Under the pieces are notes generated by a model, which searched no databases, was not told the origin of the DNA, and worked only from the letters and a program-made list of their open reading frames with translations. A stretch of 42,146 bases of DNA from Terriglobia bacterium (GTDB taxonomy: Bacteria; Acidobacteriota; Terriglobia; Acidiferrales; UBA7541): contig JAIQGD010000026.1 in assembly GCA_020072765.1 (NCBI GenBank), forward strand, positions 1 through 42,146, in the 5' to 3' direction. A program made the translations under genes and the position numbers. Of the stretch, positions 1 through 42,146 are shown piece by piece; within the stretch, counting starts at the first letter, position 1, and each line of letters opens with the position of its first letter.

Positions 1-310
1 TGAAATCGAGCTGCTGTTCGTCCTCGCGCGCGCGCAGGGAATAGAGCTCCGCGTTGCTGGGCTGGTCCTTGATCAGCGCAGCCAGGGCGGGGCGCGTTTC
101 CCGCGGAGGCCGGCGAAACAGCACGCCGCCCTGCGGAAGCGACATCATGCGGAACAACGCCGTTTCCAGAGCGCTCCGCGCTTCGACGTTGCGAATCCAC
201 GACGGCAATTCGCCGAGCGCGGGAAGCGTCCACAGCAGAGCGAGGGCGCCTGCGGCGCACAGCAACAGCCGCGTGGCGCGTTTGGGCGGTGCACTAAGGA
301 AGCACTTCAA
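1..310 (-). CDS. TPR-like exported or membrane-anchored protein, N-terminal part (cut by window edge)
   Basis: Only the first ~103 residues are in the window; the gene continues past base 1. I place the start at a TTG (complement of 308-310) because an AGGAGGT Shine-Dalgarno lies 7 bases before it and no ATG or GTG fits this frame. This overlaps the end of the VIT-VWA gene by 17 bases, so the two are probably translationally coupled. The protein starts with basic residues and a hydrophobic stretch (LLLCAAGALALLW), a signal peptide or single membrane anchor. The later part (PALAALIKDQPSNAELYSLR) resembles the first helices of a tetratricopeptide array, but too little is visible to be sure. It is the last gene of the three-gene block beginning at 4594. 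Confidence 0.6.
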   Translation of the reverse strand, partial: MKCFLSAPPKRATRLLLCAAGALALLWTLPALGELPSWIRNVEARSALETALFRMMSLPQGGVLFRRPPRETRPALAALIKDQPSNAELYSLRAREDEQQLDF

Positions 311-2675
311 TGGGCACCTCCTGCGTTCCTATGTTGTGGGCGATGTCCTCGGCGGTCACGGTCAGCTTGTAGCGGCCGGGGATGGTCTGTTCCGGAATGA
401 GCAGCTCGCCGGTGCTGGCCCCGGCCTGGGAATCCCACTTGAGTTCGACCGGCGCCGCCCCTTCGAGCCGCGCGACCAGCGTGCGCGTGCTCTGCGAAGC
501 GCGGATGCGCAGGCCGATCGCCTGCCCGCGCTGGTAACGCGTGCGCTCCAGCTTCACCTGAACCACCGGCGGCTTGCTGGCGATCACAAAGGTCTTCGAC
601 TCCCGATAGGTATGGCCCACACGATCACGGAGAATGAGCCGCACGGTGTAGATGCCATCCTGCATGTCCTCGGGCGCGAGAAAACGCGTTTGCCAAGCGT
701 CCTCCGATTGCAAATAGCGAAGCGGCTGAACCAACCCGAAGGGAAAGAGCGCGACGACCGACCGGATCGATTCGTCGGTCTTGACGCGGAGCACCGGATC
801 GCCGGGACGAATCATGCGCGGGCGCAGCAGCGCGCGGGGAACGGCCAGAAACGACGTGTACGGCGTGACGAATTTGTACTGGCGCGCGAGGCGGATGATT
901 TCGTCGACGCTGGCCTGGTCTTCGCCTTCGCGTTCGATCTTATCGAGCAGGGCATCCACCCGCGCGCGCGCCCAGAGTCGCGGCAGTTGCGCGTGGTCGA
1001 GGAGTTCGCCCGGGAGGTCCGCCTTGGCCGCCATCTCGGCGCGATTGCCATCGCGCACGCCGCGGACGTTGAAACTGACGCCCTTCTGCGGAACTTTGTA
1101 GCGGCCCACCCACGAAGCCAGCGAACCCGCAAACGTGGCATCGTGCAGAGGATAGACGGAGTCCACGGCGGATTCCGGCGCCACGGAGAGCTGCAACTGC
1201 CCGATGGGGCTGCGGCCGATCTTGGACAAGAAGGAGTTCAGTTTGAACTCCATGGGCTCGGTCGAGAGCACGTGTTCGAGCACGCCGTCCTGGCGGGTCA
1301 TCATGCGAAACAACGGCAGGTTGGCATCGTCGCCGACGGCGAGAATGTAGGTGCGCGGCCGCTGCGCTTCCGGCAGTTGCTTCCACGCGGAGGCATACCA
1401 GGCCGCCAGCTTGCCGTTTTGAATGGGGCCGCGCGTCGCGCCGCCGTCGCTCAAAATCACCAGATACGTATTGCTCGCGCCGGGCGCCGAAGACTGCTGC
1501 AGCCCGGCCTGGATGGCCCGCTGCAGGTCCGTGCCGCCTCGCAGGCGGCTGTCGCGGATGAACTCGATCGCCTTTTGCACGGTCGCGGCATCCGCGGCGG
1601 CCGGCGCGGGCTGGAACGCCTGCGTTTGCGCATTGAACAAAACCAGGCTGAAGCGATCGGCGGGACGCAACGTGCGCAGCAGCGTTTCAAAAGCCTGGTA
1701 ACTGCGCTCCAGCTTCTCCCACTGCATCGAGAGCGAAGTGTCGAAGAGAACGACCACGGTCTTCGGGGCGGCGCCGGCCGGATCTCCGCCGGGCGCGGGC
1801 GCTTTGCCGAATCCGAAAAGCGCCTCCGCCTCGAAGAAGCCGGGCTCGTTGGTGCTGCGGACGGGAGCCGTCTCGGTCGGCGCAGGCTGTCCACTGACGG
1901 GATTGCGGTAGGTCAACACCTGCAGGGTGTCCACGGCAGCGGGGTCGAGCTCATAGGTGACGACGAAATCTTCCCCGAGATTGACGTTCTGCCCTTCGAA
2001 CGAACCCGTGACCACGTGCGGTGTGTTCTGGCCGATTTCCAGCGGAAACGTTTTTGCGGGCCCCTGAAAGTTGCGGATGGCATGCGCCGAATGCAGCTCG
2101 AAGGTGATGTGAAGGTGCCGGGCCGCCTGGGCCTGGTAGGCGTCGGGACGCAAGGGAATGGCCAAATACGACTTGAGGTTCTCGACCGGAATCGATTCGT
2201 GATACTCGATTTCGAGCCGCTTGGTTCCGTACGGTGCAATGGGAACGATGCGCGCGCTGAACACCGATGTCCGCCGGGCTTCCGCCGTGCCGCGTTCGCC
2301 CATTTCGAGAAGGCCGGGGTCAATGGCCTGTTGCTTGAGCTGGTTGTAGAGTTCTTCGGCGCGCTTGCGCTCCAGGATCACGGCGGGGATGCGCGTGGGG
2401 CCGTCCCAGGTGGCGAAATCGGAAATCGTGGCGTGACTCGGAAGGGCAAAAATGTAGTTGCCCTCCTCGATGATTCCGGTGTGGCTGGCAAACACCTGGC
2501 GCACGAACACGCGGGCATCGCCATTGTCCACGCGGATGTTGATTTCCATCTCTTCCAGCGAGAGGAGAGCGGGATCGGGCTGCTGCTTATCGCGAGGAAT
2601 CAGCACGCCGGCATCGGCAAACAACCGCGCCGGAGTCACCAGCGCCACGATCAGGAACAGGACAAGTTTATTCAT
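294..2675 (-). CDS. VIT domain and von Willebrand factor A domain protein, secreted
   Basis: The 793-residue protein begins with a signal peptide (MNKLVLFLIVALVTPARLFA). A VIT (inter-alpha-trypsin-like) domain follows at about residues 25-170, with the typical EGNYIFALP and KRAEELYNQL segments. A VWA domain lies at about 305-460; its metal-binding MIDAS loop is DTSLS at 312-316. The remainder is beta-rich, with a possible second Ig-like portion near the C-terminus. Proteins of this build are thought to act in surface adhesion or protein interaction; no enzymatic role is implied. The ATG overlaps the stop of the upstream propeller gene as ATGA, which decides this start over longer in-frame extensions and implies translational coupling. 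The TPR-like gene follows with an overlap. The natural partner or ligand is unknown. Confidence 0.88.
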   Translation of the reverse strand: MNKLVLFLIVALVTPARLFADAGVLIPRDKQQPDPALLSLEEMEINIRVDNGDARVFVRQVFASHTGIIEEGNYIFALPSHATISDFATWDGPTRIPAVILERKRAEELYNQLKQQAIDPGLLEMGERGTAEARRTSVFSARIVPIAPYGTKRLEIEYHESIPVENLKSYLAIPLRPDAYQAQAARHLHITFELHSAHAIRNFQGPAKTFPLEIGQNTPHVVTGSFEGQNVNLGEDFVVTYELDPAAVDTLQVLTYRNPVSGQPAPTETAPVRSTNEPGFFEAEALFGFGKAPAPGGDPAGAAPKTVVVLFDTSLSMQWEKLERSYQAFETLLRTLRPADRFSLVLFNAQTQAFQPAPAAADAATVQKAIEFIRDSRLRGGTDLQRAIQAGLQQSSAPGASNTYLVILSDGGATRGPIQNGKLAAWYASAWKQLPEAQRPRTYILAVGDDANLPLFRMMTRQDGVLEHVLSTEPMEFKLNSFLSKIGRSPIGQLQLSVAPESAVDSVYPLHDATFAGSLASWVGRYKVPQKGVSFNVRGVRDGNRAEMAAKADLPGELLDHAQLPRLWARARVDALLDKIEREGEDQASVDEIIRLARQYKFVTPYTSFLAVPRALLRPRMIRPGDPVLRVKTDESIRSVVALFPFGLVQPLRYLQSEDAWQTRFLAPEDMQDGIYTVRLILRDRVGHTYRESKTFVIASKPPVVQVKLERTRYQRGQAIGLRIRASQSTRTLVARLEGAAPVELKWDSQAGASTGELLIPEQTIPGRYKLTVTAEDIAHNIGTQEVPIEVLP

Positions 2676-4594
2676 AGGCCGACTCTTTGCTCCGGGATGC
2701 GCACCAGTCCGTTGTCGGTGCCGATATAGATGTATCCATTGCTCGCGGCCAGCGCCGTCACGTTCGATGACGGCAGCCCCGCCTCCACCACCGACCATCG
2801 CGCCGACTGCCGGTCGTACACATACAAACCCTTGCCCAGCGTTCCGGCGAACACATGGCTGGGCGTCACCAGCATGGCATTGGGGTTCACGTCGAACGGG
2901 CCCGAGGCTTTTTCGAAAGAATGGAACCGGCCGGAACCATCCAGGCCCACCACACCCGCTCCATACGTTCCCACCATCCATTCCGAGCCCACGGGGACGA
3001 CCGCGGTGATCCAGTTGTGCTTCAAATTGGAAGTGGCGGTGGTGAAATTCTCCTTGATGCCGCCCTTGTCGAGAACCGACAACCCGCCGAGCGTGCCGGC
3101 GATCAGTTGGTCCCCGGAAACTCCCAGCGCGTAGACGTGATTATTTACCAGGCCGTGAAAGGCGTACATGCTGCGCGCGCCCGTCGCGTCGAGAAACGTC
3201 AGCCCCGCGGGAGTGGCCAGAGCGAGTCCGCCCAGGTAGGGCGCCACGTCGGTGACGTGATCGGTAATCAGGCCGTCGGCGCGCGTGAGCACCTGCTGTT
3301 CGCCGCCCTGGCTATCGAAGCGGACCAGGCCGTTGGCGGTGGCCACGTCGATCGCGCCGTTCTTGGAGTCCGACAGAATCCGATTCACGCAGAAGACGTG
3401 CTCGTCTTCCACGTGGGTAGCGCGCGCATGATCGGAAGAGAGCACATCGAGGCCGTGGTCGAAGTAACCGACCCAGAGGCGGCCATCCGCGCCGGCGGCC
3501 AGCGCGGAAATGTTGCGGTCGCTGAGCACCGCCGCGCCGGGTTGCAGCGCGGGTTGCCAGCCCAATGCGTGAGCGTTCCTGCGGTACACGCCGGTGCGAG
3601 CGACGGCGAAGACCGCGTCGCCGGCGGGAAAAATCTGGCGGATTTCGGATAGCTGCGAGCCCGGACCTGCGCTCGGGTTGGGATGGCGGCCTTCCAGCGG
3701 AATCGTCATCACTCCCTGATCCTCGGAGCCGACGTACAACTCCTGCCGCGTGGCGAACAGGGCCGTCGCCAGCACTCCGGGAGCCAGAGTCCGCGAAAAG
3801 CGCCCGCGGTCAAAGATGGCGACGCCCAGAGGAGTGCCCACGTACGTGCTGTCTCCGGCGATGGCCAGCGACAACACCTGCGAATCCGGGAGCCCCTGCG
3901 CCTCGGAAAAGGAATCCGCCGCGCCCGCGTGGAAGTGAATCACGCCACGGTCCAGCGTGCCCACCCACAAATCCGACTCGTTGCCCGCCAGTGCGGTCAC
4001 GTACGGGACTTTCAACGTCGCATGCAGAAGCTGAATCGTTTTTCCGTCGTAGACCAGGACGCCGCGCTTCTTCGTGGCCATCAGAAGATGGCCCGAGGGC
4101 ACGGGCAAAATGGCGGTGATGGAGCGCGCCTCGGCGTCCTGGGGAAGGATCTGGCGCAACGTGCGGCCATTGAATGCCAGCAAGCCATCCTCGGCGGTGG
4201 CCAGAATGAGTTCGGGCTCACTGGAATCCGCCAGCACGGATGTGGCGATGGCGACTAAAGGCGAGCCGGGAAGTTCTCGCCCGACCGCATACTGATGGAG
4301 CAGGGCGCCCTCATGGTCATAGGCGAGGAGTCCCGCGGGGCCGGCAATATAGAGGGCGCCTTGAAATTGGGCGGCTTGAAAAAAGACCTCCGGGGCGCTG
4401 ATGCCCTCGAAGTCGGGATTGCCGGACATCGCCAGCGGCCGGACTTCGAAAGCGATCTCGCGCTCCGCGCGGACCTCTTCGTTCGCCGAATGCAAAGCCT
4501 GGGACGTGCGCCAAAAGAACAACCCGCCCAGCGCAGCGAGCAGCAGGCCAGCCACGCCCGCGGCGCTGCACCACACCACCGATGTCCGCTTCAT
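2672..4594 (-). CDS. Membrane-anchored beta-propeller (two-component-regulator-propeller-like) protein
   Basis: This 640-residue protein has one N-terminal membrane segment (about residues 8-30). The rest is built of repeats of the kind DLWVGTLDRGVIHF, LYVGSEDQGVMTI, RLWVGYFDHGLDVL and YIYIGTDNGLVRI. These are blades of the seven-bladed propeller found in the sensor part of hybrid two-component regulators (Reg_prop family). No kinase or DNA-binding domain follows, so this is a stand-alone propeller, probably in the periplasm. The start is supported by AGAGGGA seven bases upstream of the ATG. Its stop overlaps the start of the VIT-VWA gene by four bases, and the TPR-like gene follows, so the three are likely co-expressed as a cell-envelope unit. 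Function is not known. Confidence 0.8.
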   Translation of the reverse strand: MKRTSVVWCSAAGVAGLLLAALGGLFFWRTSQALHSANEEVRAEREIAFEVRPLAMSGNPDFEGISAPEVFFQAAQFQGALYIAGPAGLLAYDHEGALLHQYAVGRELPGSPLVAIATSVLADSSEPELILATAEDGLLAFNGRTLRQILPQDAEARSITAILPVPSGHLLMATKKRGVLVYDGKTIQLLHATLKVPYVTALAGNESDLWVGTLDRGVIHFHAGAADSFSEAQGLPDSQVLSLAIAGDSTYVGTPLGVAIFDRGRFSRTLAPGVLATALFATRQELYVGSEDQGVMTIPLEGRHPNPSAGPGSQLSEIRQIFPAGDAVFAVARTGVYRRNAHALGWQPALQPGAAVLSDRNISALAAGADGRLWVGYFDHGLDVLSSDHARATHVEDEHVFCVNRILSDSKNGAIDVATANGLVRFDSQGGEQQVLTRADGLITDHVTDVAPYLGGLALATPAGLTFLDATGARSMYAFHGLVNNHVYALGVSGDQLIAGTLGGLSVLDKGGIKENFTTATSNLKHNWITAVVPVGSEWMVGTYGAGVVGLDGSGRFHSFEKASGPFDVNPNAMLVTPSHVFAGTLGKGLYVYDRQSARWSVVEAGLPSSNVTALAASNGYIYIGTDNGLVRIPEQRVGL

Positions 4595-4803
4595 GACTTC
4601 CCTCTAACAGGAAGTGCAAAGATAAACTTCAGACGCACTGTCACAAGGAACAAATAGCTTGAGGACATTAGCTCACTTGCATGGGCGAGGGAAGTTGTTT
4701 CCGGACGCCTGTTTCCAGTTGATACCTGTCCTTCTAATTTCCGGGCGGAGCGAGCCGGCGGGAGGCGAGCCAGGCGCGTGGGACACGATTCAGCGGACTG
4801 GCA

Positions 4804-5559
4804 TCAGCCGCCCATGATGGTGGCGCCACCGTCGACGTGCCACACTTCTCCGGTGATGAACGCGCCGGCGGAAGACGCGAGAAACACAGCCGCCTCGCCG
4901 ATTTCCTCCGCGGTACCCAGACGGCCGAGCGGCGACTTCTTGCGCCGCATTTCGTAACCCGCATCGTCCACCAGGGCGCGGGCACCCGGCGTGGGGATGG
5001 CTCCGGGACTGATGGCGTTCACGCGAATCCCGCGCGGACCGAACTCGACCGCCAGCGCGCGTGTCAGGGCCCCCACGGCACCCTTCATCGCCGAATAGAC
5101 CGCCGTCCCGCTGTGGCCTCGGTCGGCCGTTGGAGAAGAAAAATTGATGATGACGCCGCCGCGTTCCGCCACCATGTGGCGGTCGGCCGCCTGGGCGCCC
5201 CAGATGAGCGACTTCAGGCCCACCGAAGTCATCCGATTCCAAGTCTCTTCGGTAATCGCGCCCACCGGCTCGTAGCGAAACACGATGGCGCTGTTCACCA
5301 CGGCGTCGAGACGTCCGAATTCAGACACCAGCCGGTCGCTGGCATCGAGCACGGCCTCGCGGTGGCTCACGTCGATCACGAAGGCGCGCGCCACGCCCCC
5401 GGCTTTGGCGATGTCCGCCGCGGTGGCTTCGGCGCTGGCGCGGTCAATGTCCGCGATCCCAACCACCGCACCCTCGGCCGCAAAGGCCAGGCCGATCGCG
5501 CGTCCGATGCCGCGCCCGCCACCCGTGATGAATGCCACCTGACCAGCCAGACGCGCCAT
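4804..5559 (-). CDS. Short-chain dehydrogenase/reductase (SDR, classical type)
   Basis: A 251-residue NAD(P)-dependent oxidoreductase with a Rossmann fold. The cofactor motif TGGGRGIG is at residues 12-19, the catalytic serine at about 141-142 (NFSS), and Tyr155-x3-Lys159 (YSAMK) completes the active site. The usual NNAG after beta-4 reads VNSA here. The C-terminus has the standard TGEVWHVDGGATIMGG end. I chose the ATG at 5559 because CAGGAGA lies 7 bases upstream; an in-frame ATG 20 codons earlier has no ribosome site. The substrate cannot be read from sequence; annotation as a 3-oxoacyl-ACP-reductase-like or secondary-alcohol dehydrogenase would be equally compatible. It is divergent from the GMC oxidoreductase and has its own good promoter at 5615-5644. 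Confidence 0.9.
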   Translation of the reverse strand: MARLAGQVAFITGGGRGIGRAIGLAFAAEGAVVGIADIDRASAEATAADIAKAGGVARAFVIDVSHREAVLDASDRLVSEFGRLDAVVNSAIVFRYEPVGAITEETWNRMTSVGLKSLIWGAQAADRHMVAERGGVIINFSSPTADRGHSGTAVYSAMKGAVGALTRALAVEFGPRGIRVNAISPGAIPTPGARALVDDAGYEMRRKKSPLGRLGTAEEIGEAAVFLASSAGAFITGEVWHVDGGATIMGG

Positions 5560-5607
5560 GGGCTTTCTCCTGAAGAGATTTCGGTCCCCTGCCAACAGGC
5601 CCCGAGA

Positions 5608-5644
5608 AGCCCGGATCATATGTAACAGTGTTTGAAGAAGTCAA
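5608..5644 (-). promoter_or_regulatory. Sigma-70-type promoter for the SDR gene
   Basis: On the minus strand TTGACT (complement of 5639-5644) is followed after 18 bases by TATGAT (complement of 5615-5620), five of six matches to the consensus -10. The expected transcript start is near 5608, leaving a leader of about 50 bases before the ATG at 5559. It lies in the divergent space shared with the GMC gene. Confidence 0.6.
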
Positions 5645-5740
5645 CCCGACCGTGTTATGGTGAGCCGAAATTTTATAGGGTCCGCGGAGGTTTCCATCGG
5701 GGTTGCGAGCCCGGAAGCCGCGGATGAACCGAGGGCAATC

Positions 5741-7423
5741 ATGGCGGAAAGTGCGCGCACGAATGGCCACGCGGAAGATCTGTTCGATTACATCATTGTG
5801 GGGGCAGGTTCGGCGGGATGCGTTCTGGCCAACCGGTTGTCGGCCGACCCGTCCATTCGCGTCTGCCTGATTGAGGCGGGCCCGCATGATAGCAATCCCT
5901 TCATCAAGGTTCCCCTCGGAGTCGTGCATCTGCTCGACCATCCCAAGGTGAACTGGCGGTTTACAAGCGTTCCGCAGAAGCAGGCGGGCGGGCGCGTGCT
6001 GCCGATTCCGCTCGGAAAGACGCTCGGGGGCACGAGCTCGATCAACGGAATGGTTTACACCCGCGGCCATCCGCACGACTACGACGATTGGGCGGCCGCC
6101 GGCTGCCCGGGATGGTCGTTCCGGGAAGTGCTTCCCTACTTTACCCGGTCGGAGAACAACGAGAACTTTCCCGAGTCGGCGTATCACGGAAAGGGCGGTC
6201 CGACCAACGTCACCAATCTCGACAGCTACAACCCGCTGTGCGAGGCTTTGTTCCAGGCCGCTGAGTCTCTGGGCATGAAGCGTTGCCCGGATTTCTGCGG
6301 CCCGACGCACGAGGGCTTTACGATCCGCCAGTCCACCGTGCGCGGCGGGATGCGTGAATCCACGGCCCGGTCGTATCTGAAACCAGCGCGCGGAAGAAAC
6401 AATCTGACGGTGCTTACCAAGGCGCAGGTAACGCGCGTGGTGTTCGAGGGACGCCGCGCGGTGGGCGTCGAGTTCGTGCGTGAAAATACAGTGCAGCGCG
6501 TCCGTGCGCGCCGCGAAATCGTGGTCTCGGCGGGAACGTACGGCTCCTCAAAACTGCTGATGCTTTCGGGCGTCGGCGACGGCGAGGAGCTGAAGCGTTA
6601 CGGCATCCCGGTGGTCCTCTCCGCTCCCGGCGTGGGCCGCAATCTCCAGGAACATGTCGTCGCCCCGATTCGCTACGACAGCCCCACCACCGTGCCCTAC
6701 GGGCTCTCGCTCCGGACTGTCCCGCGAGTAGCCTGGAGCTTCGTCGAGTACCTGCTCTTCCGGCGCGGCTTGCTGGCGAATAGCATCATGCACGCCGGCG
6801 GATTCGTGAAAAGCGACCCGGGTCTCGACCGGCCCGATGTTCAGCTCATGCTCCTGCCCGCGTATAAGAACGAAAAGGAAAAGGGACGCCTCCGGGAACG
6901 CCTGGGCTTCAGCCATGTCGCCATCGGCCACGGGTACGGCTTGACCGCCATGGTGATGCGGCCGAAGAGCCGCGGCCAGGTCAACCTCGCGAGCAACGAC
7001 TACCGCGTGATGCCGCTCATCGATCCAAACTTCTTCGCCGATGAGCGCGACCTCGATCTGCTCGTCTACGGCCTGAAGCTCGCCCGCCGCGTGCTGGAGG
7101 CCCCGGCCTTCAACCCCTATCGCGGCACAGAGCTGGTGCCCGGCCCCGATGTCCAAGGCGATGCAGCTCTAAAGGACTACGCGCGGAACTTCGCGGTGAC
7201 GGGCGTTCACCCCGTCGGCACCTGCCGCATGGGTTCGGACGCCAACGCTGTGACCGATGCGGAACTCCGCGTGAAAGGCATCGAAGGGCTTCGCGTGGTG
7301 GACGGGTCGATCATGCCGACGCTGATCGGCGGCAACACCAACGGGCCCATCATCATGATCGCGGAAAAAGCTGCCGACATGATTCTGGGGAAGCCGCCTC
7401 TGCCGGCGGAGACGCGCATCTGA
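5741..7423 (+). CDS. GMC-family FAD-dependent alcohol/choline dehydrogenase-like oxidoreductase
   Basis: A 560-residue glucose-methanol-choline family flavoprotein. The FAD-binding motif DYIIVGAGSAGCVLANRLS is near the N-terminus, followed by GKTLGGTSSINGMVYTRGHPHDYDDW (GMC signature 1 region). The catalytic histidine region is VTGVHPVGTCRMG, and the conserved VDGSIMPTLIGGNTNGPIIMIAEKAAD end closes the FAD domain. Length and motifs match bacterial alcohol dehydrogenases of the AlkJ/BetA group, which oxidise alcohols to aldehydes and pass electrons to the respiratory chain. An ATG at 5657 would add 28 residues, but the one at 5741 is preceded by GAGGG at a good distance and by less protein-like sequence. 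The NTF2-like gene follows 55 bases on and is probably co-transcribed. Substrate unknown. Confidence 0.92.
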   Translation: MAESARTNGHAEDLFDYIIVGAGSAGCVLANRLSADPSIRVCLIEAGPHDSNPFIKVPLGVVHLLDHPKVNWRFTSVPQKQAGGRVLPIPLGKTLGGTSSINGMVYTRGHPHDYDDWAAAGCPGWSFREVLPYFTRSENNENFPESAYHGKGGPTNVTNLDSYNPLCEALFQAAESLGMKRCPDFCGPTHEGFTIRQSTVRGGMRESTARSYLKPARGRNNLTVLTKAQVTRVVFEGRRAVGVEFVRENTVQRVRARREIVVSAGTYGSSKLLMLSGVGDGEELKRYGIPVVLSAPGVGRNLQEHVVAPIRYDSPTTVPYGLSLRTVPRVAWSFVEYLLFRRGLLANSIMHAGGFVKSDPGLDRPDVQLMLLPAYKNEKEKGRLRERLGFSHVAIGHGYGLTAMVMRPKSRGQVNLASNDYRVMPLIDPNFFADERDLDLLVYGLKLARRVLEAPAFNPYRGTELVPGPDVQGDAALKDYARNFAVTGVHPVGTCRMGSDANAVTDAELRVKGIEGLRVVDGSIMPTLIGGNTNGPIIMIAEKAADMILGKPPLPAETRI

Positions 7424-7478
7424 ACGCCGCGTTCACGGCGGCAGGGTTTACATCTTCGGAAAGAAACAGGAGGAGAGA

Positions 7479-7883
7479 ATGTCGAAAGCCAAGCAAGCCA
7501 ACGAGCAGCTGGTAAGAAAATTCTTTAAGGTGCTGAGCACCGGTGATCTCGAACGCCTGCGGCCCATGTTTCACAAGAAAGCGGTCTGGAAAGTGATGGC
7601 CACCGGAATTCCGGGCGCGGGCCAGACCGAAGGCCGCGACAACATAATTGACAAGTTCCTCGGCCCGATCCGCGGCACGTTTATCCCCGGCGATCCCAAA
7701 GTCAAAATTACCGCGCTCATCTCCGACGGCCCCGTCGTACTGGCGGAGGCGCATGGGATGGGCAAGCTCAAAAACGGCAAGCAGTACGACAACATGTACG
7801 CCTTCGTGCTCAAGGTGAAGGACGGCCAGATCATCGCGCTGCGCGAGTACATGGACAGCCACCACGTCACGACCATCGTCTAG
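7479..7883 (+). CDS. SnoaL/NTF2-like family protein
   Basis: A 134-residue protein with the alpha+beta-barrel pattern of the SnoaL/NTF2 superfamily: an N-terminal helix (NEQLVRKFFKVLSTGDLERLRPMF), a short turn (VWKVMATGIPGAG) and strands ending in YAFVLKVKDGQIIALREYMDSHH. Members are ketosteroid-isomerase-like small enzymes or ligand-binding proteins. AGGAGGAGAGA directly precedes the ATG, a strong ribosome site. It is 55 bases downstream of the GMC gene, suggesting a shared transcript and perhaps action on the product of that dehydrogenase, which is inference. A repeat element starts ten bases after the stop. Confidence 0.8.
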   Translation: MSKAKQANEQLVRKFFKVLSTGDLERLRPMFHKKAVWKVMATGIPGAGQTEGRDNIIDKFLGPIRGTFIPGDPKVKITALISDGPVVLAEAHGMGKLKNGKQYDNMYAFVLKVKDGQIIALREYMDSHHVTTIV

Positions 7884-7892
7884 CGGCCGTCG

Positions 7893-8033
7893 CTAGTGTC
7901 CTGATTCGTAAGTTCGTTGCAGGTTTTTAGGAGGCCGGGGCTTCAGCCCCGGCGTTAAGGCATTGGTTTTCATGGGGCTTTAGCCCCTGAAGCTCGGTGT
8001 CGTTATGCAAGGAACTTCTGACTCGGGACGCTA
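7893..8033. repeat. MITE-like repeat with imperfect terminal inverted repeats and a double-hairpin core
   Basis: The ends read TAGTGTCCTGATTC (from 7893) and GACTCGGGACGCTA (8020-8033), an imperfect inverted pair. The middle (7922-7992) is a 71-base core also present at 40272-40342 with only about five differences. The core contains two hairpins, CCGGGGCTTCAGCCCCGG and GGGGCTTTAGCCCC. The right end supplies the TAG stop codon of the MBL gene (complement of 8031-8033). It encodes no protein and looks like a non-autonomous mobile or REP-type element. Confidence 0.75.
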
Positions 8034-8837
8034 GGTTTCCGCGGTGGGCGGGACATCGAGGCGCACCGCCTCGATGTCGAGTCCCGGCACGCGCGGAAAC
8101 CGCGCGGCGACCGCGGGGTCGTGGCCCGGGATGATGTGGTCCGGGCCGTCGGCCAGCGCCTCGACGACGCGGTAGCCCTCGAGCATGGCCCCGACATCAT
8201 GCACGATGGGAAAGGGGCTCCGCCACCGGATGTTGGCGTAGAAGTGCGTGGCGTCGGAGGCCAGCACCACCCAGCCGCGCGCCGTATGGACCCGCACCAC
8301 CTGCAGGCCGGCGGTGTGGCCGCCCACGTGATGCAGCGTGATGCCGGGCAGCACTTCCCCCATGCCGCTGTGGAAGATGATGCGGCCGGCATGAATGCCT
8401 CGCACCGCCCAGACGACATCTTCGACATCATAGGCGTGCTGCCGTGAAGCGTCGAGCATGAACTTGCCCGTGGCAAATGCGGCTTCGGACTCCTGCAGGT
8501 GAAACTTCGCCGCCGGAAACCGGTCCAGATTGCCCGCGTGATCGTAATGGAGATGGGTGATCACAACATTCTTCACCGTCTCCGGAGCAATCCCCACCCG
8601 GCGCAGTCCCTCGACCGGACAATGCAGGTAGCGCCGCTTGCGGCTGTGCGCCGTGGCCTCGGTGAAGCCCGTATCCACGACGACATCCCCATGGGGTCCG
8701 CGAATCGCCCAAACGAAGTAATCCATCGGCATCGGCGCGTCCGGAAAGTCCGTGGAGATAAAATTCTCCCGCGCCCGCCGCTCCACCGTCGCATAGCGAA
8801 CGGCAACGATTTCGTAGTTGGGGATATCCGGGGTCAT
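8031..8837 (-). CDS. MBL-fold metallo-hydrolase (N-acyl-homoserine-lactonase-like)
   Basis: A 268-residue metallo-beta-lactamase-fold protein. The zinc motif HLHYDH is at residues 95-100; further ligands fit GGHTAG, the aspartate in LASDATHF and the histidine in IIPGHDP. This is the arrangement of the AttM/AiiA lactonase group, but many members hydrolyse other lactones or esters, so quorum quenching should not be assumed. In a neighbourhood with PcaC-like and beta-hydroxyacid dehydrogenase genes, a lactone hydrolase of a catabolic route is plausible (inference). The chosen ATG is 104 bases after the upstream stop; a 20-codon longer form has no family-like sequence. The stop codon lies in a repeat-element end, so the C-terminus may have been altered by that element. 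Confidence 0.85.
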   Translation of the reverse strand: MTPDIPNYEIVAVRYATVERRARENFISTDFPDAPMPMDYFVWAIRGPHGDVVVDTGFTEATAHSRKRRYLHCPVEGLRRVGIAPETVKNVVITHLHYDHAGNLDRFPAAKFHLQESEAAFATGKFMLDASRQHAYDVEDVVWAVRGIHAGRIIFHSGMGEVLPGITLHHVGGHTAGLQVVRVHTARGWVVLASDATHFYANIRWRSPFPIVHDVGAMLEGYRVVEALADGPDHIIPGHDPAVAARFPRVPGLDIEAVRLDVPPTAET

Positions 8838-8940
8838 GCGCGTCTCGCACCCATGACGTATTTGCCCATCGCCGCGCCGCGCAAAACCATGGCCCAAACC
8901 AGGGCGATGCTCATGCTCTGTGCAAATATCTCGGACAGCG

Positions 8941-9849
8941 TCAGTGGCTCTCGCCGAGATGTTCCAGCCAGAGATCGATGGCGGTGTGGTCCTGGCCCGG
9001 CCCCAGCTCTTTCTGCGCCTGCTTCCACAGATCGACGCAGCATTGCGTCATCGGAGTGCGCACGCCCTCGGACACGGCCAGATCCAGCGCCGCCGTGAGA
9101 TCTTTCACCATCAGGTCGAGCCCAAAACCGGACTCGTACTTTTTCGGCAGGATGAACGGCTTGAATTTCCGCAGCGTGCTGTTGTTCTGTCCGGTCGAGA
9201 CGTTGAGAATGTCGATCATCAGCTCCGCATCCAGGCCGAACTCCCGGCCGGCGCGCACCGCCTCGGAGGCGATCAAGAGACCCGCCGCCGAGCAGAGATT
9301 GTTCAGCGCCTTCATGGCCTGGCCCGTCCCCAGCTTGCCGGTCCGGAAAATCGTCTTCCCCATGGCTTTCAGGATTGGCTCGCAGCGATCGATGTCGGCC
9401 GCCTCACCGCCCGCCATGATCGTCAGTTCGCCCGTGACCGCGCGGGGCACGCCGCCGGAAACCGGCGCATCGATCATGTGGATGCCGCGCCGGGCGAGTT
9501 CCTCCCCCAGCGCGATCGTCCCGGGAGGGGACGATGAACTCATGTCGATGAGAATCGCTCCGGGAGTCATGGACGCTGCCATACCCTTGTCTCCCAGCAT
9601 CACGTCCCTCACGACGCTGATGTTTGGCAGCATGGTAATGACGAACCGCACCGCCCGGCCCGTCTCCGCGAGCGTTCCCACGACCGCGCTCGGATGCTCG
9701 GCCACAAAACGCCCGGTCTGCTCGGGCCGCGCATCCGCCACGGTCAAAGGGTAGCCCTCTGCCGCCAGATGGGCGGCCATGGGCGTGCCCATGTTGCCCA
9801 AGCCGATGAATCCGATCGCCGGACGGGGCGCCGATGTCCCCTCAGCCAC
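8941..9849 (-). CDS. Beta-hydroxyacid dehydrogenase (3-hydroxyisobutyrate dehydrogenase family)
   Basis: A 302-residue NAD(P)-dependent dehydrogenase. It has the N-terminal Rossmann motif GFIGLGNMGTPMA, the substrate-binding DAPVSGGVPRAVTGEL segment and the catalytic lysine within GQAMKALNNL. The family includes 3-hydroxyisobutyrate dehydrogenase, tartronate semialdehyde reductase and glyoxylate reductases; sequence reading alone does not separate them. Translation starts at GTG, which directly abuts the TAG of the PcaC-like gene, and the AAGGAGGAGGG inside that gene's end serves as ribosome site. That junction indicates tight co-expression with the upstream gene. The MBL gene follows after 103 bases. 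Confidence 0.9.
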   Translation of the reverse strand: MAEGTSAPRPAIGFIGLGNMGTPMAAHLAAEGYPLTVADARPEQTGRFVAEHPSAVVGTLAETGRAVRFVITMLPNISVVRDVMLGDKGMAASMTPGAILIDMSSSSPPGTIALGEELARRGIHMIDAPVSGGVPRAVTGELTIMAGGEAADIDRCEPILKAMGKTIFRTGKLGTGQAMKALNNLCSAAGLLIASEAVRAGREFGLDAELMIDILNVSTGQNNSTLRKFKPFILPKKYESGFGLDLMVKDLTAALDLAVSEGVRTPMTQCCVDLWKQAQKELGPGQDHTAIDLWLEHLGESH

Positions 9850-10227
9850 CTAAATACCCTCCTCCTTCAAAACCTCCCGGGCCACGCGCAGCCCGTCAAT
9901 GGCCGCCGGAACACCGCAGTAGATGGCCACCTGCATCAGCACGGAACGAATCTCCTCCTTGGTGCAGCCGTTGCGCAACGCGCCGCGCACGTGCAACTTC
10001 AATTCGTGGGGCCGGTTCAGCGCGCTGATCATCCCGATATTGATCAGGCTGCGCGTCTTCCTCGGCAGTTCCGGTTGCGTCCAGATCTCCCCCCAGCAAT
10101 ATTCGGTTAGCAGTTCCTGCATGGGACGCGAAAAATCATCCGCGTCCGCCAGGGCACGGTCCACGTACTCCGCTCCCAGCACCTCGCGCCGCACCGCCAG
10201 TCCTTTGTCGTATTTCTCGCTCGCCAT
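9850..10227 (-). CDS. Carboxymuconolactone decarboxylase family protein (PcaC-like)
   Basis: A 125-residue all-helical protein matching 4-carboxymuconolactone decarboxylase over its whole length: RREVLGAEYVDRALADADDF, GEIWTQPELPRKTRSLINIGM and HVRGALRNGCTKEEIRSVLMQVAIYCGVPAAI are typical of this family. It lacks the CxxC of AhpD-type peroxidase relatives, which favours the decarboxylase branch. The classical enzyme acts in the beta-ketoadipate pathway, but no other pca gene is in the window, so the true substrate may differ. It sits between a small conserved protein gene and the beta-hydroxyacid dehydrogenase gene, in a run of oxidoreductases on the same strand. Confidence 0.88.
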   Translation of the reverse strand: MASEKYDKGLAVRREVLGAEYVDRALADADDFSRPMQELLTEYCWGEIWTQPELPRKTRSLINIGMISALNRPHELKLHVRGALRNGCTKEEIRSVLMQVAIYCGVPAAIDGLRVAREVLKEEGI

Positions 10228-10341
10228 ATGGCCTCCGTTTTGATTTTTGACTGCCGCAATTGCGTACGACTCCCGCCGCGCTCAACCCGGCGCGGACGAG
10301 CCCTCCCAGCACGGGCGCCACGTCGCGAACCCGGCCCGCCG

Positions 10342-10548
10342 CTACTTCCGGAACAAAAACGTCAGCAAAAAAGCCGCCAGCTTCACATTGAGCAGCTTCA
10401 GCCCCTTCCGCCCCTCTTCGGGGGTGAGCTTGGCCGTGATGGGCATCGACCCAAACACTTTTCCCTTGATCACGAGCGTGTTGCCCTCGCGCTCGAGCGC
10501 ACTGACCTGCATCACCTCGGTACGATCCTGCCCGTAGATTTTCATCAT
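10342..10548 (-). CDS. Small protein of unknown function, translationally coupled to the flavoprotein
   Basis: A predicted 68-residue protein starting MMKIYGQDRTEVMQVSALER, with a beta-rich first half (NTLVIKGKVFGSMPITAKL), a short basic linker (EEGRKGLK) and a hydrophobic C-terminal segment (LLNVKLAAFLLTFLF). The start overlaps the upstream flavoprotein stop as ATGATGA, so coupling is likely. I do not recognise the family. The position suggests a membrane-tethering or accessory peptide for the flavoprotein, which is inference. Confidence 0.6.
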   Translation of the reverse strand: MMKIYGQDRTEVMQVSALEREGNTLVIKGKVFGSMPITAKLTPEEGRKGLKLLNVKLAAFLLTFLFRK

Positions 10549-12125
10549 GCCTGGACAATCTTGTCGAAATTGATCTTCAAGTCCTCGCACATTTTCATGG
10601 CCGTGGCGCGTCCCGCCCCGAACACTCCCCCTCCCGGATGCTGGAATGGCCCCACCAGGTAGAGCCGCTCCACGCCGGGCACGGTATTCTGGCCCAGGTC
10701 GGGAGTGGGCCGGTGGGAGCCGGATTGATACATGTAGGGCGCGATGCCGTGCAGATCGCCCTTCTGAAAGCTGGCGGAGGCCCGCTCCATGTCCAGCGGG
10801 CTGTCCACAACGTAATCAAGGATGTTATCCGGCGTGACGTTCTCGATGAATCGTCCCATGCGGGCAAACAGCGTTTGCGCGAACCCTTGCTTCGCCTGAT
10901 CCCAGAACGCCGGCCCGCCCTCGGGATGCGCGTAGGGCACGTAATCCCACAGGTGCAAGGTCGCCTTGCCGGGAGGGCAGCGCGTGGCGTCGAACGTCGA
11001 GGGCGATACCAGCCCGATGAGCGACGTATCGGGAATGCGCCCGTAGCGCAGCTGATCGAAGAAACGCCGCAAGGTGTCGACCGTGCCGGGCATCAGTTCC
11101 GTGAAGTAGGCATTGTTGGCATGCGCGCCGGCCTTGAACCGGAGCGGCTGATGCAGTGCGGCATGCACCGTCAGGCAGGCATTCGCCGAAATCTCGGTGC
11201 GTTCGGCGGCGCGCACCACCGTGGCATCCAGCCCCGGCACCAGGCGGCCCAGCAGATGCGGGTGGATGGCCCCGATGACCGCGTCCTTGGCCATGTATTC
11301 GGTGCCATCCGCAGTACGTACCCCGGTGGCGCGCCCGCCCTTCACCAGAACTGTCTCGACCGAGGTGTTGTTCAGCACCGTGCCGCCGTGGTCCTCGATG
11401 CAGCGGATCAGCGCGGTCGTGAGCATGCCGCTGCCGCCCACCGGCAGGCCGATGCCGTATTGCTCCATGTAACCGAGAAAAACAAAAATCCCGAGGCCCG
11501 TTCCCTTCTCCTCGGGCCCCGTCAGGTTTTCCGAGACCATGCGCATGAAAAACAACCGCACCTTCTCATTCTCGAAGTTCTCGAGGATCAGGTCGTACGG
11601 ACTTTTGTGCATGATGGCAAACAGCTGGCGGCCCTCCGCGCTTTGATCCAGCATCGCCAGGCTCGCGCCCAACGGGACCGGCGGCGTGTAGAGCGACGCC
11701 GACAGCAGCGGAAGATAAAACATCGATGTGTCGGCAAACTTCAGGAATGTATCGGCGTCCTTCTTGGAAAACTCGGCGATGTTGCGGTAGGTCTTGTTGC
11801 GGTCCCGGTACAAACCGATGGTCGAACCGTCTTCAAAAATGCAAAGGAAGGGCACCTCGGGATAGATATATTTCAGACCGTAGCGCGAGAGCAGCTTGAG
11901 CTCATCATTCTTCACCAGCGGGTTGGCCTGGATGAAGATGTGCCCCGTGCTGAACCGGTCGTGCAAATAGCCCGGACCGGTAAGCTCCGCGGTGACGACG
12001 CCGCCCCCGGACCAGGCGTTGCGCTCCAGCACCAGCACGCTCTTGCCCGCGGCCGCCAGATAGGCGGCGGCTACCAGCCCGTTGTGGCCGGCTCCAATCG
12101 CAACAACGTCGTGGTTTTTAGCCAT
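10545..12125 (-). CDS. Phytoene-dehydrogenase-like FAD-dependent oxidoreductase
   Basis: A 526-residue flavoprotein. The N-terminal dinucleotide-binding motif is VVAIGAGHNGLVAAAYLAAAGKSVLVLERN, with the terminal acidic residue that binds the ribose of FAD. A C-terminal motif PGVERLYLVGPFQHPGGGVFGAGRATAMKM is typical of the CrtI/PYROXD2-like group. No carotenoid genes are near, so a carotenoid substrate is unlikely; relatives in soil bacteria are of unknown substrate. GGGAGGG eight bases upstream supports the ATG at 12125 rather than an in-frame codon 11 residues earlier. It lies 94 bases after the cytochrome c gene and overlaps the next small gene, so it likely belongs to the PQQ dehydrogenase transcript. 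Confidence 0.88.
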   Translation of the reverse strand: MAKNHDVVAIGAGHNGLVAAAYLAAAGKSVLVLERNAWSGGGVVTAELTGPGYLHDRFSTGHIFIQANPLVKNDELKLLSRYGLKYIYPEVPFLCIFEDGSTIGLYRDRNKTYRNIAEFSKKDADTFLKFADTSMFYLPLLSASLYTPPVPLGASLAMLDQSAEGRQLFAIMHKSPYDLILENFENEKVRLFFMRMVSENLTGPEEKGTGLGIFVFLGYMEQYGIGLPVGGSGMLTTALIRCIEDHGGTVLNNTSVETVLVKGGRATGVRTADGTEYMAKDAVIGAIHPHLLGRLVPGLDATVVRAAERTEISANACLTVHAALHQPLRFKAGAHANNAYFTELMPGTVDTLRRFFDQLRYGRIPDTSLIGLVSPSTFDATRCPPGKATLHLWDYVPYAHPEGGPAFWDQAKQGFAQTLFARMGRFIENVTPDNILDYVVDSPLDMERASASFQKGDLHGIAPYMYQSGSHRPTPDLGQNTVPGVERLYLVGPFQHPGGGVFGAGRATAMKMCEDLKINFDKIVQA

Positions 12126-12219
12126 GCGTCCCTCCCGCCACCCCGAGTTCGCCCGCACTATGTTCCGGCACAGCGCCAGAAGTCAATTGGATGTTGCCCC
12201 AGGGATGCAGCTCGGGCGT

Positions 12220-13008
12220 CTAGGGTTTCACCACCGCGCGCAGGTAGGCGAGCACCGACTTCAGCTCGGCATCATCATAAGCGCCCATCACCGACGAGTG
12301 CTTCCACGCGCTGCCTTCAGCGAACGCCACCGTGCCCGGCTCCGCCGTCCGCCGAACCGGCGGCGGAATCGTCAGATCATAGAACATCACCGACCGGCTT
12401 CCCTTGCTGACCACCAGCGCCGGCATGCTCTCGCCCGCGATCTTGGCCGTGGCGACCTCCGGAGTCGCCAGCGCGCGCAGCGCCCGAACATCCGCGGGAA
12501 CCTTGGCCATCGGCGTGGCCACCGCGATCCCGATTCCCTTCACTTCGTGACACGTCGAACATCTTCCGAAGCCGCGCACGGAATCCGAGAACAGGTCCCG
12601 GCCTCGCACGGCTTCCGGTGACAACGCCGGTCCAGCCACTTTGCCGGCCGCCGGATTATCGCCTGCGGAACCCGCCGTCATCTCGGCGCTGGCAAGCCCG
12701 TTCAAATTGGCGACATAGGCCACCACCGCCGCGAGTTCCTGCGGGGAGAGCGTCTTTTCAAACGCGGGCATCGGCGTGCCCACCACGCCCTGGCTCACCG
12801 TGTTGGCAATGAATTCCTGCTCGAACCCGCGCGCCGCAAGCCGGGGCGCTCCTCCGGTGGTGCCCCTCGATCCGTGGCAGTATCCGGTGGCGCAGCGGCG
12901 GTTGAACACCTGTTCGCCCTGCTTCACCACATCCGGCGTGTTTTGCGACCACGCCACAGCCGGGCAAGCCAGCGCGGAAATAACGAGCAACAGCCAAGGG
13001 CGTGTCAT
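12220..13008 (-). CDS. Exported di-haem cytochrome c, partner of the PQQ dehydrogenase
   Basis: A 262-residue protein with a signal peptide (MTRPWLLLVISALACPAVAW). There are two haem-binding sites. The first is non-canonical, C39-ATGY-C44-H45 (CX4CH), with a likely axial Met80 in GTPMPAF. The second is canonical, C150-STC-H154. Translation starts at an ATG that overlaps the stop of the PQQ dehydrogenase as ATGA, with GGAGGG upstream. This fits a periplasmic electron acceptor that takes electrons from the quinoprotein and passes them to a terminal oxidase or another cytochrome. The partner role is inferred from position; the haem sites are read directly. Confidence 0.88.
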   Translation of the reverse strand: MTRPWLLLVISALACPAVAWSQNTPDVVKQGEQVFNRRCATGYCHGSRGTTGGAPRLAARGFEQEFIANTVSQGVVGTPMPAFEKTLSPQELAAVVAYVANLNGLASAEMTAGSAGDNPAAGKVAGPALSPEAVRGRDLFSDSVRGFGRCSTCHEVKGIGIAVATPMAKVPADVRALRALATPEVATAKIAGESMPALVVSKGSRSVMFYDLTIPPPVRRTAEPGTVAFAEGSAWKHSSVMGAYDDAELKSVLAYLRAVVKP

Positions 13009-14690
13009 CGCGATCCCTCCGGCAATGCAAATACCACCATCGTCGAGCCGGGGCGCCAGGATTGGTCGGAAAACAGCCCCGCCATGAACGCTCCGACCAT
13101 CGATGCCTGCCACCCCGTCGGCGTGGCGATGTACTGCCGCCCGTTCACGGCGTAGGAAACCGCCGACCCGCGATGTCCCGCGCCGGTCTGATACCTCCAC
13201 AGCTTCTCGCCGGTGCGCGCATCGAGCGCGAAGAAGTCGCCCTCGGGATCGCCCGTGAATATAAGGTCTCCCGCGGTCGCCAGCACGGACGCCATCAAAA
13301 TGTACTTGTACGGGAAGCTCCAGATGCGTTTCCCGGTCACAGGATCCCAGGCATCCAGATGACTGTAGGTGGTGCGGCCGGGCGGCAGTTTGAGATCGAC
13401 GGGGGAGTTCATCGCGAAGGCGCCCTCCTCCGGCCCCTGGTTGTTGGGAGTAACGGCGGCACAGATTTCGAGGACGGGCGCGTAGATGAATCCCGTGCGC
13501 GGCGAGTACGCGATCTGGTTCCAGCTCTTGGCGCCCGCCGCGCTGGGGCAAAGCGTGCTGGTGATCCCGACGTCCGGGTGCCGGGGCCCCACGATCTCGC
13601 CGTTCATGTCGATTCCGGAGATCCAGGTCTGCTCTTCCGCCAAGGAGAACGCGCCGAGATATTCTCCGGTCTCGCGGTCCAGCACGAAGGTGATGCCGCT
13701 CTTGTTCACGTGCACCAGAATCTTGCGCCGGCGTCCTCCGATTTCGCGATCCATCAGCAAAACCTCATAGGCGGAATCGAAGTCCATGAAGTCGCCGTGC
13801 AGCTCCTGATAATGCCAGCGCATCTTGCCGGTGTCCGGGTCCAGGGCCACCAGGCTATCGGTGTAGAGATTCACGTCCTTGCCATGGCTGGCGGGGATGC
13901 GATCGGCATCGTAATAATCGGGGCTGGGATTGCCCGTCCCCCAATACAACAAATTCAGTTGCGGGTCGAAGGAGCCGGTGGTCCACGGCGAACCCCCTCC
14001 GAACTTCCAACTGTCCCCTTTCCAAGTTTCATGCCCCGGTTCACCCGGCCCGGGAACCACGTACCAGCGCCACGCCAGCCGCCCCGTTTCGGCGTAAAAC
14101 GACGTGAGGTACCCGCGATGGGCCACGTCGGAACCATTTCCGCCGACGATCACCTTGTCCTTCACGACCAGCGGCGCGGAAAAAATAGTGCAGCCGCACT
14201 GCTTGGGGTCATCGACGCTGACCTTCCACAGTTCGCGCCCCGTTTTCTGATCGAGCGCGACGAGGTAGGTGTCGTTCGTACCGAAGAACACCTTGCCGTT
14301 TCCCACGGCCACGCCGCGATTCTGCACCACCGTCGCAAATCCGCGCGGCCGCACCGGCGGGGGCATGGAATAGGCGTAGCGCCAGATCAGGCGTCCCGTG
14401 GCGGCGTCGAGCGCGAACACGTTGTCGCGCGCGGTGATGACGTACATCACGCCGTCAATGACAATGGGCGTGGCCTGCAGGTTGTCGGCGTAATCCCCGG
14501 TCTGAAAGATCCACGCCGGCGCGAGATTTCTTACGTTGGCCGTGTTGATCTGATCGAGCGCGGTGTAGCGCCACGCCAGCGGCGTCCCGCCAAAACTCGG
14601 CCAGTCCGCGCGCGTCGCGCCTTCCTGGGCCTGTGCGGACACCACGGCGAACAGTACCACCACCGCAACTTTCATCGTGCGCAGTATCAT
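13005..14690 (-). CDS. PQQ-dependent (quinoprotein) alcohol dehydrogenase, periplasmic
   Basis: A 561-residue exported quinoprotein with a signal peptide ending near AQAQ. The eight-bladed propeller is marked by tryptophan-docking motifs: DAATGRLIWRY, DQKTGRELWKV, YAETGRLAWRW, DPDTGKMRWHY, DPVTGKRIWSF and DARTGEKLWRY. The enzyme is expected to oxidise an alcohol or aldehyde in the periplasm and reduce the neighbouring cytochrome c. Most relatives carry adjacent cysteines before the NRGVAV strand that form a vicinal disulfide over PQQ; this one reads GFATVVQNRGVAV, so that pair is absent, while a CGC sits about 50 residues later. The start at 14690 has GAGG six bases upstream. Substrate and metal (Ca or lanthanide) cannot be told with confidence. 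It leads a seven-gene run ending with the MBL gene. Confidence 0.9.
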   Translation of the reverse strand: MILRTMKVAVVVLFAVVSAQAQEGATRADWPSFGGTPLAWRYTALDQINTANVRNLAPAWIFQTGDYADNLQATPIVIDGVMYVITARDNVFALDAATGRLIWRYAYSMPPPVRPRGFATVVQNRGVAVGNGKVFFGTNDTYLVALDQKTGRELWKVSVDDPKQCGCTIFSAPLVVKDKVIVGGNGSDVAHRGYLTSFYAETGRLAWRWYVVPGPGEPGHETWKGDSWKFGGGSPWTTGSFDPQLNLLYWGTGNPSPDYYDADRIPASHGKDVNLYTDSLVALDPDTGKMRWHYQELHGDFMDFDSAYEVLLMDREIGGRRRKILVHVNKSGITFVLDRETGEYLGAFSLAEEQTWISGIDMNGEIVGPRHPDVGITSTLCPSAAGAKSWNQIAYSPRTGFIYAPVLEICAAVTPNNQGPEEGAFAMNSPVDLKLPPGRTTYSHLDAWDPVTGKRIWSFPYKYILMASVLATAGDLIFTGDPEGDFFALDARTGEKLWRYQTGAGHRGSAVSYAVNGRQYIATPTGWQASMVGAFMAGLFSDQSWRPGSTMVVFALPEGSR

Positions 14691-14892
14691 GGAATGCCTC
14701 TTCGAGAAACGCGCCCTCCGCAGCCGCGGCGCTGAATCCCGGGAGAATTCTGCCATATTCAGCCACGAGAACCGCCCAAAAGATTCGCGCCCTCCGCTGT
14801 GCCCGACAGTCGAATGCAGACGCGGCCCACACTTCGGCGCGCGCGGCTGATTCCCCGTGCGGCCCGACTCCCGGCGAAGGCCCCAAAACCTC

Positions 14893-14929
14893 TTGACGGA
14901 TGTTCCGCTCCTCCCCTATAAAGGATGAG
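14893..14929 (+). promoter_or_regulatory. Sigma-70-type promoter of the riboswitch-TonB receptor transcript
   Basis: TTGACG (14893-14898) and TATAAA (14917-14922) are separated by 18 bases. The expected start of transcription, about 14929, coincides with the first base of the P1 helix of the first cobalamin riboswitch, which supports both calls. Confidence 0.75.
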
Positions 14930-15073
14930 CTTGGTGTTGTTGGGAAGCCGGTGAGACTCCGGCACGGCCCACGCCACTGTAAGCGCAGAGAGACGGAACG
15001 CAACAGGCCACTGGGAGCGATCCTGGGAAGGCCGTTCCGGTCAACACCGCGCGAGTCAGGAGACCGACCAAGC
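14929..15073 (+). ncRNA. Cobalamin riboswitch, first of a tandem pair
   Basis: The segment holds the conserved cobalamin-aptamer core GGGAAGCCGGTGAGACTCCG, then CGGCCCACGCCACTGTAAGCG, and the 3' B12 box GAGTCAGGAGACCGACC. The outer P1 helix can be drawn exactly: GCTTGGT (14929-14935) pairs with ACCAAGC (15067-15073). A possible hairpin follows, ATCGACT (15088-15094) with AGTCGAT (15105-15111). No clear gene starts directly after it; the next recognisable element is a second cobalamin aptamer 252 bases downstream. Confidence 0.9.
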
Positions 15074-15325
15074 ACCCACATACGCAGATCGACTTCGATG
15101 GGAGAGTCGATAAAGCTTCGGCGCCAGTGGTTCTTGCAACTCGCAGTGAAGAAGAATTGTCTCGAAGTCCATCCCAGCAAGACCCTGGCCGTTTTGGCGA
15201 GGCGTAATCAGACATCCAGCATGTGGGGGCTCGGCGGAACGCGCAGCGGCATCTCGCGTTGTGCGGAGCCGCCCCCGATGGAGCTGGCGTTATAGAGGTA
15301 GAACACAACAAAGCAGTCGCAATCC
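15074..15325 (+). other. Spacer between the two riboswitches, with a doubtful 65-codon ORF
   Basis: An open frame runs from ATG at 15098 to TAG at 15293-15295. It has no ribosome site, its start lies in the loop of the hairpin 15088-15111, and its product resembles no family I know. It could be a regulated leader peptide or the remains of a lost B12-controlled gene, but simple non-coding spacer is more likely. I see no promoter for the second riboswitch in this stretch and no hairpin followed by a T-run. Confidence 0.3.
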
Positions 15326-15480
15326 GCTGGCCGGACAAACGGGAAGCGCGGTGAAATTCCGCCACTGCCCCGCAACTGTAAGCGACAGCAAGAGGTCTGC
15401 GATACGCCACTGCCCCTCCGGGCGGGAAGGCACAGACACCATGCCGGACGTCGCGAGTCAGGAGACCGAGTCGGGCCAGC
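15326..15480 (+). ncRNA. Cobalamin riboswitch, second of a tandem pair
   Basis: The core GGGAAGCGCGGTGAAATTCC, then GCCACTGCCCCGCAACTGTA followed by AGCG, and the B12 box GCGAGTCAGGAGACCGAGTC match the cobalamin aptamer closely. P1 pairs GCTGGCC (15326-15332) with GGCCAGC (15474-15480). Thirty-eight bases separate it from the ATG of the TonB receptor. A hairpin in that space covers the receptor's ribosome site, so this aptamer most likely controls translation. Confidence 0.95.
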
Positions 15481-15493
15481 TAATCTGAACACG

Positions 15494-15521
15494 CTCTTCC
15501 GAGGGCGAAGAGGACACCATG
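15494..15521 (+). promoter_or_regulatory. Expression platform: hairpin covering the ribosome site of the TonB receptor gene
   Basis: CTCTTC (15494-15499) can pair with GAAGAG (15507-15512). The 3' arm contains most of the Shine-Dalgarno AAGAGG (15508-15513), five bases before the ATG at 15519. There is no T-run, which points to translational rather than transcriptional control by the aptamer just upstream. Confidence 0.55.
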
Positions 15522-17960
15522 AAGACACCGAAGCCGTGGCAGTGCATCTTTCGTCTGATATTGCTGTTCGTTCTGATTTCCTTTTCCCGGCCGGCCAGTG
15601 CGGCACCCCAAGGTATCTTGCGCGGCCGCGTCATTGATCCCCTGGGCGCCGTGGTTCCCGGAGCCAAAGTCGCACTCCTTGAAAATAGTAAAGAGATCGC
15701 GCACACGCAAGCCGGACCGGAAGGTGCGTTCGAGTTTGCAGGGTTGAACGCCGGGCGCTACAGCGTCCGCGTCCAGGCGTCCGGATTTGAAAACGAGGAG
15801 AGCGCGCCGGCGTTCGTGCCGGGCGAAGGGACCGCGCAACTCGACGTGATCGTGCGCCTGGGGTCGTTACGCCAACAAATGGTGGTTTCCTCCACCGGGA
15901 CCGCCATGCCCGAGTCGCAAGTGGGGGCTTCGGTCAGCGTCGTGGACCAGCGGCAACTGGACGACGCCAATCATCAGGATGTTTCCGACGAGCTTCGAAC
16001 CGTGCCGGGCGCGCAAGTGGTGCGCGGCGGGCGGATGGGCAGCGTGACCAGCCTGTTCATTCGCGGCGGAGAATCGAACTTCAACAAAGTTCTCATCGAC
16101 GGCATCCCCGCCAACGACATCGGCGGTTACATGAATCTGGGAACCGTTGCCGCGGCCGGCGTGGACGAAGCCGAAATCCTGCGCGGGCCCAATAGCGCGC
16201 TCTACGGCTCCGACGGACTGGCCAGCGTGATCAATCTCACCACGCGCCGTGGCACGACGGGCACCCCGGAAATTACCTACGCCGCCGACGGAGGGAATTT
16301 CAGCACGATGCGGCACGACGGGTCCATCGGCGGCGCGTACCACGCCTTCGATTACTTTTCGGAGTTCGCCCGGTTCGACACGCGCAATGGGATTCCCAAC
16401 AACAGCTTTCACAACGGCACGTATGCCGGGAATCTCGGCTGGGCGGCGAACGCCACGACCGAGCTGCGTCTTACGGTGCGGCACAGCGCCGCCAAGTCCG
16501 GCGACCCCAATGCCACGGCGTTCTACGGCATACCGGACGATTCGTGGGAGCAGGCGCGCGACACATACGTGGGCGTCACGGCGCAGAATCAAACGACGCC
16601 TCGCTGGCACAATCTGGCGCGCTTTGCCTATGCCGATCAGCACTACAGCCTGACCAACCCGTCACCGACAGGCACGCTCGATCTATTCGGCGACTATGTG
16701 GGCAACACCGTGACGATCTGCGGGGCGAACGGCTACTGCACGACGGGCAGCGCAATCCTCGACTGCGGGCTGGCCTACTGCGCGTACCCTTCCACCTACC
16801 AAACCAGTGCGATGCGCCGTTCGATCTACGCACAGTCCGATTATCAGGCGCGTCCGGACCTGGGCGTCACCGGCGGGTTTCGCTACGAGCATGAGAACGG
16901 CTCGGGAGAAACGCGGGATAACTTCAGCGGCATTCTGGAAGGGCGCGGGAGCCTCAAGCGGCGACTCTACGTGACGGCTGGCGTGGGACTGGACCAGAAT
17001 GCGGTGTTCGGGTTTGCGGCCACGCCTCGCGTGTCGCTCGCTTACTACCTGCGGCGGCCATCCACGGACGGCTTTTTCAGCGATACGAAGTTGAAGTTCA
17101 ATTTCGCGACGGGCATCAAGGAACCGAACACCTATCAGCAAGCCTCGTCGCTTTACCAAGTGCTGCTTCAAAGCCCCGGCGGCCCGGCGCTGATCTCGCA
17201 ATACGGAATCTCTCCCGTCGGGGCCGAGCGAAGCCGCAGCTTCGATTTCGGCGCCGAGCAGGGCTTCTGGAATAATCGCGCCCGGCTGGGCGTCACCTTG
17301 TTCCATGCGCGCTATTACGATTTGATCGAATACGTAGGCCACGACGCGCTTCCGCTGCTGGGGGTGCCGCCTAGTGTCGCGCTGGCCGCCGGTTGGGGCG
17401 CCTACATCAATTCCGATTCACACCGGGCGTTCGGGGCCGAGCTCGAAGTGAAAGCCAACATCGGGCACGGTCTCTTCGTGCGCGGCAATTACACCTACCT
17501 CGACGCCGTGGTGACGCGCTCGTTCACCAGCGATGCGCTGGGGCCATCGTACAACCCGGCGTTCCCGACGATTCCCATCGGAGTGTATAGCCCGCTGGTG
17601 GGTGCCAGGCCCTTCAACCGCGCCCCGCATTCCGGCAGCCTGGTGGTGGATTACGCGCGGAGAAAATTCGGCGTGGCGCTCTCCGGCTCCTTCGTCGGAC
17701 GCCGCGACGGCAGCACATACCTGACGGATGCGTTCTATTGGACGACCATGCTCCTGCCCAACCGAAATCTCCAGGCGGGCTATCAGGTGGTCGATCTGAG
17801 CGGGCGCTACATCGTCAATGCCCACGTGACGACTTATGTTAGCGTCTCCAACCTGTTCAGCCAGCACTACCAGGCGGAAATCGGCTATCCGTCGCTTCCT
17901 CTGGCGTTCCGCGCGGGAATGAAGTTCACCTTCGGCGGCGAAAGTGGCTGGTGGAAATAG
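15519..17960 (+). CDS. TonB-dependent outer-membrane receptor, probably for cobalamin (BtuB-like role)
   Basis: An 813-residue outer-membrane receptor. A signal peptide (about residues 1-28) is followed by a carboxypeptidase-regulatory-like beta-sandwich (about 32-110: GRVIDPLGAVVPGAKVAL to AGRYSVRVQASGF), then a TonB-box-like stretch (RQQMVVSS). The plug domain comes next (RTVPGAQVV, SLFIRGGESNFNKVLIDGIP, EILRGPNSALYGSDGLASVINL). The rest is the 22-stranded barrel, ending in an aromatic-rich strand (FRAGMKFTF). The N-terminal extension is common in Acidobacteriota receptors. Assignment to cobalamin or a related corrinoid rests on the two B12 riboswitches in the leader, not on barrel residues. 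The ABC-type inner-membrane transporter is not in the window. Convergent to the operon ending at 18033. Confidence 0.9.
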   Translation: MKTPKPWQCIFRLILLFVLISFSRPASAAPQGILRGRVIDPLGAVVPGAKVALLENSKEIAHTQAGPEGAFEFAGLNAGRYSVRVQASGFENEESAPAFVPGEGTAQLDVIVRLGSLRQQMVVSSTGTAMPESQVGASVSVVDQRQLDDANHQDVSDELRTVPGAQVVRGGRMGSVTSLFIRGGESNFNKVLIDGIPANDIGGYMNLGTVAAAGVDEAEILRGPNSALYGSDGLASVINLTTRRGTTGTPEITYAADGGNFSTMRHDGSIGGAYHAFDYFSEFARFDTRNGIPNNSFHNGTYAGNLGWAANATTELRLTVRHSAAKSGDPNATAFYGIPDDSWEQARDTYVGVTAQNQTTPRWHNLARFAYADQHYSLTNPSPTGTLDLFGDYVGNTVTICGANGYCTTGSAILDCGLAYCAYPSTYQTSAMRRSIYAQSDYQARPDLGVTGGFRYEHENGSGETRDNFSGILEGRGSLKRRLYVTAGVGLDQNAVFGFAATPRVSLAYYLRRPSTDGFFSDTKLKFNFATGIKEPNTYQQASSLYQVLLQSPGGPALISQYGISPVGAERSRSFDFGAEQGFWNNRARLGVTLFHARYYDLIEYVGHDALPLLGVPPSVALAAGWGAYINSDSHRAFGAELEVKANIGHGLFVRGNYTYLDAVVTRSFTSDALGPSYNPAFPTIPIGVYSPLVGARPFNRAPHSGSLVVDYARRKFGVALSGSFVGRRDGSTYLTDAFYWTTMLLPNRNLQAGYQVVDLSGRYIVNAHVTTYVSVSNLFSQHYQAEIGYPSLPLAFRAGMKFTFGGESGWWK

Positions 17961-17974
17961 GAGTGGTTTCAAAT

Positions 17975-18008
17975 CGCACAGCGCGGCGGACTCCAGCCGC
18001 GCTGTGCG
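17975..18008. terminator. Perfect 13-bp GC-rich hairpin between convergent transcription units
   Basis: CGCACAGCGCGGC (17975-17987) and GCCGCGCTGTGCG (17996-18008) form a perfect stem with an 8-base loop. It lies between the stop of the TonB receptor and the stop of the convergent operon. There is no T-run on either side, so it may be a bidirectional transcript-stabilising or Rho-assisted end, or a repeat, rather than a classical intrinsic terminator. Confidence 0.5.
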
Positions 18009-18032
18009 AGCACTGCTGCGCGCTGGCCCGCG

Positions 18033-18707
18033 TTACGATGGCTGGGGCTTGAACGCGCGCTCCAGCGGATAGTACTTCCCGTCGCGCTTCTCCAGATACT
18101 TCACCTGCGCCATCTCATCGAGCAGGCATTCGACCAGCATGGGATTCAACGGCGGATAGATCTCGTCTCTCTCCCAATCGCTGAATGTCCCTATGATTTG
18201 TTCGCGCGTGAGGCCGGGTTCGGCCTTGATCTTCTCCAGCATCGCCATCGAGCGCCTGTAATACGGCACGTCATAGCCCCGCGAGGAGATATCGATGGGC
18301 TCGGCGTAGAAAAAAGCGGACGTGCGCGCGTCGCCGCACACAAACGTCCAGCCCCGCTGTTTGGTTTGAGGAGGCGTGGCGGGAAGCCCCCTCACATGCT
18401 GTGCCTGAGCGCCGTCCGGGATCTCCTTCAGCGGTCGAAATCCCAGCCCGTCATACTGCTTCATGCTCTCGTCTTTGGCACTGAGTCCCGAATAACGAAA
18501 GGCGATCCCCTGGGAAAGGTTATCGCCCGCCGAGCGGATACCCACCAGCACGGGCGTCATCGGCCCGAGAAGGCCCGGACAGACTCGGCCCTTGAACTCT
18601 TCTCCGTCGTAGACGAACGAATCCCCGATCTTGTATCCGAAGTGGCACGGAAACCTCTTCTCGTCCCCCATGAACTCGACCAACGTCGCTTTCACTTTGA
18701 ACGCCAT
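18033..18707 (-). CDS. TIGR04076-like protein of unknown function
   Basis: A 224-residue protein. Its first ~75 residues fit the small TIGR04076 family: KVKATLVEF, then HFGYKIGDSFVYDGEEFKGRVCPG and TPVLVGIRSAG, with conserved glycines, aspartate and one cysteine. The remaining ~150 residues include SSRGYDVPYYRRSMAMLEKIK and ERDEIYPPLNPMLVECLLDEMAQVKYLEKRDGKYYPL, a winged-helix-like end. No catalytic function is known to me for the family. AAGGAGGAGACA before the ATG is a strong ribosome site. It is the last gene of the long molybdoenzyme/GlcDEF-like operon, 52 bases after the SDR gene. Confidence 0.65.
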   Translation of the reverse strand: MAFKVKATLVEFMGDEKRFPCHFGYKIGDSFVYDGEEFKGRVCPGLLGPMTPVLVGIRSAGDNLSQGIAFRYSGLSAKDESMKQYDGLGFRPLKEIPDGAQAQHVRGLPATPPQTKQRGWTFVCGDARTSAFFYAEPIDISSRGYDVPYYRRSMAMLEKIKAEPGLTREQIIGTFSDWERDEIYPPLNPMLVECLLDEMAQVKYLEKRDGKYYPLERAFKPQPS

Positions 18708-18759
18708 TGTCTCCTCCTTTCTTTCTTCGTCTCTTGCACACCTGTCCGGTTGCCCGCCC

Positions 18760-19527
18760 TCAGATCAGCAGCGCCCCGCCATCAATGGGGATGGCCGCCC
18801 CGGTCACAAACGCCGCCTCGCTGGAAGCCAGCCAGAGCACCAACGACGTCACCTCCTCCGGCTGTCCAATCCGCCCCAGCGGATACATCTGCAGCGCCTT
18901 CTGCACCATCGCCTCGTCTTTCAGAAACACAGCCTCCGACATCGGCGTCCGGATCAGCGCGGGACACACCGCATTCACGCGAATGCCCCGGGCCGCGTAC
19001 TCCACCGCTCCGGTCGTGGTCAGCCCGATGATGCCGTGCTTGCTCGCGTTGTAGGCTGCGCCGGTCCGGCGCCCGCTTCGCAACCCGGCCATCGCCGACA
19101 TGTTGACGATCGAGCCCCCGCCGCGTTTCAGCATCTCCGGAATTTCGTGCTTCATGCAAAGAAACGTCCCCGTCAGGTTGGTCGCGATCACCTGGTCCCA
19201 TACTTCTTTCTGATAGTCGGCCAGCGGGACCATCAGCGTCCCATCAATCCCCGCGTTGTTGAAGGCGCAGTCCAAACCTCCGTAGGTCTTCACGCACGCC
19301 TGCACCGACGCTTGCACATCGGCTTCCCGGGAAGTGTCGGCGCGCACGAAGATCGCCTCGCCGCCTTCTCTCCGGATCGCCGACAGCACCTCTTCGGCGC
19401 CTTCGGCGCGCCGCCCCGTGAAGACAACTTTCGCGCCTTCCCGGGCAAACGCCACCGCCGCGTCACGCCCCAGGCCCGATGTGCCCCCGGTTACCAACAC
19501 CACCTTGGATTCAAAGCGTTTCGTCAT
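18760..19527 (-). CDS. Short-chain dehydrogenase/reductase (SDR, classical type)
   Basis: A 255-residue NAD(P)-dependent oxidoreductase with TGGTSGLG at residues 13-20, NNAG after beta-4, the catalytic serine in NMSAMAG, and the YNASK active-site motif. The C-terminus ends FVTGAAIPIDGGALLI. The start is at the ATG 19527, preceded by AGGA about ten bases upstream; an ATG three codons earlier is possible. It follows the TetR gene by 68 bases and precedes the TIGR04076-like gene, so it belongs to the same long minus-strand transcription unit. It shares only general family features with the SDR at 4804. The substrate is unknown; a hydroxyacid or alcohol produced in the pathway would fit. Confidence 0.9.
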   Translation of the reverse strand: MTKRFESKVVLVTGGTSGLGRDAAVAFAREGAKVVFTGRRAEGAEEVLSAIRREGGEAIFVRADTSREADVQASVQACVKTYGGLDCAFNNAGIDGTLMVPLADYQKEVWDQVIATNLTGTFLCMKHEIPEMLKRGGGSIVNMSAMAGLRSGRRTGAAYNASKHGIIGLTTTGAVEYAARGIRVNAVCPALIRTPMSEAVFLKDEAMVQKALQMYPLGRIGQPEEVTSLVLWLASSEAAFVTGAAIPIDGGALLI

Positions 19528-19595
19528 AAGCCACATCCTGATGAAAAGTTCGTCTTCCTCCGTCCCCGGGGCTGGCTACTCCGGCTTCCAGCCTT

Positions 19596-20339
19596 TCAAG
19601 GAACGATCCCCTTCGCCTGGCGCTCCATATTCCCTCGAACCACCGCGCGGCGCGCACGCGATACACCCGCATCGTGCGGGCGAACTCTCTTTCGCTTCAG
19701 CTGCCGCGCCTGATCCTTCAGCCCCGCAAGGGAGAATTTCACGATGTGTTCGGTCAACTCATGCAGGCCCTTCGCGGAAAACGTCTCGCCCGCTTCGGTG
19801 GCGCGAATCAGCGCTTGGAAGTGGCGATAATAAAAGCACTGGCCCAAAATGCTGCGCGTCGCGAAACGCACCTGCAATTGCGAAGCCCCCTCCCCCAAAA
19901 ACTCGCGGCAAATCGAATCCAGCGCCTGGTACATCGGCAAAATGTTGGAGCGGAAGAAGGCCTCCAGGCTGGGCGGCAGTTCCACCGTCGCCTGCTCGAT
20001 GAACTTCCACCGCCACGCCGGTTGCCCTTGCGCAAAACACTGGCTCAAGACCCACTCGATCAGGCTCCGCAGGCGCGCTTCCCGGCTCCTCTGGCGCGAG
20101 ACCGAAAAGTCCGGAACAGCATCCGTCAGCAGGTTATCCGCGTACCGCAGCACCGCCTCGTAGAGATTTTCCTTATTGCCGAAGTGATAGTGGATCGCCG
20201 CGATGTCGGTGCCGGCCTTGCGGCAAATTTCCCGCGTGGCCGCCACCCGGAATCCCTTCTCCGCAAACAGCTCGCCAGCCGCTTCCAAAAGGCGCCGCCG
20301 CGTTTCGGCCTGCGCCCGTGATTGTTTCCGCATTTTCAC
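19596..20339 (-). CDS. TetR-family transcriptional regulator (CecR-like, with DUF1956-type C-terminal domain)
   Basis: A 247-residue regulator. The N-terminal helix-turn-helix domain (about residues 10-58: AETRRRLLEAAGELFAEKGF, ATREICRKAGTDIAAIHYHF) is a clear TetR type. The C-terminal domain resembles the CecR/YbiH ligand-binding type (WKFIEQATVELPPSLEAFFRSNILPMYQALDSI). A basic C-terminal tail (RQLKRKRVRPHD...RRAVVRGN) extends beyond the usual length. It lies within the long operon between the second FAD gene (79 bases away) and the SDR, so it is a good candidate to regulate the operon and bind the palindromes at 31090-31143. That link is inference; the LysR protein at 32200 is the other candidate. 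Confidence 0.85.
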   Translation of the reverse strand: MKMRKQSRAQAETRRRLLEAAGELFAEKGFRVAATREICRKAGTDIAAIHYHFGNKENLYEAVLRYADNLLTDAVPDFSVSRQRSREARLRSLIEWVLSQCFAQGQPAWRWKFIEQATVELPPSLEAFFRSNILPMYQALDSICREFLGEGASQLQVRFATRSILGQCFYYRHFQALIRATEAGETFSAKGLHELTEHIVKFSLAGLKDQARQLKRKRVRPHDAGVSRARRAVVRGNMERQAKGIVP

Positions 20340-20418
20340 TCCCCACGCTCCTCGCTCTGGCGATACTTGCCGCCCGCTCCACGCAGGCGGACTCTACCAA
20401 TCGCTCGAATGTGTCCCG

Positions 20419-21924
20419 CTACCGCCCCGTCCCAAACGCCTCCCGAATCTTCTCCGACCAGATGTGGCAATTGCTGTAAAGAGGCCCCAGGGTGCCCAAC
20501 ATCGGCATCGAACGCGGCGGCATGCTGCCGTGGTGCCCGTGCCGGATCTCCGTTTCGTGCGACCGCGCCATCACTTGCATGGGGATCTCTCCCCACGCCG
20601 GCATGCTGCGGTCCCATAGGAACAGCAGCTCGATGTGCGCCAGATGGCCGTATTCCATGGAAATAATCTGAAAATTATCCGGCGCGTCCACAATCAGCCG
20701 CTTGGCCGCGAACTCCTCCAGAAACTCAGGGATCGCTTTACCGATCTCGAACATGTGATGGACCGAGTCCGCGCTGAGCTTGGCCGGCGCCCACGCCCCG
20801 CCCAGGCGCAGCACGCGCTGCAGAAAGCCCACGAGAATGAAAAAGTCCATGTTGTTCTCGTAGATCGCGCGGATGGCGGGATCGACTTCCTCGCCCCCGG
20901 TTTCGGCGACAATCTCCCGCAGCACCGCCTCCTCGTACGCCGTCTCCTCCGCCGAATGCGTGGCCAGATACACATACAAAGGCCGGGAAAGTTCCCGCTG
21001 GAACAGCCCGCTCTCCCACAGCTCCCAGAAGTCGTTGGCCGATTGCGTGGCCAGCAGCGCGGCGGTCGCGTTGAAATATTTCAGCACCGCTTGGCCGATT
21101 TCCGCCTTGCCGATCTCGATCATGGCGTCGCGCAGCCGGTCCAGCGTCGGAAACTTGAAGATGAACACCTTGTGGCGATCCGGGGACAGGCGGAGCTTAT
21201 AGTCGGGCGACCGCCCTTCGGTGGGCAGTTCCGCCGGACCTCTCCACTCATCCAGGCCGATCGCGATGCGCGTGATCACGCCGAAGCCGCCAAACGGACC
21301 CGCATATCCCTTCACCAAACCCCGCAGGCTGGGGCCGGGACCGTCGGCGCAAAACCACCCCGCGTCATTGGCCAGCGAGCCCAGCCGAACCATTTCCCCC
21401 GACGGCAGCACCCACTCCACGCCGAGGATGTAGCGATTGGTCCGCGAGGCCCCGTGCTGATTGTGATTGTCGCCGCTCGAGCAGGCGAAGTTGACCAGCA
21501 CCGACCCGCCTGGCCCCACCGCCGCCACCGGATAGCTCAGACCGGCCTTCATCAGTTCGGTCCTCAATTGCCCGTGGCGCACGCCGGGCTCGATTACCGC
21601 GTAGCGATCCGTCCGGTTGATCTCCACGATGCGGTTCATCCGCTTCAGCTGCAGGATGATCGTGTTCAACGCCGTCGGATACGCGAATCCAATCAGGCTC
21701 GACACGGTGGGAATGAACTTCAATCCGTGCCGGTTGCACACCCGGACGATCTGCTGGACTTCCTCGGCCGTGCCGGGAAGCAAGACCGCCGCCGGGCTCA
21801 GTGGCTTCACGGGGCTGCTCGGCATCGCGTGGCGCAGTCCCGCCAGAATGTACTCGCGGTCGCTGATGTACTCCGCACCCACGATTTGCTCGAGTTCGGC
21901 GTAGATCTGTTTTGGCAAGCTCAT
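20419..21924 (-). CDS. FAD-binding oxidoreductase, GlcE-like second flavoprotein of trio A
   Basis: A 501-residue flavoprotein of the PCMH/VAO fold, the third gene of the first FAD/Fe-S/FAD trio. FAD-binding landmarks are AAVLLPGTAEEVQQIVRVCNRHGL, AVIEPGVRHGQL and LPSGEMVRLGSLAND, followed by WFCADGPGPSLRGLVKG. Its phosphate-binding loop, PTVSSLIGFAYPT, departs from the glycine-rich consensus. It is homologous over its length to the protein at 36142-37611. In glycolate oxidase two flavoproteins (GlcD, GlcE) and one Fe-S protein (GlcF) form one membrane-associated enzyme; the gene set here copies that design, so it probably works with the two upstream gene products. The ATG at 21924 is 19 bases after the Fe-S gene stop. 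The substrate is unknown. Confidence 0.8.
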   Translation of the reverse strand: MSLPKQIYAELEQIVGAEYISDREYILAGLRHAMPSSPVKPLSPAAVLLPGTAEEVQQIVRVCNRHGLKFIPTVSSLIGFAYPTALNTIILQLKRMNRIVEINRTDRYAVIEPGVRHGQLRTELMKAGLSYPVAAVGPGGSVLVNFACSSGDNHNQHGASRTNRYILGVEWVLPSGEMVRLGSLANDAGWFCADGPGPSLRGLVKGYAGPFGGFGVITRIAIGLDEWRGPAELPTEGRSPDYKLRLSPDRHKVFIFKFPTLDRLRDAMIEIGKAEIGQAVLKYFNATAALLATQSANDFWELWESGLFQRELSRPLYVYLATHSAEETAYEEAVLREIVAETGGEEVDPAIRAIYENNMDFFILVGFLQRVLRLGGAWAPAKLSADSVHHMFEIGKAIPEFLEEFAAKRLIVDAPDNFQIISMEYGHLAHIELLFLWDRSMPAWGEIPMQVMARSHETEIRHGHHGSMPPRSMPMLGTLGPLYSNCHIWSEKIREAFGTGR

Positions 21925-21943
21925 GACTGGAATCCCCGCGCGG

Positions 21944-23197
21944 TCATCCCAGAGCCTCGGCAATCAGCCGGGTGATGTCCAAATATTTCATCCCGCCGTC
22001 CGCCGCGCCCAGCGCCTGTTCCAATGCCGACTGGCAAAACGGGCAGCAGGAAACCATCGCGGCGGCGCCCGTGGACCCGGCTTCCCGGCACCGCTCCCTG
22101 GCCGTCCATTGGCTGAAATCCGGAAAGGCCTCGGCCACGCCGCCGCCTCCGCCGCAGCAGTACGAATTCTCCTCGTTGCGCACCATTTCCACGATCTCCA
22201 CCCCGGGAATCGCCTGCAACACTTCCCGCGGCGCGTCGTACACGCCCTGGGCTCCGCGGCGCCACTGTTTCGGCGGCTCGTGGCGTCCGAACGCCTGAAT
22301 CTCCCCGTTCCACGGCACGTAGGGCTCCGAGAGACGCCCGAGAAGACACGGGTCGTGATAGGTGACCTTGCGATCTTCCCGGTGGTGCAGCGTCAGCCGC
22401 TGCTCCGCGATCAATTGCTGCACCACTTCCGTAATGTGCATCACCCGGAAGTTCACCGGACCCAGCCGCGGATAAAAATCGCGGAACGCCCCGAAGCATT
22501 CCGCGCAACTGGTGATGACCCGGTCGATGCCTTGCTTCTCGAGCACCGCCAGATTGTGCTCGGCCACTTTGCGGGCCTCCGCGATTTGCCCGGTCCGCCA
22601 CAACGGGCCGCCGCAACAATACTCCTCGGCGTGCAGCACCGTGAACTCCAACCCGCCGGCGTTCAGGATTTTCGCCGTGTCCTGCGCGATCTGCGGATAG
22701 CGATACGCGGCCGAGCAGCCGGCGAAATACGCCGTCGTGCAGTTCTTCGTCAGCTTGACCTCGGGTGCCAGCCAGTCAAACCGTTGCTCGTGCGCGCGCC
22801 CGTAAATGTTGTGATGGGCCGCCACGGCCCCGGCCGCCTCCTGATGCGCGGGCATGGGCCCCCAGCCGTCGGCGACCACTCTGGCCCGCAGCGCCAGAAT
22901 CGTTTCCAGCACCTCCATGTCCCGCACCGATTTGCAATTGATGTCGCAGGCGCCGCAGGTCGTGCAGCTGTAAATGAGATCAACCAGGCCGCTTTCGTAC
23001 TCCAGTTCCCCGTCGAGAATTTCCTCGGCAATGTTCAGCAATCCCTGGCCGGAGTAGGCGTCGAAACCGAATCGCTGGTGGATCGGGCAAATCTCGGCGT
23101 AGTCGTAACCCTTCGTCTTCGGGCCCAGCACCCACTTGCACTGGCCGCAGTGATTGCACGATTCCATGGTGTGTCGGAGATCTTTCAGCGGCAGCAC
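21944..23197 (-). CDS. CCG-domain Fe-S oxidoreductase subunit (GlcF/HdrD-like) of trio A
   Basis: A 417-residue protein. The N-terminal part has two ferredoxin-type cysteine groups: CNHCGQCKW with a downstream CP, and CTTCGACDINCK. Two CCG domains follow. The first reads FAGC ... EYCCGG ... SCAECF; the second YHDPC ... SYCCGGGGG ... SCCPFC. Both have the full cysteine set that binds Fe-S in HdrB/HdrD and GlcF proteins. It should relay electrons from the FAD subunits towards a quinone or membrane partner. I use the GTG at 23197 because GGAGG lies seven bases upstream; a TTG seven codons earlier would put that site inside the gene. It stands 25 bases after the GlcD-like gene. Its paralogue is at 34858-36126. 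Confidence 0.85.
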   Translation of the reverse strand: MLPLKDLRHTMESCNHCGQCKWVLGPKTKGYDYAEICPIHQRFGFDAYSGQGLLNIAEEILDGELEYESGLVDLIYSCTTCGACDINCKSVRDMEVLETILALRARVVADGWGPMPAHQEAAGAVAAHHNIYGRAHEQRFDWLAPEVKLTKNCTTAYFAGCSAAYRYPQIAQDTAKILNAGGLEFTVLHAEEYCCGGPLWRTGQIAEARKVAEHNLAVLEKQGIDRVITSCAECFGAFRDFYPRLGPVNFRVMHITEVVQQLIAEQRLTLHHREDRKVTYHDPCLLGRLSEPYVPWNGEIQAFGRHEPPKQWRRGAQGVYDAPREVLQAIPGVEIVEMVRNEENSYCCGGGGGVAEAFPDFSQWTARERCREAGSTGAAAMVSCCPFCQSALEQALGAADGGMKYLDITRLIAEALG

Positions 23198-23222
23198 TGG
23201 CCACCCTCCCTCGCGCAAACGC

Positions 23223-24707
23223 CTAGAAGCACAGCTTCCCGGGGTTCAAAATCCCGTTGGGATCGAAAATCTGTTTCAGCGTCTTCAGCATCGCCGCTCC
23301 GTCGGAGTAGTCGCGATAAGCAAGGTCGGCCCACGGCCCGTAGGGCCGGCTGAAGAACGCCCCCTTCTTCGCCAGTGCTTGCGACGCGCTCAGGAACAGA
23401 CCGCGCACGGCCTCCGCCTCACTCTCGCTCGCGCTGTCGCAAGGCAGAAGGAACGAACAGTGCGCTCCGCGGCCTTGCACCAGGGGCTGGACGTAAGCGC
23501 CGTAGTCCAGCTCCGGACACCGCGATTGCGCCACCAGCTCCCGCATCAGCTCCACGAAATAGCCCGCCTTGCTCAGAGGCGCCAGAAAAAAGATTTCGTG
23601 GCACCGGTCGCTCCGCCGCAGCTTCCAGTACGGTTCTTTGTTCCACGGACCCGACACCAGCCGCAGAACCTCTTCCTCCAAACCGCCCGCTCCCGGCAAT
23701 GTCGTCTGCGCCCGCAAACCAAGATCCCGGCAGATGTCGGTCAGGTATTTTTCCTGGATCGCCACGCGTTCCGCGGGCCGGCGCTGATAACCCGCTACGC
23801 ACGCCAGGACCGTCCAGGGGGGCAGAGCGGCCTTCAACGCTGCAAAATCTCTGGACGGATCTTCGGCCAGCAGCGTGGCCAGGTTGGTGTTGTCCAGCGC
23901 CAGGCACTCGTCGACCACGCGCTTCCTCAACAAGGCATCCAGAGGCGCGCACATCTGTTGCGGATTTTCCAGCGGGATGAAGTAGAGCTTCCTCACCGTC
24001 GGCAGAACTTCCGTCCGGACCACGGCCCACGTAACGATCCCCATGCTGCCCTGCGCCGCGGAAAGCAGCCGGTAGTAATCAATCGCCCCGGGCCCCCAGG
24101 GATTGACCTTGTCCGCCTTCAACGTCTCCGGCGACCCGGGGCCGGATGCCGAGCCGGTTCTGAATTCCTCGCCGCTGCCGTAGATGACCTCCACCGTCAG
24201 CAGCGGGTCCATGTAATCGTACTGATATTTCGGAATCAGCGTCGCTTCGCGCTCCAGGCAGCTCGTCAGCACCGACTTGTTGGCGCGCGGCGCGAGCGGT
24301 GCGTTCAGCCTCATGCCCTCGCGTTCCAGCGCCGGCACGAGATCGCCGTACGTCACTCCCGGCTCGATCATCGCGCAGCGGCTCACTGCGTCGAGCTTGA
24401 GGATTCGCCGCATCCGGCTGAAGTCCACCACGATCCCGCCCCGGCTCGGCAACGTATCGCCATGGAATCGTGGCGGGCCCGAACTCACCGGCACCAGCGC
24501 CACGTGGTGCTCGTTGGCGATGCGCACAATCTCGCGCACCTCCGCTTTGTTGTGGGGGTAGGCGATGAAATCCGGGCAGGTCCCGGTGACCACGCTGTAA
24601 TCGAAGGAGCAACTCTGCAGCTGCGCCGCGTCGTCCGATATGTTCTCCGCGCCGACGGCGCGGCTTAGCTCTTCACCGACCGCGGAGCAGACATCCGGTG
24701 CCAGCAT
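23223..24707 (-). CDS. FAD-linked oxidase, GlcD/VAO-like first flavoprotein of trio A
   Basis: A 494-residue flavoprotein of the PCMH/VAO fold. Visible landmarks are CPDFIAYPHNKAEVREIVRIANEHHV, a PP-loop-like SSGPPRFHGDT, AMIEPGVTYGDLVP, AAQGSMGIVTWAVV and the C-terminal KQIFDPNGILNPGKLCF shared with D-lactate, glycolate and 4-cresol-type dehydrogenases. The usual glycine-rich segment in the middle of the FAD domain is replaced by NKSVLTSCLERE, also seen in the paralogue at 33342. The likely chemistry is oxidation of an alpha-hydroxyacid or a substituted alcohol, with electrons passed to the Fe-S subunit encoded 25 bases on. It follows the membrane-anchor gene by 16 bases, so it is co-transcribed with the molybdoenzyme. 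Confidence 0.85.
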   Translation of the reverse strand: MLAPDVCSAVGEELSRAVGAENISDDAAQLQSCSFDYSVVTGTCPDFIAYPHNKAEVREIVRIANEHHVALVPVSSGPPRFHGDTLPSRGGIVVDFSRMRRILKLDAVSRCAMIEPGVTYGDLVPALEREGMRLNAPLAPRANKSVLTSCLEREATLIPKYQYDYMDPLLTVEVIYGSGEEFRTGSASGPGSPETLKADKVNPWGPGAIDYYRLLSAAQGSMGIVTWAVVRTEVLPTVRKLYFIPLENPQQMCAPLDALLRKRVVDECLALDNTNLATLLAEDPSRDFAALKAALPPWTVLACVAGYQRRPAERVAIQEKYLTDICRDLGLRAQTTLPGAGGLEEEVLRLVSGPWNKEPYWKLRRSDRCHEIFFLAPLSKAGYFVELMRELVAQSRCPELDYGAYVQPLVQGRGAHCSFLLPCDSASESEAEAVRGLFLSASQALAKKGAFFSRPYGPWADLAYRDYSDGAAMLKTLKQIFDPNGILNPGKLCF

Positions 24708-24723
24708 CCTCGTTCCCTCACGA

Positions 24724-25650
24724 TCAGAACCCCGGCCGCACCCGGATCGGCGTGCGCAAGATCAGCGGGCTTCGGATCCCCGCCGCCAGAATCAGGAGTC
24801 GCATCAAAAAGCCGCCCGCCAGCAAGAACACGCCAGCGACCAGCGGAGCGGACGACTGCAAGGCGCTTTCGTGCATCACCAGCGAAGTAATCTCGATCAC
24901 CACTGGAATCGCCAGCCCGGCGCCCAAAAAGCCGCCCCAGAACAATCCCGACAGCTTGCCCTTCAGCAGCAATCCCGCCGCCTCCGGCGCGCGATCCGAC
25001 ACCATCGCCAGATACAGATAGATGGCCATCGCTTCGACGACGAGCAGCACCAGATCCACCGACTCCAGACGCGTCACAAACTCCCCTGTCTTCGGGCTAG
25101 ATATCCCCAGCACCGAAAACACCAGCGGCGTGATGAAGAACACCCCGCCGATGCCCGTCGAAATCGCCGAGATGAGGAACAGGATGGGAAGCAGCGGATT
25201 ATTCCAAAACGGCCGGCTGATGACGATGCCGATCAAAATCCCCGTATACGTGCACGTGACCACCGCAAAGATCAAACAGAGAATCTCCAGCGTGACGCGC
25301 AGGTCCGCGTGCGCCTCCAGCACGCCGCCAAACGGCCACACCCACAGCGCCACCATGAGCCCCCCCGACACCAGCAGCGCCGAGATGATAAATACGCCGC
25401 GGGAAATCCACGATGTGCCGGGGTGCCGCATGGCCGTAAGAAACTTCGCCGGACGCCCCAGGTCCATGATCAGAAACACCGTGGAAAGCGCCACGGCGGG
25501 AACGCCAAATCCCATCGCGATTTTCGCCGCCAGCTCATAGCCCAGAAAATCACCCACCACGCCGACGATCACCGCCCCGGCGCCCGTGCCGGCGAGAAAA
25601 AGATAGGCGGCGATCTTCCATCGCCAGACCGCTTGCGGAACTGTTTCCAT
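24724..25650 (-). CDS. NrfD/PsrC-type membrane anchor subunit of the molybdoenzyme
   Basis: A 308-residue integral membrane protein with about eight to nine hydrophobic segments, starting KIAAYLFLAGTGAGAVIVGVVGDFL. LFLAGTGAGA and the conserved DLGRPAKFLTAMRHPGTSWISRG loop are hallmarks of the NrfD/PsrC/PhsC family. These proteins bind quinone and hold the Fe-S and Mo subunits to the membrane. The ATG is 4 bases after the stop of the Fe-S gene, so the two are coupled; a much longer in-frame extension upstream is only a shadow of that gene. It should link oxidation or reduction in the catalytic subunit to the quinone pool. Confidence 0.9.
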   Translation of the reverse strand: METVPQAVWRWKIAAYLFLAGTGAGAVIVGVVGDFLGYELAAKIAMGFGVPAVALSTVFLIMDLGRPAKFLTAMRHPGTSWISRGVFIISALLVSGGLMVALWVWPFGGVLEAHADLRVTLEILCLIFAVVTCTYTGILIGIVISRPFWNNPLLPILFLISAISTGIGGVFFITPLVFSVLGISSPKTGEFVTRLESVDLVLLVVEAMAIYLYLAMVSDRAPEAAGLLLKGKLSGLFWGGFLGAGLAIPVVIEITSLVMHESALQSSAPLVAGVFLLAGGFLMRLLILAAGIRSPLILRTPIRVRPGF

Positions 25651-25654
25651 GTTC

Positions 25655-26350
25655 CTACCCCTTCTTGTGAACGACGTTGGCCGGTTCGGCGGCCACCACC
25701 AACCGGCCCGCTGGCAGATAATGCGTGTTGGGGTCCGTGCCGAACTCGGGGCTGAGCTGGAAGGCCTGCGCGCGGGCCACCAACTGCGAAACCTCGCTAT
25801 TCGGATCCTCCAGATCTCCGAAATAGCGGGCCTTGGCCATGCAGTTCGTGACGCACGCGGGAGTCGCCTCCCGGTCCACGCCCGGCGTGAGTCCCTGGGC
25901 CAGGCCCGCGTCAATGCGATGCCGGCAATAGTCGCACTTCTGCACTACACCCTTGCCGTGCTCCGCGTAGCCGGCTTTTTCATACGGTGTCAGCCCCTGC
26001 TCGCCGAAATAGGCATGCGTGTCCTCGACGAAGTAGCGCGCGCCGTACGGGCACGCGATCATGCAGTATTTGCAACCGATGCACTTTTCCTCTTCCACGA
26101 ACACGATGCCGTCCTCGCGGATCTGCGTGGCTTTCGTCGGGCACACTCGCTCGCACGGCGGCTCGTTGCATTGCATGCACAGCAGCGGCAGATTCACGCG
26201 CGTCACGTTCGGATAGCTGCCGATCTCGGTGACCTCCACCCGAGCCAGCGTCACGCCGGGGGGCGTCGCATTCTCCGCCTTGCAGCTCATCTGGCAGCCG
26301 TAGCAGCCGATGCATTTCAACAGGTCAATGACCATTCCCCATCTGGGCAT
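25655..26350 (-). CDS. Four-cluster ferredoxin-like Fe-S subunit of the molybdoenzyme (DmsB/PsrB-like)
   Basis: A 231-residue electron-transfer protein with four cysteine groups for [4Fe-4S] clusters: CIGCYGCQMSC (from about residue 13), CMQCNEPPCERVCP, CIGCKYCMIACP, and a split fourth group CDYC ... CVTNC. This is the DmsB/PsrB/PhsB arrangement of complex iron-sulfur molybdoenzymes. There is no Tat or Sec signal. AGGGAAG before the ATG is a good ribosome site. It lies between the catalytic-subunit gene (100 bases upstream) and the membrane anchor gene (4 bases downstream), and carries electrons between them. Confidence 0.92.
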   Translation of the reverse strand: MPRWGMVIDLLKCIGCYGCQMSCKAENATPPGVTLARVEVTEIGSYPNVTRVNLPLLCMQCNEPPCERVCPTKATQIREDGIVFVEEEKCIGCKYCMIACPYGARYFVEDTHAYFGEQGLTPYEKAGYAEHGKGVVQKCDYCRHRIDAGLAQGLTPGVDREATPACVTNCMAKARYFGDLEDPNSEVSQLVARAQAFQLSPEFGTDPNTHYLPAGRLVVAAEPANVVHKKG

Positions 26351-26450
26351 CGTCTTCCCTCACTCGTCCGCGGCGCCCCCGCTCATCCCATCGCCGTGGG
26401 CCGCACCGCGTACCACATCGCTTCCGCAGGCCCTTGCAAGCGTGGCAACT

Positions 26451-29054
26451 TCACGCCTTGTAGATCCTCACCTTGGCGCACAGATCCATATTCAGATTGC
26501 CGGGATCCATGTGCTCGTAATCGACCTCAATCAGCTCGTTATAGAACACGCCCTTGCCCAGGGCGATCGGCAGGTCCTTGGACCAGTGCCCGGCCAGGGC
26601 CGCCACGCCCACGCCTTCCGGATGAATGCCTTCGGTGGTCTTCAGCTTGCCCTTGACCTTGCGCTTGTAGCTCGACTCCACCCAGATCATGTCGCCATCC
26701 TTCAACCCCTTCTTCCGCGCCGTGGCGGCGTTCACGGCAATGTTGTACGAGTAGTCGTTCATCTGCGCGGCTTCGTCCAGCCACGGGTTCTCCATGGTCA
26801 ACGAATTCGTGTGGATGGTGTCCCGGTAATAGAAACTGATGAGGTCGTACTGCGGGTCCCTGCATTCGTGGGTCGCGCAGGGATTCCAGTCCGGCAGCGC
26901 CTGGTACGATTGGTAGTTCAGCTCATTCTCGATGCCGAACTCCTGGGCCAGCTTGCGCACCTGCTCGCCGGTCGTCTGGAAAATCTCGAAGTAGACCGGC
27001 ACCCGCACCGGCACGCGGCTGCGCCAGTAGACCTCCTCCGCCTTCTTCGGCCAGCTCATCACGCCGTTCACCTTGAACCACGCCAGCCCGTGCGCTTCTC
27101 CGAAAAAGTTCTTCAGCACCTTGTCGACGATTTCCTCGAACTCGTATTTGACGCCGGGCTTCAGCGTGTACGGCTCCTTCAGTTCGAAATGCGTGTTGTA
27201 AGCCTCGTTCACCTTCGCGAGCAGCCCCAGGCGGCTGCCGATCTCATACATCACCCGGAGGAAATCGCGCCGCTGCCCGCCGGCTTCGACCACCGGCTGG
27301 CGGATCGGCCAGCTCCAGTTCCCCATGCTGCCCGGATGATTGAAAATGAACGGATAGTTGGGCGACGGAAACAGCCGCTCGAGGTAGCTCGTGTCCGGCA
27401 GCACCAGGTCGGCGAAGTCGGTCATCTCGTTCTTGAAAATGTCGAACGAGATGATGAACACGTCCTTGAACGCGTCGGCCACCACGTCCTTGTTCCCCAC
27501 GCTCATGATGGCGTTGGCCCCGAAGTTGATCATCACCTTGGGGCGGCGCTGGATGTGGAACCTGTTCCACCACTCCTCGCGATCCGCGGCCCCGTAAAAC
27601 GGCGAGGTCATCGCCCACGGGAAAAACTCGCGCATGCCGATGCTGACCGGGGCCGCCGCATCGTTCGCCGGGAAGGGCTTGTGCGGATGCATCCACGTCC
27701 CGGTGATCATCAATCCGTCCGGCGTCGGCTCCGGCGCGTAGTAAGGCCGCCCGGTCTCGGGATGCCCGTAGCACACCGGGTTGAAGCCCAGCGCCCCGCC
27801 GACGTTGTCCGCCGAGCCCACCAGATGATTCAGCAGGTCGATCGACACGCAGTTCCACGTCGAGTTCTTGTGCCCCTGCGAGCCGCGAAAAAAAATCGCC
27901 GCCGCCGGCCGGTAGGGGAATTCCTGGCCGTCGATCACAATCGTGCTGCCGATGCGGGCCGCTTCGCCAAACTCCCGCGCCAATCTGCGGATATTCGCCG
28001 CGGGAATTGTGGTGATCTCCGAGCAATACTCCGGCGTGTACTTTTTCAGATGCTCCTTCAAAATCTGAAAGGCCGGCTGCACCGTGACGCCCTGCACCGT
28101 GAACGTCCCCAGGATGGCCACGCCTTCGACCAGTCCGGCGTCGAAGACCCTGACTCCGCCACCCGCCTCGTCGCATACCAGAGGTTTGCCGCTGGCCGCG
28201 TCGCGCAAATAATGTCCGTCTTCCTTCACCAGATACGCCGCATTCGTGCACTGCTTCAGGTACGGGCGGTCGTACATTCCCAGCTCGTTGACCAGCACGT
28301 TGGCCATCCCCAGCGCCAGCGCCGCATCGGTTCCCACGCGGATGGGCACCCACTCATTCCCCTTGCCCGAGGCGAAGTTGCACATCGGGTCCACCACCAC
28401 CATCTGCATGCCCCGCGCCCGCGCGTCGGCGGCCAGTTGCGCGTTTTGATTCGCCACGTGCCCGGCCGAATGCCCCTTGCTGGCGCCAAAATAGATCGCG
28501 TAGTTGCACATCTTGAAATCCGGCACCAGCGACCACGACGCGTGCATCAGCCCGCCGACCTGATGGGCGCCGCTTCCGCAGTGAATTCCCCCGCCGCCCA
28601 CCCACACGGCATCCGTGCCGAACGCCATGCCGAAGGTAAACAGACCGGCGTGCATCTCGGACGCGCAGGTCGTCGTGCCTTGCAGGAAGAGTTCCGCGGG
28701 ATCGTGGTCGTGCACTTCCTTCAACTTCTTCACCGCGATCTCCAGCGCCTCGTCCCAGGAGATCTCCACCCATTGCGGATCGATGCCGATGCCCTTGGCG
28801 GGATTGGTGCGCTTCATCGGCACATTGACGCGGTTGGGATCGTACAGCGTCATGATCCCCGCGACGCCCTTGGCGCACAGCCGGCCCTCCCCGCACGCGC
28901 TGTCCGGGTTGCCCTCGATCTTGGTCAGCGTGCCGTCCACGTTGTGACCCAGGATCGAGCACATCCCGTAACACAGGCTGCACGACGAAGGGATCCACCG
29001 GTCCTGTTTGCCGTTTCCCGGCTCTTTGGCCTTGGCCTGCTCCGCAGTTAACAT
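26451..29054 (-). CDS. Molybdopterin (bis-MGD) oxidoreductase catalytic subunit, no export signal
   Basis: An 867-residue DMSO-reductase-family molybdoenzyme. The N-terminal [4Fe-4S] site is Cys25, Cys28, Cys32 and Cys60 (CSLCYGMC ... GRLCAKG). The likely molybdenum ligand is Cys159 in GGGGIHCGSGAHQVG, as in the polysulfide-reductase/formate-dehydrogenase type, rather than the serine of DMSO reductase. The C-terminal molybdopterin-binding domain holds HTNSLTMENPWLDEAAQMNDYSYNIAVN. Residues 1-20 contain no twin-arginine signal, so the enzyme probably stays in the cytoplasm with its anchor in the membrane. Phenylacetyl-CoA:acceptor oxidoreductase (PadBCD) is a known three-subunit precedent of this kind; the substrate here is unknown. 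GGAGG nine bases upstream supports the start. It follows the symporter gene by 40 bases. Confidence 0.9.
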   Translation of the reverse strand: MLTAEQAKAKEPGNGKQDRWIPSSCSLCYGMCSILGHNVDGTLTKIEGNPDSACGEGRLCAKGVAGIMTLYDPNRVNVPMKRTNPAKGIGIDPQWVEISWDEALEIAVKKLKEVHDHDPAELFLQGTTTCASEMHAGLFTFGMAFGTDAVWVGGGGIHCGSGAHQVGGLMHASWSLVPDFKMCNYAIYFGASKGHSAGHVANQNAQLAADARARGMQMVVVDPMCNFASGKGNEWVPIRVGTDAALALGMANVLVNELGMYDRPYLKQCTNAAYLVKEDGHYLRDAASGKPLVCDEAGGGVRVFDAGLVEGVAILGTFTVQGVTVQPAFQILKEHLKKYTPEYCSEITTIPAANIRRLAREFGEAARIGSTIVIDGQEFPYRPAAAIFFRGSQGHKNSTWNCVSIDLLNHLVGSADNVGGALGFNPVCYGHPETGRPYYAPEPTPDGLMITGTWMHPHKPFPANDAAAPVSIGMREFFPWAMTSPFYGAADREEWWNRFHIQRRPKVMINFGANAIMSVGNKDVVADAFKDVFIISFDIFKNEMTDFADLVLPDTSYLERLFPSPNYPFIFNHPGSMGNWSWPIRQPVVEAGGQRRDFLRVMYEIGSRLGLLAKVNEAYNTHFELKEPYTLKPGVKYEFEEIVDKVLKNFFGEAHGLAWFKVNGVMSWPKKAEEVYWRSRVPVRVPVYFEIFQTTGEQVRKLAQEFGIENELNYQSYQALPDWNPCATHECRDPQYDLISFYYRDTIHTNSLTMENPWLDEAAQMNDYSYNIAVNAATARKKGLKDGDMIWVESSYKRKVKGKLKTTEGIHPEGVGVAALAGHWSKDLPIALGKGVFYNELIEVDYEHMDPGNLNMDLCAKVRIYKA

Positions 29055-29094
29055 CGCAATGCCTCCGTCTCTTTCACGGCCCTGCCCGATGCGT

Positions 29095-30693
29095 TCAGTA
29101 ACTGGCCGCCTTTTCCGCTCCCAGTCCCGTCTGCGATCTCACCAGCAACTCGTTGAACTTGCTCCCCGCCGCGGGCTCATCGCTCAACAGCGTGCCCACC
29201 AACGCCCCGAGAAATCCCAGCGGAATGCTCACGATGCCGGGATTTTCCAGGGGAAACCACGCCCGCGCCTGGATCACGTGGCGCGCCGCGCCGCTCACAC
29301 TGGACGCGTCCACGCCCATGAAACTTGGGCTCACCAGAATCAGTCCGAGCGAACTCACCAGCCCCACCGCCAGACCCGTGACGGCGCCCCACGTATTGAA
29401 CCGCCGCCAGAACATCGCCAGCACGATCACCGGAAAATTGGCCGAAGCCGCCACCGCCTGCGCCAGCGTCGTCAGAAATCCCACGTTGGCCGCCGGCCCC
29501 ACCCCAATTGCGATCGCGATCGCCGCGGCCCCCACGCCAAATGCCGCCATGCGCGCCACCCGCACTTCTTCGCCGGGATGCCGCTCCACTCCTTTGTGAA
29601 CCGTGCTGGTCCAGAAGTCGTGCGCAAACGAGGTGGACGCGCTGATGGTCAATCCCGCCACCACGGCCAGAATCGTGGCGAACGCCACCGCCGAGATGAA
29701 GGCAAAAAACAAATCTCCCGCCAGACGCTGCGCCAGCAGCGGCGTGCTCATGTTGTTGCCGCCGTGCGTCGCGATGTAATCGGGCCCCACGATGGCCGCC
29801 GCTCCCAGGCCCAGAATGGACGTCATGATGAAGAAGCTGCCGATCAAGACCATCGCCCACATCACGCTCTTGCGAGCCGTCTTGGCGTCCGGCACGGTAT
29901 AAAACCGCACCAGGATGTGCGGCAACCCGGCCGTCCCAAACACCAGTCCCAGCCCCAGCGACACCAGATCCAGCGTTCCGTACGGAGGTTTGTACCGCAG
30001 TCCCGGCTGGAGAAAATCCTTCACCACCGCCTGCCCGTTGTTGTGATACGCCACATGCCCGGCCGCGGCGAAGAATTCCCCCGGGCGGAAGTGAAAGTGC
30101 GCCAGCACCAGGATGCTCAGCACCGTGGCTCCCGCCATCATCAGGATGGCCTTGACGATCTGCACCCAGGTGGTCGCCAGCATCCCTCCGAACACCACGT
30201 ACACGATCATCAAAGTTCCCACGCCCACCACGGCGGTCCGGTAGCTGATGCCCGAGTCCTTCAACAGCAGCGCCACCAGCGCCCCCGCCCCCACCATCTG
30301 CGCGATCATGTAGAACGTGCAGATGGTCAGCGTGCTCACCGAAGCCATGGCCTTCACCGGACGCGGCCGCCGCACGAAGATCATGTCGAGCGTGCCCTTC
30401 ATGGTCGGTACCGCTTCGCCGGTGTCGTTCGCGCGCGCGAACACGTAGGCGACGAACCCGCCCACCGGAAACAAAAATCCATCGTATCCCTGGAACGCGA
30501 TGATGCCCACCAGCCCCAAAAACGCCGCCGCGCTCATGTAATCGCCCGCCACCGCGATGCCGTTCTGCGCGCCCGTCAGCTGCCGGCTGGCCGCGAAATA
30601 GGCCGTGGCCCCGCGCGACCGCTTCGACGCCCAATACGTAATCCCCAGCGTGATGCCGATGAATGCCAGAAACACCAGCAGCGACATGGACAC
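29095..30693 (-). CDS. Sodium:solute symporter (SSS family), ActP-like
   Basis: A 532-residue protein with about 13 membrane segments, of the SSS family. Features are the N-terminal ITYWASKRSRGATAYFAASR and the conserved AVAGDYMSAAAFLGLVGIIAFQGYDGF, typical of the acetate/monocarboxylate permease ActP. Later comes LPHILVRFYTVPDAKTARKSV. ActP-type carriers take up acetate, pyruvate, glycolate or other small acids with sodium or protons. The small DUF485 gene is directly upstream, as yjcH precedes actP in Escherichia coli. I use the GTG at 30693, with GGGAGG ten bases before it; an ATG two codons later is possible. Position at the head of the operon suggests it imports the substrate of the downstream dehydrogenases (inference). 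Confidence 0.9.
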   Translation of the reverse strand: MSMSLLVFLAFIGITLGITYWASKRSRGATAYFAASRQLTGAQNGIAVAGDYMSAAAFLGLVGIIAFQGYDGFLFPVGGFVAYVFARANDTGEAVPTMKGTLDMIFVRRPRPVKAMASVSTLTICTFYMIAQMVGAGALVALLLKDSGISYRTAVVGVGTLMIVYVVFGGMLATTWVQIVKAILMMAGATVLSILVLAHFHFRPGEFFAAAGHVAYHNNGQAVVKDFLQPGLRYKPPYGTLDLVSLGLGLVFGTAGLPHILVRFYTVPDAKTARKSVMWAMVLIGSFFIMTSILGLGAAAIVGPDYIATHGGNNMSTPLLAQRLAGDLFFAFISAVAFATILAVVAGLTISASTSFAHDFWTSTVHKGVERHPGEEVRVARMAAFGVGAAAIAIAIGVGPAANVGFLTTLAQAVAASANFPVIVLAMFWRRFNTWGAVTGLAVGLVSSLGLILVSPSFMGVDASSVSGAARHVIQARAWFPLENPGIVSIPLGFLGALVGTLLSDEPAAGSKFNELLVRSQTGLGAEKAASY

Positions 30694-30696
30694 GGA

Positions 30697-31041
30697 TTAC
30701 TTGCCTCCCCGGCTTTCGTCCGCCTGGGCCACGATTTCCTGCACCCGTCGGTCGAATTTCCCCGCCGCCTTCAAGTATCGCCAGGCGATCACCCACGCCA
30801 CCACAAACTGCGAAAGCGCAAACACGTATGCCCGGTTGGCTCCTCCCATGATCTTGGTGGACATCCAGTGGGGAGCCAGCCCTACCAGCAGCGGCAGCGC
30901 GAAGTAGTAGACGAGGAAAAACAGGAATACGGGAATGATGAAGACCTTCTTGGTCGTCATCAAGCCCCGGAACTCGGGAGTAGCCGCAATGCGGTCCCAG
31001 CCCGCCCGGGTTTCTTGAGAGGCAATGATCTCTTCTGGCAT
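30697..31041 (-). CDS. DUF485 family small membrane protein (YjcH-like)
   Basis: A 114-residue protein with two membrane segments (FIIPVFLFFLVYYFALPLLVG and YVFALSQFVVAWVIAWRYLK), matching the DUF485 family that accompanies ActP-type symporters. The start is most likely the ATG at 31041; GTG codons a few residues upstream are alternatives, and no option has a strong ribosome site. Its stop is 3 bases before the symporter start. It is the first gene of the long operon, about 38 bases downstream of the predicted transcript start at 31079. Confidence 0.8.
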   Translation of the reverse strand: MPEEIIASQETRAGWDRIAATPEFRGLMTTKKVFIIPVFLFFLVYYFALPLLVGLAPHWMSTKIMGGANRAYVFALSQFVVAWVIAWRYLKAAGKFDRRVQEIVAQADESRGGK

Positions 31042-31078
31042 CGAGCCCACGCACACTGCAACGGAGGATGCCGCAACT

Positions 31079-31114
31079 GCCCGCCAATCTATCCAGCGGT
31101 CGCTGGAATGTCAA
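31079..31114 (-). promoter_or_regulatory. Sigma-70-type promoter of the long molybdoenzyme/GlcDEF-like operon
   Basis: On the minus strand TTGACA (complement of 31109-31114) and TAGATT (complement of 31086-31091) are separated by exactly 17 bases. The spacer is occupied by the palindrome CCAGCGACCGCTGG. The expected transcript start is near 31079, 38 bases before the DUF485 start codon. Confidence 0.7.
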
Positions 31115-31143
31115 GGCCTATATCCAGCGCTCGCTGGAATGTC
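31090..31143. promoter_or_regulatory. Pair of palindromic operators in the divergent promoter region
   Basis: Two near-identical 23-base units (31090-31112 and 31121-31143) differ at one position and start 31 bases apart, close to three helical turns. Each contains a hyphenated palindrome, CCAGCG-N2-CGCTGG. The first sits between the -10 and -35 of the operon promoter, where a bound protein would block RNA polymerase. This is a repressor-type layout. Candidates are the TetR protein encoded in the same operon (20339) and the LysR protein at 32200. Confidence 0.75.
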
Positions 31144-31323
31144 GTCAATGCCCCGCGCGTTGCGTCAGCGCACGGCTTCAGCGCCCCGCTCCAGCCCGCC
31201 GAAGCTGCTTCCCCGATCGTTTCGGTATAGTATCGGCATCGCGGAGGCGGCTACCGCCGGGGTCCGCTCGGCCGGAAGCGGCGCCAGCTTCTCACGCGCC
31301 TCTCGCGCGAAAGGAGTTCCTTC

Positions 31324-32106
31324 ATGGACACCAAAGACTTCGCCAAGGCAGTCGAGACCTTCGTTCGTCCGGACACGTTTCCCGTGGCCGCCAAGCTGTT
31401 GAAACCCGATGAGCCGGCCCCGGAACGCGCCCGCCGCCCGCGCCGCGACATGGGAATTCAAATCGCCATTTGCCAGGCCATTGCCATGGCCCGCCGCTAC
31501 GGATGGACGATCGCCGTGACCGAAGAAGACGTGAGTTGCCCCCTCACCAAGACGGCCTTCGGTTTTGCGCCGGTGACCGATCACTACACCGCCGGACACC
31601 TCGCCTGCGGCATGTACGCCGAAACCCTGGAAGCGGGCGCGCGCAGCGAAGCCGCCACGTCCAAACTCCCCGAAGGAAAATTCAACAAGCTGCTGGTCGC
31701 CCCGGCCGCCCACGCCTCCTCTTCTCCCGACGCCGTCGTGATCTACGGAAATTCCGCGCAGGTGCTCCGCCTGGTCACCGCCGCGCTCTGGAAGCGCGGA
31801 GGCAAGCTCACCACCTCCATCACCGGCCGCCTGGATTGCTCCGACGAAGTCATCGCCACCATGCTGACCGGAGACTATCAGGTCATTCTCCCCTGCTACG
31901 GCGACCGCATCCTCGGACAGACCCAGGATCACGAAATGGCCTTCTCCTTGCCCGGCTCCAAAATGGACGAACTCGTGCAGGGACTCGAAGGCACGCAAAA
32001 GGGCGGCCTCGTTTATCCCATTCCCACCTACCTCCGCTATACGCCGCAGTATCCCGAGCACTATTACGAGCTGGACAAAATTTGGGCCACCATGCCCCGC
32101 AAGTAG
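31324..32106 (+). CDS. DUF169 family protein
   Basis: A 260-residue protein of the DUF169 family: KLLKPDEPAPERARRPRRDM, then AMARRYGWTIAVTEEDVSCPLTKTAFGF, PAAHASSSPDAVVIYGNSAQVLRLV and the cysteine-bearing SITGRLDCSDEV and VILPCYGDRILG. The conserved cysteines in DVSCPL, LDCSDE and LPCYGDR suggest a metal or Fe-S site, but no biochemical role is established that I know of. AAGGAG eight bases before the ATG is a good ribosome site. It is divergent from the long operon and shares its 280-base regulatory region with the operator pair, so it may respond to the same signal. Confidence 0.8.
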   Translation: MDTKDFAKAVETFVRPDTFPVAAKLLKPDEPAPERARRPRRDMGIQIAICQAIAMARRYGWTIAVTEEDVSCPLTKTAFGFAPVTDHYTAGHLACGMYAETLEAGARSEAATSKLPEGKFNKLLVAPAAHASSSPDAVVIYGNSAQVLRLVTAALWKRGGKLTTSITGRLDCSDEVIATMLTGDYQVILPCYGDRILGQTQDHEMAFSLPGSKMDELVQGLEGTQKGGLVYPIPTYLRYTPQYPEHYYELDKIWATMPRK

Positions 32107-32199
32107 ACGGCGCAACGCCGCCCGGCACATCCGATTTGACTACCCAGGACTATTCTGTTTCTATTGCTGATACCCGGAACGTATCAGGAAGGTTGCTCC

Positions 32200-33120
32200 A
32201 TGGAGCTTCGCCAGCTGCACTATTTCATTGCCGTGGCCGAGGCTTTGAATTTCCGCAAAGCCGCTGAGCGGCTCCACATCACGCAGCCCTCCGTCAGCCG
32301 GCAGATCCGTCAGTTGGAGGAGGAACTCGGCGTCGCCCTGCTCATGCGCGACCGCAAGCAGGTTCACCTCACCGATGCCGGCCGCCTGGTCCTGCACAAA
32401 GCCAAAGCCTTGGTGGCCGAGGCTGCCCAACTCGCCCAATCGGTCAAGCGCGCGGACCACGGAGAGCGCGGCAGCTTGAAGGTCGGAGTAGGCATCCCCC
32501 TGGCCCAAAGCATCCGCGGTCTCGTCACCGCCTTCGCCCGGCAATTCCCCAAAGTCGATGTGCAGTACCACGACATCGTCTTCCCCTCCACGCAAAGCCG
32601 CGCCCTGAGAAAAGCCGAGATCGATGTCGGTATTTTTTGGCCTCCCGTCGATCACACCGGTCTGGATTGCCAACCCCTGTTGGAGGAACGCTTCTGGGTA
32701 GTTCTGCCCCGGAAAAATCCTCTGGCCAAGCGCCGCAGGCTCCGCTTGAAAGAACTGGCCGGTCAAATCCTCCTGCTCCCCAACCAAACCCCCGCCGTCA
32801 ACGACAAGGTGCTGCAAATGTGCCGGGCGGCCGGGCTCACGCCGAAGACGAAGCGCACGACGGCGGTCCCTCACGAGGCCGGCGCCGCGCTCGTTGCTTC
32901 CGGAAAGGGAATTTACGTGCTGGCCGGCACGCCCCTGAAGTTCCCCAGTTTCGGCAGCGGGATCGCCGTGGTCCCCCTCGACGACCCATCCACCATCACG
33001 GTCTACCTGGCGTGGAGGAGACGCGAGACATCGGCCGCCGTGCTCAATTTTCTGGCGACGGCTCGCCGAGTCTTTCGCCTCGCATCCGCTTCGCCCCGCC
33101 CGGCCGCGCGCCGTCTCTGA
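32200..33120 (+). CDS. LysR-family transcriptional regulator
   Basis: A 306-residue regulator. The N-terminal winged helix-turn-helix is classical (MELRQLHYFIAVAEALNFRK, AERLHITQPSVSRQIRQLEE, LGVALLMRDRKQVHLTDAG), followed by a type-2 periplasmic-binding-like effector domain (GSLKVGVGIPLAQSIRGLV to VPLDDPSTITVYLAWRR). The ATG at 32200 has AGGAAGG upstream; a 12-codon extension is disfavoured because LysR proteins start just before the MELRQL motif. LysR proteins usually activate adjacent genes in response to a pathway metabolite. The neighbours here are DUF169 and, downstream, trio B, which this regulator probably controls (inference). A weak promoter-like TTGACT at 32136 lies upstream. Confidence 0.92.
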   Translation: MELRQLHYFIAVAEALNFRKAAERLHITQPSVSRQIRQLEEELGVALLMRDRKQVHLTDAGRLVLHKAKALVAEAAQLAQSVKRADHGERGSLKVGVGIPLAQSIRGLVTAFARQFPKVDVQYHDIVFPSTQSRALRKAEIDVGIFWPPVDHTGLDCQPLLEERFWVVLPRKNPLAKRRRLRLKELAGQILLLPNQTPAVNDKVLQMCRAAGLTPKTKRTTAVPHEAGAALVASGKGIYVLAGTPLKFPSFGSGIAVVPLDDPSTITVYLAWRRRETSAAVLNFLATARRVFRLASASPRPAARRL

Positions 33121-33154
33121 TGCCTGTTCGCTATCAGCCCTGAAAGCAAGAAAA

Positions 33155-33184
33155 TATTGGACGACTCGCCCTCCGTGTCCAATA
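33155..33184. promoter_or_regulatory. Inverted repeat upstream of trio B, possible operator
   Basis: TATTGGAC (33155-33162) and GTCCAATA (33177-33184) are perfect inverted copies with a 14-base gap, so the half-sites repeat every 22 bases, about two helical turns. It lies about 160 bases before the GlcD-like gene at 33342 and just after the LysR gene. No good promoter boxes could be placed around it. Confidence 0.5.
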
Positions 33185-33341
33185 CTCCCGCCGGTTCCCG
33201 CAAAACCTTTGTGTCGCGCCCTGCTCCAGCCCGCCGCGGCCCCTCGATGCCTCACGGCCTCTCGATTCGGGCGGTCCCCGCGCGGCATATCCGTCCGGAT
33301 TGCAGGCGGCAGCACGATGCGGCGAATCAGGGAGATCACGC

Positions 33342-34805
33342 ATGAGTGACGCAGCAGCATTCCAGTCATTGCTGGCATTCGGCGCCAGCCGTGAACGTGC
33401 CGATGTGGATCCCTATGCCCAGGACATCAGCTTCGTCAATCCCGTGCGGCCCGCCGGCGTCGCCCGCCCCAAAAACGCCGACGACGTGCGCAAGATCGTC
33501 CAGCTCGCCAATCAGACCAAGACGCCCCTGGTCCCCGTCAGCTCCGGTCCTCCGCACTTCCGGGGCGACACCGTTCCCAGCGTCGGAGGCGCGGTCATTG
33601 TCGACCTGAGCGGCATGAAGAAGATTCTGGTCGTCGACCGCAACCGCCGCGTGGCCATGTGCGAACCCGGCGTCACCTTCGGCGAACTCATCCCCGAAGT
33701 CAAAAAACAAGGGCTCCGGCTCAACATGCCGTTCCTGCCGCGCCAATCCAAATCCGTGGTCGCCAGCATCCTCGAGAGAGAGCCCGTCATCCTGCCGCAG
33801 TATCAATGGGATATTTCCGACCCGTTGGCGTGCGCGGAGATTTTCTTTGGCACGGGCGACGAGTTTCGAACCGGCCAGGCGGCCGGGCCAGGCACGATCG
33901 AGGAGCAGTGGGCCATTGGGGGCGTGCAAAAAGCGCCCTATGGACCCGGCACCGCTTCCTGGCACCGGCTCATCCAGGGGGCGCAGGGCACCATGGGCAT
34001 CGTCACCTGGATTTCCATGAGGTGTGAATTGTTGCCCGCTCTGGAAGAGCCTTTTGTTGTCGGCTCCTCCACCCTCGATCCCCTGCTCGAACTCGCGCAC
34101 TGGCTGATCCGGCTGCGCCTGGTCAACGAATGCTTTATCCTCAACCACACCAACCTGGCGACGATCTTTGCCAAACACGGGCCGCAGGACTATCAGCCCC
34201 TCAAGGACACCTTACCCGCATGGACCCTCTTCTATACCGTCGCGGGTTACGAATTTTTTCCGGACGAACGGGTTCGTTCTCGCATTAAAGACATTACGGA
34301 AATCACCCAGCGCCTGGGCGTGGAAGCGGTAAAAACCGCCGGCGGAATTTCCGCCAATGAAATCCTGAAGACAGTCCAGCAACCTTCCGGGGAACCCTAT
34401 TGGAAGCTTCGCCCCAAGGGCGCTTGCCAGGACATTTTCTATCTGACCACCTCGGACAAAATCCAAAGTCAAATGGAGGCCATGGGTGATCTCGCGGACA
34501 AATCGGGTTACCCCGCTTCCCAACTCGGCGTCTACATCCAGCCGGTCGTGCAGGGCACCAGCTATCACTGCGAATTTAATCTGTTTTACGATCCGCAAAA
34601 TCGCCGGGAACTCCAGCGCGTCCAGGACGTATCCGCCACGGCCGTCCAACACCTCATGGCCAAGGGCGCCTTCTTCTCCAGGCCTTACGGCGAAACGGCA
34701 AGGATGATTTTGAATCGAGACGCGGCCAGCGTCTCGGTCTTGGACAAACTGAAGAACGTTTTTGATCCCAACCACATCATGAATCCGGGGAAACTCTGTT
34801 TTTAG
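33342..34805 (+). CDS. FAD-linked oxidase, GlcD/VAO-like first flavoprotein of trio B
   Basis: A 487-residue flavoprotein, clear paralogue of the protein at 23223-24707. Both share the phosphate loop SSGPPHFRGDT/SSGPPRFHGDT, EPGVTFGELIP, the unusual KSVVASILEREPVILPQYQW in place of the glycine-rich FAD segment, AQGTMGIVTW and the end DPNHIMNPGKLCF. The fold is PCMH/VAO type; the expected chemistry is oxidation of an alpha-hydroxyacid or alcohol with electrons passed to the Fe-S partner. AGGGAG upstream supports the ATG at 33342; an in-frame codon 14 residues earlier does not have it. The Fe-S gene follows after 52 bases. Substrate unknown. Confidence 0.85.
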   Translation: MSDAAAFQSLLAFGASRERADVDPYAQDISFVNPVRPAGVARPKNADDVRKIVQLANQTKTPLVPVSSGPPHFRGDTVPSVGGAVIVDLSGMKKILVVDRNRRVAMCEPGVTFGELIPEVKKQGLRLNMPFLPRQSKSVVASILEREPVILPQYQWDISDPLACAEIFFGTGDEFRTGQAAGPGTIEEQWAIGGVQKAPYGPGTASWHRLIQGAQGTMGIVTWISMRCELLPALEEPFVVGSSTLDPLLELAHWLIRLRLVNECFILNHTNLATIFAKHGPQDYQPLKDTLPAWTLFYTVAGYEFFPDERVRSRIKDITEITQRLGVEAVKTAGGISANEILKTVQQPSGEPYWKLRPKGACQDIFYLTTSDKIQSQMEAMGDLADKSGYPASQLGVYIQPVVQGTSYHCEFNLFYDPQNRRELQRVQDVSATAVQHLMAKGAFFSRPYGETARMILNRDAASVSVLDKLKNVFDPNHIMNPGKLCF

Positions 34806-34857
34806 GGGACACGCGCAACAACCATTCATCGCGGCAGGATCACAGGAGAGAGCCAAC

Positions 34858-36126
34858 ATGGGATTGGAACAATACAAAGGCGATATGGAGATGTGCTGCC
34901 GTTGTTCGACCTGCAAGTTTATTCCCATGCAGCGGGTGACTGGACATGCCTATGCCAATGTGTGTCCCAGCATCTCCAGATACAACTTTCACAGTTACTC
35001 CGCCGGCGGCCGCATGAATATCGGCGCGGCCATGCTGAAACAGGGCATGAACTACACCGACCGGCTCCTCGACATCGTCTACAACTGCCAGATGTGCGGC
35101 GCCTGCGGCGTCTCCTGCAATTACGCCATGGACATGGAAGTCATGGAGCCCATCCAGGAATTCCGGATCAAGTGTGTCGAGGACGGCAAAACCCACCCCG
35201 CCTTGGATAAGGTCATTGCCGGCCTCCGCAAGCATGACTCCATGGTGCCCCCCTCCGGCAAACGGGGCGACTGGGCTTCCGGCCTCAACCTGAAGGACGC
35301 CACCAAGGAAAAAGTGGACGTCCTGTTTCACGTCGGCTGCCTCACCAGCTATGACAAGAATCTCCAGAAGCTCGCCAAAGCCACCGCCAAAATCCTGCAA
35401 AAGGCGGGCGTCAATTTCGGCATTGCCGGCGACGCCGAGTCCTGCTGCGGCGGCCGTGCCTACCAGATGGGTTACAAGGAAGACTTTCTGCGCCAGGCCA
35501 ACAAGAACATGGCCCTGATCCAGCAAGCCGGCGTCAAGACCGTGGTCACGGCCTCCGCCGACGGATACCACGCCTTCAAGGTTCTCTACGACAAATTCAA
35601 CCTGAAGGGCAGCCTCGAAGTGCTGCACATCTCCGAATACATCGCCAAACTGATACAAGACGGCAAGCTGAAGCCGCGAAACAAAGTCGGCCTCTCCGTC
35701 ACCTATCATGACCCCTGCGGTCTCGGCAGGCTCGGCGAGCCGTGGATCCACTGGAACGGGAAAAAGATTCCCGGCGACAGGTTCGTCTTCGACCCGCCCA
35801 AGGTCTACCGGCGAGGCACTCAGGGCGTCTATCAGCCACCCCGCGACGTTCTCCACAGCCTTCCCGGCGTCAAACTCACGGAAATGACCCGCATTAAGGA
35901 ATACGCCTGGTGCTGCGGGGCGGGCGGTGGCGTAAGCGACTCCAATCCCGCCTTTGCCCAATGGACGGCCCGCGAACGTATCGAGGAAGCCGAGTCCACC
36001 GGCGCCGAGGCCATCGTGACCGCCTGCCCTTGGTGTGAGAAGAGCTTCAGCGAAGCCATCCGTGCCACTGGCAGCAACCTGAAAGTGTACGACCTCGTGG
36101 AACTCGTGGAACAAGCCATCTCGTAA
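34858..36126 (+). CDS. CCG-domain Fe-S oxidoreductase subunit (GlcF/HdrD-like) of trio B, altered first CCG domain
   Basis: A 422-residue paralogue of the protein at 21944-23197. The ferredoxin-like part has CCRCSTCKF with a downstream CP, and CQMCGACGVSC. The second CCG domain is complete (YHDPC ... AWCCGAGGG ... ACPWC). The first keeps HVGC and ESCCGG, but the distal CxxC that reads SCAECF in the paralogue is ASADGY here (codons 35551-35568), so that domain probably cannot hold a complete cluster of the usual type. GGAGAG precedes the ATG. The second FAD gene follows after 15 bases. The protein should act as electron relay for the two flavoproteins. Confidence 0.85.
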   Translation: MGLEQYKGDMEMCCRCSTCKFIPMQRVTGHAYANVCPSISRYNFHSYSAGGRMNIGAAMLKQGMNYTDRLLDIVYNCQMCGACGVSCNYAMDMEVMEPIQEFRIKCVEDGKTHPALDKVIAGLRKHDSMVPPSGKRGDWASGLNLKDATKEKVDVLFHVGCLTSYDKNLQKLAKATAKILQKAGVNFGIAGDAESCCGGRAYQMGYKEDFLRQANKNMALIQQAGVKTVVTASADGYHAFKVLYDKFNLKGSLEVLHISEYIAKLIQDGKLKPRNKVGLSVTYHDPCGLGRLGEPWIHWNGKKIPGDRFVFDPPKVYRRGTQGVYQPPRDVLHSLPGVKLTEMTRIKEYAWCCGAGGGVSDSNPAFAQWTARERIEEAESTGAEAIVTACPWCEKSFSEAIRATGSNLKVYDLVELVEQAIS

Positions 36127-36141
36127 GAAGGGGGACCCATC

Positions 36142-37611
36142 ATGGCCTTGAGCAAAGACGTCTACGCGGCTTTTGAAGATGTCGTCGGCACGGAGTACAT
36201 CTGTGACGACCCGGTCATCATGCCTTCCTATCACGCCACCGAGTTCGCGGCCGTCATTCTTCCCAAGAACACCGCCGAAGTGCAGTCCATCGTCCGGCTG
36301 TGCAACAAACACAAGTTGCCCTTCCGGCCGGTGTGTACCGGCTGGACCGGGAAGTTCGCCAAGGGCTTTCTCTATCTCGACCTGCGCCGGATGAACCGCA
36401 TCATCGAAATCAACGAGAAGAATATGTACGCGGTCGTCGAGCCCTACGTGATCTCCGCGCAGCTGCAAGCCGAGACCATGAAGAGGGGCCTGCATCTGAA
36501 CCTCAAGGGCGCCGGCTCCAATTGCTCGGCCATGCTCCGCGGTCACGGCCATTTGGATCAAACCACCAGTGGCGATGACCGCAATCATTTGGCCATCGAG
36601 TGGGTCACGCCCGCCGGGGACATCATCCGCTCGGGCTCGTTGGGCTCTTCCGATGAGTGGTTCTGCGGCGACGGTCCGGGGCCTTCCCTGCGCAGCATCC
36701 TGACCAGTGCCGTGCCGCCGGGCGTCACGCCGGGCGTCTTCACCAAGGCCGCCCTGAAGCTATACCACTGGCCGGGCCCGGAAAAATTCCCCATCGAAGG
36801 AGTCTCGCCCAATTATTCCCTCAGCGAGATCCCGCCCAACTTCCTGGCGCGCTATTTCAGCTTCCCGTCCGTCGAGAAGATGTTTGAGGCCGAGATCAAG
36901 ATCGGAGAAAGCGAAATCGCCTTCGAACTCATGGGCTTCAACGTGGCCATGGTCGCCGCGAACATCACCACCAGCAATGAAGAAGAGGAACGAACCTTCA
37001 AGCGGCTTAGCCAGGAGGTGCAGGGGCCCGGCTTCTTCATCATCCTGGCCGGCAATTCTGCGGCGGACTTCGAATACAAAAAACGAGTCCTACACCACAT
37101 CGTCAGCGCGGCGGGCGGCAAATCCTTGGCGCCCCTCGAGGATCCCCGCACCGAAGGCATCCTGTTGTGCCAGTGCATCCGTATTTCCGCCTCGATTCGA
37201 GAGACGTTCCGTCCGGGAGGCGCCTTCAGTTCCATTCCCGTGATGGGCCAGCGGGACTTGACCATCCGCTGGGCCATCGGCGCCGGCAAGGCCAAAGAAC
37301 CGTTGATCGCCAAGGGCCTCATCGTCGACGATGGCGGCGCCTTCTTTGGCTGGGGCGTCGAACAGGGCCATCTCGGCAAAACCGAAATCTTCTGCAAATT
37401 CGATCCGCAGAACCCCACCGCAAAAGAGGCGGTCGAGGCGTGGCACAACGACCAAAGTGCCAGGGCTTTTCGCGAACGCTACTTCGCCCTATTGTCCGGC
37501 CAAAATGAGGAAGTCGGTCGAGGCCTGTCCAATTACCATCTGTGGTGGAACAAGATTCAGAAAGCGCTGGATCCCAATCGCGTAGCCCCCGAGGCCGGCG
37601 CGTTGGTCTAG
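36142..37611 (+). CDS. FAD-binding oxidoreductase, GlcE-like second flavoprotein of trio B
   Basis: A 489-residue flavoprotein, paralogue of the protein at 20419-21924. Shared landmarks are the N-terminal KDVYAAFEDVVGTEYICDD, RMNRIIEINEKNMYAVVEPYV, EWVTPAGDIIRSGSLG and WFCGDGPGPSLRSILTS. Its PP-loop reads CTGWTGKFAKG, closer to the glycine-rich consensus than the copy in trio A. The C-terminal half differs more, with a substrate-domain segment FSSIPVMGQRDLTIRWAIGAG. It lies 15 bases after the Fe-S gene, preceded by AGGGGGA, so the three genes of trio B are one transcription unit. A GC hairpin is found downstream at 37665-37684. Confidence 0.82.
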   Translation: MALSKDVYAAFEDVVGTEYICDDPVIMPSYHATEFAAVILPKNTAEVQSIVRLCNKHKLPFRPVCTGWTGKFAKGFLYLDLRRMNRIIEINEKNMYAVVEPYVISAQLQAETMKRGLHLNLKGAGSNCSAMLRGHGHLDQTTSGDDRNHLAIEWVTPAGDIIRSGSLGSSDEWFCGDGPGPSLRSILTSAVPPGVTPGVFTKAALKLYHWPGPEKFPIEGVSPNYSLSEIPPNFLARYFSFPSVEKMFEAEIKIGESEIAFELMGFNVAMVAANITTSNEEEERTFKRLSQEVQGPGFFIILAGNSAADFEYKKRVLHHIVSAAGGKSLAPLEDPRTEGILLCQCIRISASIRETFRPGGAFSSIPVMGQRDLTIRWAIGAGKAKEPLIAKGLIVDDGGAFFGWGVEQGHLGKTEIFCKFDPQNPTAKEAVEAWHNDQSARAFRERYFALLSGQNEEVGRGLSNYHLWWNKIQKALDPNRVAPEAGALV

Positions 37612-37664
37612 GATTGCGTACCGTAAATAACGGCCAACAGTTCGCAGCTCGCAAGCCACTGTAG

Positions 37665-37684
37665 GGGCGCTGCTTGCTGCGCCC
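37665..37684 (+). terminator. GC-rich hairpin after trio B
   Basis: GGGCGC (37665-37670) and GCGCCC (37679-37684) enclose an 8-base loop TGCTTGCT. It follows the last trio B stop by about 50 bases. No T-run follows, so it may be a weak end of transcription or one of the short palindromic repeats of this genome. Confidence 0.35.
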
Positions 37685-37737
37685 TCCTGCTTGGTTCGAT
37701 GCGCCAGCGATTTGCAGAAGAAACGGATGGAAGAAAC

Positions 37738-37814
37738 TGGGGTGAGCGATGGGATTTGAACCCACGACCCTCGGTGCCACAGACCGATGCTCTACCAGCT
37801 GAGCTACGCTCACC
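37738..37814 (-). tRNA. tRNA-His(GTG), CCA encoded
   Basis: The cloverleaf is complete on the minus strand. The acceptor stem pairs GTGAGCG with CGCTCAC, the D-arm is GCTCAGCTGGTAGAGC, the anticodon stem-loop TCGGT-CTGTGGC-ACCGA gives anticodon GTG (histidine), and the T-arm is GTGGGTTCAAATCCCAT. The extra 5' G (position -1, base 37814) facing C73, specific to tRNA-His, is encoded, as is the 3' CCA (37738-37740). I found no convincing promoter upstream. Confidence 0.95.
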
Positions 37815-38157
37815 GCAGGCTGATGCCGTCTAGTTTAGCACTATTCCCTCCCGCGCCGCCGCTGTTTGCGTCGTGGCCACCGAGGACACCCGGGCGATGC
37901 CCTGCACCTGCAACTTTCCCCCGCGCTGGCTCGGCGCTCCCCAACGCCTGCGCCCTGATCGTGTTTCGCTCGCTCACACCGCCCCCGCCAAGCCTCGGCT
38001 GGCAGCGCCTCCCGGACACATCTCGCAACCTCCACATTCTGCATAAGTTCGCTTCTTAGTAACCGTTTCGAAAATCGCCGGCACGTCTCGCCTTGAGGAC
38101 CGGACGCGCCCCATGCCATCCTCGTATGCAGTGGCACATCCTGCCTAGGAGGCAATC
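37815..38157. other. Intergenic stretch between tRNA-His and the beta-barrel gene
   Basis: I see no gene or stable RNA here. Open frames on both strands lack ribosome sites and family-like sequence. The only clear signal is the TAGGAGG ribosome site at the right end, belonging to the gene starting at 38158. No -35/-10 pair for that gene or for the tRNA could be placed with confidence. Confidence 0.6.
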
Positions 38158-38928
38158 GTGAAGAAAGTGTTAGCGGTGAGCTGTCTGTTGTGTTTGGCCC
38201 TGGTCGCCGTGAGTTCCGCGCAGGCCCAGGATTTCAAGGGTTTTTACGTCGGCGGTAACGTCGGCGGCACCTTCGGCAATTCCAACGCGCATACCAGCAC
38301 GATCTTTAGTCCAATCGGGTACTTCGCCATCACCAGCCCGCCGGCCATCAACGCCGTGGGCGTGCAACATCCCGATCCGGGCGGCTTCACCGGAGGCGGC
38401 CAGGTCGGCTACAACTTCCAGTTCAGCCAAATCGTCATGGGCGGCGAGTTTGACTTCGGCGCCATGAATCTGGCTGGTTTGTCCTATGGCTCGGGTGTGT
38501 ACCCCTGCTGCGCCCCGACCACCTTCGCGGTCCAGCAGTCGGTCAAGACCGATTGGCTCATGACCGCGCGCGCCCGCGTCGGCGTGACTCACGGCCGCGT
38601 GCTGGTCTACGGCACCGGCGGCCTGGCCACGACCAACATCAACTACCAGGCCCAGTTCTCCGACACCTGGGGTCCTGCGACCGAAAACGGTGGCGTGAAG
38701 AAAGATCTCACCGGATGGGTTGCCGGCGGCGGTGCTGAAGTCAAGGTGGGAGGCCACGCCTCGCTGAAGGCCGAATACCTCTATGCCAATTTCGGCAGCG
38801 TCATGACCACCAGCACCAATCTCGTCTGGGTCGGGGACGGCCCGTGGCCCATGAACGTCTTCACCCACACCGCCGACCTCAAGGGCAATATCGTCCGCGT
38901 CGGCTTCAACTACTACTTCGGGCACTAA
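38158..38928 (+). CDS. Outer-membrane beta-barrel protein (OmpA/Omp25-like barrel)
   Basis: A 256-residue protein with a signal peptide cut near AQAQ (MKKVLAVSCLLCLALVAVSS...). After it come alternating-strand segments typical of a small eight-stranded outer-membrane barrel: FKGFYVGGNVGGTFGNS, GGQVGYNFQFSQIVMGGEFDF, LMTARARVGVTHGRVLVYGTGGLA, KDLTGWVAGGGAEVKVGGHASLKAEYLY and the aromatic last strand NIVRVGFNYYF. The closest familiar family is the porin-like outer membrane beta-barrel group (Omp25/Omp31). No OmpA peptidoglycan domain follows. The start is GTG at 38158, supported by TAGGAGG at an ideal distance. It appears to be a single-gene unit, flanked by tRNA-His and the MTHFR-like gene. 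Confidence 0.88.
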   Translation: MKKVLAVSCLLCLALVAVSSAQAQDFKGFYVGGNVGGTFGNSNAHTSTIFSPIGYFAITSPPAINAVGVQHPDPGGFTGGGQVGYNFQFSQIVMGGEFDFGAMNLAGLSYGSGVYPCCAPTTFAVQQSVKTDWLMTARARVGVTHGRVLVYGTGGLATTNINYQAQFSDTWGPATENGGVKKDLTGWVAGGGAEVKVGGHASLKAEYLYANFGSVMTTSTNLVWVGDGPWPMNVFTHTADLKGNIVRVGFNYYFGH

Positions 38929-38951
38929 TCGCTCCGCAGCACTCCTGGCCA

Positions 38952-38971
38952 GGGCCGCCTCCGGGCGGCCC
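38952..38971 (+). terminator. GC-rich hairpin downstream of the beta-barrel gene
   Basis: GGGCCGCC and GGGCGGCCC face each other around a short loop, 24 bases after the stop codon. There is no T-run, so classical intrinsic termination is uncertain, but the position fits a transcript end. Confidence 0.4.
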
Positions 38972-39074
38972 GCGCCGGGCCGCTCAACCACCCCCTAATG
39001 TATACACAAAAGCCTTGCAAGCCCCGTGGGTCGCAGCTTCAGCGCGCCCTTTCCCGTCTCCCATGATTTGAGTC

Positions 39075-39108
39075 GGGAGGCCCCTGAATCTCCCTGAGGC
39101 CTATTTTT
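39075..39108 (+). terminator. Possible weak terminator before the MTHFR-like gene
   Basis: AGGCC (39078-39082) can pair with GGCCT (39098-39102), followed by ATTTTT. The stem is short and the loop long, so this is only a candidate. Confidence 0.25.
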
Positions 39109-39201
39109 CAGCCCCCGGCTAAACTTTCGCTGTTACCCGCAAGCAACATTCGATATCCTAGAAGCCGCTTTTTTATTCCAAATTCCATTTCAAGGTGCCC
39201 T

Positions 39202-40062
39202 GTGACCGATTCTTCCCGACCGACCCCTACGCTGGCCGATATGTTGCGCGGCTATTCCATGGAGATCTCCGCCCGCGAATCCAAGACCGTCGAAGCCGCG
39301 GCGGACCATCTCGATCCAGGCACCCATGTATACATGACCTGGATCCCGGGCGATGATCCGTTCAACGCCGTGCCCGCCGCCGCCACCCTCCGGCGTCGCG
39401 GGCTCGTTCCCGTTCCCCACATCGGCGCGCGTCACGTGGAAAGCGAGAAGCAGCTTTCCGAGTTCGCCGCACGGCTCCACGGCGAAGCAGGCGTCGATCG
39501 CGTCCTGATTATCGCCGGCGATCGCGACCAGCCCGCCGGCCCCTACGACTCCAGCCTGAAAGTGATGGAAAGCGAAGCCCTGCAGCGCAACGGCATCACC
39601 CACATCGGCATCAGCGGCTTCCCCGAGGGCAATCCCAACATCCCCGGACCCGTCCTCGCCGAAGCCCTGGCCGCCAAGGTCGCCTTTGGGCGTCGCACCG
39701 GCCTGGATCTGCACATCGCCACGCAATTCTGCTTTGAAATCGAGCCGGTCACCGCCTGGCTCCGCAGCCTGCGCGACCAGGGCATCGACATTCCCGTCCG
39801 CGTCGGCCTGGCGGGCCCGGCCAGCGTCACAACGCTTACGCGCTACGCCATTCGCTGCGGCGTCGGAAACTCGCTCCGCGCTCTCACCCACGGGCCTTCC
39901 TTCAGCCGTCTCTTGACCGAGCGAAATCCCGAGCATCTCATCCGCGAGCTGGCCGCCGCCATCGCTTCCGAGGACAATCTCCATGTCCAGGGCCTGCACT
40001 TCTTTGTCTTCGGCGGCCTCAAGAAAACCGCCGAGTGGATCAAAGCATCCAGGGCTTCCTAG
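39202..40062 (+). CDS. Methylenetetrahydrofolate reductase family protein
   Basis: A 286-residue TIM-barrel protein of the MTHFR/MetF family. Segments are MEISARESKTVEAAADHLDP, the substrate-side ADHLDPGTHVYMTWIPGDDP, DRVLIIAGDRDQPAGPYDSS (the family's GGD-like loop reads AGD), ISGFPEGNPNIPGP and ATQFCFEIEPVTAWLRSLRD with the conserved Gln. It would reduce 5,10-methylene-THF to 5-methyl-THF or run in reverse in one-carbon catabolism. The N-terminal catalytic glutamate region of classical MetF (FEFFPP) is not evident, so it belongs to a diverged branch. The start is GTG with AAGGTG upstream. Its stop codon TAG is the first three bases of a repeat element, so the natural C-terminus may have been different. 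Confidence 0.8.
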   Translation: MTDSSRPTPTLADMLRGYSMEISARESKTVEAAADHLDPGTHVYMTWIPGDDPFNAVPAAATLRRRGLVPVPHIGARHVESEKQLSEFAARLHGEAGVDRVLIIAGDRDQPAGPYDSSLKVMESEALQRNGITHIGISGFPEGNPNIPGPVLAEALAAKVAFGRRTGLDLHIATQFCFEIEPVTAWLRSLRDQGIDIPVRVGLAGPASVTTLTRYAIRCGVGNSLRALTHGPSFSRLLTERNPEHLIRELAAAIASEDNLHVQGLHFFVFGGLKKTAEWIKASRAS

Positions 40063-40254
40063 TGTCCTGAGTCAGAAGTTCACCGCGAAACTCACCTGAT
40101 CTGTCATCCCGAACCCGGCCGCGCCGTTTGCGGCCGGTGTGAGGGATCTGCTTTCCCTTCCTCCACATAGCCAACAACCATCAGTCTCCTCGTCGCGTGC
40201 GAAATGAAGATTTCCCTTAACACTTGTGTTGGGAATTTGCGACTCAGGACACTA
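40060..40254. repeat. MITE-like element with perfect 14-bp terminal inverted repeats
   Basis: TAGTGTCCTGAGTC (40060-40073) and GACTCAGGACACTA (40241-40254) are exact inverted copies bounding a 195-base segment without coding capacity. Inside lies a second palindromic stretch around CCGGCCGC...GCGGCCGG. The same end sequence, slightly diverged, bounds the element at 7893-8033. The left end overlaps and supplies the stop codon of the MTHFR-like gene. Confidence 0.8.
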
Positions 40255-40260
40255 CAACCT

Positions 40261-40377
40261 ATCTCACAAATGGTTTTTAGGAGGCCGGGGCTTCAGCCCC
40301 GGCGTTAACGCATTCGTTTTCGCGGGGCTTTAGCCCCTGAAGTCAGGTTGAGAAATCTGCCACACCATTTGTGAGAT
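40261..40377. repeat. Second repeat element: 14-bp inverted repeats around the shared double-hairpin core
   Basis: ATCTCACAAATGGT (40261-40274) and ACCATTTGTGAGAT (40364-40377) are perfect inverted copies. They enclose the 71-base core 40272-40342, which is about 93 percent identical to 7922-7992. The core folds as CCGGGGCT/AGCCCCGG and GGGGCT/AGCCCC hairpins. The same core thus occurs inside two different pairs of terminal repeats. Confidence 0.8.
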
Positions 40378-40414
40378 GAGTTTTAGCAGAACTCCACGCG
40401 GGCCAAAACGCAGT

Positions 40415-41334
40415 CTAGCTCTTGCGAGGGAACGGGATGGGGACGGCTCGCTTCCGGCGCGCGGAACACTGCTTCAGGTGCGCCCGCGCCTGCGCGGCCC
40501 ACGGGCCATTCGGGGCGCTGCGCAGGTAGAGCATCCATTGCTCGCGGGCCTGCCGGCGTTCCCCGCGCTTCTCGTAGGCCAGCGCCAGATTGAAAAACAC
40601 GTCGGCGTGGCCCGGCATGGCGCGCGCCGCGCGCCGCAGATGCCCGATGGCCTCTTCGATCTTGCCCTGCTCTTCCAGCACGCAGCCCAGGTTGTACCGC
40701 GCAATCCCGTGCGAAGGATCCAGCTCCACCGCGGCCAGAAATTCGGCGTGCGCTTCCTCGACCCGCTTCATCTGGTACAGCGCCACGCCCAAGTTGATGC
40801 GCGCATCAATCCACTCCGGCGCCAGATCCAATACCCGCCGGTAGAGCTCGGCCGCCTGCGGCAGGAGCCCCTGCCGCTCCTCGTAATCCAAAGCCCGTTG
40901 AAACAGCTCCTCGGGCTTTGCAGCTTGGCCGGAAGCGCGCCGCTGTCGAACGGAAGACACCATTGCTGCTTCAGGGGGCTGAACGGCCGCGCCGCCCCCG
41001 GCGGGATCACCAGCACGTCGCGCCCCTGTTCGAAGAACCGCAACTCCTGCAGCGGCAGGCGCGACGCGCCAAACTGCTGCTCCACCAAATTCATCGCGCG
41101 CCGCAGCCGCTGCGCCGGGATCCGTTTGTCCGTCAGGTCCTTGACCGTGCGCAGCGCCACCAGATCCCCAAAGCTGTAGAACCGCTCGCCCCACCGCGCC
41201 TGCGGACGCACCAGCCGCAGCCGTTCCCAATAGCGCAACTGGCGCGGCTCCACGCCCAGAATGCGCCCCACTTCTCCCCGCGTATATCGCTGTGGCAAGC
41301 CTCTAATCCCCCGCCGGATTCTTTCTTCTGCCAA
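40415..41334 (-). pseudogene. MerR-type HTH plus TPR protein, interrupted by a frameshift
   Basis: The N-terminal half (41334 to about 40917) encodes a MerR-like helix-turn-helix (YTRGEVGRILGVEPRQLRYW, ERLRLVRPQARWGERFYSFG, DLVALRTVKDLTDKRIPAQR) and a linker ending FDSGALPAKLQ. The C-terminal half, in another frame (about 40920 to 40415), encodes three to four tetratricopeptide repeats (PEELFQRALDYEERQGLLPQAAELYRRVLDLAPEWIDARINLGVALYQM, HGIARYNLGCVLEEQGKIEEA, ADVFFNLALAYEKRG). MerR-TPR fusions are a familiar single-protein design. The halves join in frame if one A is added to the run at 40917-40919 (LQ-K-PEEL). A true mutation, an assembly error or recoding could explain it; no classical slippery heptamer is seen. 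An ATG at 40963 could start the TPR part separately. Translation probably starts at TTG 41334 or TTG 41298. Confidence 0.7.
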
Positions 41335-41432
41335 CGATTATGCACCCGCTGTCAATCCTCCGCATCGGTTGGTAGGGTGTCATTTGATTTTGAGAGTTCG
41401 TGGCGGCCTAGAGAAGTAAGGGCGCCATGTAT

Positions 41433-42146
41433 TCACGCTTTCGTTTCCTCGGGCTCTAGGCCATCAAATAAGGGTAATCGCTTGTATCGCGGAAGTGCTC
41501 TATCAACCATAGATTTGAACTGACGCCAAGTATCAGAAACTTTCATCAGCGCAGTGACAGCAGATAGATGCTGTAAGAGCTTGGGATGCCCCAAGTCTTC
41601 AGTCAATCTACGATGGAGATGTGTTCTCAATCTGCCCTTCTCGTCTCTGGGCGTTTGTCTCCGCAATTCATCTAAGACGCCGGGGGCTAAACGGGCATAG
41701 ACCAGATCATTTGTCAGATGGCCGATGTACTGCGGGCGCTTCACATCTTCCTTGTATGGAATGTTACGCAAGCGAAATAGTTCCTGATAGAACTCGGAGG
41801 GAAAAGTGCGAACCCAAGCTCGAAGCTCCTTTGCGATGAAAGCTTCGAGTATTTTAGCGAGTGCGTCTCTCGCTCTTTCGTACTGATACCCGGTTGCCTC
41901 ATCAACCAATGCATCGATGCCAGTTTCTGCAAAACCCCTTAGAAGTATGTCGGCAGCGATGGCGATTCTTTCTTGCGGCTTAGTCAGCACATTGCCAGCA
42001 TCCCTAGCCTTTAGCCACACGTTGCAAACCTTCGAGAGGTTCCTAGCATCAATTCCGTTGGCAACCATTCCAGTGCCTGAGACTCGGTAAAGAATTGGCT
42101 TAGAAAGCGCCAAGGCTAACTCTTCATCAATAAAGGGTTTAAGGTT
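41433..42146 (-). CDS. P63C-domain protein (phage-type), 5' end outside the window
   Basis: At least 237 residues; the frame is open to the window edge. The sequence matches the P63C domain: LKPFIDEELALALSKPILYRVSGTGMVANGIDARNLSKVCNVWLKA, IAIAADILLRGFAETGIDALVDEATGYQYERARDALAKILEAFI and WVRTFPSEFYQELFRLRNIPY. The domain is common in phage and prophage proteins and in genes scattered by horizontal transfer; its role is not established. The coding region is clearly richer in A+T than its neighbours, with codons such as AGA, ATA and TTA that are rare elsewhere in the window. This supports recent acquisition. A phage anti-repressor-like or DNA-binding N-terminal domain could lie beyond the edge. 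Confidence 0.85.
   Translation of the reverse strand, partial: NLKPFIDEELALALSKPILYRVSGTGMVANGIDARNLSKVCNVWLKARDAGNVLTKPQERIAIAADILLRGFAETGIDALVDEATGYQYERARDALAKILEAFIAKELRAWVRTFPSEFYQELFRLRNIPYKEDVKRPQYIGHLTNDLVYARLAPGVLDELRRQTPRDEKGRLRTHLHRRLTEDLGHPKLLQHLSAVTALMKVSDTWRQFKSMVDRALPRYKRLPLFDGLEPEETKA

Follow-up and report, generated by a model that had tools for sequence, protein, structure and literature searches.

Tandem riboswitches have usually been discussed by their possible function, such as steeper or logic control, and less by their origin. Tandem THI elements in Desulfovibrio were described as the first example of possible tandem riboswitches (PMC545781), and contiguous riboswitches have been surveyed in a study whose main text contains neither "acidobacteri" nor "btub" (PMC12452182). 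Tandem AdoCbl riboswitches are a known, rare kind: less than 1% of TPP- or AdoCbl-riboswitch leaders were reported to carry several aptamers (PMC2258182), and 26 AdoCbl doublets were counted among the "pseudo-cooperative" pairs (PMC9481103). In the open-licence literature, judged by titles and the first part of abstracts, no work on tandem cobalamin riboswitches in Acidobacteriota or on an origin of tandems by gene loss was found.

Here, two cobalamin riboswitches with no gene between them (a tandem; T1 and T2 denote its first and second aptamer) were analyzed in the leader of a receptor gene from a Terriglobia bacterium; the window is the whole stretch of 42,146 nt under study (contig JAIQGD010000026.1). 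Like the pseudo-cooperative AdoCbl tandems (PMC9481103, PMC2258182), the locus has two cobalamin-class switches in series before one gene, but the pair appears to derive from loss of intervening genes, and in the window T1 is followed by neither a terminator nor a gene start belonging to it. The arrangement is also similar to the translational cobalamin riboswitch of Escherichia coli btuB (PMC10653944), as T2 precedes a BtuB-like receptor gene and has a hairpin over the ribosome site, whereas T2 was apparently operon-internal without its own promoter and is now located behind a second switch. With bi-mechanism tandems such as SAM-II/SAM-V (PMC9481103) it shares the possibility that a single mRNA is controlled at different levels by two switches, although one aptamer class is repeated in the window and transcription-level action of T1 is hypothetical. 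Taken as a whole, we consider it likely from comparative sequence analysis that this is a collapsed corrinoid operon in which T2 would serve as an OFF switch on translation and T1 would add a second OFF step. An earlier note on this DNA had described the aptamers, the leader, the promoter, the hairpin and the missing target of T1, which stand, while the probable origin from a cob-salvage/receptor operon was missed. The sharper or two-input control that the note associated with tandem aptamers would be hypothetical for this locus, as would a common ligand of both switches.

Materials and Methods

Aptamers were accepted with RF00174 (gathering score 31.5). A scan with four receptor sequences gave 19 loci, and after a Prevotella match (27% identity) was dropped, 18 Acidobacteriota loci were retained, two of which (L080 and L081) belong to one genome. 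A class-wide search covered 399 genomes, of which 79 had a receptor match at 1e-150, and yielded 46 leaders; 40 were scanned, some from genomes already counted, so that the survey is not exhaustive. CobU (PF02283) and CobS (PF02654) were sought in 49 genome entries, at most 48 of them distinct because G118 and G135 give identical coordinates. A promoter-like match had to agree in 8 or more of 12 letters and to lie next to the start of the aptamer. The aptamer tree contained 69 aptamers, and the test of T1-type hairpins left out five of 31 leaders, which lacked the motif or box. Conservation was compared in three pairs of tandem genomes, namely G114/G237 (receptors 94.6% identical), G304/G369 (one genus) and G105/G154 (one genus), under the assumption that each pair inherited its tandem from a common ancestor; all three are outside the window's own lineage.

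Two Cobalamin Aptamers in One Leader

The Rfam scan of the window returned two full-length cobalamin matches and one tRNA. The covariance search thus accepts both aptamers over the full model and above the gathering score, as the earlier note had proposed (Table 1), and two riboswitches with complete aptamers are present in series upstream of one ORF. They are separated by a spacer of 191 nt, and one hairpin is located behind each aptamer. The claim that the P1 helices can be drawn base by base applies better to T1, with P1 at 14929-14935/15067-15073 as read from the letters, than to T2, whose P1 is imperfect with several non-standard pairs marked in the Rfam alignment. The folding energy of the leader and platform stretches is ordinary compared to shuffles (z -0.5 to -1.7). 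Both aptamers would be expected to bind corrinoid. A third cobalamin switch of this genome (contig C110) precedes genes for a periplasmic binding protein, a FecCD permease and an ABC ATPase, i.e., BtuFCD-like genes.

Table 1. Features of the tandem leader and receptor gene in the window.
Feature	Position	Strand	Basis
Promoter TTGACG-18-TATAAA; inferred RNA start ~14929	14893..14922	+	Sequence; cross-genome comparison
Aptamer T1, putative former cob-operon (cobU) switch	14915..15086	+	RF00174 98.8 bits, E 1.2e-23; tree grouping with cob-operon switches
T1 platform hairpin (P13-like), 7 pairs around loop UCGAUGGGAG	15088..15111	+	Present in cob-operon leaders; predicted in whole-leader fold
Spacer, probably left by loss of cob genes	15112..15302	+	In relatives, occupied by cobU and further genes
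Probable cobU remnant, reads LGGTRSGISRCA	15230..15265	+	CobU N-terminal profile, 10.3 bits
Aptamer T2, receptor switch	15303..15489	+	RF00174 85.2 bits, E 9.7e-20; tree grouping with receptor switches
T2 platform hairpin CTCTTC(CGAGGGC)GAAGAG with ribosome site, GAGGA at 15510-15514	15494..15514	+	Sequence; pattern recurs in T2 and receptor leaders
BtuB-like TonB-dependent receptor, 813 aa	15519..17960	+	Pfam barrel, plug and CarboxypepD_reg domains

Receptor Loci of Relatives and Absence of cob Genes

Among the 18 loci, two switches with no gene between them were present in four (L077, L085, L089, L090), two switches with cob genes between them in five (L075, L078, L080, L084, L087), and a single switch in nine, counted in the examined stretch before the receptor; several of these nine loci are near a contig end. 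The genes between the switches of L034/L078 are cobU, cobT and those for a fused CobS/nitroreductase-family protein and a CobQ/CobB-like protein, and G008 has cobU alone at this place. With the tandems added by the class-wide search (G327, G258, G304, G369), nine distinct tandem genomes are at hand: G000 (window), G105, G154, G114, G237, G327, G258, G304 and G369. Locus and relatives form a series of several cob genes between the switches, cobU alone, no gene, and single survivors of either switch, which makes it testable whether a switch without its gene keeps working on the next gene. Single switches without cobU and cobS were seen in G112 (L082), which keeps one of receptor type, and in G190 (L127) and G337 (L147). 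At L080, two divergent cobalamin switches (4028-4224, minus strand; 4368-4553, plus strand) lie 143 nt apart, the plus-strand one preceding cobU, and the tandem spacer of G105 (L040, 4152-4419, minus strand) holds a palindromic element of about 100 nt with inverted ends, as read by eye.

CobU was above the cut-off in 24 entries representing 23 distinct genomes. In 20 of these 23, cobU is on the contig of the receptor, up to about 10 kb upstream of it, and in G226, G166 and G163 it is on another contig. Eighteen of the 20 have a switch over threshold before cobU and another before the receptor, the exceptions at the threshold used being G325 without the first and G225 without the second. CobU and CobS were found in none of the nine tandem genomes, and CobT, sought in 11 genomes, was absent from all five tandem genomes among them. 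The searches thus show that cobU, cobS and cobT are absent from the window genome as assembled, and the lack of an intact target gene for T1, borne out here, is accounted for by the loss of cobU. Since the window genome keeps a CobA/BtuR adenosyltransferase and several B12-binding-domain proteins, it probably uses imported corrinoids. The loss of corrinoid salvage is in this way tied to a readable mark in the receptor leader.

As the window genome is a draft (152 contigs, 96.6% complete), the cob genes could be located in its missing part. That an assembly artefact deleted them from this locus, which the draft state would allow, is nevertheless hardly credible, since eight other genomes have the same arrangement, G258 being assembled in 7 contigs with 99% completeness, and a decayed cobU piece as described below would not arise by misassembly.

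Ancestry of the Two Aptamers

In the aptamer tree, T1 of the window groups with nine cob-operon switches, two other T1 and one single switch (100/97), and its T2 groups with the receptor switches of G059, G060 and G061 (95/80). G105 and G154 show the same split, with T1 on the cob-operon side and T2 on the receptor side. In G327, the partner of T1 is the cobU switch of G008 (97/90) and that of T2 is the receptor switch of G008 (97/96), and for G258, T2 is among the receptor switches (99/92) and T1 beside the cobU switch of G321. T2 of G114, G237, G304 and G369 are likewise among receptor switches (90/98). The T1 of these four genomes share an unresolved fork (98/91) with receptor switches, T2 and two cob-operon switches. 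Overall, the tree does not separate cob-operon from receptor switches into two clean clades (8 and 7 changes). An earlier tree of 37 rows had assigned T1 as well as T2 of L089 and L090 to the cob-operon switches; this placement was discarded, as the denser tree moves their T2 to the receptor switches.

These trees bear on the possibility that one aptamer was duplicated locally, which would serve cooperative or sharper control and would explain why both aptamers of one leader belong to the same Rfam family. A sister relationship of T1 and T2 of the same genome was rejected by the AU test in all seven genomes tested of the nine (p-AU 6e-6 for the window; 2e-19 to 0.021 overall). Since T1 and T2 moreover group with different switches, local duplication is ruled out under the model used and has in our view next to no probability. 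The tree comparisons show the separate ancestry of the two aptamers under this model, and we are highly confident that the tandem pair originated by operon collapse. Mapped on a quick tree of 35 receptors, the tandem state requires five changes, and the collapse thus seems to be recurrent.

The ancestral layout would have been one transcript with promoter, switch U, cobU, often further cob genes, switch R and receptor. A deletion would have removed cobU except for a short piece near its start, together with everything up to switch R, leaving promoter, T1, T2 and receptor.

The Spacer and the Probable cobU Remnant

The spacer between the window aptamers resembles the DNA behind 20 cob-operon switches (mean z 2.4), and much less so the DNA before 20 receptor switches (0.2) or the other eight tandem spacers (-0.5); its resemblance to the leaders of G059-G061, the closest relatives with cob genes, is not clear (z 0.5 to 0.7). 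Within the spacer, 15230-15265 translates in frame as LGGTRSGISRCA, where CobU relatives have the Walker A motif LGGxRSGKSxxA, the Walker A lysine being absent. The score of the spacer with a profile of 22 CobU N-termini (Table 1) was reached by one of 2000 dinucleotide-shuffled spacers, and the other eight tandem spacers reached at most 0.7 bits. The pairwise score of the spacer was reached by 0 to 31 out of 500 shuffles, depending on which of five CobU proteins it was compared with (31 for CobU of G060), and a Pfam search of the cobU-like stretch gave no match. The offset of the stretch from the B12 box is 167 nt, within the range of 160-232 nt for intact CobU in 19 leaders and outside the main cluster of 173-194 nt formed by 17 of them. 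The stretch is probably what remains of a cobU broken off just after the Walker A region, up to the second switch. A strong hairpin (15215-15282; -37 kcal/mol, z -1.7) without a U run behind it was observed over the cobU-like stretch.

A frame of 65 aa (15098-15295) is open here and begins inside the T1 hairpin, and T1 might in principle control a short protein encoded between the aptamers. This is very improbable, as the frame has no Pfam match, its sole recognizable stretch looks like a CobU remnant without the Walker A lysine, and the other eight tandem spacers are not similar to it.

Promoter and Transcript

The predicted promoter (hexamers at 14893-14898 and 14917-14922) overlaps the start of the T1 match, and the RNA would start at the first base of T1 P1, so that the leader would measure about 590 nt. 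No promoter was listed for 14700-15620 by a strict consensus scan, which demands T at position 6 of the second hexamer. Support for the site proposed in the earlier note comes from the relatives: promoter-like matches were found beside nine of nine tandem T1 and 20 of 22 cob-operon switches, and beside only one of nine tandem T2 and three of 20 receptor switches. It is this comparison that gives the position of the promoter. The aptamer match of the receptor switch begins at or beside the stop codon of the preceding gene in several relatives. Because promoter-like matches are rare beside receptor switches and T2, the receptor switch looks operon-internal.

A separate start between the aptamers, which would have spoken against the earlier reading, was looked for in the form of a promoter, and none was found there. 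Two transcription units, T1 heading a separate RNA and T2 having its own promoter, could be argued from the strict scan, in which the T1 promoter is missing as well, and from a TTGAC-like element in the G105 spacer. In view of the contrast between T1 and T2 in promoter-like sites, we regard this arrangement as improbable, and both aptamers would lie on a single transcript.

Predicted Receptor Control by T2

The score of the receptor with the B12 receptor model TIGR01779 is 118.6 bits, far under the cut-off and no better than its match to a heme receptor model. Because of this weak match, the receptor is called BtuB-like mainly on account of the switches and the gene context. In one relative (L119, G172), a CobA/BtuR adenosyltransferase gene is located directly upstream of the receptor, and no cobalamin switch was over threshold in the scanned stretch. 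In the window, a gene for a PQQ-dependent dehydrogenase-like protein (13005-14756, minus strand) also gave a match to 'acido-empty-quinoprotein' below the cut-off.

The hairpin behind T2 is formed by 15494-15512 around the loop CGAGGGC, and the ribosome site is on its 3' side, 4 nt before the ATG at 15519. The hairpin over the receptor's ribosome site reported in the earlier note is thus present, and its CGAGG loop is seen again in T2 leaders and in the majority of receptor leaders. In cobalamin riboswitches, a downstream hairpin loop, L13, pairs with the aptamer loop L5 (PMC10653944). By sequence, the L5 region contains GCCC in T2 and CCCA in T1, and the respective hairpin loops contain GGGC and UGGG; both hairpins are taken here as putative P13 hairpins. 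T2 very probably gates receptor translation, and most likely it is corrinoid-bound T2 that would block translation via the hairpin over the ribosome site. An insertion of 116 nt was seen in T2 of G304 (L149, 1812-2101) and is absent from its relative G369.

Conservation and Possible Output of T1

The hairpin common to T1 and cob-operon switches has about 7 pairs and the near-constant loop UCGAUGGGAG. In 24 distinct T1-type hairpins 91.7% of the pairs form, a value reached by none of 1000 shuffles; extra pair types (reached by 263 of 1000) and two-sided changes (562 of 1000) were not above shuffles. T1, which would open the transcript and has kept both its aptamer and its platform hairpin intact, would most likely add a second OFF step on the receptor mRNA. 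Both the OFF direction and the output of T1 are inferred.

In the three tandem pairs (G114/G237, G304/G369 and G105/G154, in this order), T1 is identical at 171/179, 152/169 and 130/175 positions and the hairpin region behind it at 53/53, 43/53 and 29/53, compared to 84/114, 80/123 and 106/229 for the rest of the spacer. The corresponding values are 175/182, 148/159 (116-nt insertion left out) and 123/156 for T2 and 355/422, 170/360 and 114/311 for 4-fold sites of the receptor. Despite the absence of cobU and cobS, the conservation of T1 comes close to that of T2 and clearly exceeds that of spacer and 4-fold sites; this implies that T1 is probably not a mere relic in the three pairs. Compensatory changes in T1 between the members of the pairs were few: seven pairs changed over the three comparisons, none on both sides and two with the pairing broken.

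No start codon was found at the expected place behind the T1 hairpin of the window, which reads ATA, and a simple scan found no intrinsic terminator on the plus strand of the spacer behind T1, the only terminator-like site of the window region being on the minus strand. The same scan gave candidates in three of nine tandem spacers and one of 22 cob leaders. A leader peptide gated by GGGAG of the T1-type hairpin was considered and rejected, as an ATG is present 5 nt behind it in only six leaders, i.e., the cob-operon leaders of G137, G247 (twice), G226 and G117 and the tandem leader of G327.

T1 in the window genome might be a dead relic of a recent collapse, with only T2 controlling the receptor. 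No start codon, gene or intrinsic terminator follows T1, and since the cobU piece is probably still readable, the loss of the operon may be recent. T1 is intact, however, with 98.8 bits, and in the three related tandem pairs the identity of their T1 is far above that of the rest of the spacer. We regard the relic as rather unlikely and lean toward T1 being still active on the receptor mRNA. Tentatively, and with somewhat less than even confidence, we propose that selection has retained the stranded promoter-proximal switch as an additional control on the receptor mRNA. It would act from a distance via its hairpin, without an intrinsic terminator or a start codon, and such action may involve Rho-dependent termination or mRNA stability, among others. 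If this is true, operon collapse is one way in which tandem riboswitches are born, taken up to five times here, and a riboswitch can outlive its own gene and be re-used.

The 5' arm of the T1 hairpin can pair alternatively with 12 nt of the window spacer (z 3.8), and in such pairing tandems exceeded cob leaders when counted by genomes (p 0.034) but not when counted by lineages (p 0.24). In G190 and G337, which have no cobU and a single switch with a cob-type hairpin, the start codon of a long frame is located 5-7 nt behind GGGAG, so that the hairpin could gate translation directly. At the G337 locus (L147, 1716-1774, plus strand), a match to SECIS_3, a selenocysteine insertion element family, was observed just over the gathering score.
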